In this document: positions 1-56,918 of the stretch, piece by piece
Layout of the letters: each line of letters starts with the position of its first letter
Numbering within the stretch: position 1 is the stretch's first letter
NCBI RefSeq assembly: GCF_023806625.1
Contig: NZ_JAMTDX010000051.1
Location: 72,810 to 129,727, forward strand
Direction: 5' to 3'
Source: Accumulibacter sp.
GTDB taxonomy: Bacteria > Pseudomonadota > Gammaproteobacteria > Burkholderiales > Rhodocyclaceae
DNA length: 56,918 bases
Notes under the pieces: generated by a model
Databases searched by the model: none
Told to the model about the DNA's origin: nothing
What the model saw: the letters and a program-made list of their open reading frames with translations, nothing else
Made by a program: the position numbers and the translations under genes

Positions 1-280
1 TCCGGGCGGCCTCCTCGGCGGCGAGACGTTCGGCCTCGCGGCGGGCGGCCTCCTCAGCGGCGACACGTTCGGCCTCGCGGCGGGCGGCCTCCTCGGCGGC
101 GAGACGTTCGGCCTCGCGGCGGGCGGCTTCCTCGGCGGCGCGACGTTCGGCCTCGCGGCGGGCGGCCTCCTCGGCGGCGACACGTTCGGCTTCGATCCGG
201 GCGGCTTCCTCGGCGGCGAGACGTTCGGCCTCGCGGCGGGCGGCCTCCTCGGCGGCGAATCGTTCGGCGGCGATGCGAGC
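1..280. repeat. 39-bp tandem repeat array (at least 7 units)
   Basis: Seven complete 39-bp units start at 8, 47, 86, 125, 164, 203 and 242, and a partial one touches the left edge. Each is GGC(C/T)TCCTC followed by GGCGGCG and a TTCGGC core. On the minus strand they encode 13-residue helical units in frame. Units 8-46 and 86-124 are identical; the others differ by a few bases. The array continues beyond the window, so its full length is unknown. Confidence 0.95.
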
Positions 281-445
281 CGCTGCTTCATCGGCGGGTG
301 GCGAGGTCGGCTCGGCGACCTCGCCGGCTGCGGCAGCCCGCCCGACGGGTCGCTCGGCGTGTCCACCGCCACGGAGGAAACGCAGAAGGAAGAAAGCGGC
401 AACCCCAGCAACCGCGACCAACACCAGAATCTCGTTCAGGGACAT
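1..445 (-). CDS. Membrane-anchored alpha-helical repeat protein (partial, C-terminus off left edge)
   Basis: The reading frame opens at an ATG (443-445) preceded by AAAGGA and runs off the left edge with 148 codons visible. Residues 4-22 form one hydrophobic segment ([20 protein letters not shown]), followed by RGGG, which looks like an N-terminal membrane anchor with the rest cytoplasmic. After a short Ala/Pro-rich linker come at least seven tandem 13-residue units of the type [13 protein letters not shown], with alternating Glu/Arg and many Ala. Such sequence forms very stable single alpha-helices or coiled coils, as in TolA-like stalks. The product was not recognised and whatever domain follows the repeats lies outside the window. 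It is transcribed divergently from the ribB operon. That this is a real gene is well supported by anchor, RBS and repeat phase; the function is unknown. Confidence 0.75.
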
Positions 446-1044
446 TTGAGGTCCTTTCGCACTGAGAGCATCGTCCCGATGCATCGACAGTTGCCGGTGC
501 ACCCCCTCGCATGGCATCGCCCAAAGCTGGCACGGGCGTGATGCCCGATTCCCGCATGATAAAACGAATGTCCGCCGCGTAGGGCGATCGCTTGCTGGCG
601 TGCCGTCTCGCAAGTGCGCTTGCCGGCTCTCTTGCGCAGATCGCCGCGACGCTGCGTTGCGAACCTTCGCAAGGTGTTCCGCCTGCTGCGCTTCGCGCTC
701 TGCCTGAGGGAGATTTCGCGCAAAATCCGATTGCCTTCACCTGGATGTCGGCACGTTCATTTCGTGCATGCTTCCGCGCCCATCGCTCAAGGAATTTGCG
801 AGACAGCACACCAGGAACTCGATGAGCGCGACGAGAGCGCTTGGCGGTCGGGTCGAGAAACTGAGAGAATCGCGGTTTCCGAGTTGAGTCGGCTGGCGTG
901 TGTGTCCGTCTGGCGGCCTTGCGCGGGCTCCCGCCGTCGACGAGCCTCGCTGACCGAAAGCGGGCAGCGTCCAAAGGCCGCTCGGGGTGGGCTGAAGGGC
1001 CGTCGCCACGAGGCGGCACGGGGTGTTCCGGGAAGGAGGGTTGC
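446..1044. other. Intergenic region between repeat protein and ribB; no gene seen
   Basis: About 600 bases between divergent genes. Overlapping ORFs are present on both strands but none has a convincing RBS, domain or composition, so I treat them as chance. I looked for the conserved core of an FMN riboswitch, often found before ribB, and did not find it. Promoters for both flanking genes should lie here but I could not place them. Confidence 0.5.
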
Positions 1045-2178
1045 ATGGCGCCGCTCGGTACGTCGGCGGATGTCGCGCCAATCGAAGAGATCATCGTCGA
1101 AATGCGGGCCGGCCGGATGGTCGTTCTGGTCGACGAAGAGGATCGTGAAAACGAGGGAGACCTCGTCCTCGCCGCCGAGCATGTCACGGCCGAGGCGATC
1201 AATTTCATGGCTCGCTTCGGTCGCGGCCTGATCTGTCTGACGCTGACCGAGGCGCGCTGCCGGCAGCTCGGCCTGACACAGATGGCGCGCGACAACAAGA
1301 GCCCGTACAGCACCGCGTTTACGGTGTCCATCGAGGCGGCCAACGGGGTGAGCACCGGAATTTCGGCCCACGATCGTGCGCTGACCATTCAGGCGGCCGT
1401 GGCGAGAAACGCGAGACCCGAGGACATCGTGCAGCCGGGTCATGTTTTCCCGATCATGGCCCGACCGGGAGGCGTGCTGGTCCGCGCCGGGCACACCGAA
1501 GCGGGCTGCGACCTCGCGCAGTTGGCCGGACTCGAGCCGGCCTCGGTGATCTGCGAGATTCTCAAGGAAGACGGGAGCATGGCGCGTCTCGACGACCTGA
1601 TCGTCTTCGCCCGTGAACATTCGCTGAAGATCGGCAGCATTGCCGACCTCATCCATTACCGGAGCCGGCACGAGACCCTCGTCGAGCGGACGCTGTCGAA
1701 GGCGGTGCAGTCAGCGTACGGCGAGTTCACGCTCCACGCCTACACCGACCGCACGTCGGGCGAAGTCCACCTGGCGCTGACCAGGGGCGATATTCGCCCG
1801 GATCGGGAGACGCTGGTCCGGGTGCACGAACCGCTGTCGGTGGTCGACTTCCTTGATCCCGGCGGAGGACGCCACACGTTCCCGCTGAACGTGGCTCAAT
1901 CGGCGCTGGCCAGGGTCGAGGCCGGGGTGATCGTTCTCCTCCATCGCCCGGAGAGCGGGCAGGACATCCTGGCGATCCTCCGCGAGCCGGCTGCAGCCCG
2001 GCGTCCGGCGGCCCGCTGGGACCCGCGGCTGTACGGGATTGGCGCGCAGATTCTCCGGGATCTCGGCGTCGGCCGGATGAAGCTGCTGGCGAGCCCGCGG
2101 CGGATGCCGAGCATGACCGGTTTTGGTCTCGATGTGACCGGTCATCTGGCCAGTGTCGCCGATCTGGAGAGGCTCTGA
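1045..2178 (+). CDS. ribB: 3,4-dihydroxy-2-butanone-4-phosphate synthase with degenerate GTP cyclohydrolase II-like domain
   Basis: The N-terminal half is the RibB enzyme that converts ribulose 5-phosphate to 3,4-dihydroxy-2-butanone 4-phosphate plus formate in riboflavin synthesis. It shows [11 protein letters not shown] (residues 30-40) and [14 protein letters not shown] (140-153), which carry the acidic metal ligands and active-site residues. Residues about 215-377 align with GTP cyclohydrolase II and keep its end ([13 protein letters not shown]), but the zinc-binding Cys cluster is absent: the stretch is [11 protein letters not shown] with no Cys. The second domain is therefore probably not a cyclohydrolase, as in the RibBX-type hybrids known from proteobacteria. 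Start chosen at the ATG after GGAAGGAGGG (1031-1040), giving 377 aa. The stop overlaps ribH (TGATG). A separate ribA is expected elsewhere. Confidence 0.93.
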
Positions 2179-2696
2179 TGGCCGCCCGCAGGACAAGCGG
2201 CGACGACCGTCCGCCGGCGCGCCGGGCGCAAGACATTTTCGAGTTCGAGCCGTCGCTGTCGGGTGAAGGTCTGGCCGTTGGAGTGGTGATGAGCCGCTTC
2301 AATCAGGACATCGGTGAGGGACTGCTGAGCGCTTGCACCGACGAGCTGCGCCGGCTCGGCGTCGCCAGGCAGTCGATCGCCATCGCCACCGTCCCGGGCG
2401 CGCTGGAAATCCCGCTGACTCTGCAGGGCATGGCGCAGAGCGGCCGCTTCCAGGCCCTGATCGCTCTCGGGGCGGTGATTCGCGGTGAAACCTACCATTT
2501 CGAGATCGTCGCCAACGATTCGTGTCGCGCTCTGATGGACGTGCAAATGCGCTTTGGCGTGCCCGTCGCCAACGGGATCCTGACCTGCGAGGACGACGAT
2601 CAGGCCCTCGCCCGGATGCACCAGAAAGGGCTGGATTGTGCGCGGGCAGCGGTCGAGATGGCCAATCTTCTCGGTCGGCTGAGGGAGCTGCGATGA
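2178..2696 (+). CDS. ribH: 6,7-dimethyl-8-ribityllumazine synthase
   Basis: Condenses 5-amino-6-ribitylamino-uracil with dihydroxybutanone phosphate, the product of the gene just upstream, to give lumazine. The 172-aa protein carries the family core: SRFNQDI near residue 40, VPGALEIP, and [12 protein letters not shown], whose His is the catalytic base. The N-terminal 25 residues are a basic, poorly conserved extension. The start overlaps the ribB stop by one base, so translation is probably coupled. It is followed by nusB with an ATGA overlap, the usual ribH-nusB pair of proteobacteria. Lumazine synthases form 60-mers or pentamers; the oligomer cannot be told from sequence. Confidence 0.95.
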
Positions 2697-3190
2697 GCGG
2701 AGGGCGTTCGCCGGCATCCCGTGACGCGCAGTCCGGAGTACAGACCTCGCCGAGACGACGGGCTCGTGAACTCGTTCTCCAGGGTCTGTACGAATGGCAG
2801 CTCAGCGGCAACGACGAGGCGGCCGTCGAGGCCGGGCTGCGCAGCAGCGACGGCTTCGATCGGGTCGACCGCGAGTTCTGCGTCGAACTGCTGCGCGGGG
2901 TGTTCGCCGAGGGCGAGCAACTCAAGGAGGAACTCCGGGGTCATCTCGACAGGCCCTTCGGCGAACTGTCGCCGATCGAGGCGAGCGTGCTGCTGGTTGG
3001 CGCCTTCGAGTTGCGGAACTGTCCGCAGACGCCTTATCGGGTGATCATCAACGAGTGCATCGAACTCGCCAAGACCTACGGGGGTACCGACGGTCACAAG
3101 TACGTCAATGGCGTTCTCGACAAGCTCGCTGCACGACTGCGGGTGGCCGAGGTCGAAGCCCGGCGCGCGGCGCGTGGCCGCCCCGGCTGA
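2693..3190 (+). CDS. nusB: Transcription antitermination factor NusB
   Basis: NusB binds boxA RNA with NusE (ribosomal protein S10) and supports antitermination at rRNA operons. This 165-aa protein has the all-helical NusB sequence: [16 protein letters not shown] near the N-terminus, [16 protein letters not shown] in the middle and the signature [17 protein letters not shown] near the C-terminus. Start at 2693 chosen because its ATGA overlaps the ribH stop. The last 15 residues are an Arg/Ala-rich tail. The ribH-nusB linkage supports the call. Confidence 0.95.
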
Positions 3191-3237
3191 TTGCCCGGTG
3201 GAGGTGGATCCGGCTGACCTGCCCGGCGTGCCTGTCG

Positions 3238-4197
3238 ATGCCCGGCGAGTTTGAGCTGATCCGGCGCCATTTCTCCCGCCCCGCACACGGCGCGGTTCTC
3301 GGCGCTGGTGACGACTGTGCGCTGGTGGCGCCGAGCGTCGGCATGGAACTGGCGATCAGTACGGACATGCTCGTCGCCGGCACGCATTTTCTCCCGGGCA
3401 CCGATCCCTGCCACCTCGGCTGGAAGGCAGTCGCCGTCAACCTCTCCGACCTCGCCGCGATGGGCGCGCAACCACGGTGGATCCTGCTCGCGATCAGCCT
3501 GCCTGAGGCGCGGGACGAGTGGCTCGCAGCGTTTGCCGAAGGGGTCTTTGCCTGTGCCGCCCGTTTTTCGGTCGAGCTGATCGGCGGGGATACGACGCGC
3601 GGTCCGCTCAACCTGTGCCTGACGGCGCTCGGCGAAGTGCCTCCGGGAGAGGCGCTTCGCCGCGATCGCGCGGTCGCCGGTGACGATCTCTGGGTCTCCG
3701 GTCAACCCGGGTTCGCCGCGCTCGGTCTGGCTCACCTGCAGGGTCGGACCCGGCTTGCCGAGGCGCTTGCCGCTCGCTGTGTGGATGCGCTGAATCGCCC
3801 GCTGCCACGCGTCGAACTCGGGCTCGCTCTCCGGCGGCGACACCTGGCGCGAGCGGCAATCGACGTTTCGGACGGTCTGCTCGCCGACCTCGGTCACGTC
3901 CTCGACGGCTCGCGGGTCGGCGCCGAGGTGCTGCTCGCTGGTCTGCCGCAGCCGATCGTCGGAGTCGAGGCAGAACTCGCTCGCCGTTGCCAGCTCACCG
4001 GCGGAGATGACTACGAGCTGGTGTTCTGCGCGCCACCGGCGCAGCGCGACCAGCTGGTCGATCTGTCTGCCGACCTCGGAATTCCGCTGTCGCGCTTCGG
4101 ACGAGTCGTCGATGCGCCCCCCGGCAGTCTGCGGGTGATCGACGAGCACGGACAGCCGTTCGGGATTGCCACCAGAGGGTACGAACATTTTGCCTAG
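3238..4197 (+). CDS. thiL: Thiamine-monophosphate kinase
   Basis: Phosphorylates thiamine phosphate to the cofactor thiamine diphosphate. The 319-aa protein belongs to the PurM/ThiL ATP-binding family and shows GAGDDCALV near residue 23, the Mg/ATP region DMLVAGTHF, NLSDLAAMGA, GGDTTRG, DVSDGLLADL, and GDDYELVF near the C-terminus. Start ATG 3238 gives MPGEFELI, the usual N-terminus; the frame is open further upstream but there it only shadows nusB. It lies 47 nt after nusB and its 3' end overlaps pgpA. The nusB-thiL-pgpA order is common in proteobacteria. Confidence 0.94.
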   Translation: MPGEFELIRRHFSRPAHGAVLGAGDDCALVAPSVGMELAISTDMLVAGTHFLPGTDPCHLGWKAVAVNLSDLAAMGAQPRWILLAISLPEARDEWLAAFAEGVFACAARFSVELIGGDTTRGPLNLCLTALGEVPPGEALRRDRAVAGDDLWVSGQPGFAALGLAHLQGRTRLAEALAARCVDALNRPLPRVELGLALRRRHLARAAIDVSDGLLADLGHVLDGSRVGAEVLLAGLPQPIVGVEAELARRCQLTGGDDYELVFCAPPAQRDQLVDLSADLGIPLSRFGRVVDAPPGSLRVIDEHGQPFGIATRGYEHFA

Positions 4198-4675
4198 CCG
4201 GCCGTCTCTCGGCTTCCTGCTCGCGCATCCGGCGCACCTGCTGGCCTGCGGTTTTGGCAGCGGCCTCTCGCCGTGGGCGCCGGGCACCGCCGGCACTCTG
4301 TTGGCTTGGCTGTCGTTTCCGGTGCTTCGCGGATCACTCGGCGATCTCGAGTTCTTCGGCCTGCTCGTCGTGTCTCTGGTTGCCGGGGTGGCGGCGGCGA
4401 ACCGGACCGGCGCCGATCTCGGTGTGGTCGATCACGGGAGTATCGTCTGGGACGAGATCGTCGCCTTCTGGCTCGTGCTCTTTCTCTGTCCCGGGCAACT
4501 CCTCTGGCAGGCTGTCGCTTTCGCCCTGTTCCGCTTTTTCGACGTCGTCAAACCCGAACCGATCCGCCATTTTGACGAGAAGATGAAGAACGGCCTCGGG
4601 GTGATGTTCGACGACCTGATCGCCGCCGGCTACACGCTGCTGGTCCTGGCGTTGCTGGGTTTCGTGCTGCGATGA
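4190..4675 (+). CDS. pgpA: Phosphatidylglycerophosphatase A
   Basis: Dephosphorylates phosphatidylglycerol phosphate to phosphatidylglycerol at the inner membrane. It has the PgpA N-terminus HPAHLLACGFGSGLSPWAPG, the acidic catalytic motif DEIVAFW, the FRFFDVVKPEP block, and several hydrophobic segments. I favour a TTG start at 4190, 10 nt after AGAGGG and overlapping the thiL stop by 8 nt, giving 161 aa beginning (M)PSRPSLGF. An upstream TTG at 4166 is possible but adds eight residues not seen in the family. The 3' end overlaps cinA by ATGA. Confidence 0.92.
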   Translation: MPSRPSLGFLLAHPAHLLACGFGSGLSPWAPGTAGTLLAWLSFPVLRGSLGDLEFFGLLVVSLVAGVAAANRTGADLGVVDHGSIVWDEIVAFWLVLFLCPGQLLWQAVAFALFRFFDVVKPEPIRHFDEKMKNGLGVMFDDLIAAGYTLLVLALLGFVLR

Positions 4676-5181
4676 GCGCCGTGGAGCAGGCTGCGCTCGA
4701 GGCTCTGGCGGCCCGGGCCGGACGAGTTCTGCGCGATGCAGGGGCGCGTCTGGCCACCGCGGAGTCGTGTACCGGGGGCTGGGTGGGCCAGTGCCTGACC
4801 GCGATTCCGGGCAGTTCCGAGTGGTTCGATCGGGGCTTCATCACTTATTCGAATGAGGCGAAGGTCGAACTTCTCGATGTCTCGGCAGACCTTCTGCGTC
4901 GCCAGGGGGCAGTCAGCGAAGCGACGGCCGCGGCGATGGTTCTCGGGGCGCTCGCGCACAGCCGTGCCGACTGGGCGCTGGCGATTACCGGCGTCGCCGG
5001 TCCGGCTGGCGGCTCGCCGGGCCGGCCGGTGGGCACCGTCTGTTTCGCCTGGGCTGGTCGGGAGGGCGCGGTGGACACGCTGACCCGCCATTTTTCCGGT
5101 CATCGAGAGGCGATCCGGGCGCAGTCCGTCGCCTGTGCGCTCGAGGGGCTCGTCGAGCGCGTCGGACGGTGTCTGGCCTGA
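4672..5181 (+). CDS. pncC: Nicotinamide-nucleotide amidase (CinA C-terminal type, PncC)
   Basis: Deamidates nicotinamide mononucleotide to nicotinate mononucleotide in NAD salvage. The 169-aa protein is the stand-alone C-terminal domain of CinA: ATAESCTGGWVG near residue 25 with the catalytic Ser, SNEAKVELL, and TGVAGPAGGSPGRPVGTV near residue 104. The N-terminal MoCF-like half of full CinA is absent, as in many proteobacteria. The start overlaps the pgpA stop by ATGA, so it is the last gene of the ribB operon; a 98-bp gap follows. Confidence 0.93.
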   Translation: MSAVEQAALEALAARAGRVLRDAGARLATAESCTGGWVGQCLTAIPGSSEWFDRGFITYSNEAKVELLDVSADLLRRQGAVSEATAAAMVLGALAHSRADWALAITGVAGPAGGSPGRPVGTVCFAWAGREGAVDTLTRHFSGHREAIRAQSVACALEGLVERVGRCLA

Positions 5182-5279
5182 ACTGTCTGCCGGCGCCCTT
5201 CGGGTGGCCGACGGTTTCGGCAAAGCCCTGTCGGCTTGTAATAAAATGAGTGACTTGAACGTTCGCCCGGGTTCTGTAG

Positions 5280-7085
5280 ATGCGCTCAGCAATGGCAAGC
5301 TTCCTGCTCTGGCGTGCCGCGATCGTGGTGCCCCTCGCCTGGCTCGCCGCCGGCGACGCTGCGGCGCTGGGTCTCGGCCAGATGACCGTGCTGTCACGGC
5401 TCGGCGCCCGCTTCGAGGCGGAGGTGCAGCTGGTCGAGAACTCGGGCGGCCGGCGCGCGCAGGCCAGCTGTTTTCGCCTCGGTCAGGCCGGCAATGGTGA
5501 CATTCCGGCGCTGACGCGGGCCAGCCTGACGGTCGAGCAGGGCAGCAGCGGCCTGCGCCTGCGAATCGTTTCCGATCAGACGATCAATGACCCGGTTCTG
5601 CAGGTTCGTGTGCATGCCGGCTGCGGCGCCGAGGTCGTGCGCAATTACCTGGTCCTCGTCGATCCTCCGATTGCTCCCCGGGTGCCGGGAGCCGGCCGAC
5701 CGGCGAATGGCTCGCGGGCGGCGGGCGACGTGTCGGCATCGCGCTGGGCGGGCCAGTCGGGCGGGCAGTTGCCGGGTACCGGGGCAACGCGGCCGGGACT
5801 CAGCGGGGCGGGTGAAGCCGCGAGCGTCGAGCTGCCTGGTCCGCGGAGTGACGACGTGCCGAAAAAGCCGGGGAAACCGTTGCCGCGGCAGCCGACGCTG
5901 GTCACGAGGCCGGCCGATCGGCTGGTGCTGTCGATCGAACCGCAACTCCCGACTCTGGCCGACGGCGAGTTTCCCGCGTTGCGTCTGAGCAGCCGCCTTT
6001 CCGCCCACCTGCTGAACCGGTTCAGCGAGAGCCAGCGGGCGCTGCTGCGCATCGAGTACAAACTGCTCTCGGCGATTCACACCCAGGCCGAGCAGCAGTT
6101 GGCCGTTGCCGAACAGGTGCGGCGTATCGAGGCGACGATCGCCGAGCTTGAGCAGCGCGCCGAAGGGCAGGCCCGGCTGGCGGAGATTGCGCGCTCGGCA
6201 GCGCCGGCTGCCATGCCGGCGGCTACTTCGCGTCCAGTCGGTGCGCCGTCCGAGAAGGGGGGCGCAGTGAGCGAAAGAGCCAGACCTGCGCGCACGTCGC
6301 CGGCCGACGAAGGCGACTGGTGGGTCGCAGCCGGGCTGCTGCTTGTTCTGGTCAGCACACTGGCTTGGTGGCTTCGCCGCCGCTCGGTTGGCAGGTCACC
6401 CCAGGCTGCGGTCGCCGCGCCTGCCGAGCAGCCGCCATCGTCAGGGACCGAGTCCCTCTGGGAACTCGATCCCGGTTCCGCTTTCGGCGACCAGGATGGA
6501 ACCGGCGGCTCGGCCCGCAGCACCGCCGTGCGCGAAGATCAGGTCGGCAAGGCTGGCCGGGTTCCCGGCGGGGAGGGGACCGACGACGCGGCAGCGGTCC
6601 TCGATCTTGCCGAGATCATGCTTTCTTTCGGACGCCTGAAGGCGGCGGAACAAGCGCTGGTCGAATTCATCGACAGAAAGCCGGCTGTCGCCGTGGGGCC
6701 GTGGCTGAAGCTGCTCGAGGTCTACCGTCAGAGCAACCAGCGCGAAGCTTTCGATGCCCTCGCCATCAGGCTGACCCGGCGTTTCAACGTCGCGCCGGTA
6801 GACTGGGACACCACCCAGCTGGCCGCTTCCCCGGCGCTATCCGCGGGGGATCTGCGGGTCTTGCCGATCGAGGGACTTCTCGCGCGGCTGCCGGCGATCG
6901 GCAGGCTGGTCCATGTCCGCCAGGCGATTGCCCGGACCTGGGGTTCTCCCGAATGTCTGGCGTACCTCGAGCGGTTGCTGCGCGACAACCGTCACGGAGA
7001 GCGCACCGGCTTCAGCCTGCGCATCGTGCACGAGATCCTGTTCCTGTCCGATCTTCTGCAGAGCCGCCTTCCAGGCGGCGATTGA
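5280..7085 (+). CDS. FimV-family protein
   Basis: A 601-aa inner-membrane protein with FimV architecture. Residues 1-30 are a signal peptide ending in Ala. Next comes the FimV N-terminal signature LGLGQMTVLSRLGARFEAEV. A Pro/Gly-rich linker follows, then a probable coiled coil (about 262-305), a transmembrane helix near 345-365 (WVAAGLLLVLVSTLAWW) and a cytoplasmic TPR-like region (about 435-600) with LDLAEIMLSFGRLKAAEQAL. FimV proteins organise polar machinery and type IV pili. FimV is usually larger and sits by asd/truA, so this is a short paralogue in an unusual place, directly before recA. ATG chosen at the first start of the frame, with no strong RBS visible. Confidence 0.8.
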   Translation: MRSAMASFLLWRAAIVVPLAWLAAGDAAALGLGQMTVLSRLGARFEAEVQLVENSGGRRAQASCFRLGQAGNGDIPALTRASLTVEQGSSGLRLRIVSDQTINDPVLQVRVHAGCGAEVVRNYLVLVDPPIAPRVPGAGRPANGSRAAGDVSASRWAGQSGGQLPGTGATRPGLSGAGEAASVELPGPRSDDVPKKPGKPLPRQPTLVTRPADRLVLSIEPQLPTLADGEFPALRLSSRLSAHLLNRFSESQRALLRIEYKLLSAIHTQAEQQLAVAEQVRRIEATIAELEQRAEGQARLAEIARSAAPAAMPAATSRPVGAPSEKGGAVSERARPARTSPADEGDWWVAAGLLLVLVSTLAWWLRRRSVGRSPQAAVAAPAEQPPSSGTESLWELDPGSAFGDQDGTGGSARSTAVREDQVGKAGRVPGGEGTDDAAAVLDLAEIMLSFGRLKAAEQALVEFIDRKPAVAVGPWLKLLEVYRQSNQREAFDALAIRLTRRFNVAPVDWDTTQLAASPALSAGDLRVLPIEGLLARLPAIGRLVHVRQAIARTWGSPECLAYLERLLRDNRHGERTGFSLRIVHEILFLSDLLQSRLPGGD

Positions 7086-7143
7086 CCGGCGCGCTGGCGT
7101 ACGGTCACGGCCCGGCCAAATGGCGATGGCGTTTCGCCGAATA

Positions 7144-7159
7144 CTGTATATAATGACAG
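7144..7159 (+). promoter_or_regulatory. LexA box overlapping the recA -10 promoter element
   Basis: The 16-mer CTGTATATAATGACAG fits the LexA operator CTGT-N8-ACAG exactly. It contains a perfect TATAAT (7149-7154), so LexA bound here would cover the recA promoter. The distance to the recA ATG (7241) is 81 nt. No good -35 hexamer stands out upstream. SOS control of recA is well known; here operator and -10 are seen directly. Confidence 0.9.
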
Positions 7160-7240
7160 CAAAAGGCGCCCGCGGACGGCAGACCGGAGCGAGCCGAACG
7201 TGGGATAATTCTCGTCAATCAGCGCAAAGGACAGGTAACG

Positions 7241-8257
7241 ATGGACGACAACAGGTCGAAGGCGCTCGCTGCCGCACTGGCCCAGATCGAGAAGCAGTTC
7301 GGCAAGGGTTCGATCATGCGGATGGGCGAAGGGAGCGTGGCAGGCGACATCTCGGTGGTGTCGACAGGCTCGCTGGGGCTCGACATCGCCCTCGGGGTCG
7401 GCGGACTTCCGCGTGGCCGGGTGGTCGAGATCTACGGTCCTGAATCGTCGGGCAAGACGACGCTGACCCTCCAGGTCATCGCCGAGATGCAGAAGCTCGG
7501 TGGGACCGCGGCGTTCATCGACGCCGAGCACGCCCTTGATCCGGCCTATGCGCAGAAGCTTGGCGTCAATCTCGACGACCTGCTGATCTCCCAGCCCGAT
7601 ACTGGCGAGCAGGCGCTGGAAATCGCCGACATGCTGGTGCGCTCGGGGAGCGTGGACATCGTGGTCATCGATTCGGTTGCCGCACTCGTTCCCAAGGCGG
7701 AGATCGAGGGCGAGATGGGCGATTCGTTGCCAGGTCTGCAGGCTCGTCTGATGAGTCAGGCCTTGCGCAAACTGACCGCCAACATCAATCGGACGAACAC
7801 CCTGGTGATCTTCATCAATCAGATTCGCATGAAGATCGGGGTCATGTTCGGCAGTCCGGAGACGACGACAGGCGGCAACGCGCTGAAGTTCTACGCGTCG
7901 GTGCGCCTGGACATCCGGAGGATCGGCAGCATCAAGAAGGGCGACGAGGTCATCGGCAGCGAGACGCGCGTGAAAGTGGTCAAGAACAAGGTTGCACCGC
8001 CTTTCCGTGAAGCGATCTTCGACATCCTGTACGGTGAAGGGACCTCGCGCGAAGGCGAGATCATCGAACTCGGCGTCCAGCACAAGCTGATCGACAAGTC
8101 GGGATCGTGGTACGCGTACAGCGGCGAGAAGATCGGCCAGGGCAAGGACAACGTCCGCGAATACCTGAAGAGCAGACCACAGATTGCCCAGGAAATCGAA
8201 TCGAGGATCCGCGCGGCCGTGAAGGTCCCCGCGCCAGCCGCGGCGACTTCAGCCTGA
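7241..8257 (+). CDS. recA: Recombinase RecA
   Basis: Central DNA strand-exchange protein and coprotease for LexA cleavage. The 338-aa protein has the RecA core: Walker A GPESSGKT at residues 66-73, [12 protein letters not shown] (Walker B region), the L1/L2 DNA-binding loops including [19 protein letters not shown], and the C-terminal Lys/acidic region, which here ends in a short Ala/Pro tail. ATG at 7241 follows AAAGGACAGG. Upstream is the LexA box at 7144; downstream lies recX, the usual partner that limits RecA filament growth. Confidence 0.98.
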
Positions 8258-8384
8258 GAAGTTGTCGAGAAATCGGCGCGAGCAGGCGGCTTGTGCCTGC
8301 GCCGGACGGTGTCTGCAAGTCCAGCACCGCGGGCGAGCTGAACGGGCAGGCCGATGGTCGGCGAGCGGTGACCGAGGTCCGCTG

Positions 8385-8864
8385 ATGAACGAGTCCCTTC
8401 GCGAACGTGCGCTGCGCATGCTCGCCCGCCGCGAGTACAGCCGCCACGAACTGGCGGCAAAGCTCGGTGCTCTGGCTGGGTCCGCCGACCAGATGGCGTC
8501 TCTGCTCGACCAGTTGGCCGCCAGCGGCCTGCTCTCGGACGAGCGCTATGCGAGCGTGAGAGCGCGCTCGCGCGGTTCGAGGCTCGGCGACTCGAGGATC
8601 GCCCGGGAGTTGCGGGCACGCGGCGTCGACGATCGGCTGATCGCGCAGGCGCTGGCCACAGTCGAGGACGAGCTCACGCGAGCCCGCCACGTCTGGCGGA
8701 AGCGCTACGGTGATCCTCTTCCGGTGGCCACCGGGGATGTCGCCGAGCGAGCCCGGCAGTACCGTTTCCTGGTCTCGCGAGGCTTCTCCCACGAGACGAT
8801 CCGGCGCCTCATCGGCGCAGACTTCGAGGATGACGAGGTATGTCCGACAGGCAGAGCAGACTGA
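8385..8864 (+). CDS. recX: Regulatory protein RecX
   Basis: RecX binds RecA filaments and inhibits RecA ATPase and coprotease activity. The 159-aa protein has the family pattern of three-helix repeats: [43 protein letters not shown] and [19 protein letters not shown]. Start ATG 8385 chosen because it gives the conserved N-terminus; the same frame is open upstream without RecX similarity. It lies 127 nt after recA. Its 3' end overlaps the start of lptB by 25 nt, an unusual linkage. Confidence 0.9.
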
Positions 8865-9574
8865 CGACGCGCAGGCTGAACAAGCGCTACAAGGCGCGAA
8901 CGGTCGTCCATGACGTTTCCTTCGACGTCGTCAGCGGCGAAGTGGTCGGGCTGCTCGGGCCGAACGGCGCGGGAAAGACCACTTGCTTCTACATGGTCGT
9001 CGGCCTCATCGCCTGTGATGGTGGCGCCGTTCACCTCGACGACGTCGAGCTCACGCATCTGCCGATCCACCGACGTGCTCGCCTCGGAGTCTCGTATCTC
9101 CCGCAGGAGGCCTCCGTTTTCCGGAAGCTGACAGTCAGCGAGAACATTCGCGCAGTGCTCGAGTTGCAGCCGTTGTCGGGCGAAGAAATCGAGGCACGCG
9201 CGGAGAGACTGCTCGAGGAACTGCACATCGGCCACCTGCGCGCGAGCCCGGCGACGTCGCTTTCTGGAGGCGAGCGACGACGCGTCGAGATCGCCCGGGC
9301 GTTGGCCACCGAGCCACGGTTCATCCTCCTCGACGAGCCCTTCGCCGGAGTGGACCCGATCGCCGTTCTGGATATCCAGAAGATCATTCGCTTTCTGAAG
9401 GAACGAGGGATCGGTGTACTGATCACCGACCACAACGTGCGCGAGACGCTGGGCATCTGTGACCACGCCTACATCATCAACGAGGGTGGGGTGCTCGCTG
9501 CTGGCCGCCCGGACGAAATCATTTATAATGAAAACGTCCGGAAGGTGTATCTGGGCGAGAACTTTCGCCTCTGA
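8840..9574 (+). CDS. lptB: LPS export ABC transporter ATP-binding protein LptB
   Basis: ATPase of the LptB2FGC complex that extracts lipopolysaccharide from the inner membrane and drives it along the Lpt bridge. The 244-aa protein has Walker A GPNGAGKT (40-47), a Q-loop with [15 protein letters not shown], the ABC signature LSGGERRR, Walker [14 protein letters not shown] and switch His in [17 protein letters not shown] and the end [12 protein letters not shown] are LptB hallmarks. It is followed by rpoN as expected, but lptA and lptC, its usual upstream partners, are absent here and recX takes their place. Confidence 0.95.
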
Positions 9575-9655
9575 GCCCGATGTGCCAAGGGCCCCAATTC
9601 GCGAACCATACGGGCGGTTTCCCATGCCCACGCAGTGGATTACCTGGTTCCGTAG

Positions 9656-11074
9656 ATGAAGCCATCCCTCCAGCTCAAACTCTCCCAGCATCTCGCATTG
9701 ACGCCGCAACTGCAGCAGTCGATCCGGCTGCTGCAGCTGTCTACGCTGGATCTCGAGCACGAACTGGAGAGATACCTGCAGGAGAACCCTCTGCTGGAAC
9801 GTGCCGACGAGTATTCGGTGGCCATTCCGGGCGGCGCCGAGAGGAGCGTCGATTCCGCTCGCGAAGAGTCGCTTGAAGAGGGCGGTGGGGAACCTGCTCT
9901 GGGTGGCGAGGAGAGCTGGCTTGACGACCAGGCTCGGGCATTCGGGTCATCGGGCTCCTTCGATGACGATCCCGAGAGCGACTATCAGGATGCGAAGGCA
10001 GCCAGCGTATCGCTGCGCGAGCATCTGCTGAGCCAGCTCGGCCTGCTGACCGTTTCGGAGCGGGATCGCGTCCTGGTGCGCTGCCTTATCGAAGCCGTCG
10101 ATGACGACGGCTATCTCACGCAGTCGCTCGAGGAACTGGCCGAGGCGATGCCCGGAGAGTTCGAGATCGACCAGGACGAGCTGCAGATTGCGCTCAGGTA
10201 TCTGCAGAATTTTGATCCCACGGGAGTCGGGGCGCGCAGCGCTCAGGAGTGCCTGCTGCTGCAACTGGAGTCGCTGCCTGCGGATTCGACGTGTCTGCTG
10301 GCACAGCAGATCGTCCGCCAGCATCTCGATCTGCTGGCCAGCCACGATTTTCAGAGGCTGAGGAAGCAGATCGGTTGCGAGGAGGACGAGTTGCGCGCTG
10401 CGCACCTGCTGATCTGCAGTCTCAATCCGCGGCCGGGGGCCATCCATGCCTCACCGGACATCCGTTACATCACGCCGGACGTGGTCGTGCGCAAGCTTCG
10501 TGGTCAGTGGTCGGTGAACGTCAATGCCGATGCCTACCCGCGGCTGCGGATCAACAGCCTGTACGCCCAGATTCTGTCCAGGCAGCGCGGTTCCGGGCTT
10601 GCCGGTCAACTGCAGGAAGCCCGCTGGCTGATCAGGAATGTCCAGCAAAGGTTCGACACGATCCTCCGCGTCGCCCAGGCGATTGTCGATCGCCAGCGAC
10701 AGTTTCTCGATCACGGCGAAGTGGCCATGCGCCCGCTGGTTCTCCGCGAGATTGCCGACGCTCTCGGGTTGCACGAGTCGACGATCTCGCGGGTGACCAC
10801 GCAGAAGTACATGGCGACGCCGCGCGGGATCTTCGAGCTGAAGTATTTCTTTGGCAGCCACGTCGGCACGGAAGCCGGCGGGGCCTGCTCGGCGACCGCG
10901 ATTCGCGCCCTGATCAAGCAGATGATCAGCGCCGAAGAGCCCAGGAAGCCCCTCTCGGATAGCCAGATCGCCGAGATCCTTGGCCAGCAGGGCATTGTCG
11001 TGGCACGGCGAACGATTGCAAAATACCGTGAAGCGCTCAATATCCCGCCGGTCAGTTTACGCAAGTCCATTTAA
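9656..11074 (+). CDS. rpoN: RNA polymerase sigma-54 factor
   Basis: Sigma-54 directs RNA polymerase to -24/-12 promoters that need enhancer-binding ATPases. The 472-aa protein has the Gln/Leu-rich region I ([23 protein letters not shown]), an acidic region II, core-binding and helix-turn-helix regions ([17 protein letters not shown]), and a RpoN box [10 protein letters not shown] at 450-459 that reads the -24 element. It lies 81 nt after lptB and 17 nt before hpf, the conserved lptB-rpoN-hpf-ptsN block. Confidence 0.97.
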
Positions 11075-11091
11075 GAACAAGGAGCCACATC

Positions 11092-11418
11092 ATGAACCTG
11101 CAAGTCAGTGGACACCACCTCGAGATCACTCCGGCGTTGCGCGATTACGTGACAGGCAAGCTCGAACGGGTTGCCCGGCACTTTGACAACGTGATCGACA
11201 TCAGTGTGATCCTCTCGGTGGACAAGCTGAAACAGAAAGCTGAGGTGACCGTTCATCTTGCGGGCAAGGACGTCTATGTCGAATCCGTGGACGAAGACCT
11301 CTACGCGGCCATCGACGGACTGGCCGACAAGCTGGACCGCCAGGTCCAGAAGTACAAGCAGAAGCTGCAGGATCACCACCGCGGAAACAAGATCTCGGAC
11401 CACATCGGGGCCGAATGA
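11092..11418 (+). CDS. hpf: Ribosome hibernation promoting factor, short form
   Basis: Binds the 30S decoding region and promotes 100S ribosome dimers in stationary phase. The 108-aa protein has the HPF/YfiA fold sequence: [48 protein letters not shown] and [23 protein letters not shown]. It lacks the long C-terminal dimerisation domain of long HPF. ATG follows AAGGAGCC. It is positioned between rpoN and ptsN as in most gamma- and betaproteobacteria. Confidence 0.95.
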
Positions 11419-11521
11419 TCGATCGGCGGTCCGCGCAAGGCCGAACAGCCGGGGCCGTCGTCTGTTCCTTGCGTCCTGCTGTCCGAAGCCATCCACGTCC
11501 GCCTTTTCGGGTCTTTGTCGT

Positions 11522-11968
11522 ATGAGCCAGATCACCCAACTCCTCCCGCTCGAAAACATCCTCCTGGATCTCGAAGCGAGCAGCAAGAAGCGCGTTTTCG
11601 AGCACGTCGGGCTTCTTTTCGAAAACTATCTCGGGATCGCGCGCAGCACGGTTTTCGACAGTCTGTTCGCGCGTGAAAAGCTCGGCTCCACCGGCCTCGG
11701 ACAGGGGGTGGCCATACCGCACGGGCGGATCAAGGGCCTCCGGGACGCCACCGGAGCCTTTCTCCGCCTGGCTACGCCGGTGCCCTTCGATTCACCCGAC
11801 GGCAAGCCCGTTTCGCTGCTGTTCATCCTCCTGGTGCCCGAGGTCGCTACCGAGCAGCACCTGCAGATCCTCTCGGAACTGGCGCAGCACTTCTCGGACC
11901 GGACTTGCCGCGAGGCGCTGGCCAGAGCACCCGATGCAGCAACCGTCCGCAAGATCTTCGCCGATTGA
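11522..11968 (+). CDS. ptsN: Nitrogen-PTS EIIA component PtsN
   Basis: Regulatory EIIA of the nitrogen phosphotransferase system; it takes phosphate from NPr and controls potassium transport and other targets. The 148-aa protein has the PTS EIIA type-2 sequence with phosphorylated His67 in GVAIPHGRI, preceded by REKLGSTGLG and followed by VSLLFILLVPE. Start ATG 11522 gives MSQITQLLPLENI, the usual N-terminus. It is followed after 243 nt by hprK, which fits a regulatory PTS without sugar permeases in this window. Confidence 0.95.
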   Translation: MSQITQLLPLENILLDLEASSKKRVFEHVGLLFENYLGIARSTVFDSLFAREKLGSTGLGQGVAIPHGRIKGLRDATGAFLRLATPVPFDSPDGKPVSLLFILLVPEVATEQHLQILSELAQHFSDRTCREALARAPDAATVRKIFAD

Positions 11969-12211
11969 CCGGGCTTCCGGGGAAACGCTCATCGAGCTGG
12001 CGGGATGTGCGGAACGATCGACAGGTCGTTTCGGCGACCGCGAGGCGTCGATCGGCCGTGTCCTGCGCGCTGCGGTGCCTCCGGGCCGTTGCCGGCTCAC
12101 TCGCTTTCGCATCCTTGCCGCTCGCTCGTCTGCCTGCGCGCAGGAGACTCTGCGCAATCTGATGGACAGCGCTGACCGCCTCTTCGGCGACTCGACTCCG
12201 GGGCTCCGAGC

Positions 12212-13156
12212 ATGAGCGCCGAGCGGCAGTTCAGCGTTGCCCAGCTTTACGAGGACCATCGGGAAAAGCTGAAGCTTTCCTGGGTCGTCGCGGTCGGTGT
12301 CGACCGCCAGATAGAGTTGAGGGAACAGGGCTACTTCGGGGCCGACGTGGTCGGCCATCTGAACCTGATCCATCCCGAGCGGCTCCAGGTCATTGGACGG
12401 GCGGAAAATGCCTGGGGTTGCCGGGTGACGCCCGAGCGTCTACGCTTTCAGGTCAAGGAGCTGATGGCTGCCAGGCCCCCCGCCCTGATCGTCGCCGACG
12501 ACGTCGAGATCCTGCCGGCGATCCGCGAGGCCTGCGAGTCGACGGCGACGCCGCTGTTTACGAGTCCGAAGCCGTGCTCGGCGGTCATCGACCTGCTGCG
12601 CATCTATCTTTCACGACGGCTGGCCGGCTTCACCTCGGTGCACGGCGTTCTGATGGACGTCTTCGGAATGGGCGTGCTGATCACTGGAGATTCGGGCGTT
12701 GGCAAGAGCGAACTGGCTCTCGAACTGATTTCCCGCGGGCACGGCCTGGTTGCCGACGACGTCGTCGAACTCGCCTGTATCGCGCCGACGACGATCGAAG
12801 GGCGCTGCCCGAGCATGCTGCGTGACTACCTCGAAGTGCGCGGCCTCGGCCTTCTCAATATCCGCACGATTTTTGGCGAGACCGCGTCACGCCGCAAGAT
12901 GAAGCTCAAGCTGATTGCGCATCTGCAACGCCCGCTGGGCAGTGCCGATGGTCCGCGCTTGCCACTCGACGCGCAGTCGCAGGAGATTCTCGGTGTGCCG
13001 ATCCGCAAGGTCGTGATTCCCGTCGCCGCGGGGCGCAACATCGCCGTTCTGCTCGAAGCCGCGGTGCGGAACAGCATCCTGCAACTGCGTGGTATCGACA
13101 GTATGGGGGATTTCATCAACCGACAGCAGCAGGCGCTTCTCGACGATGACCTGTAG
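12212..13156 (+). CDS. hprK: HPr kinase/phosphorylase
   Basis: Bifunctional enzyme that phosphorylates or dephosphorylates a Ser on HPr/NPr. The 314-aa protein has the N-terminal Mur-ligase-like domain, conserved His144 (SVHGVLMDV), P-loop GDSGVGKS at 159-166, and the HprK signature LEVRGLGLLNI near residue 210. Its place after ptsN is conserved in betaproteobacteria. The gene expected next, rapZ, is not downstream; a ubiquinone-type hydroxylase is found instead. Confidence 0.95.
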   Translation: MSAERQFSVAQLYEDHREKLKLSWVVAVGVDRQIELREQGYFGADVVGHLNLIHPERLQVIGRAENAWGCRVTPERLRFQVKELMAARPPALIVADDVEILPAIREACESTATPLFTSPKPCSAVIDLLRIYLSRRLAGFTSVHGVLMDVFGMGVLITGDSGVGKSELALELISRGHGLVADDVVELACIAPTTIEGRCPSMLRDYLEVRGLGLLNIRTIFGETASRRKMKLKLIAHLQRPLGSADGPRLPLDAQSQEILGVPIRKVVIPVAAGRNIAVLLEAAVRNSILQLRGIDSMGDFINRQQQALLDDDL

Positions 13157-13252
13157 CGGCCGCGGGTTCGAAATGCGCACGAATCCGCGGAACAGCGCGG
13201 GGTGGCCGCGGTCTCCCGCGAGGTCGTGCCTGCCGGCGGGCAGGCCGAGCTG

Positions 13253-14422
13253 ATGCAGCCAGCCGAGTTCGACGTCCTGATCGTCGGCGGCGGGCTGGCC
13301 GGCCTCTCGTTGGCCTGTGCGCTGCGAGACGCACGTCTGAGGCTGGCGCTGGTCGAGCAGTTTCCGCCGCGGCCGGTTTCTGGCTGGGATGCACGGGTGT
13401 ACGCGATCTCGCCCGCCAATGTCGACTTGCTCAGCGACATCGGCGTGTGGAGACATCTCCCAGCCGAGCGGATGGCGCCGATCCGGGCGATGGAGGTGTA
13501 CGGCGACGGCGGTGCCAGGCTGGACTTTTCGGCGTACGAGACGGGGATTGACGAACTCGGCTGGATACTCGAGTCCTCGCTGATCGCCGGCGAGCTCTGG
13601 GAGAACGTCAAACGGCAGAGCAATCTCACGCTTTTCTGTCCCGGCAGCCCCGCGAGTCTAAGTGCCGGCCCCGATGCCGCAGTCCTGACGCTGGCTGATC
13701 GCACGCTGCTCAGGGCGCGGCTGCTGGTCGGTGCCGACGGCAGGGATTCCTGGGTCAGAGAGGCGCTCGGCTTGCGCGCCTTCGAGAGCGATTACCACGA
13801 GAAGGGCGTGGTCGCCAACTTCGCATGCCAGCGCGCCCACCGGGGCATCGCCAGACAGTGGTTTCGTGACGACGGAGTGCTCGCCTGGTTGCCGCTACCC
13901 GGCGACCGGATTTCGATCGTCTGGTCGACCTCGACGGAGAAGGCCGAGGAAATGCTTGGTCTGACGCCTGACCAGCTGTGCGCCAAGGTTGCGGCTGCCG
14001 GCCACGGTGCGCTCGGTGGGCTGACCCTGTTGACTCCGCCAGCAGCGTTTCCCTTGCGCCTGATGCTCGTTCCACGGATCATCGGGCCTCGCCTGGCTCT
14101 GCTCGGCGATGCGGCGCACGCGATTCACCCGCTGTCTGGCCACGGCATCAACCTGGGACTGCAGGACGCCAGGTCGCTGGCTGGACTGCTCACGCGCGTG
14201 CCGGAGTGGCAGGACGTCGGTGCCGAGCGTCTGCTGCAGCGCTATCAGCGCCAGCGGCGGGAAGAGACCTTGCTGCTGCAGTGCGTCACGCACGCACTTC
14301 ACGATCTCTTCGCGAGTCGATGGCCAGGATTGCGGACTCTGCGGAACCTTGGCATGAGGTTGACTGACCAAGTGCCGGTTGTCAAGAATTTACTCGTGCG
14401 TTACGCGACCGGCATCGTCTGA
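13253..14422 (+). CDS. FAD-dependent hydroxylase, UbiH/UbiF/VisC family
   Basis: Probably hydroxylates a ring position during ubiquinone synthesis. The 389-aa protein has the Rossmann FAD motif DVLIVGGGLAGLSLACAL at its N-terminus, VGADGRDSWVREALG (DG motif), and the second FAD site LLGDAAHAIHPLSGHGINLGLQDA that defines the UbiH family. The ATG at 13253 is preferred over an upstream GTG (13202) because the FAD motif then starts within ten residues; its RBS is weak. Position specificity (C5, C6 or C1) cannot be read from sequence. It is followed by dsbC, with 175 nt between. Confidence 0.85.
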   Translation: MQPAEFDVLIVGGGLAGLSLACALRDARLRLALVEQFPPRPVSGWDARVYAISPANVDLLSDIGVWRHLPAERMAPIRAMEVYGDGGARLDFSAYETGIDELGWILESSLIAGELWENVKRQSNLTLFCPGSPASLSAGPDAAVLTLADRTLLRARLLVGADGRDSWVREALGLRAFESDYHEKGVVANFACQRAHRGIARQWFRDDGVLAWLPLPGDRISIVWSTSTEKAEEMLGLTPDQLCAKVAAAGHGALGGLTLLTPPAAFPLRLMLVPRIIGPRLALLGDAAHAIHPLSGHGINLGLQDARSLAGLLTRVPEWQDVGAERLLQRYQRQRREETLLLQCVTHALHDLFASRWPGLRTLRNLGMRLTDQVPVVKNLLVRYATGIV

Positions 14423-14597
14423 GCGGCTTCCCGACCCCGGGCAGGCCATCGGGCAATGGTCGCCACTCGGCGGGATACCCGGTGCCAACGAACGACTCGA
14501 ATTGCAGATGGACGCGCGAGACGTCGGCGATTGGGTAGCGCCGCGGATCGGCCGCGCAGCGGATTCATTCTCACTATTTCTGACCCGGAGAAGCCAC

Positions 14598-15305
14598 ATG
14601 TACAGCAAGTTGATGCCCCTGCTCTGCAGCGCAGTGCTGAGCCTGTCCAGCCACGCAGATGAGGCGTCGGTCAAGAAGGCGGTGGAGAGCAGGCTCGGTG
14701 CGACTGTCGTCAGCATAACGAAGTCTCCCTATCTCGGCCTCTACGAAGTTTACGTCGATGGCCAGATCGTTTACACCGATGACAAGGTGTCTGCGTTGCT
14801 AATCGGCTCGCTGATCGACGGAAAGACGATGAAGAACGTCACTGACGAGCGCATGCAGAAGCTGACGGCGATCCGGTTTTCGGACCTTCCTCTGAATCTG
14901 GCGGTGAAACAGGTCCGCGGCGACGGCAAGCGCGTCTTTGCCACTTTCGAGGACCCCAACTGCGGCTACTGCAAGAAGATGGCCAGGGAAATGGCCAAGC
15001 TGGACAACGTGACGATCTACACTTTCCTCTATCCGATCCTCTCGCCCGACTCGCTCGAGAAATCCAACCAGATCTGGTGCGCGCCGGATCGGGCCAAGGC
15101 CTGGAACGAATGGATGATTGAGGGCAAGGTGCCGCCCGGCAAAGGCGACTGTGACACCACGGCGGTCAGGAAGTCCGTCGAGACAGGGCGGAAGCTGGCG
15201 ATCAACGGAACACCGACGATCTTCTTCGCCGACGGGGAGCGAGTACCCGGCGCGATCCCGCTGGCGCGGATCGAACAGAAACTCGCCCAGGCACAGTCCC
15301 GATGA
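14598..15305 (+). CDS. dsbC: Periplasmic thiol:disulfide interchange protein DsbC
   Basis: Disulfide isomerase of the periplasm. The 235-aa protein has a signal peptide (MYSKLMPLLCSAVLSLSSHA), an N-terminal dimerisation domain (about 22-80) and a thioredoxin domain with CGYC at 122-125 and cis-Pro in NGTPTIFF. Two further Cys (in QIWCAP and GDCD) match the structural disulfide of DsbC. ATG 14598 chosen for the signal peptide. Confidence 0.92.
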   Translation: MYSKLMPLLCSAVLSLSSHADEASVKKAVESRLGATVVSITKSPYLGLYEVYVDGQIVYTDDKVSALLIGSLIDGKTMKNVTDERMQKLTAIRFSDLPLNLAVKQVRGDGKRVFATFEDPNCGYCKKMAREMAKLDNVTIYTFLYPILSPDSLEKSNQIWCAPDRAKAWNEWMIEGKVPPGKGDCDTTAVRKSVETGRKLAINGTPTIFFADGERVPGAIPLARIEQKLAQAQSR

Positions 15306-15403
15306 ATGCCGTGGCCTGATCGGCACGCTCTTCGAGCGAATTCGACAAGAAACCTTGCGGCTCTCGGGTCAGCGGAGCCGAAGGTCATCCGACGGTCGCG
15401 GCT

Positions 15404-16594
15404 TCAGTCCCGGCTGAACGGAAACACCTGTCGCCGATAGTTTACCGACAGTGCGGCGACCAGCGGGTGCTCGATCAGTCGTCGGCCGATTTCGGCCTCC
15501 ATGCGGCTGGCCGCGGACGCATCGGCGAGTGCTTCGCCCGGCAGGTAGACTTCAGCCTCGATTCGCCCGCCGAGGTAATGCAGGACGAGCCGTGCAGGAC
15601 CGGGCAGGTCGGCCAGAGCAGGAGTCAGCAGGCTCATCAGTTCGCTGCGCGTCGGCAGCCCCTTGAGGGAACCGTCATGATCCACGTCGTCGGCGACGTC
15701 TACATGGACGAGAACGTCCGACACCGACTCGTGGCTTTCGAGCACGCGTTGACGGGTCAATTCGGCGATGTGGTGTCCTTCTGAGACGCTGATCCGGGGG
15801 TCCACACAAACGTGTGCGTCGACCAGTGAGCGGTGGGCCATTCGCCGGGTGCGCAGATCATGCAGACTGGTCACTCCGGGCGTGTCGACGATCACCTGGC
15901 GGATGCTGGTGACTTCCTCGACCGACAGGCCCGTGTCGATCAGTTCCTGGAGCGCATCCCAGGCGAAGACGACGCCCATCCGGACGATCATGAAACCGAC
16001 GATGATCGCGGCGACCGAGTCGGCGAAGTTGTAGCCGCCCAGGTTACCGATGATCCCGACGGCGACGACCAGAGACGACGCAGCGTCGGATCGCGCATGC
16101 CACGCGTTGGCGATCAACATCGGGGAGCGCAGCCGTTCGCCCACATGCAGCATGTAACGGAACAGCCCCTCCTTCGCCACGAGTGCCAGGATCGCAGTCC
16201 ACAGGGCGAGCGGCGCGACTGCCGGGAGACTGTCGAGGTTCTCGAGCTTGACTGCGGCACTCCAGATGATCCCCGCGCCGGTTGCCGCCAGGATTGCGCC
16301 GAGGGCGAACGAGGCGGCGGTCTCGATTCGCGCATGGCCGTAGGGATGGCTCTCGTCGGCGGGATCCTTGCTGTGGTGGGCGGCAAACAGGACGAGGAAG
16401 TCGCAGACCAGGTCGGACAACGAATGCAGGCCGTCGGCGATCAGACCCTGAGAGTGCGCGATGATCCCGGCGACCACCTGGGCCGCGGTCAGGAACACGT
16501 TGACCATCACGCTGACCCACGTGACGCGCTGGGTCATGCCGTGCCGTCCCGGATCGTCGAAGGAGACTCCGGATGGATTCTTCTGGGCGTTCAT
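15404..16594 (-). CDS. Cation diffusion facilitator family transporter
   Basis: Proton-coupled efflux of divalent metal ions at the inner membrane. The 396-aa protein has six predicted membrane helices with the CDF motifs ADGLHSLSDLVCDF (helix 2), HPYGHARIET and NAWHARSDAASS (helix 5), supplying the His/Asp metal sites. A C-terminal cytoplasmic domain (about 230-396) is longer than usual and may be bipartite. ATG at 16594 follows GGAGGTG. Substrate (Zn, Fe, Mn or Co) cannot be fixed from sequence. It is a single-gene unit, convergent with dsbC. Confidence 0.88.
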   Translation of the reverse strand: MNAQKNPSGVSFDDPGRHGMTQRVTWVSVMVNVFLTAAQVVAGIIAHSQGLIADGLHSLSDLVCDFLVLFAAHHSKDPADESHPYGHARIETAASFALGAILAATGAGIIWSAAVKLENLDSLPAVAPLALWTAILALVAKEGLFRYMLHVGERLRSPMLIANAWHARSDAASSLVVAVGIIGNLGGYNFADSVAAIIVGFMIVRMGVVFAWDALQELIDTGLSVEEVTSIRQVIVDTPGVTSLHDLRTRRMAHRSLVDAHVCVDPRISVSEGHHIAELTRQRVLESHESVSDVLVHVDVADDVDHDGSLKGLPTRSELMSLLTPALADLPGPARLVLHYLGGRIEAEVYLPGEALADASAASRMEAEIGRRLIEHPLVAALSVNYRRQVFPFSRD

Positions 16595-16858
16595 GGCGGC
16601 ACCTCCGCGTCTGGGCTGACCACAAATTCTAGCGCAACACCGCGGCCCAGTCCATTGGCATCAAGGTCGAGCGAAATCCGGCCAATGCCGACGGCCGAAG
16701 ATGCCCATCCCCCGGGGTGGTCCGGCGCGCAGCATGCCCCAGGAAGCCCCGCCTTCGCTCTCACCTGCCGATCTTCATGTCTCGTCGTTCGCTCCAGGAG
16801 GGAAAGGCCCCGTCCCTTCCCTGACGCCTGGACCATCGGCCAGCTCGTAAGGATTTCT

Positions 16859-17746
16859 TCACAACTTCTGGCGCGGGGTGCTTCGGGCGGCAGTCCTGGC
16901 TTCGCCGAGCAGCCCGGGGACCAGCTCCGCGGGTAGCGCCAGTCGGTCGATCAGCGCCTCGCGGCCGAGGTTCAGCAGTCGCTCGACGGCCTCGAGGTCT
17001 TCGCCAAGGTTGGGCTCCGTCCACCCGCTGATCGAGTGACGAGCAAAACGGACGGCGTAGTGGACGACCCGCGCCCTGGCATGCTCCGCGTTGCGCTCGT
17101 CGATCAGCGTGATCAGCAATTCGGGGAGGTGCCAGGCCTGGCACAGGGCGAGTTGCAGTTCGGCCAGCCGCAAACCGAGCACCTGCTGCTCGGCACGCTC
17201 GCCTCGCGATCGGTCCCAGTCTCGCTGGCGCCGGCGGACTTCGGTCATCAATTCCGGCGCGAGGCAGCCGAGCAGGATTTCGGCGAGGTCGTGGAGCAGC
17301 GCGGCGAGGGCGACCTCCTCGGCATTCAGGTCGTAACGATGGATCGCCCACTCGTGGGCGTAGCGCGAAGCACGTTGCGCGCGCAGGATGAGTTGGAGGG
17401 CGCTGAGCAGCGCCGGCCGCTGACCACCGAACAGGCCTTCGACTGTCGGCAGATCGGCGAATCTTCGGAGGAAGGGTTCAACCCCGATCAGCATCACCGC
17501 ACTGGTCACGCTGGTGATGTCGCTGCGCAGCCGGCCGGGAACAGCCGTCTGGATCGAGGCGAGAACCCTGGCGGCAAGCAACGGGTCCTGCTGGACGATG
17601 CCGGCGATCTCCCGTCCGCCGATCCGTGCCACGTTTCGCCGGACCTCATCGAGGCGCCGCGCCGTCTGCCGGAGAACCGGAATGCTTTCCCTGTCGAGAG
17701 AGAGGAGCCAGCCGCCGACGTCCATGCGCGCCTTCTGATCGACCAT
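16859..17746 (-). CDS. HDOD domain protein
   Basis: A 295-aa protein with an HDOD domain, a catalytically inactive relative of HD phosphohydrolases found in bacterial signalling. Seen are IAGIVQQDPLLAARVL near residue 45, ITSVTSAVMLIGVEPFLR, AALLHDLAEILL near 135 and LGLRLAELQLALCQAWHLPELL. Start ATG 17746 has GAGGGG seven bases upstream; the longer frame adds only low-complexity sequence. No output domain is attached, and its partner is unknown. Confidence 0.82.
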   Translation of the reverse strand: MVDQKARMDVGGWLLSLDRESIPVLRQTARRLDEVRRNVARIGGREIAGIVQQDPLLAARVLASIQTAVPGRLRSDITSVTSAVMLIGVEPFLRRFADLPTVEGLFGGQRPALLSALQLILRAQRASRYAHEWAIHRYDLNAEEVALAALLHDLAEILLGCLAPELMTEVRRRQRDWDRSRGERAEQQVLGLRLAELQLALCQAWHLPELLITLIDERNAEHARARVVHYAVRFARHSISGWTEPNLGEDLEAVERLLNLGREALIDRLALPAELVPGLLGEARTAARSTPRQKL

Positions 17747-17840
17747 CAAGTTCCCCTCGTCCGCAGCTCGACGGCGAAAGCCGTTCGCTGGCGATCGTGC
17801 CACCCGCCGCCCGGTCGCGAGGCAACCAGGCCGTTGCGAC

Positions 17841-19193
17841 TCAGAAGCGCTCGTCGGCGCGCAGGAAGCGCCAGCATCCGGCCGGGACCTTGCCGAGCGC
17901 CACCCCACCGATCCGCACGCGCCTGGCTTCGATCACGCGCAGGCCCACCTGTGCGCAACCCAGCTGGATCTGCCGCTGGCTGTTGTCACGCACGACGACG
18001 CGCAGCAGATCCTCCTGCAAGAACGACACCCTCGGGACTGTAGACCCAGGCTGGCCCGGCAACAGCGTTCGTTGGAGGAACTCGATCCGTTCCGCCGACA
18101 GCTCGCCCTCGACGCGCACGTGGTACTCCTTCTCGACGCGGGGGGCGCGGCCGAGCAGGAGGCGGGCAACGCCTGGCTCACGCGTGAAAACGGTCATACC
18201 GACCTCGTCTTCGGCGAGGTCGGCGACACAGCTCAGTCCGTGCAGCCCCGCGGCTGAAAGACGTGTCGTTCCGCCTTCGCTGCGCCATTGCCGGTCGGGC
18301 TGCAGCGCGCTGACTGGGTCGCGTCCGGCGGTGCTCGCGGTCTGAGCACCGCCAACGGGTCGGTGGTGGACGACGGTCACCGGTCTGTTTCGTTGCCAGC
18401 GGAGCGACTCGTCGATGGTGATCGTCGCCTGCGGGCTCGCGCGTGCGCCGAGCCGGTTGACAGTGACTCCGTTGACCGCCACCCAGCCATTCTCGATCCA
18501 TTCGTCGGCTTCGCGCCGGGAGCAGTGGGTGATCTGCCTGACCAGGCTCGAGAGTCGCGGCAACTCCGCGGACAAGAGTTCGCGCGGCCTCTCTCCCGCA
18601 CGCACGGCGGCTGTCTTGCCCGGGCCTGCAGGGCGGTCGGCGCGGGTGCGATCCCCGGTTTCGGCCGAGCGGGTTGGTGACCGCTCCCCCTTCGCGCGTC
18701 CAGGCGCGGCCGCGCGAGCGGGCTTGTCGCTCCCTTGGCGTTCGAAATGCCGCGCGCCCTGCGCATCCGATCTGCCACTGGCTTGCCCGGTCGCTTGCCC
18801 GGGAGGATTCCGAACGTTGTTGACCGCGCGTCCTGCCGGTGCGTCGCTCGCGCCCGGTTCGGCGGCCGCATGCACAGCGCTGTCGTGTGGCCTGCGTGCC
18901 CGGGGAGACGGCGGTGTCGTGCTGCCGGCTTTTCGCGCGCTTGCTCCGGGGCGCAGGCCAGCAGCGTCTTGCGGCGTTGGCGGGGTCTTGTCCCTCGTCA
19001 CGCGCGTGCCGTGACCGGTATGCCCCGGCAGCGCCGGCTTTTCCGCGGACTGCGCTGTCGAGCCCGTTTGCCGGCCGGCCGGTCGGGCACCCGACGGGCC
19101 GCCGCGAATCGGCTTGCGGGTGGGTTTGCCGGTCGGACGGCTCGGGTCGCCGGCGGGTGTTCGGGGTGGCAGCTTCAGCGTGGCTCGGGACAT
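17841..19193 (-). CDS. RsuA/RluB-family pseudouridine synthase-like protein, catalytic Asp apparently lost
   Basis: A 450-aa protein. About 200 N-terminal residues are low-complexity, rich in Pro, Arg, Ala, Gly and probably disordered. An S4 RNA-binding domain follows (RLSSLVRQITHCSRREADEW, then VAVNGVTVNRLG). The C-terminal half aligns with RluF/RsuA enzymes: VEKEYHVRVEG and VIEARRVRIGGVALGKVPAGCWRFL are clear. At the catalytic block, where the family reads GRLDxDSxG, this protein reads ADLAEDEVG, so the essential Asp aligns with Ala327. The NRQIRRM block reads QRQIQLG. It is likely an RNA-binding protein without activity, unless the local alignment is shifted. Start ATG 19193; an internal start is possible. 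Confidence 0.7.
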   Translation of the reverse strand: MSRATLKLPPRTPAGDPSRPTGKPTRKPIRGGPSGARPAGRQTGSTAQSAEKPALPGHTGHGTRVTRDKTPPTPQDAAGLRPGASARKAGSTTPPSPRARRPHDSAVHAAAEPGASDAPAGRAVNNVRNPPGQATGQASGRSDAQGARHFERQGSDKPARAAAPGRAKGERSPTRSAETGDRTRADRPAGPGKTAAVRAGERPRELLSAELPRLSSLVRQITHCSRREADEWIENGWVAVNGVTVNRLGARASPQATITIDESLRWQRNRPVTVVHHRPVGGAQTASTAGRDPVSALQPDRQWRSEGGTTRLSAAGLHGLSCVADLAEDEVGMTVFTREPGVARLLLGRAPRVEKEYHVRVEGELSAERIEFLQRTLLPGQPGSTVPRVSFLQEDLLRVVVRDNSQRQIQLGCAQVGLRVIEARRVRIGGVALGKVPAGCWRFLRADERF

Positions 19194-19309
19194 CGGAAGC
19201 GTCTTCCTGGATCGACCGCGTTAGTGTATGCGATAACCTGCCCGCTTCGGCGCTTCGTCCGTCAGGGCGGCGAGGCAGACAGATAGCCGTCCGCCGCGGA
19301 AGGGTTTGT

Positions 19310-19708
19310 CAGTCCCCTTGCTGCCGGCTGGCTTTCGCTCACCTGCCTCGCTTCAGTTCGGGCGAAGGCGGTGACCATCGATCGATGGATGGGCTCTGGC
19401 AGACGCTGGCCACCGGGCGGGTCAGCGTCGTTCTCAGCGGCCATGACCACCTCTACGAGCGATTCGCGCCACTCGCCGCCGACGGGACAGCCGATCCGCG
19501 TGACGGCGTCCGCAGCTTCACCGTGGGGACCGGCGGAGCTGATCCGGATCGCCGGCCGCTGTAGACGCGCCGTCACTCCGAGAAGCTGATCGCTGGTCGT
19601 TGGGGCGTGCGGGAACTGGAACTCGCCGATGACGCGTACCGATGGTCGTTCCTCGACACGACCGGCGAAGTTCTGGACAGCGGGCAGAGCCGGTGCCGAG
19701 ACCGCTGA
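19310..19708 (+). pseudogene. C-terminal remnant of a metallophosphoesterase
   Basis: One frame from about 19310 reads CRLAFAHLPRFSSG, then VVLSGHDHLYERFAP and RSFTVGTGGA, the C-terminal motifs of calcineurin-like (purple acid phosphatase-like) metallophosphoesterases. GHDH carries metal ligands. A TAG at 19562-19564 interrupts the frame. Beyond it the same frame continues with RHSEKLIAGRWGVRELEL and FLDTTGEVLDSGQSRCR, the usual end of these enzymes, stopping at 19706. The N-terminal two thirds with the other metal ligands are missing and no start is present. I read this as a dead 5'-truncated gene with an in-frame stop. Confidence 0.8.
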
Positions 19709-19973
19709 GGACGACTGCCGGCGAACCGCTCGCCAGCGCTGGCGGTCCAATCGACGTCTGGCGGCGGATCACCGATAGCCCGTGGCGGAGGCTTGCCGGC
19801 GCTCGGCTCCGGCGTTCCGGGCGCAGGGATCCTGAACCGGGCCATCAGGACGTTACAATGCGTGCTCGCGGCACTCGGCTGTTTGTCGTGCGGAGCACGC
19901 CCGATGATCGCCTGTCGATCGCCTGTCGATCGCCGGCGGATCTGGCGCCGTGGCGATGGACTGGAGAAAGAGG

Positions 19974-20705
19974 ATGGGGGAGCAGAACAGCGGTTTCTCG
20001 ATCTCGGCGCTCGTGGCCGTCGGCAAGGATCTGGTGGCCATGCTCAGGGACGCGATGCTCCTGCTGATCGCCCTGCTGCTGATTGGATGGCCAGAGACGG
20101 TCAACAGGATTCTCGTCGAGGCCGGTTTCGAGGAAGGCAGCTTTGCGGGACTCAAGTGGAAGGCCAAGCTTGGCGAGTCCGACGACGCGCTGCTCAAGGC
20201 CCAGGCAATGATCGCCGACCTCAGGGATCAGAACGACAGGCTCGGCAAGGTTCTCGGGCAGATCAAGCCCGAGGTCGCCAATGCCGGGGTTCGGGCGGAT
20301 CTCGCTAAACTCGAAGAGCTCAATGCGCAGCTCGGCTCCAGTGCCGCGAGCGTCCAGGACTCGCTCGCCTCGAGCGTCGCGGGCAACGCTCCTCTGGTGC
20401 AGAAGCTGCAATCTGCGGCGGGCTCGGCGGTCATTTGGGGAGTCGTATTCGGGGCCGACTCCAGTCTCGATGCGGCCAGGTACGAAACCGGAACGATGGC
20501 CGCCCGGCTTGGGTTGCCGAATGCGGCAATCTACCTTCGGCAGGGCTCGTACCGAAGCGTCGCGACGATCACCGATCGGGTGCAGGCAGAGAAATTGCTG
20601 GGCAAGGCCCGAGAGCGACGGAAGGATGCCTACCTGGTCAATATGGCTACCTGGTGCCCGCAAGCGAGCCCCCGGCAAGGGTACTTCGAGTGTTCGAGAG
20701 GCTGA
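19974..20705 (+). CDS. Uncharacterised membrane protein with coiled coil and conserved C-terminus
   Basis: A 243-aa protein of unknown function. Residues 20-37 form a membrane helix (MLLLIALLLIGW region). A likely coiled coil follows at about 58-125 (ALLKAQAMIADLRDQNDRLGKVL). The C-terminal 75 residues look folded: GADSSLDAARYE, IYLRQGSYRSVATI, AEKLLGKARERRKDAYLV and a final WCP. The layout resembles an anchored sensor with a SPOR-like tail, but I could not assign a family. ATG 19974 is preferred, with GGAG eight bases upstream; a GTG at 19950 would add eight residues. It stands alone between a pseudogene and the hemolysin III-like gene. Confidence 0.75.
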   Translation: MGEQNSGFSISALVAVGKDLVAMLRDAMLLLIALLLIGWPETVNRILVEAGFEEGSFAGLKWKAKLGESDDALLKAQAMIADLRDQNDRLGKVLGQIKPEVANAGVRADLAKLEELNAQLGSSAASVQDSLASSVAGNAPLVQKLQSAAGSAVIWGVVFGADSSLDAARYETGTMAARLGLPNAAIYLRQGSYRSVATITDRVQAEKLLGKARERRKDAYLVNMATWCPQASPRQGYFECSRG

Positions 20706-20898
20706 GAACCGGCCAGCTGGCCGTCGCGGGCAGAGCAGGATCACGGGCGCGCGCGGACATCCCGCCCGCGCAGGCACTCTGGCACTGGCCCGGCAATGGC
20801 CATGAATGCTCCCGGAAAGTCGACGAGAACGGCGCCGGGATCGCGGGTCCCATGTCCGGCAGACCCTCCGCGCGAGCGGCGGGCTGAGGCCAATCGCC

Positions 20899-21516
20899 AT
20901 GTACCACGGAGAGAGACTCAACGCGTGGACCCATCTCGTCGGTGCCGTCCTCGCACTCGCCGGAGCGATCGTCCTGATCGTCGTCGCGGCGCAAGCCGGC
21001 GATCCGTGGAAGGTGGTCAGCGTTTCAATCTACGGGGCAACGCTGGTCCTGCTCTACTCACTGTCGACCCTTTATCACAGCTTTCGTGGTCGCGCCAAGG
21101 AAATCCTGCAGAGGCTCGATCATCAAGGCATTTACCTGCTGATCGCCGGGAGCTACACGCCGTTCTGCCTGGTGACCCTGCGCGGGCCCTGGGGCTGGTC
21201 GCTGTTCGGGATCGTCTGGGGGCTGGCGATCGTCGGCAGCATCCAGGAATTCTGGCTGCGCAGCGAGAAAAGGATTCTTTCGGTGGTGATCTACGTCGTC
21301 ATGGGCTGGGTCGTGCTGGTGGCGCTGATTCCGCTGCTGCGTGAGCTCGGCGTGGCCGGCTTCCTCTGGGTTGCGGTCGGCGGCGTCCTGTACACGGCGG
21401 GCATCGCGTTCTATGCGCTCGATGCGCGTCTCACCCATGCGCACGGAATCTGGCATCTGTTCGTGCTCGGCGGCAGTGCAGCGCACTACTTCGCGATTAT
21501 CCGGTACGTCGTATGA
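20899..21516 (+). CDS. Hemolysin III / PAQR family membrane protein
   Basis: A 205-aa protein with seven predicted membrane helices. It carries the PAQR/TrhA motifs: LNAWTHLVGA, TLYHSF, DHQGIYLLIAGSYTPF and C-terminal HGIWHLFVLGGSAAHYFA, with the His/Asp/Ser residues proposed to bind zinc. Bacterial members affect membrane energetics and fluidity rather than haemolysis in most species. ATG 20899 is the first start giving the conserved MYHGERLNAWTH. A GC-rich hairpin follows at 21593. Confidence 0.88.
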   Translation: MYHGERLNAWTHLVGAVLALAGAIVLIVVAAQAGDPWKVVSVSIYGATLVLLYSLSTLYHSFRGRAKEILQRLDHQGIYLLIAGSYTPFCLVTLRGPWGWSLFGIVWGLAIVGSIQEFWLRSEKRILSVVIYVVMGWVVLVALIPLLRELGVAGFLWVAVGGVLYTAGIAFYALDARLTHAHGIWHLFVLGGSAAHYFAIIRYVV

Positions 21517-21592
21517 GTGGCCCACGGGCCGACGGGCGGGTGAGGCAGGCGGTCGGCGAGGCGCTTGTTGGCGGGCGGTAAGCGCGGCCGGC

Positions 21593-21616
21593 CCCCCGGC
21601 ACGGGCGCGCCGGGGG
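21593..21616. terminator. GC-rich hairpin between convergent genes
   Basis: CCCCCGGC (21593-21600) pairs with GCCGGGGG (21609-21616) across an 8-nt loop. It lies between the hemolysin III-like gene (+) and the Lys/Thr-rich gene (-), where a bidirectional terminator would be useful. No T-tract follows on either strand, so intrinsic termination is uncertain. Confidence 0.4.
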
Positions 21617-21638
21617 TCTCCAGTTGGCGGAGGGCAGC

Positions 21639-22049
21639 TTACTTGCTGGCCGGGGTGGTGGACTCGCTCTTCACGGGCGCCTGAACTTCGCTCGTCGCCG
21701 GCTTGGCTTTCGGCGTGTGCTTGCGGACCTGTTCAGGGTGCTTGCCACCCTTCGCTTCCGGCTTTGTCGTCTCGCCGCTGACCGGATGCGACGCCTTCAC
21801 GACTTCGGATTTGGTCGTTTCTCCCTTGACGACGGGCTTGGTCGCCTGGGTTGCCTTGGTGGTGTCAGCTTTGCCCGGCTCGACGGTGCCGGGAGCTTCA
21901 GCCTTCTTCTCGGTTGCCGGGCTCGTCGGGGCCGCTACCTTGGCCGCCGGGGCGGGAGTGGCCGGAGAGGGTGGCGTCGTCGTTCCCTGGGCGAACGAAG
22001 CGGTCACGAGGCCGGCGGAAAGCAGCAGGGCGGTCAGGATTCTGGTCAT
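21639..22049 (-). CDS. Secreted low-complexity Thr/Lys/Pro/Ala-rich protein
   Basis: A 136-aa protein with a clear signal peptide (MTRILTALLLSAGLVTASFAQ), then a mature part made almost only of Thr, Lys, Pro, Ala, Glu and Val, with motifs such as GETTK repeated at spacing of about 15-20 residues. ATG 22049 has AAGGAGA upstream. It has no Cys and no recognisable domain, and is probably disordered in the periplasm or outside the cell. The function is unknown. Confidence 0.75.
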   Translation of the reverse strand: MTRILTALLLSAGLVTASFAQGTTTPPSPATPAPAAKVAAPTSPATEKKAEAPGTVEPGKADTTKATQATKPVVKGETTKSEVVKASHPVSGETTKPEAKGGKHPEQVRKHTPKAKPATSEVQAPVKSESTTPASK

Positions 22050-22207
22050 GGCGAATCTCCTTCGATGGTGTGGATCGGTTTGGGGCGCCACCCGATTGCA
22101 GCGCCTTGTGCCGATTAACGCCCGGTCATCTCGGGAGATGTCAATAGCCGTGTAAGACCGTGTATCGCTCGACCAACCGCTCGTGACGGGATGTGCGCAG
22201 GCCGAGG

Positions 22208-23065
22208 CTATTCGGACAGCGCTCCGAAAATGAACACCGCCTGCTGCAGAGCCGCTGGTTCACCGAGCGCGCCGAACCACTTGCCGAAGATCGGCCCGAT
22301 CTCGCCGTCGCGGTAGATCTGGGCGAGCCCGGTGTTGACGGCCAGACGCATCCCTGCGTCGCCGCGTGGCAGGGCGATCGCATACGGCTCGATCGACAGG
22401 TCGTCGGGCAGGATCACCAGGCTCCTCGGGTGTTTCGCCTTGAGGCCGGCGCCGAGGAGCAGGAGTTTGTCGCTCGCGTAGGCGTCTACCCGGCCATCCT
22501 CGAGCGCGGCGATTGCCTCTTCGCGCGTCTGCAGCGGAACCACGGTCATTTTCAGTGCGCGGCGCCTGTCGAGCTCGTTGACCGCACGTTCGTTGGTCGT
22601 GCCGCTGACCACGCCGATCCGCTTGCCGGCCAGGTCAGCCAGTGAGCGTAGCCCGCTCTTCTGGGTGGTGAGCAGTCCGGTGCTCTCGATGAACGTGTAG
22701 TTCGAGAAGTCGACCACTTTCATTCGCGACAACGTCACCGTGCTGGCCCCGCATTCCATGTCTGCCTGGCCGCTGGCGACGGCATCGAAACGGTTCTGGC
22801 TGGTGACCGGCACCCACTTGACCTGGAGACCCTGGACACCGAGCTGATTCTCGAGCGACGCCACGACGCGCTTGCAGATGTCGATCGTATAGCCGATCGG
22901 CTGCTGCCGGTCGTCGGTGTACGAGAACGGCGTCGCGTCGCTACGGTAGGCGATGGCGATCGATTTCGTGTCGGCGATCTTCCTGAGGCGACCGTCGAGA
23001 GTCTGGGCATTGACGATCCCGCCGGCGGCGAGGAGCACGAAGAAGAGAGAGGCTATGCGCAACAT
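22208..23065 (-). CDS. Polar amino-acid ABC transporter substrate-binding protein (SBP family 3)
   Basis: Periplasmic binding protein, probably for glutamate/aspartate or a similar amino acid. The 285-aa protein has a signal peptide ending VNAQ, then IAIAYRSDATPFSYTD, PIGYTIDICKRVV, the ligand-site region ADMECGASTVTLSRMKVVDFSNYTFIESTG, GKRIGVVSGTTNE and a C-terminal GEIGPIFGKWFG. These are GltI-type features. ATG 23065 follows GGAGA. No permease or ATPase gene is adjacent, so it either serves a distant transporter or acts alone. Confidence 0.88.
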   Translation of the reverse strand: MLRIASLFFVLLAAGGIVNAQTLDGRLRKIADTKSIAIAYRSDATPFSYTDDRQQPIGYTIDICKRVVASLENQLGVQGLQVKWVPVTSQNRFDAVASGQADMECGASTVTLSRMKVVDFSNYTFIESTGLLTTQKSGLRSLADLAGKRIGVVSGTTNERAVNELDRRRALKMTVVPLQTREEAIAALEDGRVDAYASDKLLLLGAGLKAKHPRSLVILPDDLSIEPYAIALPRGDAGMRLAVNTGLAQIYRDGEIGPIFGKWFGALGEPAALQQAVFIFGALSE

Positions 23066-23301
23066 GGGCGAGTCTCCGGGGTGAGAACGGCTCAGGGGGG
23101 TCACGAACCAATCGAGCGGCAGCTACGCGGCTGCCCGCGTCGGCCGGCCGGAGTATCTCGCACCCGTGGCGTGAGGGTCAATCGCCGGCAGCAGCAAGCG
23201 CATCAGCGGCCTGTCGCGCTCGACAACCGTTTCGCTCGGCGTCAGCGAATGCCTCGGCAACCGGCCTTGCAGGTCGAGCCTGCCGGTGATCGGCGAAGGC
23301 G

Positions 23302-23685
23302 TCACCGGCCTTCGCCGGAGCGCCGGGCGCCCCACCGGCGCAGCAACTCTGCGTAGACGGCGAGGTTGACGGCAACGACGACGGCAGCGAGGACGAACTG
23401 CAACTCGCGGGTGAGCCCGGCGGGGTAGATCACCGGCAGCAGGTAACGGGCGATGAAGCTGCCCGGGTAGCCGGCTTCACCGGCTGCCTCGCGGAGACCG
23501 TTCTCGAGCGGGGTCAGCGGGCAGATCCAGCCACCGACTTCGATCAGTGCCCCCCAGCAGGCTGCGGGCAGGTGCGCCAGCGCCAGCCGCGGCCAGCGCA
23601 GAACGAGCAGTCCGCCGAAGACGACGAAGAGGATGAACAGCAGATGGGCGACGACGACCGCGTCGGCGAGCAGCCGGTAGCTCAC
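23302..23685 (-). CDS. DUF2784 family membrane protein
   Basis: A 127-aa protein with three or four membrane helices. It shows the DUF2784 pattern: ADAVVVAHLLFILFVVFGG, HLPAACWGALIEVGGWICPLTPLEN and GYPGSFIARYLLPVIYP. The family has no known role. The start overlaps the TfoX-like stop by ATGA, placing it last in the minus-strand series with hslR. The 236 nt between it and the solute-binding gene hold nothing I recognise. Confidence 0.85.
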   Translation of the reverse strand: MSYRLLADAVVVAHLLFILFVVFGGLLVLRWPRLALAHLPAACWGALIEVGGWICPLTPLENGLREAAGEAGYPGSFIARYLLPVIYPAGLTRELQFVLAAVVVAVNLAVYAELLRRWGARRSGEGR

Positions 23686-24026
23686 GACCGAGGCTCGCGC
23701 CCCGCCGCTTCGACCTGGTGCATGTCGAGTGCGAGCAGCAGGCTCGTCCGCCTCGTGCGCGCGACTTCGCGCCAGGACATTCCGGCCAGCACGCCCTCGA
23801 GCGCCCAGAGCAGGTTCAGGCTGGCCCTGCCGTCGACCTGTCTGACCCTGAGGTAGGCGGCGACCGAGCCGAGATCCTGCAATTGCCCGACGGTATGAAT
23901 ACCGGCCCGCGCGAGCATCCGCGATGAGCGCGGGCCGAGGTTGGGCAGCCGAGCCAGAGGATCGGCGTTCCGCTGGTGGTCTCGCGGCTCGGCGTGCTCG
24001 TCGCTGCTCGGTGGGTCGGTCGTCAC
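23682..24026 (-). CDS. TfoX C-terminal domain protein
   Basis: A 114-aa protein whose residues about 25-110 match the TfoX/Sxy C-terminal domain: LARLPNLGPRSSRMLARAGIHTVGQLQDLGSVAAY and SLNLLWALEGVLAGMSW. The TfoX N-terminal domain is absent. Full Sxy/TfoX proteins act with CRP to switch on competence genes; the helix-hairpin-helix C-terminal part alone is of unknown role. The GTG start at 24026 forms a GTGA overlap with the hslR stop, and no better start exists in the frame. Confidence 0.8.
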   Translation of the reverse strand: MTTDPPSSDEHAEPRDHQRNADPLARLPNLGPRSSRMLARAGIHTVGQLQDLGSVAAYLRVRQVDGRASLNLLWALEGVLAGMSWREVARTRRTSLLLALDMHQVEAAGREPRS

Positions 24027-24430
24027 GGGCCGTCGCTGAAGCTTCGGATCAGGCGTCGTGCCCGCTTGGTCGGCCGGCCACGAAGGTCGGCTCCGGGCGT
24101 CGGAGCGAGCCGCCTTTCTTCGCGCAGCGCGCTGCGCCGGATGCTGCTTTCGTCGGTCTCCCGATAAAGCTGTCGTGCCTCGGGAGCCGGCCGGCGCTGC
24201 TCGTTGAAGCCGCGGACGACGACGCACCAGGCAAGCTCGCCGATGTTGATCTCGACGACGTCGCCAAGCCGCAGTTCGCGGGACGCCTTGACGACCTGAC
24301 CGCCGAGCCTGACGTGGCCGGCGCCGATCGCCTCGGCGGCGAGCGACCTCGTGCGGTAGAAGCGCGCCGCCCACAGCCACTTGTCCACCCGCTGGGAGGT
24401 CTGCCCGCCCTGATCGTCGTCGTTCATCAT
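24023..24430 (-). CDS. hslR: Heat-shock protein 15-like S4 RNA-binding protein
   Basis: HslR (Hsp15) binds 50S subunits carrying stalled nascent chains and helps recycle them. The 135-aa protein has the S4 domain RVDKWLWAARFYRTRSLAAEAI, then GHVRLGGQVVKASRELRLGDVV, and the basic C-terminal tail GRPTKRARRLIRSF typical of Hsp15. ATG directly follows the regA stop (TGAATGATG), so start is 24430 or 24427. It is probably cotranscribed with regB-regA. Confidence 0.9.
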   Translation of the reverse strand: MMNDDDQGGQTSQRVDKWLWAARFYRTRSLAAEAIGAGHVRLGGQVVKASRELRLGDVVEINIGELAWCVVVRGFNEQRRPAPEARQLYRETDESSIRRSALREERRLAPTPGADLRGRPTKRARRLIRSFSDGP

Positions 24431-25006
24431 TCACTCCCGCGTCGGCCGCTTGCCGAGTTTGCGCTGCAACGTACGGCGGTGCATTCGCAGGGCCCGGGCC
24501 GTCGCCGAGACGTTGCCATGGTTTTCGGCAAGGACCCGCTGGATGTGTTCCCACTCGAGGCGGTCCACCGAGAGCGGCGAGCCGGAGACCGGCATCGTCG
24601 GGTCTCCCTCGCTGTCGCGGTGCAACGCGGCGACGATTTCGTCGGCGTCGCATGGCTTGGCCAGGTAATGGACCGCGCCGAGCTTGATCGCCTCGATCGC
24701 CGTGGCAATGCTTGCGTAGCCGGTGAGCATCACGACGCGCGTGTTCGGATCGAGTTCGATCAGCTTCTCGATCAGCACCAGGCCCGACTGGCCGGGCATT
24801 TTCAGGTCGACGACGGCGAACTCGGGGGGCTGCGCCTCGGCCTTGCCGATCGCCGACTCGACCGAAGCAGCGACGCTGACCGAGTAGCCACGGCGCTCGA
24901 GCGCCCGCGCGAGGACACGGCGGAAGGCGTCGTCATCGTCGACGAGCAGCAGCGTCGATCGCTCGTCGTCAGCAGTCGGAGTTTCGGTCTGAGCCAAGGT
25001 GGTCAC
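24431..25006 (-). CDS. regA: Redox response regulator, RegA/PrrA/ActR family
   Basis: A 191-aa DNA-binding response regulator. The receiver domain (about 18-130) has LLLVDDDDAF, phospho-acceptor Asp in VVDLKMPGQSG and Lys in YLAKPCD. A short linker leads to a Fis-type helix-turn-helix (NVSATARALRMHRRTLQRKLGKRP) typical of RegA. The start overlaps the regB stop by ATGA, so the two are a pair. The family controls respiration, hydrogen, nitrogen and carbon metabolism by redox state. Confidence 0.92.
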   Translation of the reverse strand: MTTLAQTETPTADDERSTLLLVDDDDAFRRVLARALERRGYSVSVAASVESAIGKAEAQPPEFAVVDLKMPGQSGLVLIEKLIELDPNTRVVMLTGYASIATAIEAIKLGAVHYLAKPCDADEIVAALHRDSEGDPTMPVSGSPLSVDRLEWEHIQRVLAENHGNVSATARALRMHRRTLQRKLGKRPTRE

Positions 25007-26376
25007 CTCTTCAGTCGGTTGAGCGGCAGGGTGATACGGGTGCAGGTTCCCCCGGACGGTTCTCTCCGCTCGAACAGTTCGACCTTGCCCCCGAAGCGCT
25101 CGACGGTCGCGTTGCTCAGGAACAGGCCGATGCCCAGTCCGCCAGGTTTATCCCGGCTGACCGGCTTGGTGCTGAAGAAGGGCTGTCCGGGGACCGGCGC
25201 CCCGCTCGTCGGGAGTCCCGGACCGTGGTCGAGAATGTCGATCCGGCACGCGTCGGCTTCCCAGACGGCCGAGAAGCGCAACGCCTCGGGGTGCTCGCCA
25301 TTGGCGTCGGCGGCGTTGTCGAGCAGATTGAGAATCGCCTGCTCGAGCGTGCGGTCGGGCAAGACGATCGGCGCCGGGTGGCTGCCGGTCAGCGTCGTTT
25401 CGACCCGCGCCTGCGGGCGAATCAGCTGCCACTCGTCGAGCATCCGCTGCAGGTAGGCGTCAAGGGCCATCCCGCCGAGATCCTCTTCGCGCGCGCGTCC
25501 GGTCGAGGCGAGGATCTGCGAGATCGTCTGCTTGCAGCGGTCCACCTGTCTGCGCAGCAGCGACAGGTCTTCGTGGAGGTCACCGTTCCGCGGGTGGTTG
25601 AGTTCTATCTCGCGGATGACCACGGCCATCGTCGCCAGCGGTGTCCCGAGCTGATGTGCGGCACCCGCGGCGAGCGTGCCGAGCGAGAGAATCTGCTCCT
25701 GCCGGAGCACCGATTCGCGCGCCGTGGCGAGTTCGCGCTCGCGTTGCTTCAGGGCTGCGGCCATCCGCGTCAGGAAATAGACGACGATGCCGACGCTGAT
25801 CACGAAGTTCAGCCACATGCCGAGCACGTGCAGCGCGAAGCTGCTGCCGTGCCCGGCGGGCCCACCGGCTCCCGCGGTAGCGCGCGCGAGCAGAGCGTCG
25901 AACCGGCTCAGATCGACCTGCGGCGGCGGCAGAGGCAGGCTCCAGAAGATCAGGAAGCTGTAGGCGACGAGCGTCATCGCCGCCATCGCCCAGGCATGCC
26001 TGGCGGGCAGCATTGCCGACGCCAGAGTCGGGGGAAGCAGGAAGAGCGAAACGAAGGGGTTCGCCGGACCGCCGGCGAAGTACAGGAGCAGTGCCAGGGC
26101 GCCGACGTCGACCGACAACTGGGCGAGGATCTCGCGGTCGCTCGGCGGCCCGCCGCGATTCACCCGCCACTGAGTGGCCAGGTTGGCCGCGGCGAGCAGG
26201 ACGATGACCAGCATCATCGGCACGACGTGCAGCGGGATGCGCAGCCAGGCGACGGCGAGGAGCAGCACCACCGCCTGAGTCAGTACTTCGATGCGTCGCA
26301 GGCTGAGCAGGCGCAGCAAGGGATTGGCCCGTTGCGGCGAGACGGCCTGCGAGGGTTCGAGCCGGAGGTCGGGCAT
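25003..26376 (-). CDS. regB: Redox-sensing histidine kinase, RegB/PrrB family
   Basis: A 457-aa membrane kinase with six hydrophobic helices (about 20-210). Between helices 3 and 4 is GGPANPF (102-108), the ubiquinone-binding motif of RegB. The kinase part has the H-box GTLAAGAAHQLGTPLAT with His241, a conserved Cys281 in VDRCKQ matching the redox-active Cys of RegB, the N-box LLDNAADAN, and G-boxes DHGPGLP and GGLGIGLFLS. ATG 26376 gives a normal N-terminus; 26 more residues are possible upstream. It lies 130 nt after xerC. Confidence 0.93.
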   Translation of the reverse strand: MPDLRLEPSQAVSPQRANPLLRLLSLRRIEVLTQAVVLLLAVAWLRIPLHVVPMMLVIVLLAAANLATQWRVNRGGPPSDREILAQLSVDVGALALLLYFAGGPANPFVSLFLLPPTLASAMLPARHAWAMAAMTLVAYSFLIFWSLPLPPPQVDLSRFDALLARATAGAGGPAGHGSSFALHVLGMWLNFVISVGIVVYFLTRMAAALKQRERELATARESVLRQEQILSLGTLAAGAAHQLGTPLATMAVVIREIELNHPRNGDLHEDLSLLRRQVDRCKQTISQILASTGRAREEDLGGMALDAYLQRMLDEWQLIRPQARVETTLTGSHPAPIVLPDRTLEQAILNLLDNAADANGEHPEALRFSAVWEADACRIDILDHGPGLPTSGAPVPGQPFFSTKPVSRDKPGGLGIGLFLSNATVERFGGKVELFERREPSGGTCTRITLPLNRLKR

Positions 26377-26505
26377 GGCGCGGTTGCTTGATCCGGAGGA
26401 TTCGCTGTCTGCGATTCTACGCGCAGCCTCGATCCGCGGTCCGCGCTGCGGCAATCGGTCGCGGTGTGCGCTCGGGCCGGATCACGACGACTTGTTGACG
26501 ACCGC

Positions 26506-27420
26506 TCACTCGTCCTTGCGCCGCGCTCGCGGATGCGCCTGGTCGTAAACCGCCGCCAGGTGCTGGAAGTCGAGATGGGTGTAGACCTGGGTCGAGGAGA
26601 TGCTCGCGTGGCCGAGCATCTCCTGCACGGCGCGCAGGTCTCCCGATGACTGCAGCACGTGCGAGGCGAACGAATGGCGCAGCATGTGCGGGTGGACGTG
26701 GGCCGGGAGACCCTGGGCGAGGCCGCACTGCGCGAGGCGAATCTGGACCATGCGCACGCCGAGACGCTGCCCGCGCTGGCCGACGAACAGCGCCGGCTCA
26801 TCGGGCACGGCGATCAGCGGGCGCTGCTCGGCCCACAGCGAGACCGCTTCGCGGGCCTTGCTGCCGACCGGAACGATGCGCGCCTTGTTGCGTTTGCCGA
26901 GCACGCGCACCTCGCCAGTCCGGATGTCCTCGAGGCTGGCGATGTCGAGCGCGGCGAGTTCGGCGAGGCGCAGGCCCGACGAGTAGAAGAGCTCGAACAT
27001 CGCCCGGTCGCGGATCTGCAGCGGGTCCTCGCTCTCCCGCGAGAGCAGGCGACCGGCTTCGTCGGGCGAGAGGGCTTTCGGCAGTCGCCGCGCACTTTTC
27101 GGCGGCCGGACGTCGTCCACCGGGTTGCTGTCCGACTCGTCGCGCCGGCCAAGCCAGCGATAGAATCCACGCCAGGCCGAAAGCGCCCGCCCGAGCGAGC
27201 GGCCACCGAGTCCGCGAGTGTGCAGGCGGGCGACGAAACGCCGGATATGCACCGTCTGGAGTTCGTTGAAGCCGCGCTCGCCGATCGACTCGCCGGCGAG
27301 CGCGTCGAGCATTGCGAGATCTCGGCGGTAGCTGGCGATGGTGTGCGCCGAAAGCCGACGTTGGCCGGCCAGTTCGTCGAGATAGCTGGCGATGGCTTCG
27401 GCGCGCGGGCTGGCGGGCAT
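26506..27420 (-). CDS. xerC: Tyrosine recombinase XerC
   Basis: Acts with XerD at dif to resolve chromosome dimers. The 304-aa protein has the SAM-like core-binding domain (about 1-90) and a catalytic domain with Arg151 (SSGLRLAEL), Lys179 (GKRNKAR), HMLRH (His245, Arg248), LGHASISSTQVYTH (His271, nucleophile Tyr280). ATG 27420 is the standard start MPASPRAEAI. The first 40 codons and the upstream leader are duplicated immediately upstream (see 27301-27672). The dapF-DUF484-xerC order is conserved in this class. Confidence 0.94.
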   Translation of the reverse strand: MPASPRAEAIASYLDELAGQRRLSAHTIASYRRDLAMLDALAGESIGERGFNELQTVHIRRFVARLHTRGLGGRSLGRALSAWRGFYRWLGRRDESDSNPVDDVRPPKSARRLPKALSPDEAGRLLSRESEDPLQIRDRAMFELFYSSGLRLAELAALDIASLEDIRTGEVRVLGKRNKARIVPVGSKAREAVSLWAEQRPLIAVPDEPALFVGQRGQRLGVRMVQIRLAQCGLAQGLPAHVHPHMLRHSFASHVLQSSGDLRAVQEMLGHASISSTQVYTHLDFQHLAAVYDQAHPRARRKDE

Positions 27421-27672
27421 CGGCCTGGTCTCGAGGCAAGTCAGCACGCTACACGGCGAAGCCGTTGCGCTGTCGGCCGGCGCGCGCGTCGAGCATTGCG
27501 AGATCTCGGCGGTAGCTGGCGATGGTGTGCGCCGAAAGCCGACGTTGGCCGGCCAGTTCGTCGAGATAGCTGGCGATGGCTTCGGCGCGCGGGCTGGCGG
27601 GCATCGGCCTGGTCTCGAGGCAAGTCAGCACGCTACACGGCGAAGCCGTTGCGCTGTCGGCCGGCGCGCGCG
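27301..27672. repeat. Perfect 184-bp tandem duplication covering the xerC 5' end
   Basis: 27301-27484 and 27485-27668 are identical base for base, and four more bases (27669-27672) match the start of the next unit. Each copy holds the first 40 codons of xerC, its ATG, and the leader upstream of it. The perfect identity means the event is recent, or is an assembly artefact. Confidence 0.97.
27449..27604 (-). pseudogene. Truncated duplicate of the xerC N-terminus
   Basis: The outer copy of the 184-bp duplication keeps the xerC ATG (27604) and its ribosome-binding region. It encodes the first 40 XerC residues, then leaves the XerC sequence at the duplication joint (AMLDA then RAGRQRNGFAV) and stops after 51 codons, 28 bases before the intact xerC start. 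It contains only part of the core-binding domain, so no recombinase activity is possible. Translation of it might interfere with or couple to xerC. Confidence 0.85.
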
Positions 27673-27704
27673 AACTTCCCGGTGCCGATGGTTCTTCTGC
27701 ACGA

Positions 27705-28358
27705 TCAGCGTAGCGCGCGAGCGACTGCCGCTGAAGCCATTTCCCCGAGGCGTTCGAGGAAGAGCGTGCCCATCGAGGCGTAGAAGCGCTCGGGATCCTC
27801 GCTGCCCAGAGCGATCAGCCCGACGGTTCCGCCGCCGTTGCGCAGGGCGATCAATGCCTGCGAACGGATGTGTGTCGAAGCCTCGCCGAACCACGAGGAG
27901 GTCTCGAAGCCCGAGGTTGAGCCACAATAGGGCTGGGCGAGAGTTTCCGCGAAGGATTGCAGTTCCTGGCTGACGTCGGTGAATTCGGGCAGATCTTCGG
28001 TGCCGTCCGGGAGTTTCCAGAGACGGACGGCGAGATGCGGCACCTGGAAGTCGTCCCGGAGGTGGAAGTTGAGCGTATGCAGGACGCTCTGGAAGCTGCG
28101 CGCAGCGATCAGGCCGACGGCCAGGCGGTGCATCTTCTCGCTGATCGCGTCGTTTTCCTCGCCGAACTGGAGCAGTTCGCTCATCTTGCCTTCGAGCTGC
28201 CGGTTCCTTTCGCGCAGCGCGAGCATCTGCCTCTCGGTGATCGAGATCGCTCGCCCGCCGTGTGGATGCGGGACGACCAGACTGGCGACCAGGTCCACGT
28301 GCTCCTCGAAGAAACGAGGATTTTCCTGCAGGTAGCGCGCGACATCTTCCGATCTCAT
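27705..28358 (-). CDS. DUF484 family (GAF-like) protein
   Basis: A 217-aa protein of the DUF484 family, found between dapF and xerC in many proteobacteria. It begins [20 protein letters not shown], has a helical region [21 protein letters not shown], and a GAF-like C-terminal half ([39 protein letters not shown]). It is probably a small-molecule or partner-sensing domain; no function is established. Start ATG 28358 overlaps the dapF stop by ATGA. Confidence 0.88.
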
Positions 28359-29191
28359 AACTCGATCTCTCCCTTGTATACGGCGACCGCCGGTCCGCTC
28401 ATCAGGACCGGCGTAGCGTCTCCACTCCAGGCTATGGTCAGCATTCCGCCGCGCGTCTCGACGCACACCGGTGAGTCGAGCAGGCCGCGGGCGATTCCGG
28501 CGACCGCAGCCGCACAGGCGCCGGTTCCGCAGGCCAGTGTTTCTCCTGCTCCTCGTTCATGCACGCGCAGGCGGATACCGTGCCGGTCGACGATCTGCAT
28601 GAAGCCGGCATTGACACGCTCGGGGAAGCGCGGATGCACCTCGATCAGCGGACCGAGATCGCCAACCGGTGCAGCGTCGACGTCGGCGACCACCTGGACG
28701 GCGTGTGGGTTGCCGATGCCAACGGCGGTGATCGCCACTTCCCGGTCACCGACGAGCAATGGATGGACGAGCGCATCCGATGAGCCGACGAACGGGATCA
28801 GTGCCGGCGTGAACACCGGTGGCCCCATGTCGACGGTGACCGTGCCATCGTCCTCGATCCGCGGGACGATGATTCCGGCCAGCGTCTCGACGCGGATCTC
28901 GCGCTTTGTCGTCAGTCCCTGGTCGTATACGAAACGCGCGAAGCAGCGCGCTCCGTTGCCGCACTGTTCGACTTCTCCACCGTCGGCGTTGAAGATCCGG
29001 TAGCGGAAATCGGCATTCGCCTGTCGCGGCTTTTCGACGAGCAGGATCTGGTCGCAGCCGACACCGAAGCGACGATCGGCCAGGAAACGCAGTTGCCCGG
29101 CGGAGAGGGCTACCGTCTGGCGGATGCCGTCGAGCACGACGAAGTCGTTGCCCAGGCCGTGCATCTTGACGAAGCTCAGTCTGACGGTCAT
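28355..29191 (-). CDS. dapF: Diaminopimelate epimerase
   Basis: Converts LL- to meso-diaminopimelate for lysine and peptidoglycan. The 278-aa protein begins with the family signature [15 protein letters not shown] and has both catalytic Cys: Cys77 in QCGNGARC and a second in ACGTGACAAA. ATG 29191 lies within an ATGA overlap with the GNAT gene upstream. The next gene is DUF484. Confidence 0.96.
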
Positions 29192-29709
29192 CGTGAAGCG
29201 GCCCTGCGCCCGATCAGTGACCGGACCATTATGAAGTCGTCCATTACGAATCCCCCACCGATGTCGACGCAGACCGAATCCCTGACCGCGAAGCCGAGCC
29301 TGTGGTAGGCGGCGATCGCTCGCTGGTTGCGCTTGTTGACCGCCAGAATCAGCGCCGCACAGCCGTCGGCGACGGCACGGGAGGCGACTGCCTCGATCAG
29401 CTTTCGCCCAATCCCCAGGCCTTGCCGCGCGGGGTCGACGTAGACCTTGTCGAGCTTCATTTCGCCGTTCCCGGTGATCAGCGAGCAGGCGAAGCCGCTG
29501 AGCACCCCGTCGGCGTGCGCCTGGTCCCACCAGATTCGCGGCGTCGCCAGTTCGTCGAGGATGTGCGTCGGCGAGTAGCGTTGTTCGAGCATGTAGTCGA
29601 TCTGCTGCTGGCTGATGATCTCCGGATACGTCGCCTGCCAGATGCGACGCGCCAGCGCGACGACGGCATCGACGTCGGCAGGGGTGACGGGGCTGATCAG
29701 AACGGCCAT
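29188..29709 (-). CDS. GNAT family N-acetyltransferase
   Basis: A 173-aa acetyl-CoA-dependent acyltransferase. It has the GNAT fold with the acetyl-CoA loop in [20 protein letters not shown] and the C-terminal [16 protein letters not shown]. The N-terminal [20 protein letters not shown] is typical of GNATs acting on small molecules or protein N-termini. It is first in the minus-strand run to dapF. The substrate cannot be told; ATG 29709 is the start giving the conserved N-terminus. Confidence 0.88.
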
Positions 29710-29843
29710 GCGGGATCCCGGTGTCAATGGCCACGGCCGGCGCGACACCGGCGGGTAGCCGGCGAAGCCCGTGGTCGAGGCCGTGGCAGGTGGGCGCCAT
29801 TGTACACGGCCGAACGAAGACTCGCGCGCCGCCTTCGGCCGGT

Positions 29844-29871
29844 TTGCCCGCACCACTTCGGCTGCTAGAAT
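29844..29871 (+). promoter_or_regulatory. Candidate sigma-70 promoter of the GGDEF gene
   Basis: TTGCCC (29844-29849) and TAGAAT (29866-29871) are 16 bp apart, and TGC before TAGAAT gives an extended -10. It lies 24 bp upstream of the diguanylate cyclase start in a divergent intergenic region. Assigned from consensus alone. Confidence 0.5.
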
Positions 29872-29894
29872 CCGGGCACTCTCGCTCGCCGCGG

Positions 29895-31694
29895 ATGGCC
29901 ATGCCCAGCCTCTCGAATCCCTCGGAAATTGCTCGCGAAACTTTGCGGCTGCTCGCCGCCCGGCGCCTGCCTCCGTCACCCGAGAACTATCAGGCGATCT
30001 ACCACGAAATCGCCGGAACCGTCGGGGGAAGCGGCGGCTACCCGGAACGCGAACTGAAGGCCGTGCTCGGCTCGTTGCCGCAAGAGTCGGCTGTCGAGCA
30101 GCGGCTGGCCAGGCGCCTGGCGAGAGCCTTCTCGGGCAAGGGCTGGGACGAGCTGCAGCGGGGACTTGGCGATTTCGTGCGACAGCTCGGGCAGGAGCAC
30201 GAACGGCCCTGGGGCAGCCTGTTCGCCGAACTCGTCCGCCAGTGGGAAGCGAAGCAGGTCGGACTGACGCCGGTGCGCAAGCGGGAAGCGCTCGAAAGGG
30301 TGATCGCCGGCGCTTCGGGCAACGCCGAGGTGTTGTTCGAGCGCTTGCAGGGTCTGCTCCGATCCTGGTCGGTGAATCCCGTCGCCGCTGGTGACTCGAC
30401 GCTTGCCGATCCCCTGACACCGGCGGCGCCTGACGGGCAGGCGGTAACCGAGGAAGACGCGGCCGCTGCGCTTCCGCTTCGCGTGACCGTTCCGTCGAGC
30501 GAGCTGCGCGACCTCTTCGCCTATGCGGTTGAAGAACTCATTGCCGGCCTGCTCGAAGATGAGCCGGATCTCAGAGCCGATGCACTGGCGCTTGCCCACC
30601 GGGTCCGTACGGCCAGCTCGCGGGCTGCACTCGAAGCGATTCTCTCGGGGATCAGGCGCTTTGCCTTTCGCCTGGCGATCCTCGCAGAAGACCGGGCCGA
30701 ACTGCGCGCAGGTCTGCTCCACCTGCTGCAACTGTTGCTCGACAACGTCGGCGAGCTGGTCATCGAGGATCGCTGGCTGACCGGACAGATCGCCATGGTT
30801 CGCGAAATAGTCGCCGGGCCGCTGAACATCCGCGCGATTGGCGACGCGGAAATCCGGCTAAAGGAAGTGATCTTCAAGCAGAGCCAGCTCAAGCACAGCC
30901 TCAACGAAGCCAGGGAGAGCCTGAGGCAGATCCTGGCCGGTTTCGTCGACCACCTCGCCGAGTTTGCCGACTCGACCTCGGACTATCACGACAAGATCGA
31001 GGTCTGCGCCGAGAAGATCAGCCGGGCCGAGAACATCAGTCAGCTCGAGGACGTTCTCGGCGAGGTGCTGCGCGAGACCCGGATCATCCAGCTGAACGCG
31101 CAGCGCTCGCGGGATGAACTGCGCTCGGCTAGAAAGCGCGCCGAAGACGCCGACAGGCGCATCGTCGGACTGCAGGCCGAACTCGACCAGGCGAGCCAAC
31201 TGGTTCGTCACGACCAGCTGACCGGCGCACTGAACCGGCGCGGCCTCGAGGAGGCTTTCGAAAAGGAGGTGGCGCGTGCGCGGCGACGCGACTCGTCACT
31301 CTGCGTCGCCCTGCTGGACATCGACAACTTCAAGAAACTCAACGATTCCCTCGGTCACGACGCCGGAGACGCGGCGCTCATCCACCTGGCCACGGTCATC
31401 CGCGAGACGATGCGTCCGCAGGACACCGTTGCCCGCTTCGGCGGCGAGGAATTCCTGATCGTCCTCCCGGACACCGCGCTGGCCGACGCGCAGACGGCGA
31501 TCGTCCGCCTGCAGCGCGAGCTGACCCGACGGATCTTCCTGCACGGGAACAACCGCCAGCTGATCACCTTTAGCGCCGGGGTGACCGAGTTGCGCGCCGG
31601 CGACACCCAGGCGTCGGTGACCAGACGGGCCGATCAGGCGATGTACCAGGCGAAGACGACCGGCAAGAACCGGGTCGTCACCGCTCAGCCTTGA
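29895..31694 (+). CDS. Diguanylate cyclase with long N-terminal helical region
   Basis: Makes c-di-GMP from two GTP. The 599-aa protein has a GGDEF domain from about residue 440 ([30 protein letters not shown]) with active-site GGEEF at 516-520 and an inhibitory RxxD (RPQD) five residues before it. The N-terminal 430 residues are mostly helical, begin [34 protein letters not shown], and contain no recognised sensor domain; a coiled coil directly precedes GGDEF. No membrane helices, so cytoplasmic. Start at 29895 or 29901. The last 10 bases overlap the convergent tcdA. Confidence 0.92.
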
Positions 31695-32482
31695 GCAGCT
31701 GCGGCCGGCGACCGGCTGACCAGCGCATTGAGGACCACTCCCGCCGCGTGCAGGCCGAAGCTCGCGGTCACGCAGACCGACGAACCGAAGCCTGCACAAT
31801 TCAGGCCGGCCGGAGCCGCCCGCGGCGCACAGGCGTCAGCGCCAGCCGGACGCTTCAGTGGCTCGCTGGAGAACACGGCGGTGACGCCGAAGCGCTTCCC
31901 GGGCTCACGGGTGAATCCATGATGCCTGCGCAATAGAGCGCGCACCCTCGAGAGGAGCGGATCCTGGATCGTCTGCGCGAGGTCGGCGACCCGGATTCGC
32001 GTCGGGTCGGTCTGGCCGCCGGCACCCCCAGCAGTGATCAGCGGAACCGAGACCCCGCGTGCCCAAGCGATCATCGCCGCCTTCGTGTATACCTGATCCG
32101 TGGCATCGACGATGTAGTCGAGGTCGTCTCGAAGGATCGCAGCGACGTTGTCGCGGGTGACGAAATCCTCGATACCGGTTACCCGGCACGCGGGGTTGAT
32201 CGAACGAATCCGCTCGGCCATCGCGGTGACCTTGGCCCTGCCGAACTCGCCTTCGAGCGCGTGAATCTGGCGATTGACATTCGATTCGGCGATCATGTCG
32301 AGGTCGACGAGGGTCAGCGAGCCGACCGCCGAACGCGCCAGTGCTTCGGCAGTCCACGAGCCGACTCCGCCGATGCCGACGACGGCGACACGGGCGTCGT
32401 TCAGACGATCGATCGCGTCTTGACCATAGAGCCGCGCGACGCCGCCGAAGCGACGCTCGTTGGTCGCGGGCGGGGCATTCAT
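31685..32482 (-). CDS. tcdA: tRNA threonylcarbamoyladenosine dehydratase (TcdA/CsdL)
   Basis: ATP-dependent E1-like enzyme that forms cyclic t6A at tRNA position 37. The 265-aa protein has the nucleotide-binding motif VVGIGGVGSW (about 34-43), the ThiF-family NVNRQIHAL, and the TcdA blocks DATDQVYTKAAMIAW and TAGGAGGQTDPTRIRVADL. ATG 32482 forms an ATGA overlap with the HPt-HD-GYP gene. Its 3' end overlaps the GGDEF gene by 10 nt on the other strand. Confidence 0.93.
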   Translation of the reverse strand: MNAPPATNERRFGGVARLYGQDAIDRLNDARVAVVGIGGVGSWTAEALARSAVGSLTLVDLDMIAESNVNRQIHALEGEFGRAKVTAMAERIRSINPACRVTGIEDFVTRDNVAAILRDDLDYIVDATDQVYTKAAMIAWARGVSVPLITAGGAGGQTDPTRIRVADLAQTIQDPLLSRVRALLRRHHGFTREPGKRFGVTAVFSSEPLKRPAGADACAPRAAPAGLNCAGFGSSVCVTASFGLHAAGVVLNALVSRSPAAAAQG

Positions 32483-33609
32483 CGGGCCTCGAGGCTCGCC
32501 CGGATGACCTGGTTGAACGGGCCGATCCATTCGCTGGCAAACTGCAGGTCGCAGGCGTTGATCTCGGCGACCGCGCGCAGGACCGATCGGTTCCGTCCAC
32601 GGTGATTGTGGCGCAGCATGATCGCTTCGAAGGCGTCGATGATCGCCAGCAGCCTGGCCCCGGGACAAATCTCGGCCTCCCTCAACCCTCCGGGATAGCC
32701 TTGGCCATCCGGCGTCTCGTGGTGCTGGAGAACCATTTCGGCAGCCCCCGACCACCCGTCCATTCGCGACAACAGTCCGGCCGCCCAGCCCGGGTGGGCG
32801 TGCAGCAGCCGGCGGTCGGCGACGCTCAGCGGGCCCGGGGTCAGCCAGGCCGACTCGGCGAGAAACATCATGCCGATATCGTGCGCATAGACCGCCGCTT
32901 CGAGCTGCTGCGGATCGATGATCTCACCGGCCAGACGATTGGTTTCCAGCGCCAGGCGGATCAGGCGGGTCGTTCGTCCCCGGAACAGCGGCGAGCGGGA
33001 TTCGAATTGTCTGGCCAGCGCATAGAAGAAACGCAGATCCGCGGTCACTTCCGGCGGCCGACCATCTCCGGCGGGGAGATCGAGGCAGGCTGCTGGTGTC
33101 CCGTCGCCATAGGCCGGGCGGAAGCCGGTCACCTTCTCGATGAGTTCGACGACACGAGCTTCCAGGTCTCCGGTCGGCCCCTCGGCGAGCCGATCGAGAC
33201 CATCGATCAGCGAGGCCAGGTGCAGGCCGGCGAGTCGCTCGCCCACCGAGAGACGGGTCAACGCCAGTTCGAGCCGGTCGACGACCAGCAGGATCAGCTC
33301 GGCGAGCGCGTCGCTGAAGGAAAGCTCGTTGCGCCGGACCCTGGCGAGGATCGTCTCGACCGGGTGAACGAGCGCCACGGCCAGATCGATCTGACAGATC
33401 GCCGCGTCGCCCTTGATGTTGTGCAGCGCACGAAACAGGCGGCCGATGAGTTCGCGCTCGTTGCTGTTGCTGCGCAGACCGGCGACGTCGCGCTCGATCG
33501 ACGGGGCCGAGTCGTGCAGCGAGTCGAGGAAATCCTGCAGGGCCTCCCGATCGATCTCGACCGGGGCAAGCGACGCGTCGTCGGGCGCTTCAGCGATCTG
33601 CGCAGCCAT
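32479..33609 (-). CDS. HPt-HD-GYP domain protein, probable c-di-GMP phosphodiesterase
   Basis: A 376-aa cytoplasmic protein. The N-terminal part (about 20-125) is a histidine phosphotransfer domain with His63 in ALHNIKGDAA. The C-terminal part (about 195-370) is HD-GYP: HD at 243-244 (AHDIGMM), HHETPDGQGYPGGL at 296-309. HD-GYP enzymes hydrolyse c-di-GMP; the usual HDxGK reads HDIGM here, so the Lys is replaced by Met. The fusion suggests phosphorelay control of c-di-GMP turnover. Stop overlaps the tcdA start by ATGA, and pyk lies just upstream. Confidence 0.88.
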   Translation of the reverse strand: MAAQIAEAPDDASLAPVEIDREALQDFLDSLHDSAPSIERDVAGLRSNSNERELIGRLFRALHNIKGDAAICQIDLAVALVHPVETILARVRRNELSFSDALAELILLVVDRLELALTRLSVGERLAGLHLASLIDGLDRLAEGPTGDLEARVVELIEKVTGFRPAYGDGTPAACLDLPAGDGRPPEVTADLRFFYALARQFESRSPLFRGRTTRLIRLALETNRLAGEIIDPQQLEAAVYAHDIGMMFLAESAWLTPGPLSVADRRLLHAHPGWAAGLLSRMDGWSGAAEMVLQHHETPDGQGYPGGLREAEICPGARLLAIIDAFEAIMLRHNHRGRNRSVLRAVAEINACDLQFASEWIGPFNQVIRASLEAR

Positions 33610-33621
33610 GACCGGATGACT

Positions 33622-35037
33622 TCAGGCGCGCACGATTCGCACGCTGTCGGTTGCCCCGGCGCGCGGCCCGGCCGACCCGAAGACACAGGCGACGAGATCG
33701 CCATCGCGAACGATTCCTGCCGAGCGCGCGGCGGCGATCGCCAGGCGGAGCTGTTCATTGCCGTCGGCGTTGTCGGCGACGAACAGCGGCCGTACGCCCC
33801 AGACCAGCGAGAGTCCACCGAGCACCGCCGGGTTGGCCGAGATCCCGGCGATCGGCACGCGTGGGCGGAAGGCGGCGACGCGGTGCGCGGTCTCGCCGCT
33901 GCGCGTCGGGCAGAGGATCGCGGCTACGCCGAGGTCCTCTGCGGCCTGGACGGCGGCGTGGGCGACTGCCCACGCCACGCGGTCCCCGTCGGCGGCGGCA
34001 TCGGCCACCGGGTCGACACGCTCGCGCGGCCACGCCTCGGCCGATTCGGCGACTTCGCTCATCATCCGCACGGTCTCGATCGGAAAGAGCCCGACCGCGG
34101 TTTCCTCCGAGAGCATCAGCGCGTCGGTTCCGTCGAGCACCGCGTTGGCCACGTCATTGACCTCGGCACGTGTCGGCAGCGGCGAGCGGGTCATCGACTC
34201 GAGCATCTGCGTCGCCGTGATCACCGGCTTGCCCGCCTGATTGCAGAAGCGGATGATTTCCTTCTGCAGCAGCGGCACGCGTCGCGCCGGCATCTGGATA
34301 CCGAGGTCTCCGCGAGCGACCATCACCGCGTCGGCGACTCGGACGATCGCTTCAAGGTTGTCGATCGCCGAGGCGGTTTCGATCTTGGGTACGAGAGCCG
34401 GGCGGATGCCACGTTTCGGGAGCATTGCACGCACGAGCTCGACGTCTTCCGCCCGGCGGACGAACGAGAGGCCCAGGAAATCAGCCTTGGCGGCAATGGC
34501 CATTTCGAGAGCCAGGGCATCGCGCTCGGTAAACGGTTCGACGTGCGCTTCGGCGCTCGGCAGGTGCATCCCCTTGCGCGAGCGCAGGGGCCCGCCGCGG
34601 ACGACCTCGCTGCGCACGTCCCGACCATCGCTGGCCAGCACGCGCAGCACGATGGCTCCGTCGGCGAGATAGACGTCGTCGCCAGGCTGCACCCATTCGG
34701 CGAGGCGCGGCAAGGTCGTCGCGACGCGTGTGGCGTCGCCCTCGCTCTGGTCACGCCCAGTGAGGACGAACTCCTGGCCGCGTTCGAGGGTCACTTCGCC
34801 ATCGCGGATCACCCCCGAACGAATCTTTGGCCCGGGCAGATCGACGAGAATGCCGATGTTGCGGCCGAGTAGCTGCGCCAGTTCGCGGACCTGGCGCAGG
34901 TTGCTGGCGTGAGTCTCCATGTCGGCGTGCGCAGCGTTGAGCCTGACCACATCGACTCCAGCCTCCAGCAGCTGGCGCATCGGCCCGATGGCAGCGGTCG
35001 CCGGGCCGACGGTGGCGACGATCTTGGTTCGGCGCAT
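33622..35037 (-). CDS. pyk: Pyruvate kinase
   Basis: Transfers phosphate from phosphoenolpyruvate to ADP. The 471-aa protein has RRTKIVATVGPA at the N-terminus, the substrate/metal region ALVPKIETASAIDNLEAI and VMVARGDLGIQMP, ATQMLESM, and VANAVLDGTDALMLSEETAVG. The usual RLNFSHG reads RLNAAHA, a slight departure. ATG 35037 has AGAGGAG upstream. The HPt-HD-GYP gene follows 12 nt downstream. Confidence 0.96.
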   Translation of the reverse strand: MRRTKIVATVGPATAAIGPMRQLLEAGVDVVRLNAAHADMETHASNLRQVRELAQLLGRNIGILVDLPGPKIRSGVIRDGEVTLERGQEFVLTGRDQSEGDATRVATTLPRLAEWVQPGDDVYLADGAIVLRVLASDGRDVRSEVVRGGPLRSRKGMHLPSAEAHVEPFTERDALALEMAIAAKADFLGLSFVRRAEDVELVRAMLPKRGIRPALVPKIETASAIDNLEAIVRVADAVMVARGDLGIQMPARRVPLLQKEIIRFCNQAGKPVITATQMLESMTRSPLPTRAEVNDVANAVLDGTDALMLSEETAVGLFPIETVRMMSEVAESAEAWPRERVDPVADAAADGDRVAWAVAHAAVQAAEDLGVAAILCPTRSGETAHRVAAFRPRVPIAGISANPAVLGGLSLVWGVRPLFVADNADGNEQLRLAIAAARSAGIVRDGDLVACVFGSAGPRAGATDSVRIVRA

Positions 35038-35574
35038 CGGCCACTCCTCTGTTCTAGGGTTATCGGGCTTTGCCGGCCGGGCAGGGCCAGGCGGCGACAG
35101 GAAACGGCGCCTGGCTCGGGGAGACGCCACCGTGAAGGCGATGGCCAATCGGAAAAGTATATTGGCGCAGATCAACGTCAGTCAATCAGCACCCGGAGCC
35201 CCGGGGCGAGGGCCGGGATCACGGCGCGGCGACCTGGTCTGCGTCGCCAGGTGTGCGCCCTGTTGATGCAAAGGCTCAACTTCGTGCTGATGAGTCCGTT
35301 AGCTTGCCTGTCGGTACCAGTTTCGCGAAGGCGTGCAGGTTCGGCGGCGCTTCGCGGTCGTGGAGAACGGTGCCCTTTCGCGGAAGGGAAGCCGAAAAGT
35401 GTCTCTATTGCGCCACTATGTCCCTGGGCTGAGCAGGGAAAGTAATGGCGCTGGACAGCCCGAAACCAGCCCTTTGGCATGGTAATCCATGGTTTCCCTA
35501 GAAAAAGCAGTAAGTTGTACAGAAGGTTTCAGAAAACGGGTGATTCTCGAGGCGCTTTACATGCCCTGGGGTTG
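35038..35574. other. Intergenic region upstream of the pil operon; no gene seen
   Basis: About 540 bases between the divergent pyk and pilM genes. The part near pilM (from about 35400) is distinctly richer in A and T than the surroundings. Short ORFs occur but none looks real. The pyk promoter should lie near 35040-35200; I could not place it. Confidence 0.5.
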
Positions 35575-35603
35575 TTGCTAGCATCTGACGGAAAATATAT
35601 ATA
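35575..35603 (+). promoter_or_regulatory. Candidate sigma-70 promoter of pilMNOPQ
   Basis: TTGCTA (35575-35580) is followed after 17 bp by TATATA (35598-35603) in an AT-rich stretch, about 50 bp before pilM. TATAAC overlaps as an alternative -10. Assigned by consensus only. Confidence 0.5.
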
Positions 35604-35653
35604 ACTACGCTAACTGCAGAGGATTGAAGGCATTTTTGGCGAGAGGAAGCAAC

Positions 35654-36736
35654 TTGCAGCTTGATCTGTCAATCTTTGGACCCAAGACGCGTTCGCTGAT
35701 CGGTCTTGACATCAGTTCTTCGGCAGTCAAGATGGTTGAACTCGGCAGTGACGGCAAGGGGGGTTATCGCGTCGAGCGCTACGCCGTGGAGATTCTCGCC
35801 CGGGACATCGTATCGGACGGGAATATCGTCAATCTGGAAGCGGCAGCGGAGTCGGTGAGACGGGCCTGGAAGAAGCTGGCCACGCCGACGAGGCAGGTGG
35901 CCATCGCCCTGCCGGCGTCACACGTGATTACCAAGAAGATCATCGTCGCTGCCGGACAGCGCGAGGAGGAACTCGAGCTGCTCGTCGAGTCGGAAGCGAA
36001 CCAGTACATTCCCTTCGCCCTCGACGAGGTGAATCTGGATTTCCAGGTTCTCGGCCAGGCGCCTTCGTCGCCCGACGAGATCGAGGTGCTGATCGCCGCT
36101 TCGCGCAAGGAAAAGGTCGAGGACCGTGTGGCGGTCGCCGAGTCGGCCGGGCTCAAGCCGAAAGTCCTCGACGTCGAGTCGTACGCCGTTCTGGCGGCGT
36201 TCGAACTCGTCCAGCAGGCGCAGATTCCCGATGGCGGCAAGGGGCAGATCGTCGCGCTCGTCGACGTCGGGGCCAACGTCATGAACCTCACTGTCCTTCG
36301 CGACGGACAGCAGCTCTATGCTCGCGAGCAGGCTTTCGGGGGCAATCAGCTGACCCAGGAAGTGGCGCGTGCCTTCGGGATGAGCTTCGAGGAGGCGGAA
36401 GCCGAGAAGCGGCGCAACAACCTCCCGGAGAAATACGAGGTGGAACTCCTGCGACCTTTCCTCGACTCAATGATGCAGGAATTGACGCGCGCGCTGCAGT
36501 TCTTCTATACCTCGACACAGTTCAACCAGGTCAACCACATCGTGCTGGCCGGGGGCTGTGCGGTGATTCCGGGCATCGACGAGATGGTCGCGTCGCGGAC
36601 GCAGATCAACACGATCGTCGCCAATCCGTTTGCCAACATGGTGCTGGCCGATCGCGTGCGCAGCAAGAGCCTGCTGGCTGACGCGTCGTCGCTGATGGTT
36701 GCTTGCGGTCTCGCTCTGCGGAGATTTGACGAATGA
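35654..36736 (+). CDS. pilM: Type IV pilus assembly protein PilM
   Basis: Cytoplasmic actin-like protein that binds the PilN tail and links it to the pilus motor. The 360-aa protein has the FtsA/PilM fold: LIGLDISSSAVKMVEL (phosphate 1), ALVDVGANVMNLTVL, and VLAGGCAVIPGIDE (adenosine). No ATG opens the frame. I favour TTG 35654 with AGAGGAAG upstream, giving (M)QLDLSIFGPKTRSLIG; TTG 35624 adds ten residues. It is the first gene of a five-gene pil operon whose junctions are all 4-nt overlaps. Confidence 0.93.
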   Translation: MQLDLSIFGPKTRSLIGLDISSSAVKMVELGSDGKGGYRVERYAVEILARDIVSDGNIVNLEAAAESVRRAWKKLATPTRQVAIALPASHVITKKIIVAAGQREEELELLVESEANQYIPFALDEVNLDFQVLGQAPSSPDEIEVLIAASRKEKVEDRVAVAESAGLKPKVLDVESYAVLAAFELVQQAQIPDGGKGQIVALVDVGANVMNLTVLRDGQQLYAREQAFGGNQLTQEVARAFGMSFEEAEAEKRRNNLPEKYEVELLRPFLDSMMQELTRALQFFYTSTQFNQVNHIVLAGGCAVIPGIDEMVASRTQINTIVANPFANMVLADRVRSKSLLADASSLMVACGLALRRFDE

Positions 36737-37299
36737 TCCGGATCAATCTTCTTCCGCATCGCGAGGAGAAGCGTCGGGCGCGGCGGCAGCAGTTTTACGG
36801 GCTGCTCGGGCTGGTCTCGTTGCTCTCGGTGGTGATCGTCCTGCTCGTCTATTCGGTGATCGCCGGTTACATCTCCGCGCAGGATGCCAGAAACGACTTC
36901 CTCAAGAGGGAGATCGCCGCACTGGACAAGGAGATCGACCAGATCAAGCGGCTCAAGGAGCAGACCGACGCGCTCCTCGATCGCAAGCGGATCATCGAGT
37001 CGCTGCAACGCGATCGTGCCGATGCGGTGCGCTTGCTCAGCGAACTGGCCAAACAGATGCCCGAGGGCGTGTACCTGAAATCACTGAAGCAGGAAGGGCA
37101 ACGCATCGCCATGACCGGCTACGCGCAGTCGAGCGCCCGGGTGTCTACGCTGATGCGCAACATCGAAGCGTCGCCATGGCTCGAGAAGCCCGAGTTGCTG
37201 GAGATCAAGGCGGTGATCGTCGACAAGCGCCGCCTCAATGAGTTCAGCATGAACGCCTCGATCAAGAGGACTCCAGCTGATCAGGGGGCTCAGAAGTGA
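36733..37299 (+). CDS. pilN: Type IV pilus assembly protein PilN
   Basis: Bitopic inner-membrane protein of the pilus alignment complex. The 188-aa protein begins MIRINLLPHREE, the conserved cytoplasmic motif that docks in PilM, then a membrane helix (about 22-45), a periplasmic coiled coil (DKEIDQIKRLKEQTDALLDRK) and a ferredoxin-like end. ATG overlaps the pilM stop by 4 nt. Confidence 0.95.
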   Translation: MIRINLLPHREEKRRARRQQFYGLLGLVSLLSVVIVLLVYSVIAGYISAQDARNDFLKREIAALDKEIDQIKRLKEQTDALLDRKRIIESLQRDRADAVRLLSELAKQMPEGVYLKSLKQEGQRIAMTGYAQSSARVSTLMRNIEASPWLEKPELLEIKAVIVDKRRLNEFSMNASIKRTPADQGAQK

Positions 37300-37964
37300 A
37301 AGCGCGCGATCTTCCGAAGTTCGACTGGCAGGCTCTGGCCAGGGATTTTCAGAACCTCAATGCAAGGGACGTCGGAACCTGGCCGCTCGCGCCGCGAGTC
37401 ACCGCGCTCGTCGTCCTGTCCCTGGTGATCCTGGGCGGTGGCTGGTGGCTGTACTGGGCCGAAAAGCTCGACGAGTTGGGCCAGAAGCAGGAGACTGAAC
37501 TCAAGCTGCGTGACGAATACGTGACCAAGAAGAGTCAGGCGGTCAACCTCGACCTCTACGTGCAGCGTCTCAACGAGATCGATCGCTCTTTCGGCGCACT
37601 GCTGAAGCAACTGCCGAGCAAGGCGGAAGTCGAATCGCTGCTCGTCGAGATCAACCAGGCGGGCATGGGAAGGGGCCTGCAGTTCGAACTGTTCAAGCCA
37701 GCCGGCGAACAGGTCAAGGACTTCTACGCCGAGCTCCCGATTACCGTGAAGCTGACCGGTACCTACCACGACTTCGGTGCCTTTGCCGGGGACATCGGCA
37801 AGCTTTCGCGGATCGTCACGCTGAACAACATCGCCATTTCGACGAACCCACAGAGCAAGGACGGACTGCTGGTCATGGACGCGATCACCAAGACCTTCCG
37901 CTACCTCGACGAAGAGGAACTCGCGGCCAAGCGGAAGGCGGCTGCGCAGGCTGCAAGGAAATGA
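37296..37964 (+). CDS. pilO: Type IV pilus assembly protein PilO
   Basis: Pairs with PilN in the periplasm and binds PilP. The 222-aa protein has a cytoplasmic N-terminus, a membrane helix at about 36-55 (ALVVLSLVILGGGWWLYW), a coiled coil, and a C-terminal ferredoxin-like domain with PITVKLTGTYHDFGAF. The GTG start overlaps the pilN stop (GTGA). Confidence 0.95.
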   Translation: MKARDLPKFDWQALARDFQNLNARDVGTWPLAPRVTALVVLSLVILGGGWWLYWAEKLDELGQKQETELKLRDEYVTKKSQAVNLDLYVQRLNEIDRSFGALLKQLPSKAEVESLLVEINQAGMGRGLQFELFKPAGEQVKDFYAELPITVKLTGTYHDFGAFAGDIGKLSRIVTLNNIAISTNPQSKDGLLVMDAITKTFRYLDEEELAAKRKAAAQAARK

Positions 37965-38482
37965 GCAGGCTGCTGCTGGGCGTGCTGAGCAGCATTCTCC
38001 TGGTCGCCTGCAGCTCGGGCGACGAGGATGAACTGCGCGCGTGGATGAAGACGGCAGCGGAAGGCGTCAAGCCGAAGATTCCGCCGTTACCGGTCGTCGA
38101 GCCTTACGAACCCGTTCCGTACGAGGTGGCCAGCCTGATGGACCCGTTCAAGGCGACCAAGCTGGCTCCCGAAGAGAAGAAGGGCGGCGGCGGATTTCGG
38201 CCCGACCTCGACCGACCGAAGGAGCCGCTCGAGCTTTTCCCGCTCGAATCGCTCAAGTACGTCGGGGTGATGACCCGCAGGAAGGTCTCGTACGCCATCG
38301 TGCTCGCCGATGGCGCCCTCCACCAGGTGAAGATCGGGAACTACCTCGGACAGAACTTTGGCGTCGTGGTGAGCATCAACGAGTCGGAGATCACTCTGCG
38401 GGAACTCGTCCAGGATTCGGCGGGTGACTGGGTCGAACGAACCAGCAGCCTGTTGTTGCAGGAAAAGGGAGCAAATCCATGA
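37961..38482 (+). CDS. pilP: Type IV pilus lipoprotein PilP
   Basis: Inner-membrane lipoprotein linking PilNO to the secretin PilQ. The 173-aa protein has a lipobox signal peptide (LLVACSSG, lipid Cys17), a Pro-rich linker (PPLPVVEPYEPVPYEV) and a beta domain with LKYVGVMTRRKVSYAIVLADG and KIGNYLGQNFG. Both junctions are ATGA overlaps. Confidence 0.95.
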   Translation: MSRLLLGVLSSILLVACSSGDEDELRAWMKTAAEGVKPKIPPLPVVEPYEPVPYEVASLMDPFKATKLAPEEKKGGGGFRPDLDRPKEPLELFPLESLKYVGVMTRRKVSYAIVLADGALHQVKIGNYLGQNFGVVVSINESEITLRELVQDSAGDWVERTSSLLLQEKGANP

Positions 38483-40536
38483 AGCAGGTCAAAACTCTTC
38501 TGCTCGGGCTGCTGGCCGGTCTGCTGCTCGTGCTGGGCAGCGCCGGAGCGCAGGAAGCGAGGTCGAACTCCATCGAATCGCTGAACGTCGTCCAGCAGGG
38601 CGCCGTGCTCAGCGTCAGGTTGGGCTTCCGGGAGCCGCTGAAGGCCCTTCCTCCGGCATTCAGCGTGGCTAAACCCGCGCGCATCGCGTTCGACTTCGTG
38701 AACACGACCAACGGACTCGGCAAGTCGAGCCTGCCCTTCAACGAGGGCGACCTGCGCAGCGCGAACGTCGTCCAGACCGACGAGCGGACTCGAGTCGTCC
38801 TGAACCTGAACCGGGCGATGACCCATGACGCGACGATCGACGGCAACAGCCTGGTCATCTCTCTGGTCCCGAGCGCCCTGCCCGAGGGCGCCAAGCCGGT
38901 TGAGCATTTCGCCCGAGCCCAGCCCTACGAAGTCGCCAACACCATCCGCGACATCGGCTTCCGCCGCGGCAAGGACGGCGAAGGGCGGATCAGCGTCGAC
39001 CTCACCGACCCGAACGCGGGTATCGACATTCGCCAGCAGGGGTCGACGCTGATCGTCGATTTCGTCAAGGTCACCGTTCCCGAGAACCTGCGCAAACGGC
39101 TCGACGTAACCGACTTCGGGACCCCGGTGCTGACCGTGAATACGACCCAGAAGGGCGCCAATGCGCGGATGACGATCACCCCGCGCGGTCTCTGGGAGCA
39201 CAACGCGTACCAGAGCGACAACCAGTTCGTCATCGAGGTCAAGCCGGTCGTCGAGGACCCCAACAAGCTCGTCCAGGGTACCCGGCGCGGATACCAGGGA
39301 GAGAAGCTGTCGCTGAACTTCCAGAACGTCGACGTCCGTCGGTTGCTGCAGGTCATCGGCGAGTTCACCGGCATGAACATGGTCGTCAGCGACTCGGTGG
39401 GCGGATCGATCACCCTGATTCTCAAGGACGTTCCCTGGGACCAGGCGCTGGACATCATCCTTCAGCAGAAGGGCCTCGACATGCGCAAGAACGGCAACGT
39501 GATCATGATTGCGCCGCGCGAGGAAATCGCCACCAAGGAGAAGCTCGATTTCGAGGCGCGGATGCAGATCGGTGACCTCGAGCCACTGCAGACCGAGAGC
39601 TTCCAGATGAACTACATCAAGGCCGAAGCGGTCCAGAAGCTGCTCGTCGATCCCAAGCAGACGCTGCTCTCGAAGCGCGGCAGCGCGCTGCTCGACGAGC
39701 GGTCGAACATGATGTTCGTCAAGGACACGCCGAGTCGGCTCGATGACGTCCGGGCGATGATCGCCCTGGTCGACGTTCCAGTGCGTCAGGTGATGATCGA
39801 AGCGCGCATCGTCGAGGCCGAGGACACCTTCTCCAAGGACCTCGGTGTCCGCCTCGGCTGGAGACAGCAAATTCCGGGGGGCGCAACGGCGATCGGTGGC
39901 CCGAACACGGCGATCTCGGGCAACCTGGCCACCGAGGCGCTGGTGAACCTGCCCGCTGCTCCTTCGACGGGCAATGCGGGAACGATGACCTTCACCTTCT
40001 TCAACAGTGCGCTGACGCGCATCCTGACGACCGAGATCTCGGCGCTCGAGGCCGACGGTCGGGGCAAGGTCATCTCGAGCCCGCGCGTGATGACGGCCAA
40101 TTCGGTCGAGGCGATCATCGAGCAGGGCGTCGAGATTCCCTACCAGCAGGCGACGAGTTCGGGGGCGACGAGCGTGTCGTTCCGCAAGGCCAACCTGTCG
40201 CTGAAGGTCAAGCCCAAGATCACGCCCGACGGCAAGATCGTCATGGAACTCGACGTGAACAAGGATACGCCCGACCGGACGCTGATTACCGGTGCCGGTG
40301 TGGCGATCAACACGAAACACGTGAAGACCGAGGTGCTGGTCGATAACGGCGGTACGGTAGTGATCGGCGGCATCTACGTCGAAGAGACCGGCTACAGTAC
40401 GCAGCGGATTCCGTTCTTCGGCGATCTCCCGTACATCGGATTCCTGTTCAAGAATCGCGCGACTTCCGAAAGGAAGACCGAACTGCTCGTCTTCATCACG
40501 CCGCGGATCCTTGCCGAGAACCTCTCGGTTCGCTGA
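38479..40536 (+). CDS. pilQ: Type IV pilus secretin PilQ
   Basis: Outer-membrane channel through which the pilus leaves the cell. The 685-aa protein has a signal peptide (about 1-28), two AMIN domains (about 30-240) that bind peptidoglycan, secretin N domains (GEKLSLNFQNVDVRRLLQVI onwards) and the C-terminal secretin ring (about 430-680) with VPVRQVMIEARIVEAEDTF and VVIGGIYVEETGYSTQRIPFFGDLP. ATGA overlap with pilP. A strong terminator follows at 40559. Confidence 0.97.
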   Translation: MKQVKTLLLGLLAGLLLVLGSAGAQEARSNSIESLNVVQQGAVLSVRLGFREPLKALPPAFSVAKPARIAFDFVNTTNGLGKSSLPFNEGDLRSANVVQTDERTRVVLNLNRAMTHDATIDGNSLVISLVPSALPEGAKPVEHFARAQPYEVANTIRDIGFRRGKDGEGRISVDLTDPNAGIDIRQQGSTLIVDFVKVTVPENLRKRLDVTDFGTPVLTVNTTQKGANARMTITPRGLWEHNAYQSDNQFVIEVKPVVEDPNKLVQGTRRGYQGEKLSLNFQNVDVRRLLQVIGEFTGMNMVVSDSVGGSITLILKDVPWDQALDIILQQKGLDMRKNGNVIMIAPREEIATKEKLDFEARMQIGDLEPLQTESFQMNYIKAEAVQKLLVDPKQTLLSKRGSALLDERSNMMFVKDTPSRLDDVRAMIALVDVPVRQVMIEARIVEAEDTFSKDLGVRLGWRQQIPGGATAIGGPNTAISGNLATEALVNLPAAPSTGNAGTMTFTFFNSALTRILTTEISALEADGRGKVISSPRVMTANSVEAIIEQGVEIPYQQATSSGATSVSFRKANLSLKVKPKITPDGKIVMELDVNKDTPDRTLITGAGVAINTKHVKTEVLVDNGGTVVIGGIYVEETGYSTQRIPFFGDLPYIGFLFKNRATSERKTELLVFITPRILAENLSVR

Positions 40537-40558
40537 AGCGGACCGGGAACGAGCCAAG

Positions 40559-40584
40559 AAGCCGGCTGCCAGCCGGCTTTTTCT
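40559..40584 (+). terminator. Rho-independent terminator after pilQ
   Basis: AAGCCGGCT and AGCCGGCTT form a 9-bp stem around a GCC loop, followed by TTTTTCTT. Placed 22 bp after the pilQ stop, it separates the pil operon from aroK. Confidence 0.88.
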
Positions 40585-40602
40585 TGGGCACGATTTCGCG
40601 CG

Positions 40603-40631
40603 CTGTCGGTTTCCCGGTCATGCGCTAGAAT
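40603..40631 (+). promoter_or_regulatory. Candidate promoter for aroK-aroB-dgt
   Basis: TAGAAT (40626-40631) is a 5/6 match to the -10 consensus; CTGTCG (40603-40608), 17 bp upstream, is a weak -35. It lies between the pilQ terminator and the aroK GTG only 6 bp downstream of the -10, so a transcript from it would be nearly leaderless. Confidence 0.35.
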
Positions 40632-40637
40632 GCGGCG

Positions 40638-41174
40638 GTGAAAGCAGCCAACGCCACGCGCAACCTCTTCCTGGTCGGGCTGATGGGCGCCGGAAAGACG
40701 ACGATCGGAAAGGCGCTGGCCCGACGCCTCGATTATCGCTTCGTCGATTCCGATCATGAGGTCGAGGCGCGTACGGGGGTGAGCATCCCGACGATCTTCG
40801 AGATCGAAGGCGAAGAAGGCTTCCGCAGGCGCGAAGCGCAGGTGCTGGCCGAGATTTCGCGGCTCGCCGGCCAGGTCGTGGCCACTGGCGGTGGCGCGGT
40901 GCTCAGGCCCGAGAACAGGCAGACCCTCAGGGCGAGCGGGGTGGTGATTTACCTGAACGTACCGCTGCCGACGCTGTACGAGCGCACGCGACACGACCGG
41001 AAGCGCCCGCTGCTGCAGGTCAGCGATCCTCGGCAGAAGCTCAGGGAACTGCACACGCAGCGCGACCCGCTCTACCGGGAGATCGCCGATCTGGTGATCA
41101 CCGGCAGCCGGATCACCGCGCAGGCGGTCCAGCAACTTCTGGTCAGGGAAATGGGGGACTCATGGAAACGCTGA
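40638..41174 (+). CDS. aroK: Shikimate kinase
   Basis: Phosphorylates shikimate in aromatic amino-acid synthesis. The 178-aa protein has Walker [13 protein letters not shown], the shikimate-binding [20 protein letters not shown] and [11 protein letters not shown], and the lid RHDRKRPLL. The start is GTG 40638 with no clear RBS; it overlaps aroB by 13 nt. The pilQ-aroK-aroB order is classical in beta- and gammaproteobacteria. Confidence 0.95.
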
Positions 41175-42253
41175 TGGTTGCCCTCGGTGATCGTGCCTAT
41201 CCTATCCACGTCGGACGGGGCCTGCTCGAACGGAGCGAACTGCTGCTCCCGTTGCTCAGGCAGCCGAGGGCCGTGGTGGTCAGCAACACCACCGTCGCGC
41301 CGCTGTACCTGAACCGCCTCGCCGATTCGTTACGCCGTTCCGGCGTGGACGTCGGCGAGATCGTCGTTCCCGACGGCGAGCAGTTCAAGGACTGGCCGAC
41401 GCTCAACACGATCTTCGACCGGCTGATCGAAAGCCGCTGCGAGCGATCGACGACGCTGATCGCCCTCGGCGGCGGCGTCGTCGGTGACATCACCGGTTTT
41501 GCGGCCGCGTGCTATCAGCGCGGAATGCCGTTCATTCAGGTGCCGACGACCCTGCTGTCGCAGGTCGACTCTTCGGTCGGCGGCAAGACGGCGATCAACC
41601 ATCGGCTCGGCAAGAACATGATCGGCGCGTTCCACCAGCCGCGCCTGGTGCTCGCCGACACCGACACGCTCGGCACGCTGGCCGACCGCGAGCTGCGGGC
41701 CGGTCTCGCCGAGGTGATCAAGTACGGTCTGATTCGCGATCTGCCCTTCCTCGAATGGCTCGAGGCCAGTGTCGAGCGGATCCTTGCCCGCGAACCTGAT
41801 GCGCTCGTCGAGGCGATCTGCCGCTCGTGCCGGAACAAGGCCGGCATCGTCGCCGCCGACGAGCGGGAGACCGGTGAGCGGGCACTGCTCAACCTCGGCC
41901 ACACCTTCGGTCACGCGATCGAAACCGGGCTTGGCTACGGCAGGTGGCTGCACGGCGAGGCGGTTGCCGCGGGAACCCTGATCGCCGCCGAACTGTCCCG
42001 GCAGCTCGGTTGGCTCGGAACGCACGACGTCGAACGGATCGACGACCTGTTCCGGCGTGCCGGTCTACCGGTGCGCGGTCCGGCCGCGCTGTCGGTCGAG
42101 CGCTACCTCGAACTGATGCACAGCGACAAGAAGGTTCAGGACGGGAGGCTGCGCCTCGTGCTGCTCGAGGCCGTCGGCCGCGCCGTGGTCAGTGACGCCG
42201 CCCCGCTCGGCGAAGTCGCCGCAGCGATCACCAGACGCTCGGGCGATGGCTGA
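41162..42253 (+). CDS. aroB: 3-dehydroquinate synthase
   Basis: NAD- and metal-dependent cyclisation of DAHP to dehydroquinate. The 363-aa protein has [64 protein letters not shown] and the metal-ligand blocks [13 protein letters not shown] and LHGEAVAAG. Start overlaps aroK by 13 nt; the end overlaps dgt by 8 nt. Confidence 0.97.
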
Positions 42254-43367
42254 ACTCGCTCGCTACGCCGTCTCGGCTGACGGTTCGCGTGGCAGGCGCC
42301 ATGCCGAGGCCGGGCCTGCGCACCGCGACGAATTCCAGCGCGACCGCGACCGGATCGTTCATTCGACGGCCTTCCGGCGTCTCGAGTACAAGACCCAGGT
42401 GTTCGTCAATCATGAAGGCGACCTGTTCCGGACGCGGCTGACGCATAGCCTCGAGGTGGCGCAGATCGCCCGCGGCATCGCCCGGGCCTTGCGGGTCAAC
42501 GAGGATCTCACCGAAGCGATCGCGTTGGCCCACGATCTCGGCCACACACCGTTCGGGCACGCGGGCCAGGACGCGCTCGACGCGTGCATGCGTGAGCACG
42601 GCGGCTTCGAGCACAACCTGCAGAGCCTGCGCACGGTCGATGTCCTCGAACAGCGCTACGCCGCCTTCGACGGACTGAATCTCTGCTTCGAGACCCGCGA
42701 AGGCATCCTCAAGCACTGTTCCCGAACCAGGGCCCAGGAGCTCGGTGACGTCGGCAGGCGTTTTGTCGAGGGCCAGCGCCCGTCGCTCGAGGCGCAGATC
42801 TGCAATCTCGCCGACAGCATCGCCTACAACAACCATGACGTCGACGACGGGTTGCGCGCCGGGCTGCTGAGCATCGAGCAGCTCGAGGGAATCGAGCTCT
42901 TCACGCGACACGTCGGCGAGGTGCGCAGCGCTTACCCGGGCCTTGCGGGGCGGCGGCTGATCCACGAGACGATCCGGCGAATGATCAACGCGCTGGTCTG
43001 CGACGTGATCGAGACGAGCGCGGCGAACATCACGCGTGAGCAGCCCGATGGTCTGGACGCCGTTCGCCTCGCGCCGCCTCTGGTGGCCTTTTCGAGCGTC
43101 CTCGGCAGGGAGCAGGCACACCTGAAGCGTTTCCTGCACGAGGCGCTCTATCGTCACCATCAGGTTCTGCGCACGGCCAACAAGGCGCGGCGGATCATCA
43201 CCGATCTGTTCGCGGCGTTCACCAGCGACCCGCGCCTGCTGCCGCCTCAGTACCAGGGCGGCGCGCCGGATAGCCAGGAGCGAAGGGTTGCCGACTACAT
43301 CGCCGGGATGACCGATCGCTACGCAATCCGTGAGCACCAGAAGCTCTTCGCCGTCGATCTGAGCTGA
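42246..43367 (+). CDS. dgt: Deoxyguanosinetriphosphate triphosphohydrolase-like protein
   Basis: HD-superfamily dNTP triphosphohydrolase that releases tripolyphosphate. The 373-aa protein has [27 protein letters not shown] (substrate and first His), [15 protein letters not shown] (HD) and the later Asp in [19 protein letters not shown]. The length fits the shorter dGTPase-like group 2 proteins rather than E. coli Dgt. Last gene after aroB. Confidence 0.93.
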
Positions 43368-43491
43368 CCAGCGGACTTCGTCGGTCGCGCTCGCCGAAGC
43401 GCAAAAAATGACGACCCGGGCGAAGAAGCGCCCGCGTCGGTCCAGCCGGCGGCCGGTCCAGACCGGCGGTCCCGGCAGGTTGGGGCGACGG

Positions 43492-43953
43492 TTACGGCGA
43501 AGGCCAGTCCTTGATGTACGCCTTGAGGAGCTTGTTCTCCATGTTGCGCTCCTCGAGCACCGCCTTGGCGACGTCGTGGAACGAAACGATCCCGATCACC
43601 TTGCCGCCTTCCATGACCGGGACGTAACGCGTGTGCGTATCGACCATCATCCGCCGCAGTTCGTCGACGTCCATGTCCGGGTGGCCGGTCGGAGGGTTGG
43701 GATCCATGGCCTCGCGGACGAAGATCTCGGCGATCGGCGGCGTCGGTCCGACGCGGCGCTCGGTCTGGCGCTTCGCAAGAATCCGCAGAACCTCACGGAA
43801 GGTCAGCATTCCGGCGAGCGTTTCGCCATTCATGACGATGGCCGAGCCGATGTCGTTCTCGGCCATCATGATCACGGCCTGCGAGAGAGGCTGGTCCGGG
43901 TGCGCGGTGAACAGCCTGGAATCCTTGACCTGCAGAACCTCTTTGACCTCCAT
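43492..43953 (-). CDS. CBS domain-pair protein
   Basis: A 153-aa protein made of two CBS motifs (about 10-65 and 80-140), with DIGSAIVMNGETLAGMLTFREVL and TRYVPVMEGGKVIGIVSFHDVAKAVLEE. Such pairs bind adenine nucleotides and regulate partners. ATG 43953 follows AGGGGG. Single-gene unit between dgt and pntB; partner unknown. Confidence 0.9.
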   Translation of the reverse strand: MEVKEVLQVKDSRLFTAHPDQPLSQAVIMMAENDIGSAIVMNGETLAGMLTFREVLRILAKRQTERRVGPTPPIAEIFVREAMDPNPPTGHPDMDVDELRRMMVDTHTRYVPVMEGGKVIGIVSFHDVAKAVLEERNMENKLLKAYIKDWPSP

Positions 43954-44057
43954 GTAACCCCCTAGACTTAGGATAGCTCGGTATTGCGTTCAGTCGCCTG
44001 TCAGCCGGATTCTACCAGATGTCAGGCGGCTGCCGGGAAGCACCGCGTCCCGCCGGT

Positions 44058-45473
44058 TCAGCCCTTGAGTGCCGCCAGCACCTCGTCGAGCATCTTCTTC
44101 GCATCGCCAAAGAGCATCCGGTTGTTTTCCTTGTAGAACAGCGGGTTGTCAACGCCGGCGTAGCCCGAGGCCATGCTCCGCTTCATGACGATCGAGGTCT
44201 TGGCCTTCCACACTTCGAGGACCGGCATGCCGGCGATCGGGCTGGTCGGGTCGTCCTGGGCAGCCGGGTTGACGATGTCGTTGGCGCCGATGACCATCGC
44301 CACGTCGGTCTGCGGGAAGTCGTCGTTGAGTTCGTCCATTTCCTGGACGATGTCGTACGGCACCTTGGCTTCGGCGAGCAGCACGTTCATGTGTCCGGGC
44401 ATCCGGCCGGCGACCGGGTGGATGCCGAAGCGGACGTTCACCCCTTTCTCGCGCAGCAGGCGGGTGATCTCATAAACCGTGTGCTGCGCCTGCGCGACAG
44501 CCATCCCGTAACCGGGAACGATGATCACGTTCTTCGCCTCGTGGAGGAGTTCCGCGGTATCGGGGGCGCTGATCGGCGAGACTTCGCCGGCTGGTTGCGC
44601 GCCCGCCGTGGCAGCCGGGGCTCCGCCCTCGGTGCCGAAGCCGCCAGCGATGACTGCGATGAAGTGCCGGTTCATCGCCTTGCACATGATGTACGAGAGA
44701 ATCGCGCCGGAAGAGCCGACCAGCGCTCCGGTGACGATCAGCAGGTCGTTGCTGAGCATGAAGCCGGTTGCCGCGGCGGCCCATCCCGAGTAGCTGTTGA
44801 GCATCGACACCACCACCGGCATGTCCGCGCCGCCGATGGCCATCACCATGTGGATGCCGAAGAGCAGCGCAATCACCGTCATCACCACCAGCGGGGTCAT
44901 GCCCTCGGCGGCCGAGTGGGTGTGGATGAATACACCACCGAACCAGATCACGACCACCAGCCCGACGAGGTTGATCCAGTGCCGTGCGGGCAGCAGGACC
45001 GGTTTGCCGGTGATTTTTCCCGAGAGCTTGCCGAAGGCGATGATCGATCCGGAGAAGGTCACCGCGCCGATCAGGATGCCGATGTAGATTTCGATCTCGT
45101 GGATCGTCTTTTCGGCGCCGGAGAACTGCCCGGCCGCCGCCGGGTCGATGTAGTTGGCGTAGCCGACGAGCACGGCGGCGAGACCGACGAGGCTGTGCAT
45201 CAGCGCGACCAGTTCGGGCATCTGGGTCATCTTGACCGTGCGCGCCGCGTAGAGCCCGATCGCCGCGCCGACCGCCAGAGAACCGACGATCCAGCCGTAG
45301 CCGGCCGCGGTGACCTGCGGCCCGAAGACCGTCGCCAGTACGGCGATGGTCATGCCGATGATCCCGTAGAGGTTGCCGCGGCGCGAAGTCTCGGGGTTGG
45401 ACAACCCGCCGAGGCTGAGGATGAAGAGGATGATCGCCCCGAGATACGAGACGGTGGCCAGGGTCGTGGACAT
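44058..45473 (-). CDS. pntB: NAD(P) transhydrogenase subunit beta
   Basis: Membrane subunit that couples proton flow to hydride transfer from NADH to NADP. The 471-aa protein has about nine membrane helices (residues 5-260) and a C-terminal NADP domain (about 290-471) with the [11 protein letters not shown] loop, [25 protein letters not shown] in the membrane part, and [21 protein letters not shown]. It follows pntA after 12 nt. Confidence 0.97.
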
Positions 45474-45485
45474 GTCGTGGATCCT

Positions 45486-47075
45486 CTACTTGCGGAACAT
45501 CTGCAGCATGCGCTGCGTCACGGCGAAGCCGCCGAACATGTTGATCGCCACCAGCGCGACGCTGACCACGCCGAGGCCGATGATCCACGCCTCGGGGCGC
45601 TGGACGCCTTCGGCGACGGGCGGTGCGATCTGCACCAGCGCGCCGATGGCGATGATGCTCGAGATCGCGTTGGTCACGCTCATCAGCGGCGTGTGCAGCG
45701 CCGGGGTCACGTTCCAGATGACCATGTAACCGACGAAGCAGGCCAGCACGAAAACGGTGAAATGGCCGAGGAAGGCCGGCGGTGCGTACGCGCCGATGAA
45801 CCAGAACAGCGCAGCGGCGACGGCGAAGGTGATCGCCGTGCTGCCTGCGGACGCCGGCTGTCCGGCGGCGCCGTGACCGTGGGACTTGGCGGCCGGTGCA
45901 GGCGGTTTGGCCGCCGCTGCCGCCGGCGGTGCCGCGGCGATCTTCGGGGCCGGGGGTGGCCAGGTGATCTCGCCGTTCCGGATCACCGTCAGGCCGCGGA
46001 TCGCCTCGTCGTCCATGTTGACGTCGATGTTGCCGTCCTTGGTCTTGCACAATTCCTCGGTGAGGCGCAGCAGGTTGGTCGCGTAGAGCGTCGAGGACTG
46101 CTTGGCGAGTCGGCTCGGCAGGTCGGTGTAACCGATGATCGTCACGCCGTGCCTGACCACCGCCTGGCCGGGCTCGGTCAGCTCGCAGTTGCCGCCCTGC
46201 TCGGCGGCCAGGTCGACGATCACGCTGCCCGGCTTCATGCTCCTGACCATTTCGGCGGTGATCAGCCTGGGCGCGGGCTTGCCGGGAATCAGCGCGGTGG
46301 TGATGATGATGTCCACCTCCCTGGCCTGCTTCGCGTACATCTCGCGTTGCGCCGCCTGGAAGCCCTCGCTCATCACCTTGGCGTAGCCGCCGCCGCCGGA
46401 ACCTTCTTCCTCGTAGTCGACCTTGACGAATTCTCCACCCATCGACTTGACCTGGTCGGCGACTTCGGCGCGGGTGTCGTTGGCGCGCACGATCGCGCCG
46501 AGGCCGACGGCGGTGCCGATCGCCGCCAGACCGGCGACGCCGGCGCCGGCGATGAACACCTTGGCCGGCGGCACCTTGCCGGCAGCGGTCACCTGACCGG
46601 CGAAGAAGCGCCCGAAGGCGTTCGCCGCCTCGATCACCGCGCGATAGCCGACAATGCCGGCCATCGAGGTCAGCGCGTCCATCTTCTGGGCGCGGCTGAG
46701 CATCCGCGGCAGCGAATCGATGGCCAGTACGGTTGCCTTCCTCGCGGCGAGCTGCTGCATCAGGTCCGGGTTCTGCGCCGGCCAGATGAAACTGATCAGC
46801 GTCGACCCTTCGCGCACCAGCGGCACCTCGTCCGCGGTCGGCGCGCGAACCTTGAAGACGACGTCGGACGACGACCACAGCTCGCTGGCGCTGCCGACCA
46901 CCTTCGCCCCGGCGGCGCGGTAGGCGTCGTCGTCACAATTGGCGGCCTCGCCCGCGCCGGCTTCGACCTCTACTGCGAAACCGAGCTTGATCAGCTTCTC
47001 GACGACCTCGGGCACGGTCGCGACGCGCTTCTCTCCTGCGGCAAGCTCCTTGGGTACTCCGATTGTTAGCGGCAT
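45486..47075 (-). CDS. pntA: NAD(P) transhydrogenase subunit alpha (fused alpha1-alpha2)
   Basis: Holds the NAD-binding domain of proton-translocating transhydrogenase. The 529-aa protein has the alanine-dehydrogenase-like N-terminus [19 protein letters not shown], the Rossmann motif [22 protein letters not shown], the mobile loop [17 protein letters not shown], an Ala/Pro/Lys-rich linker (about 385-420) and four C-terminal membrane helices. Start ATG 47075 has GGAGG upstream. The fused form is like that of E. coli, whereas many related bacteria have split alpha1 and alpha2 genes. Confidence 0.97.
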
Positions 47076-47725
47076 CTGGTCCTCCGTCACTGTTGTCCTT
47101 GTGGGAGACTCGGCTGAAAAGCCTCCCGAAATTCGTGCTGGCCGTGCGGGAAGAGCCTGCGAAACGCCCGCTGGTCTCCCCCCGATTTGCCTCCGTTCCG
47201 GAGGCGCCGATGGCGGTCATCGGCCCTCCATTCCCCGCTCGACGTCAGGCGACGAGCACGAAACGACCCCTTCGCGGAACGCGTCACAAGGCCCGCGACA
47301 AACTTTAGCATGGTCGCCGTCCGAACAGAAACATGCCGAAAGGCGTCGGGCCAGGTTGCTCGTCGATTGGCATCGGCGTGCCCCTTCGGGGCGGAGCCGG
47401 GGATCGATTTCCCGTGCGGATCGAGGAGGGCTGACCGGGCCGTCAACGCCTTGTGCGATCGTCGAACGCGTCAGTCCGGACCGGCCGCGCACTTGCTGTA
47501 TGATTCGTCGGTGCGGCGTTTGCCTTTGGCAACGAGGGCGACCGCCTCCGTCGCTGGCCGATCGAAGGGTCTCGAGGATGAGAATGACCTGCGGACGATG
47601 AACGAGTCGACCCTTGCCAGGCCGTTGCCGGGACCCCGGCGCCTGGTCAACCGACGCGCAGCGGTCCGCGAACGCGTCGCGCCTCGCCGCGCGGCCCGGT
47701 CGAGGGCAACTGTCGCGTAGGGCCG
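47076..47725. other. Intergenic region between pntA and the restriction locus; no gene seen
   Basis: 650 bases between divergent pntA and hsdR. Overlapping ORFs on both strands look like chance products of high GC. No tRNA or direct repeat that could mark an integration site was seen. TATGAT at 47499-47504 could be a -10, but no -35 goes with it and it lies over 200 bp from hsdR. Confidence 0.45.
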
Positions 47726-50521
47726 ATGCCGGCGAAGGAACGACTGGCCCGCCAGCAGATCGACCGCCTGCTGACCGCCGCGAACTGGTCCGTGCAGGAC
47801 CTGTGCGCTGTCGACCTGCGCGCTGCCCGCGGCGTCGCGCTGCGCGAATTTCCACTCGCCTCCGGCCATGGTTTCGCCGATTACCTGCTCTACGTCGACG
47901 GCCGCGCCGCCGGGGTCATCGAAGCGAAGAAGCCGGGCGCAACGCTGACCGGCGTCGAGACCCAGTCCGCACGCTACGCAGAGGGCTTGCCCGAAAACCT
48001 GCCTGCCTGGCTGCGTCCGCTGCCATTCGTCTACGAATCGACCGGCTTCGAGACGCACTTCACCGACGGTCTGGACCCCGAACCGCGCGCGCGCAGCGTC
48101 TTCGCCTTCCATCGCCCGGAAACGCTCGCTGAATGGCTCGCCGCGCAACCGCAGCCGCGCGCTTTCGGCACCGGCGCCGGTGGCATCGCCCGCGCAGCAG
48201 GCTTCGCCCCGGCGACCTTCCTCGCCCGTGTGCGCCAGATGCCGCCGCTGGTCACCGAATGGGGCGACTGCAAGCTCTGGCCGGCACAGATCACCGCCAT
48301 CCGCAACCTGGAGAAGAGCCTGGCCCAGAACAAGCCGCGCGCGCTGATCCAGATGGCCACCGGCAGCGGCAAGACCTTTACCGCCATCAGCTTCATCTAC
48401 CGGCTGATCAAGTTCGGAGACGCCAGGCGCGTACTGTTCCTGGTGGACCGCGGCAACCTCGGCCGGCAGACGAAGAAGGAGTTCGACCAGTACGTCTCGC
48501 CGGTCAACAACTACAAGTTCGGCGAGGAGTACATCGTCCAGCACCTCACCAGCAACAACTTCGACAAGACCGCCCGCGTGTGCATCAGCACCATCCAGCG
48601 CATGTACTCGATGCTCAAGGGCCGCGAGCTGCCGGAAGAAGCGGACGAAGAATCCACGGCAGCAGCGGAAAACCTGTTCAAGGAACCGGAGCCCATCGAC
48701 TACAACCCCGCGTTCCCGATCGAGACCTTCGACATCATCGTCACCGACGAGGCGCACCGCTCGATCTACAACCTGTGGCGCCAGGTGCTGGAGTACTTCG
48801 ACGCCACCCTCATCGGCCTGACCGCCACGCCCAACAGGCAGACCTTCGGCTTCTTCAACCAGAACCTGGTGATGGAGTACGGCCACCCGCAGGCGGTGGC
48901 CGACGGCGTGAACGTCAACTACGACGTCTACCGCATCAAGACCGAGGTCACCGAGGCCGGCAGCACCGTGGAAGCCGGCTACTGGCTGCAGGTGCTGGAC
49001 AAGCCCACCCGTGCCCGGCGCGACTGGCAGCTCGACGACGACTTCGCGTACGCACCTGAAGAGCTGGACCGCAGCGTGCAGACGCCCGACCAGATCCGCA
49101 CCATCGCCCGCACCTTGTACCAGCGCTGGCAGAGCGACCTCTTTCCGCAGCGGCAGGAGCTGCCCAAGACGCTGGTCTTCGCCAAGGACGACAACCACGC
49201 CGAGGCCATCGTCGGCATCCTGCGCGAGGAGTGGGGCCGCGGCAACGAGTTCGCACAGAAGATCACCTACCGCACCACGGGCAACAAGCCCGAAGAGCTG
49301 ATCAAGGCCTTCCGCACCAGCTACTACCCGCGCATCGCCGTCACCGTGGACATGATCGCCACCGGCACCGACATCAAGCCGGTGGAGATCGTCGTCTTCA
49401 TGCGCAGCGTGAAGAGCCGCAGCTTCTTCGAACAGATGAAGGGCCGCGGCGTGCGCGTGATCAAGGACGACGACCTGCGCGGCGTGAACCCCGGCGAGCA
49501 CGTGCACAAGGACCACTTTGTCATCGTCGACTGCGTGGGCGTGTGCGAGCGCGACAAGACCGACAGCCGGCCGATGGACCAGAAGAAGAGCGTCCCGCTG
49601 GCGGCGCTGCTGCAGGCCGTGAGCCTGGGCAACGTCGAGCCCGAGGTGCTCTCCAGCGTGGCCGTGCGCCTGGCGCGGCTGGACGGGCAGCTCAGCGACG
49701 CCGAACGGGCCAGGGTGGTGACGGAGGCCGGCGGCCTGGGCCTCAAGGAACTGTCGCGCGGCATCGTGCAGGCGCTGGACCCGCCGGGGTTGCATACGGA
49801 CCGCTCGCCGCAGGAGGCCGAGGCCGCGCTGCGTAACGCCGTCAAGCCGCTCTGCAACCCTACCCTGCGCACGCTGATCGTCACGCTGAAAGCCAGCAAG
49901 GAACTGGTGATCGACACCGTCACCGAGGACCGGGTGCTCGAAGCCGGCTTCTCCGCGGCCGCCCGCGAGCGCGCACAAGGCATCGTGCACAGCTTCGAGG
50001 CCTTCATCGCCGAGCACCGCGACGAGATCACCGCGCTCTCGATCCTCTACAACCGCCCGACCAGGGCGCCGCTGAAGTTCGACGACCTCAAGGCGCTGGC
50101 CGACACGCTGCAGGCCCCGCCGCACCTGTGGACCGAAAGCCAGCTCTGGCAGGCCTATGCCGCGCTGGACCAGAGCAAGGTGAAGGGTGCGAGCCGCCGC
50201 CGCATCCTCACCGACCTCGTCTCACTGGTGCGCTACGCGATGCACCAGGAGAACGAGCTGGTGCCTTACCCCGAGAAAGTCATGGCCAACTTCCGCGCCT
50301 GGATGGCGCAGCAGCAGGAGACGGGCAAAGGCTTCAGCGACGAGCAGCGCTGGTGGCTGGAGAAGATGGCCGAGCACATCGCCAGCAATCTCGGCATCGA
50401 GGCCGAGGACTTCGGCTACGCGCCGTTCGACCAGCGCGGCGGGCTGGGGCGGGTGCACCAGATCTTCGGGGCGGAGTTGCCGAAGGTCATCGAGGCCATG
50501 AACTCCGCGCTGGTGGCATAA
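47726..50521 (+). CDS. hsdR: Type I restriction endonuclease subunit R
   Basis: Motor and nuclease of a type I restriction-modification complex. The 931-aa protein has an N-terminal PD-(D/E)xK nuclease (FADYLLYVDGRAAGVIEAKK, about 50-70), an SF2 translocase with ATGSGKT (about 212), DEAH (about 345) and the motif VI QMKGRGVR (about 572), and a C-terminal EcoEI_R-type region ending EDFGYAPFDQRGGLGR. It starts the locus, with the methylase gene at the far end, eight genes downstream, so gene order is the reverse of the usual hsdMSR. Confidence 0.96.
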   Translation: MPAKERLARQQIDRLLTAANWSVQDLCAVDLRAARGVALREFPLASGHGFADYLLYVDGRAAGVIEAKKPGATLTGVETQSARYAEGLPENLPAWLRPLPFVYESTGFETHFTDGLDPEPRARSVFAFHRPETLAEWLAAQPQPRAFGTGAGGIARAAGFAPATFLARVRQMPPLVTEWGDCKLWPAQITAIRNLEKSLAQNKPRALIQMATGSGKTFTAISFIYRLIKFGDARRVLFLVDRGNLGRQTKKEFDQYVSPVNNYKFGEEYIVQHLTSNNFDKTARVCISTIQRMYSMLKGRELPEEADEESTAAAENLFKEPEPIDYNPAFPIETFDIIVTDEAHRSIYNLWRQVLEYFDATLIGLTATPNRQTFGFFNQNLVMEYGHPQAVADGVNVNYDVYRIKTEVTEAGSTVEAGYWLQVLDKPTRARRDWQLDDDFAYAPEELDRSVQTPDQIRTIARTLYQRWQSDLFPQRQELPKTLVFAKDDNHAEAIVGILREEWGRGNEFAQKITYRTTGNKPEELIKAFRTSYYPRIAVTVDMIATGTDIKPVEIVVFMRSVKSRSFFEQMKGRGVRVIKDDDLRGVNPGEHVHKDHFVIVDCVGVCERDKTDSRPMDQKKSVPLAALLQAVSLGNVEPEVLSSVAVRLARLDGQLSDAERARVVTEAGGLGLKELSRGIVQALDPPGLHTDRSPQEAEAALRNAVKPLCNPTLRTLIVTLKASKELVIDTVTEDRVLEAGFSAAARERAQGIVHSFEAFIAEHRDEITALSILYNRPTRAPLKFDDLKALADTLQAPPHLWTESQLWQAYAALDQSKVKGASRRRILTDLVSLVRYAMHQENELVPYPEKVMANFRAWMAQQQETGKGFSDEQRWWLEKMAEHIASNLGIEAEDFGYAPFDQRGGLGRVHQIFGAELPKVIEAMNSALVA

Positions 50522-50533
50522 TCGTCGCCGATC

Positions 50534-50857
50534 ATGGCCAGCATACTCAGCCCGCACATCACCGAGATTCCCGAACTCTGCCGCCGCTACGGCGTCGTGC
50601 GGCTGGAGCTGTTCGGTTCGGCGACTGGCGATTCCTTCGATCCCGAACGCAGCGACCTCGACTTTCTGGTGGGTTTCGACGAGAGCCCGGCCAATCTCTT
50701 CAATCGGTACTTCGGATTGAAAGAGTCGCTCGAAGCGCTCTACGGGCGTCACGTCGACCTGGTGATGATCACCGCCATGGAGAACCCTCATTTCATCGCG
50801 TCAGCGAACAAGACGCGGCAGATCGTCTATGCAGCCGAAGACAGCCAAGCTGCTTGA
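50534..50857 (+). CDS. MNT-type nucleotidyltransferase (MntA-like antitoxin)
   Basis: A 107-aa minimal nucleotidyltransferase with LELFGSATGDSF (about 25-36), SDLDFLV (Asp41, Asp43) and a third acidic residue in HVDLV (Asp75), the full catalytic triad. In MNT-HEPN (MntA-HepT) pairs the nucleotidyltransferase AMPylates and silences the HEPN RNase. It begins 12 nt after hsdR and overlaps the HEPN gene by 29 nt, so the pair is read with the restriction operon. Confidence 0.9.
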   Translation: MASILSPHITEIPELCRRYGVVRLELFGSATGDSFDPERSDLDFLVGFDESPANLFNRYFGLKESLEALYGRHVDLVMITAMENPHFIASANKTRQIVYAAEDSQAA

Positions 50858-51173
50858 CGACATCCGAGACGCCGCAGCCTTCATTCGCGAAGCCGTGCGC
50901 GACAGGACGATTGACGACTACCATGGCGACCGCCTTCTGCGGCAGGCGATCGAGCGCAATTTCGAGATCATCGGCGAAGCCATGAAGCGCCTCGGGCGGC
51001 ACGACCCCGCCTCGGTTGCCAGGATCGGCGACTACCGGCAGATCATCGCCTTCCGCAACATCCTCATTTACGGCTACGACCTCGTCGATCACCGGCTCGT
51101 CTGGAGCACGATCGAGGAGCAGGTTCCCGCACTGTTGAGCGATGTGGCCGCCCTGCTCGGGTCGGACGATTGA
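50829..51173 (+). CDS. HEPN (HepT/DUF86) toxin-like protein, catalytic His replaced by Tyr
   Basis: A 114-aa all-helical protein of the HepT/DUF86 family: LRQAIERNFEIIGEAMKRL (about 37-55) and IIAFRNILIYGYDLVDHRLVW (about 72-92). The family RNase motif is RX4HXY. Here it reads Arg76-N-I-L-I-Tyr81-G-Tyr83, so the catalytic His is Tyr while Arg76 and the Tyr normally AMPylated are kept. The codon is TAC at 51069-51071, one base from CAC. The protein may be an inactive toxin kept as partner of the nucleotidyltransferase, or a toxin with altered activity. Confidence 0.88.
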   Translation: MQPKTAKLLDDIRDAAAFIREAVRDRTIDDYHGDRLLRQAIERNFEIIGEAMKRLGRHDPASVARIGDYRQIIAFRNILIYGYDLVDHRLVWSTIEEQVPALLSDVAALLGSDD

Positions 51174-51227
51174 GTCCCGGCACACCGCGCGCGCCGGGAA
51201 TCGAATGCCCAGGCATCACGACAAACC

Positions 51228-51345
51228 GAGGACTTCGAGGTGCCGCCGTTCAACCGGCGAGGGGCACTGGGGCGGGGGCAACAGCTCTTTGGGGGCGGGG
51301 TAGCCGAAGGTGATCGATGAGTTGAATCGGGGGCGGGTGGCGTGA
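51228..51345 (+). pseudogene. Remnant of a second hsdR 3' end, joined to hsdS
   Basis: Reading from 51228, EDFEVPPFNRRGALGR then QQLFG parallels the end of the intact hsdR in this window (EDFGYAPFDQRGGLGR then HQIFG). After a one-base insertion near 51295-51304 the next frame gives PKVIDELNRGRVA and a stop at 51343-51345, parallel to PKVIEAMNSALVA. The stop forms a GTGA overlap with the hsdS start, as an intact hsdR-hsdS pair would. The two tails differ at many positions, so it came from a different hsdR. Confidence 0.82.
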
Positions 51346-52607
51346 ACGCAGTGGGTGAACCGATCGCGGGAACGACTCGCGTCGTTCCGCTGATTGAAGC
51401 GGTTGAGCTGAATCCGCGACCTGATCGCGCTGCGCTATCCGATAGCCTGGAGGTGTCCTTCATTCCGATGGCGGCTGTTGAAGCTGGCTCGGGCCGCATG
51501 GATGCAACCGCGATCCGGCGGTTCGGCGAGGTCAAGAAGGGCTACACCACCTTCCGCGAAGGCGACGTGCTGTTCGCCAAGATCACGCCGTGCATGGAGA
51601 ATGGCAAGATGGCCGTTGCGCTTGGACTTCGCAACGGCGTCGGCTGTGGCTCAACCGAGTTTCATGTGCTGCGCCCGCGGCCGGGCGTCGATCCGCACTA
51701 CGTCTACCACTTCGTGTCGAGTGCGCGCCTCCGGGCAGAGGCTGCGCACCATATGACGGGCGCCGTTGGGCAGAAGCGCGTCCCGGCTGCGTTTCTTGAG
51801 CGGTGTGAGATTCCGCTGCCCGATCTGGATGAGCAGCGCCGCATCGTCGCCGAACTCGAAAAGCAGCTTTCCCGCCTCGACGAAGCCGTCGCCAACCTCA
51901 AGCGCGTCAAGGCATCACTCTCACGCTATCGCGCATCAGTCCTCGCTGATGCGGCGGGCCCGGCTGACGGCGCTTGGCCCAGCTGCGCGATTGGGAGTGT
52001 TCTGCGCGAGCCGATAGTCAATGGCTTGTCAGTGAAGGAGAGCCAGACACCAACCGACGTGCGCGCATTGCGTTTGAGCTCAATGTCCGAAGCGGGCTTG
52101 GATTACGGAGATCATCGGTTTCTGCCTCTGCAACCAAGCGCGGTCGACGATATCGTTGTGTGCGAGGGCGACTTCTTCGTATCCCGCGGGAATGGCAGTC
52201 TCGCGCTCGTTGGCCGTGGCAGCACCGCGCAGGCGCCTCCGTTCGCGGTCATCTTTCCTGACACGATGATGCGCTTGCGCTTCGCCGACATTGACGTCAC
52301 ACGATGGGTGGCGATGCTCTGGCCAAGTCGGCTGGTGCGACGGCAGATTGAGCAGCGGGTGAAGACAACCGCCGGTATCTACAAGATTGCGCAGCCGCAG
52401 GTGGCGTCGATCAGCATCCCGCTTCCCCCTGCCTCCGAGCGCGAGCGTATCGTCGCCGAAGTCGACCGCCGCCTGTCCATCGTCCGCGAGGTCGAGGCCG
52501 AGGTCGACGCCAACCTGAAGCGCGCGCAGGCGCTACGGCAGGCCGTGCTGGCCAAAGCATTTGCTGACAGGCCATCAGATCCGCCTCGCGAAGCGGCACG
52601 AGCATGA
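51342..52607 (+). CDS. hsdS: Type I restriction specificity subunit S
   Basis: Determines the DNA sequence recognised by the HsdRMS complex. The 421-aa protein has two target-recognition domains (about 12-165 and 212-375), each followed by a conserved helical spacer: LDEQRRIVAELEKQLSRLDEAV near 163 and SERERIVAEVDRRLSIVREVE near 376. TRD1 has REGDVLFAKITPCMENGK and QKRVPAAFLERCEIPLP. The GTG start lies in the overlap with the hsdR remnant. The stop overlaps the next gene by ATGA. The target sequence cannot be predicted from the protein. Confidence 0.92.
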   Translation: MNAVGEPIAGTTRVVPLIEAVELNPRPDRAALSDSLEVSFIPMAAVEAGSGRMDATAIRRFGEVKKGYTTFREGDVLFAKITPCMENGKMAVALGLRNGVGCGSTEFHVLRPRPGVDPHYVYHFVSSARLRAEAAHHMTGAVGQKRVPAAFLERCEIPLPDLDEQRRIVAELEKQLSRLDEAVANLKRVKASLSRYRASVLADAAGPADGAWPSCAIGSVLREPIVNGLSVKESQTPTDVRALRLSSMSEAGLDYGDHRFLPLQPSAVDDIVVCEGDFFVSRGNGSLALVGRGSTAQAPPFAVIFPDTMMRLRFADIDVTRWVAMLWPSRLVRRQIEQRVKTTAGIYKIAQPQVASISIPLPPASERERIVAEVDRRLSIVREVEAEVDANLKRAQALRQAVLAKAFADRPSDPPREAARA

Positions 52608-54511
52608 CGGCGGAGGAAGTTCTCACTCGTCTCGAGATCGGCGAGGACCAGGACGTCGAGTTCAAGCTCGCCGAGGGTGGCCTGCCGCGTTCGTTGTGGG
52701 AGTCGTTCTCGGCCTTCGCGAACACCGAAGGAGGCGTCATCGTCTTGGGCGTTGCCGAACAGGCCGAGCGCCACGAGCTCGTCGGCGTGCGCTCGCCGGC
52801 CAAGCTGCTCAAGGTGTTCTGGGATGCGCACCACAACCCCCAGAAGTTGAGTGCGCCGATCTGTGCCGACCGCGACGTGTCGGTAGTGCCTGCGGACGGC
52901 AGAGACCTGATCCTGATCCGCGTGCCCCGTGCCTCGCGCGCGCAGCGGCCGGTGTACATCAATGGCAACCCGATTACCGGCACGTTCAAGCGCAACTTCG
53001 AGGGCGACTACCGCTGCACCGAGGGCGAGGTCCGTCAGATGCTGCGCGACGCCAGCGACGAGCCGCAGGATGCGGCCATCCTCACGGGCTTCTCGCTGGC
53101 CGACCTCGACGCGGATTCGCTGAAGGCGTTTCGCAATCGCTTCGGCTCACGCGAGCCTGATCATCCCTTCCTCGCGCTGGACGACCGCGAACTGCTGCGA
53201 CAGCTAGGCGGCTGGCGGCGCGACCGTTCGTCCGGACAGGAAGGTCTGACGACGGCCGGCTTGCTGATGTTCGGTACCGAGCGCAGCCTGCTCGACGCGC
53301 TGCCGCACTACCACCTCGATTACCAGGAGCAGTTGTCAGCCGATCCCGATCAGCGCTGGACCTATCGGCTCACGGTGGACGGCAAGTGGGCCCCCAACCT
53401 GTTCAACTTCTACTATCGCGTCTACCCCCGCCTGGTCGACGGACTGGCGGTTCCGTTCAGGCTCGACGCGCGCGGCACGCGGGTCGACGAGACGCATGTC
53501 CACGAGGCGCTGCGCGAGGCGTTGGTGAACACGCTGATCCACGCCGACCATCAGTCCTCACGGCCGATCACGGTGATCAAGCGGCCGGATGCGTTCCTGT
53601 TCTATAACCCGGGCCGCCTGCGCATCCCGCGCGAGGCCTTGTACCAGGGCGGGGTCAGCGACCCGCGCAATCCAAGCCTGCAGAAGATGTTCCAGATGCT
53701 TGGGCTGGGCGAGAAGGCGGGCTCGGGCTTCCAGAAGATCCTGCGTGCCTGGCGCGAACAGCAATGGTTGATTCCGCTGGTGGCGGAACACCCGGGGCTG
53801 GAAATGACGCGGGTGTGGCTGCCGTTGGCCAGCATGATTCCCGCTGACGTGGAGCGTGAACTCAGGGCGGTGGTCGGGGCCGCGTACGACAGGGTCGACG
53901 ACCTGGGCCGAGTGATCCTGATGCTGGCGCACCGTTGCGACGAGATCGGGAACGCCGACGTCCAGCCCTACCGACCCGAGCACCCGCGCGACATCGGGGT
54001 GAGGCTCAGGCAGTTCGTCGAGGCTGGGTGGTTGGAAAAGAGCGGGCAAGGCCGTGGCACCCGGTACCGCTGGCCCGGGCAACGCCTGGGCGACTTGTTC
54101 GCTCCGGCAGCGCCCGGGGGCGAAGGCTTCGAACATTCGGCCGCCAGCTCCGAACAATTGACCGCCAGCTCCGAACAATTGACCGCCAGCTCCGAACAAT
54201 TGACCGCCAGCTCCGAACATCTGGATGGCGGGTCCGAACATCTGGAGTCCGAACAAGAGGACCGGTTGGCTGCACTGGCGGCGCCGATGCGCGAGTTGGG
54301 CAAGGTGCCCAAGGCACAGGCAGAAGACATCATCCTGGCGATGTGTTCGCAGCGGTGGCTGCCGCTTCGAACATTGGCGCGGCTGCTCGATCGCGCCCCG
54401 GACTCGCTGCGCAACCATTACATCAATCCAATGCTGCGCGACGGTCGGCTGCGTGCCCGCGTTCCTGGCAAGCCCAATCACCCGGGTCAGGCCTACAAAA
54501 CGAACAAATGA
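52604..54511 (+). CDS. AlbA_2 (Schlafen-like) / RecG-type ATPase putative regulator
   Basis: A 635-aa protein with an N-terminal AlbA_2 domain (EDQDVEFKLAEGGLPRSLWESF, AFANTEGGVIVLGV, about 12-120), a middle GHKL-like ATPase region of the HATPase_c_4 type (HEALREALVNTLIHADH, DAFLFYNPGRL, GEKAGSGFQKIL, about 300-385), a winged-helix part, a linker with tandem SSEQLTA repeats (about 514-540), and a C-terminal winged-helix-like domain. Such proteins are often found inside type I restriction operons; roles in regulation or defence are proposed but unproven. ATGA overlaps at both ends: with hsdS and with a truncated hsdM start. Confidence 0.82.
   Translation: MTAEEVLTRLEIGEDQDVEFKLAEGGLPRSLWESFSAFANTEGGVIVLGVAEQAERHELVGVRSPAKLLKVFWDAHHNPQKLSAPICADRDVSVVPADGRDLILIRVPRASRAQRPVYINGNPITGTFKRNFEGDYRCTEGEVRQMLRDASDEPQDAAILTGFSLADLDADSLKAFRNRFGSREPDHPFLALDDRELLRQLGGWRRDRSSGQEGLTTAGLLMFGTERSLLDALPHYHLDYQEQLSADPDQRWTYRLTVDGKWAPNLFNFYYRVYPRLVDGLAVPFRLDARGTRVDETHVHEALREALVNTLIHADHQSSRPITVIKRPDAFLFYNPGRLRIPREALYQGGVSDPRNPSLQKMFQMLGLGEKAGSGFQKILRAWREQQWLIPLVAEHPGLEMTRVWLPLASMIPADVERELRAVVGAAYDRVDDLGRVILMLAHRCDEIGNADVQPYRPEHPRDIGVRLRQFVEAGWLEKSGQGRGTRYRWPGQRLGDLFAPAAPGGEGFEHSAASSEQLTASSEQLTASSEQLTASSEHLDGGSEHLESEQEDRLAALAAPMRELGKVPKAQAEDIILAMCSQRWLPLRTLARLLDRAPDSLRNHYINPMLRDGRLRARVPGKPNHPGQAYKTNK
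54143..54226 (+). repeat. 21-bp in-frame tandem repeat, four units
   Basis: Units start at 54143, 54164, 54185 and 54206. The first three (GCCAGCTCCGAACAATTGACC) are identical and the fourth varies at its end. They encode ASSEQLT, and degenerate SEHL units continue to about 54252. Perfect 21-bp units can change number by slippage without breaking the frame. Confidence 0.95.
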
Positions 54512-54651
54512 ACGCCTCCACCCTCGTCCAGAAGCTCTGGAACTACTGCAACGGGCCACGGCTCGGACGGAGCGTCGCCGGTTCGCCGGCACGCGAGCAC
54601 GCAGGTGCTCGCGAGAAACCCCGCCTCACCCTGCGCGACGACGACAAATGA
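54508..54651 (+). pseudogene. hsdM 5' fragment, copy A, fused to an unrelated tail
   Basis: ATG 54508 overlaps the upstream stop by ATGA. The first 15 codons give MNASTLVQKLWNYCN, 41/45 bases identical to the intact hsdM start at 56081. The reading then leaves hsdM, runs through GPRLGRSVAGS to RDDDK and stops at 54649-54651, where its stop overlaps the ATG of copy B. The tail looks like the last codons of some lost gene that once preceded hsdM. It contains a perfect 9-bp inverted repeat (54592-54600 with 54605-54613, loop GCAG). Confidence 0.85.
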
Positions 54652-54740
54652 ACTCCGCGACCTTGGTTCAGAAACTGTGGAACTACTGCAATGTGCTGCG
54701 GGATGACGGCATGAGCTATGGCGACTACGTCGAGCAGCTC
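54648..54740 (+). pseudogene. hsdM 5' fragment, copy B
   Basis: MNSATLVQKLWNYCN then VLRDDGMSYGDYVEQL: 31 codons that match the intact HsdM N-terminus except at residues 3-4, 83/93 bases identical. A serine is coded AGC here and TCG in the intact gene, a three-base difference, so this is an older, separately evolved allele and not a fresh copy. At 54741 the sequence changes abruptly to the control region of the winged-helix gene. No methylase domain remains. Confidence 0.88.
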
Positions 54741-54846
54741 GCCGATTCTCGTTTCGCGAATCGGGAATGTCGACTGCAATCGTTTGACAATTGTCTGACT
54801 TATAGTTACTTTCGCATTTCGCAAAACGCGAAAGCACCAACGACTG
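54741..54846 (+). promoter_or_regulatory. Promoter/operator region of the winged-helix-nucleotidyltransferase pair
   Basis: An AT-richer stretch than its neighbours. It has a perfect -35 TTGACA (54784-54789) that overlaps the palindrome GACAATTGTC (54786-54795), and TATAGT at 54801-54806, which is too close to it for a standard pair; TACTTT at 54807 has the right 17-bp spacing but is a weak -10. CTTTCGC (54809-54815) and GCGAAAG (54828-54834) form an inverted repeat between promoter and ATG. CGATTC/GAATCG (54743-54763) with TTCGCGAA forms another. Repeated TTTCGC units suggest autorepression by the adjacent winged-helix protein. Confidence 0.6.
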
Positions 54847-55380
54847 ATGCGCCGTCCCGTCAACCGCCAGCTGGTCCTCAAGCCGCAGGATTTTGTCCTG
54901 TTGCTGGCGCTCGTCGGCGTCAAGGACGAGGTTCTGACCTACCCGGAACTGGCGACGCTCACCGGCCTTTCGATGTCCGAAGTCCATGGCGCGCTCAAGC
55001 GCGCCGAGGCTGCGCGCTTGCTGGCGTTCGTGGATCGTCGGCCGCGCGTCTTGACGCCGGCGTTCAAGGAATTCCTGGTCCACGGCGCCCGGTACGCCTT
55101 TCCTGCGGTACGGGGTGGAATCGTTGGCGGCGTGCCCACGGCCTATGCGGCAGCACCGCTTGACCGGCATATCGTGCCCTCCGGCGATCTGCCGCCGGTG
55201 TGGCCGCACGCCGCGGGCACGGTTCGCGGCGTGGCGCTGATGCCACTTTATCCCAGCACCCCGGATGCCGCGTTGCGCAACCCGGCGCTCTACGAGAATC
55301 TGGCCCTGTTCGACGCGATCCGCGCCGGCAGTGTCCGCGAGCGGAATCTCGCGGTCGAGATCTTTGAGGCGCGCCTGTGA
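54847..55380 (+). CDS. Winged-helix DNA-binding protein, likely antitoxin/autoregulator
   Basis: A 177-aa protein. Residues 10-75 form a MarR/winged-helix region: QDFVLLLALVGVKDEVLTYPELATLTGLSMSEVHGALKRAEAARLL, then RRPRVLTPAFKEFLVHGARYAFP. The C-terminal part (about 85-177) is a conserved-looking domain with YAAAPLDRHIVPSGDLPPVWPH and ALYENLALFDAIRAGSVRER. It precedes the nucleotidyltransferase gene with a GTGA overlap and has its own palindrome-rich leader. The arrangement resembles AbiEi-AbiEii-like toxin-antitoxin pairs, but the family was not recognised with certainty. Confidence 0.75.
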   Translation: MRRPVNRQLVLKPQDFVLLLALVGVKDEVLTYPELATLTGLSMSEVHGALKRAEAARLLAFVDRRPRVLTPAFKEFLVHGARYAFPAVRGGIVGGVPTAYAAAPLDRHIVPSGDLPPVWPHAAGTVRGVALMPLYPSTPDAALRNPALYENLALFDAIRAGSVRERNLAVEIFEARL

Positions 55381-56084
55381 GGCAACTCGATGCGAACCTG
55401 CCGCGCGTGGAACGGGTAGCCGAGGCGCTGGGTGAGCTGTGCGACGAGCTGGTGTTCGTCGGCGGTTGCGCAGCCGGTTTGCTGTGTACATCGCCGCAAT
55501 CGCCACCACCCCGGATGACCTGCGATGTGGACCTTGTCGCCGAGGTGGCGGCGCTGGCCGCCTGGCACGCGCTGGAAGCGCGTTTCGCGGCGCGCGGCTT
55601 CACCCGGGAGATGGCGCCTGAAGCGCCGATCTGCCGCTGGCGCGTTGGCGGGATCGAGGTCGATCTGATGCCGACCGACGAACGGGTACTTGGATTCGCG
55701 AACCGCTGGTATCCGCTGGCGATTGCCAGTGCGGTTCCGATGGTGTTGCCGAGCGGGCAGAGCATCCGGCTGATTTCGGCGCCGGCGTTCCTGGCGACGA
55801 AGTTCGAGGCTTTTTCCACGCGCGGCGGCGGCGACCCGCTGGCGAGCCACGACTTCGAGGACATCATCAACGTCATCGACGGGCGCCCGGGAATCGAGCG
55901 CGAAATTGCCCAGGCCAGCAGCGAGCTGCGCGACTATCTGGCCGATCGCTTCGCTGCCGTGCTGGCGCATCGCGACTTCGAGAACACGCTACCCGGCCTC
56001 GTCGCCTACGACGAGCTTTACGAAACCCGCATCGACACCGTCCGTCGACGCATCCAGACGATCGCGGAACTGAGCCGACCATGA
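55377..56084 (+). CDS. Nucleotidyltransferase, AbiEii/AbiGii-like
   Basis: A 235-aa protein with a nucleotidyltransferase fold: LVFVGGCAAGLL near residue 22, TCDVDLVAEV (paired Asp, near 48), GIEVDLMPTDERVLGF near 98, and SAPAFLATKFEAF with HDFEDIINVIDG near 163, as in AbiEii-type enzymes. GTG start overlaps the winged-helix stop (GTGA), and its own stop overlaps the hsdM ATG (ATGA), so translation of hsdM may be coupled to this toxin-like gene. Substrate and activity unknown. Confidence 0.8.
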   Translation: MRQLDANLPRVERVAEALGELCDELVFVGGCAAGLLCTSPQSPPPRMTCDVDLVAEVAALAAWHALEARFAARGFTREMAPEAPICRWRVGGIEVDLMPTDERVLGFANRWYPLAIASAVPMVLPSGQSIRLISAPAFLATKFEAFSTRGGGDPLASHDFEDIINVIDGRPGIEREIAQASSELRDYLADRFAAVLAHRDFENTLPGLVAYDELYETRIDTVRRRIQTIAELSRP

Positions 56085-56918
56085 ACGCCACCACCCTCGT
56101 CCAGAAACTGTGGAACTACTGCAATGTGCTGCGGGATGACGGGATGTCGTATGGCGACTACGTCGAGCAGCTCACCTACCTGCTGTTCCTCAAGATGGCC
56201 GACGAGCGCGGCCGCCCACCGTACAGCCAGCCGAGCCCCATTCCCGCGGCCTACGCCTGGCCGGCACTGCTCGCCAGGGACGGCGATGCGCTGTTCGACC
56301 ACTACCGCCACACGCTGGAAGAGCTCGGCAGGCAGCCGGGCACGCTGGCGCTGATCTTCGGCAAGGCGCAGAACAAGTTCCAGGACCCGGCCAAGCTGCG
56401 GCGCGTGATCGTCGACCTGATCGACGCCGAGAACTGGTCGGCGATGGGCGCCGACGTGAAGGGCGACGCCTACGAAGGCCTGCTGGAGCGCAACGCGCAG
56501 GACATCAAGTCCGGCGCCGGCCAGTACTTCACGCCGCGCGCGCTGATCCAGGCGATGGTGGACTGCATCGCGCCCAGGCCTGGCGAGCTGATCTGCGATC
56601 CGGCCTGCGGCACCGGCGGCTTCCTGTTCACCGCGCACCAGCACCTCACGCAGCACTACCCAAACCTCACCCGCGACGAGAAACGCCACCTCAAGGACGG
56701 CGCCTTCCGCGGCTGGGAGCTGGTGCAGGCCACCGCGCGCGTCTGCGCGATGAACCTGATGCTGCACGGCATAGGCTCGGAGAAGAGCGTGCCGGTGCGC
56801 GTGGCCGACGCGCTGGCGGCCGACCCCGGCGAGCGCTTCGACGTGGTACTGGCCAATCCGCCGTTCGGCAAGAAGAGCAGCACGATGATCGTCGGCGAGG
56901 ACGGCAGGACCTCCACCG
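56081..56918 (+). CDS. hsdM: Type I restriction-modification DNA methyltransferase subunit M (partial, C-terminus off right edge)
   Basis: N6-adenine methylase of the HsdRMS complex. 279 codons are visible. The N-terminal helical HsdM_N domain (about 1-140) begins MNATTLVQKLWNYCN, then the methylase domain shows GQYFTPRALIQAMVD, motif I DPACGTGGFL and motif IV NPPFG near residue 263. The frame is open to the window edge. The start is embedded in the nucleotidyltransferase stop. Two broken copies of this 5' end lie at 54508 and 54648. Confidence 0.95.
   Translation, partial: MNATTLVQKLWNYCNVLRDDGMSYGDYVEQLTYLLFLKMADERGRPPYSQPSPIPAAYAWPALLARDGDALFDHYRHTLEELGRQPGTLALIFGKAQNKFQDPAKLRRVIVDLIDAENWSAMGADVKGDAYEGLLERNAQDIKSGAGQYFTPRALIQAMVDCIAPRPGELICDPACGTGGFLFTAHQHLTQHYPNLTRDEKRHLKDGAFRGWELVQATARVCAMNLMLHGIGSEKSVPVRVADALAADPGERFDVVLANPPFGKKSSTMIVGEDGRTST

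Follow-up and report, generated by a model that had tools for sequence, protein, structure and literature searches.

Truncated hsdM starts as possible scars of accessory gene insertion in a type I restriction-modification operon of Accumulibacter

Why should a single restriction-modification operon contain the start of hsdM three times? Anti-phage genes are often embedded in other defence operons, and to our knowledge the route by which they entered is seldom visible. The window analysed here, a stretch of 56,918 nucleotides from Accumulibacter sp., ends in a type I operon in which hsdR, hsdS and hsdM are all present according to Pfam and PADLOC. Accessory genes are embedded in it on the same strand: a nucleotidyltransferase gene paired with a HepT-like gene (MNT-HepT) between hsdR and hsdS, and an SLFN_AlbA_2 gene (AlbA) plus the genes PDC-M21A and PDC-M21B (M21AB) between hsdS and hsdM. 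For gene calls a codon-score caller was preferred to a longest-ORF map, which was discarded. The features of the operon are as follows.

47726..50521, + strand: hsdR, restriction subunit, 931 aa (Pfam EcoEI_R_C, ResIII, HSDR_N)
50534..50857, + strand: minimal nucleotidyltransferase, PADLOC PDC-S09 (Pfam NTP_transf_2; PADLOC)
50829..51173, + strand: HepT-like (HEPN) partner of the nucleotidyltransferase (Pfam PF01934)
51342..52607, + strand: hsdS, specificity subunit (Pfam Methylase_S; PADLOC Specificity_I)
52604..54511, + strand: SLFN_AlbA_2 / HATPase_c_4 accessory gene, 635 aa (Pfam); stop overlaps the ATG of stub A (ATGA)
54508..54552, + strand: stub A, hsdM codons 1-15 (41/45 against the intact start)
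54553..54630, + strand: 78-nt hairpin-bearing insert, replacing hsdM codon 16 of the stub A allele (recurs in L015, L009)
54631..54642, + strand: hsdM codons 17-20 (LRDD), with which the stub A allele breaks off at the join (same join in L126, L009)
54508..54651, + strand: ORF of 47 codons that runs through stub A and the insert and ends in LRDD-DK; its stop shares bases with the start codon of stub B
54648..54740, + strand: stub B, first 31 codons of hsdM (83/93 against the intact start)
54741..54846, + strand: unrelated leader at the left junction of M21AB, putatively the newest insert
54847..55380, + strand: accessory gene, PADLOC candidate PDC-M21A (E=3e-38)
55377..56084, + strand: accessory gene, PADLOC candidate PDC-M21B (E=2e-67); stop overlaps the hsdM start
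56081..56918, + strand: intact hsdM, first 838 nt (Pfam N6_Mtase, HsdM_N); continues on contig C58

A preliminary description of the sequence had placed the hsdM 5' end at 54508 (stub A), 54648 (stub B) and 56081 (intact), with 41/45 and 83/93 identities of A and B to the intact start, and these values are reproduced. The next-best ungapped matches on both strands of the window reach 24/45 and 47/93; the two upstream hsdM starts lie far above chance. Each start shares an ATGA with the stop of what precedes it, as had been stated: the stop of SLFN_AlbA_2 falls at 54511 and that of PDC-M21B at 56084, and the ATGA of stub B holds the stop of the 47-codon ORF. The reported Ser codon difference (AGC in stub B, TCG in intact hsdM) is likewise found, and the three starts represent different alleles, as proposed. 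Two points in that description stand in part. Stub A, described as 15 codons, does contain codons 1-15, but codons 17-20 are also present past the 78-nt insert. The third copy, called intact, is cut by the contig end within the window but does continue in frame: contig C51 stops where the window stops, and the rest of hsdM lies on C58, which begins with a 55-nt overlap. Purely local misassembly at the window junctions is unlikely, because a similar layout recurs in independent assemblies, L009 (a MAG recorded as a complete genome) and L126 (a one-contig genome of the same genus).

The 78-nt insert of stub A belongs to an hsdM allele. In a Nitrospira MAG (L015) it lies in frame within an hsdM of almost full length, and it occurs again in the L009 stub at 8505. 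Its strongest hairpin in a computed fold is at 54592-54613; overall, the 95-nt stretch after codon 15 folds no better than its shuffles (z -0.76, -0.79). The recurrence of this stretch at hsdM starts had first suggested an independent element, but a mobile repeat was rejected as the origin of stub A once the stretch proved to consist of the insert within hsdM plus codons 17-20. At E 1e-8 it is matched in 4/399 genomes of the order (its own, G327, G571 and G208); the G208 match is a 52-nt part at a locus with no hsdM start, and the genome of the window holds one full copy and otherwise weak partial matches only. Rickettsia palindromic elements are known cases of a short palindrome lying in frame in a protein gene, and the insert may be likened to them in this respect, although it occurs in another lineage. 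The unit of stub A plus hsdM is preceded by a YhcG gene in L126 and L009 and by AlbA in the window, and in L014 an AlbA homologue (77% identical) ends at the same ATGA ahead of an intact hsdM.

Fragments of this kind recur, as the preliminary description had expected, in some relatives only. A scan with the first 200 hsdM codons over up to 8 kb upstream (51 loci with the full 8 kb, 71 with at least 2 kb, 9 with less than 2 kb) detected + strand fragments in 7/80 homologous loci. Searches with hsdM starts flagged five further stub loci, L126, L169, L172, L173 and the window itself, for 12 in all; L010/L171, L086/L127 and L095/L126 are same-locus pairs. In the 12 loci no + strand upstream fragment extends past codon 157 of the roughly 500, with one exception: in L014 a C-terminal piece, codons 446-486, lies between its two hsdM genes. 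L012 has one weak opposite-strand upstream match to codons 425-449, which counts against the insertion reading given below. Fragment ends are scattered (about codon 20, 22, 31, 35, 36, 63, 92, 95, 97, 102, 109 and 157), which speaks against a fixed site. Different accessory genes follow the fragments, and one YhcG gene (91-93% identity) meets hsdM at three different points: codon 63, codon 109 and codon 157, where the hsdM part is an internal piece (codons 71-157). (RhuM was ruled out as the identity of the 358-aa gene, which is YhcG/DUF1016 by Pfam; a HEPN-like assignment of the 140-aa partner family was dropped, Pfam giving no match.) No single fixed arrangement with stubs conserved as coding sequence emerged from these comparisons: arrangements vary, and some stubs contain stops.

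The reading that we favour, and hold to be somewhat probable, is that the hsdM starts record successive one-sided, homology-anchored insertions, in each of which an accessory gene would have come linked beforehand to one end of a core hsd gene, in this case the 5' end of hsdM. On the right, the incoming hsdM part would pair and recombine with the resident hsdM; on the left, the incoming DNA would be joined to the resident hsdM at an arbitrary internal point. The outcome would be a single complete hsdM, now coupled to the gene just inserted, with the first codons of the old hsdM remaining as a left stub. For the window, the order could have been hsdS-AlbA-hsdM first; then stub A, from the palindromic-insert allele, left ahead of a new hsdM with a B-type tip; and finally the entry of M21A-M21B-hsdM tip near codon 31 of the B-type hsdM, giving stub B. 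The SLFN_AlbA_2 gene would be the older of the accessory genes between hsdS and hsdM. What we observe are the stubs and their scattered ends, gene-ATGA-hsdM junctions free of stubs, the allele difference with the mosaic signal, and hsdR 3' scars in a few loci; the recombination mechanism (homology-anchored and illegitimate), its donor and the succession of events are our inference.

Several observations bear on the two junctions. Outside the window, stub B is most similar to the hsdM genes of L126 (86/93) and L009 (85/93), which are the two that directly follow the stub-A unit, and it is probably the start of the former resident hsdM. Its 8 differences from L009 all fall on third codon positions, and of its 7 differences from L126, 1, 0 and 6 fall on the first, second and third positions; this third-position bias suggests that stub B was probably a working tip until recently. 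The tip of the intact window hsdM is of another allele type than stub B and the body is L009-like; the gene is apparently a mosaic. With L169 and L009 as references, L169 is matched at 16/20 informative sites on the left and then at 14/160, the L169 body being divergent in general, and the split is equalled in 0/1000 site permutations, which ignore rate differences along hsdM. Among eight reference pairs, in an alignment made without two of the planned references, four gave 0/1000, three others 7, 9 and 26, and the pair L011 and L126 206; the split point falls at nt 69 to 169 in seven of the eight and varies with the references. The odd tip could instead be that of L009, L126 and B. For the homologous junction, then, an allele change within hsdM is observed, its position is reference-dependent, and no near-identical donor was found (the M21AB of L169 is 56 and 49% identical), which counts against the insertion reading. 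At the illegitimate junction, stub ends scatter and run into unlike leaders, though later deletion may have shaped these ends; when compared with the loci collected by then, positions 54744-54846 of the leader matched nothing but the DNA of the window itself.

Junctions of the incoming type also occur without stubs. The set of hsdM genes comprised 112 (129 collapsed to 111 by identity, plus the window gene), and after 26 without an assignable upstream gene were set aside, 86 were compared. Different accessory genes do end at ATGA-hsdM, as had been predicted, the 4-nt overlap being present in 37/86 loci (29 directly and 8 with the start codon read two codons further upstream); at this frequency ATGA was ruled out as a universal rule. 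The M21B family precedes hsdM in 32/86 cases and ends in ATGA-hsdM in 18 of the 32; 14 of these 18 loci are among the 80 scanned, and no hsdM fragment was detected in any of them. The preliminary description had each cassette bring its own hsdM start. The window fits, its hsdM tip being of another allele type than stub B, but as a general rule the claim is not supported, since 7/16 stubs are closest to their own hsdM (see below) and the tip does not follow cassette family: over 86 genes, positions 1-120 show no association (786/2000 label permutations at least as extreme), and of seven hsdM stretches tested only 121-240 gave a low value (37/2000).

Local duplication and decay is the strongest competitor, and we consider it unlikely. 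Tandem cassette-hsdM units, or a circle integrated by a single crossover, would have lost the extra hsdM from the 3' side, leaving 5' stubs. L014, with a complete hsdM, the C-terminal fragment, a further hsdM and the same unusual residue in all four starts, looks like such a case. The 7/16 stubs whose nearest match is the hsdM downstream of them (L010, L014 twice, L041, L055, L127, L172) would also be consistent with duplication or with later conversion. However, the other 9/16 are matched at least equally by the hsdM of other genomes (window A and B, both stubs of L126, both of L009, L012, L169, L173), the gene after each stub differs from the gene before it, and the + strand upstream remnants stop by codon 157 in the 12 loci, the L014 piece excepted. 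(L175, which has no intact partner, and L057, a downstream fragment, stood outside the 16-stub comparison.)

That stubs are kept for a function, as relay ORFs for translational coupling or as HsdM-like peptides, seems to us very unlikely. In three genomes (window, L126, L009) the ORF that leads from stub A to the next ATGA has the same 47-codon length, and stub ORFs of L126 and L171 overlap the next gene; against this, most codon changes in the stub A ORF are nonsynonymous (10/12, 7/9, 14/15), stops lie inside or shortly after the stubs of L041, L127 and L169, and no upstream fragment was detected in 73/80 loci with the first 200 codons as query (9/80 with less than 2 kb upstream). Least probable of all, and already disfavoured, is site-specific integration at the hsdM 5' end in the manner of islands that regenerate their target gene end, which would account for the restored gene, the duplicated end on the far side of the insert and the recurrence of the same gene end, but not for stub ends spread from about codon 20 to 157 with no fixed core at both ends, nor for Pfam recognising no recombinase among eight window proteins and nine of relatives.

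Mirror-image scars are seen at the hsdR 3' end. Fragments reaching the last hsdR codon occur in 1/39 unselected loci with hsdR (L064) and in 3/10 selected loci (L169, L172, L129), and accessory genes lie between hsdR and its 3' fragment in L064, L169 and L172; an internal hsdR-like match in L043 and L132, apparently the same locus, was not counted. These mirror images suggest that the process may not be special to hsdM starts. The rarity of the hsdR scar in the unselected set (1/39) was counted against the insertion reading. A bolder extension, tentative and in our view improbable, would make the hsdM 5' end and the hsdR 3' end reusable docking arms of a recombinase-free cassette array, in which new genes would enter beside the intact core gene and push older ones towards hsdS behind a stub, and stubs would serve as homology arms for cassettes to be stacked, moved between genomes or dropped.

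Defence genes embedded in type I operons are already known, as PrrC in EcoprrI, TgvAB in V. cholerae VPI-2 and DarTG2 in the RptR island (PMC12707154, PMC3874165, PMC11411939, PMC12255303), and within this group the RptR paper names the hsdS-hsdR gap as a potential recombination hotspot. What they share with the window is that hsd genes flank accessory genes, there of toxin, toxin-antitoxin or type IV kind; however, the accessible text of those papers describes no partial copies of hsd ends at the junctions, which the window and its relatives have. MNT-HEPN and other toxin modules beside restriction genes show the same kinds of accessory gene, with MNT before HEPN (PMC3710099), but that work, in its available parts, treats neighbourhoods and not the insertion route. 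Homology-facilitated illegitimate recombination, as far as the available account goes, has one homologous and one illegitimate end (PMC3240628), as proposed here, whereas our argument comes from repeated natural scars in one operon, without experiment. No description of hsdM stubs was found in the literature on hsd-operon genes and fragments, on the recombination process or on palindromes, with subscription literature partly covered; what appears new is the scars of hsd gene ends at the junctions. Such scars suggest the side, order and junction type of an insertion, a readable clue to how operons gain genes, and searching many genomes for hsdM 5' or hsdR 3' fragments could be a simple way to chart these insertions and flag candidate defence cassettes.

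The accessory genes of the window are probably defence-related, their PADLOC names being candidate names. PDC-M21B, whose product matched no Pfam family, might at a guess be a nucleotidyltransferase, and PDC-M21A is perhaps a winged-helix regulator, its Pfam MarR_2 match lying below the cut-off for that family. The start of hsdS may be internal to the ORF listed above, 51498 being the position picked by the codon-score caller.

The preliminary description had placed three hsdM starts near the right end of the window, and these are borne out: an intact start at 56081 is preceded by truncated ones at 54508 (stub A, identical to it at 41/45 positions) and 54648 (stub B, 83/93), the runner-up matches to such queries inside the window reaching only 24/45 and 47/93. 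The operon runs hsdR, MNT, HepT, hsdS, SLFN_AlbA_2, stub A, stub B, M21A, M21B, hsdM, where M21A and M21B (together M21AB) are accessory genes. The window and contig C51 end together, and hsdM resumes in contig C58 past a 55-nt overlap. The SLFN_AlbA_2 gene contains, in its C-terminal part (about 54140-54250), a short in-frame tandem repeat of SEQLTAS-like units. In genome G187, the end of contig C104 and the beginning of contig C43 each fall at an hsdM start, as though the assembly had come apart at repeated starts.

Relatives of stub A were sought in the best 80 homologous loci (loci carry L-numbers) and in 199 and 399 whole genomes. Stub A and the following 95 nt form a 140-nt unit that also directly precedes an hsdM start in L009, from a Dechloromonas sp. 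SSD3 MAG, and in L126, which comes from the window's own genus. The join to that start is identical in all three; the gene before the unit is SLFN_AlbA_2 in the window but YhcG in L126 and L009. Related copies occur in L015, L169 and L170. L015 (Nitrospira sp. UBA2083) carries the stretch as an in-frame insert within a long hsdM, whose first ~10 codons differ, and in the L009 stub at 8505 hsdM resumes past the insert, up to codon 63. Because hsdM runs on after the insert in both, stub A is the start of an insert-bearing hsdM allele, cut after codon 20.

The insert of stub A
Window 54553-54630 and L015 ~3087-3164: 78-nt hairpin-bearing stretch, in frame in hsdM after codon 15 (Nitrospira MAG and several relic alleles)

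One of four genome matches to the stub-A stretch (G208, partial) lies away from any hsdM start, and weak partial matches (~40 nt) to the 78-nt stretch elsewhere in the genome may represent a family of short palindromic repeats.

Stub B is nearest to the hsdM tips (5' ends) of L126 (86/93) and L009 (85/93), both genes that follow a stub-A unit. All eight differences from L009, and six of the seven from L126, fall at third codon positions, so stub B was probably a working hsdM start until recently. The intact hsdM has a different tip: it is 83% identical to that of L009 over its first 120 nt and 99% over nt 241-360. With L169 and L009 as references it splits after nt 130 (L169-like sites 16/20 to the left vs 14/160 to the right; 0/1000 permutations). 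Across eight reference pairs, site permutation, which ignores differing rates along the gene, gave 0 of 1000 for four, 7, 9 and 26 for three, and 206 for L011 with L126; in the other seven the split falls somewhere from nt 69 to nt 169. The odd tip might instead be the one common to L009, L126 and stub B. L169 likewise has M21AB before hsdM (56 and 49% identical to the window's), and other hsdM tips match that of the window as closely. The simplest history would still be that M21AB entered with an attached hsdM tip, splitting the resident hsdM near codon 31.

Plus-strand hsdM fragments lie upstream of hsdM in 7 of the 80 loci (L009, L010, L012, L014, L041, L055, L086), where upstream DNA covered at least 2 kb in 71 and 8 kb in 51; L012 adds one weak opposite-strand match. 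With L126, L169, L172, L173 and the window, included because start searches flagged them, the fragments of these 12 loci stem from hsdM codons 1-157, except for one C-terminal piece between two hsdM genes of L014. Stub ends vary from locus to locus, and YhcG alone is joined to hsdM at codons 63, 109 and 157. L171 (2618-3124) has an in-frame fusion between the beginning of another gene, by position the partner of a nucleotidyltransferase, and an internal piece of hsdM (codons 71-157), which looks like the outcome of a deletion between two cassettes of accessory genes.

Local duplication is a rival source of stubs. L014 looks like such a case, and the downstream hsdM of the same locus is the closest match for 7 of 16 stubs. 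Among 86 hsdM genes no link was found between tip allele and cassette family. For these reasons arrival from another allele is well supported in the window and at some other loci but not everywhere. Comparisons that span 45 nt have little resolution. The long array of L014 (5085-17050) holds six hsdM fragments, several genes of toxin-antitoxin type and two hsdM genes, the first complete and the second cut off by the contig end. Differences in the stub A ORF are mostly nonsynonymous and other stubs contain stop codons, which speaks for the stubs being relics; conceivably, they could also help to maintain translational coupling.

The operon's other end shows a comparable, mirror-image scar: partial copies that reach the last hsdR codon lie downstream of intact hsdR in four loci.

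hsdR 3' fragments (all in hsdM-forward orientation; matches in nt)
L064 6390-6482: 92/96
L169 5779-5967: 118/192
L172 6877-7020: 117/147
L129 9578-9724: 134/150

The rate is low, 1/39 among unselected loci with hsdR (L064); the 3/10 among loci fetched for hsdM starts or stubs is biased by that choice (L169, L172, L129). Accessory genes lie between hsdR and its fragment in L064, L169 and L172, and L169 and L172 carry both scar types. The L129 fragment needs a different history, since it lies beyond hsdM. Published reports already describe type I operons with embedded genes (PMC12707154, PMC3874165, PMC11411939, PMC12255303) and one-sided illegitimate recombination (PMC3240628). No description of end-duplication scars was found in the literature searched on hsd operons.

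Genes immediately upstream of hsdM fall into 21 groups over 86 assigned loci, some being single short ORFs. The M21B family is the largest (32/86), followed by a 140-aa family without Pfam match (12/86; adjoined by a Polbeta nucleotidyltransferase in L086); the SLFN_AlbA_2 group has 8/86. The ATGA stop/start overlap with hsdM occurs in 37/86 loci and in 18/32 of the M21B family, and no upstream stub was seen in the 14 of those 18 that belong to the 80. Such junctions in stub-free loci argue that the junction would travel together with the accessory gene. Three ORFs of L129 (1-150, 9306-9479, 11374-11808) end in one short C-terminal segment (AGMVGAVTVR), and one of them is a shortened M21B, 79% identical to that of the window.
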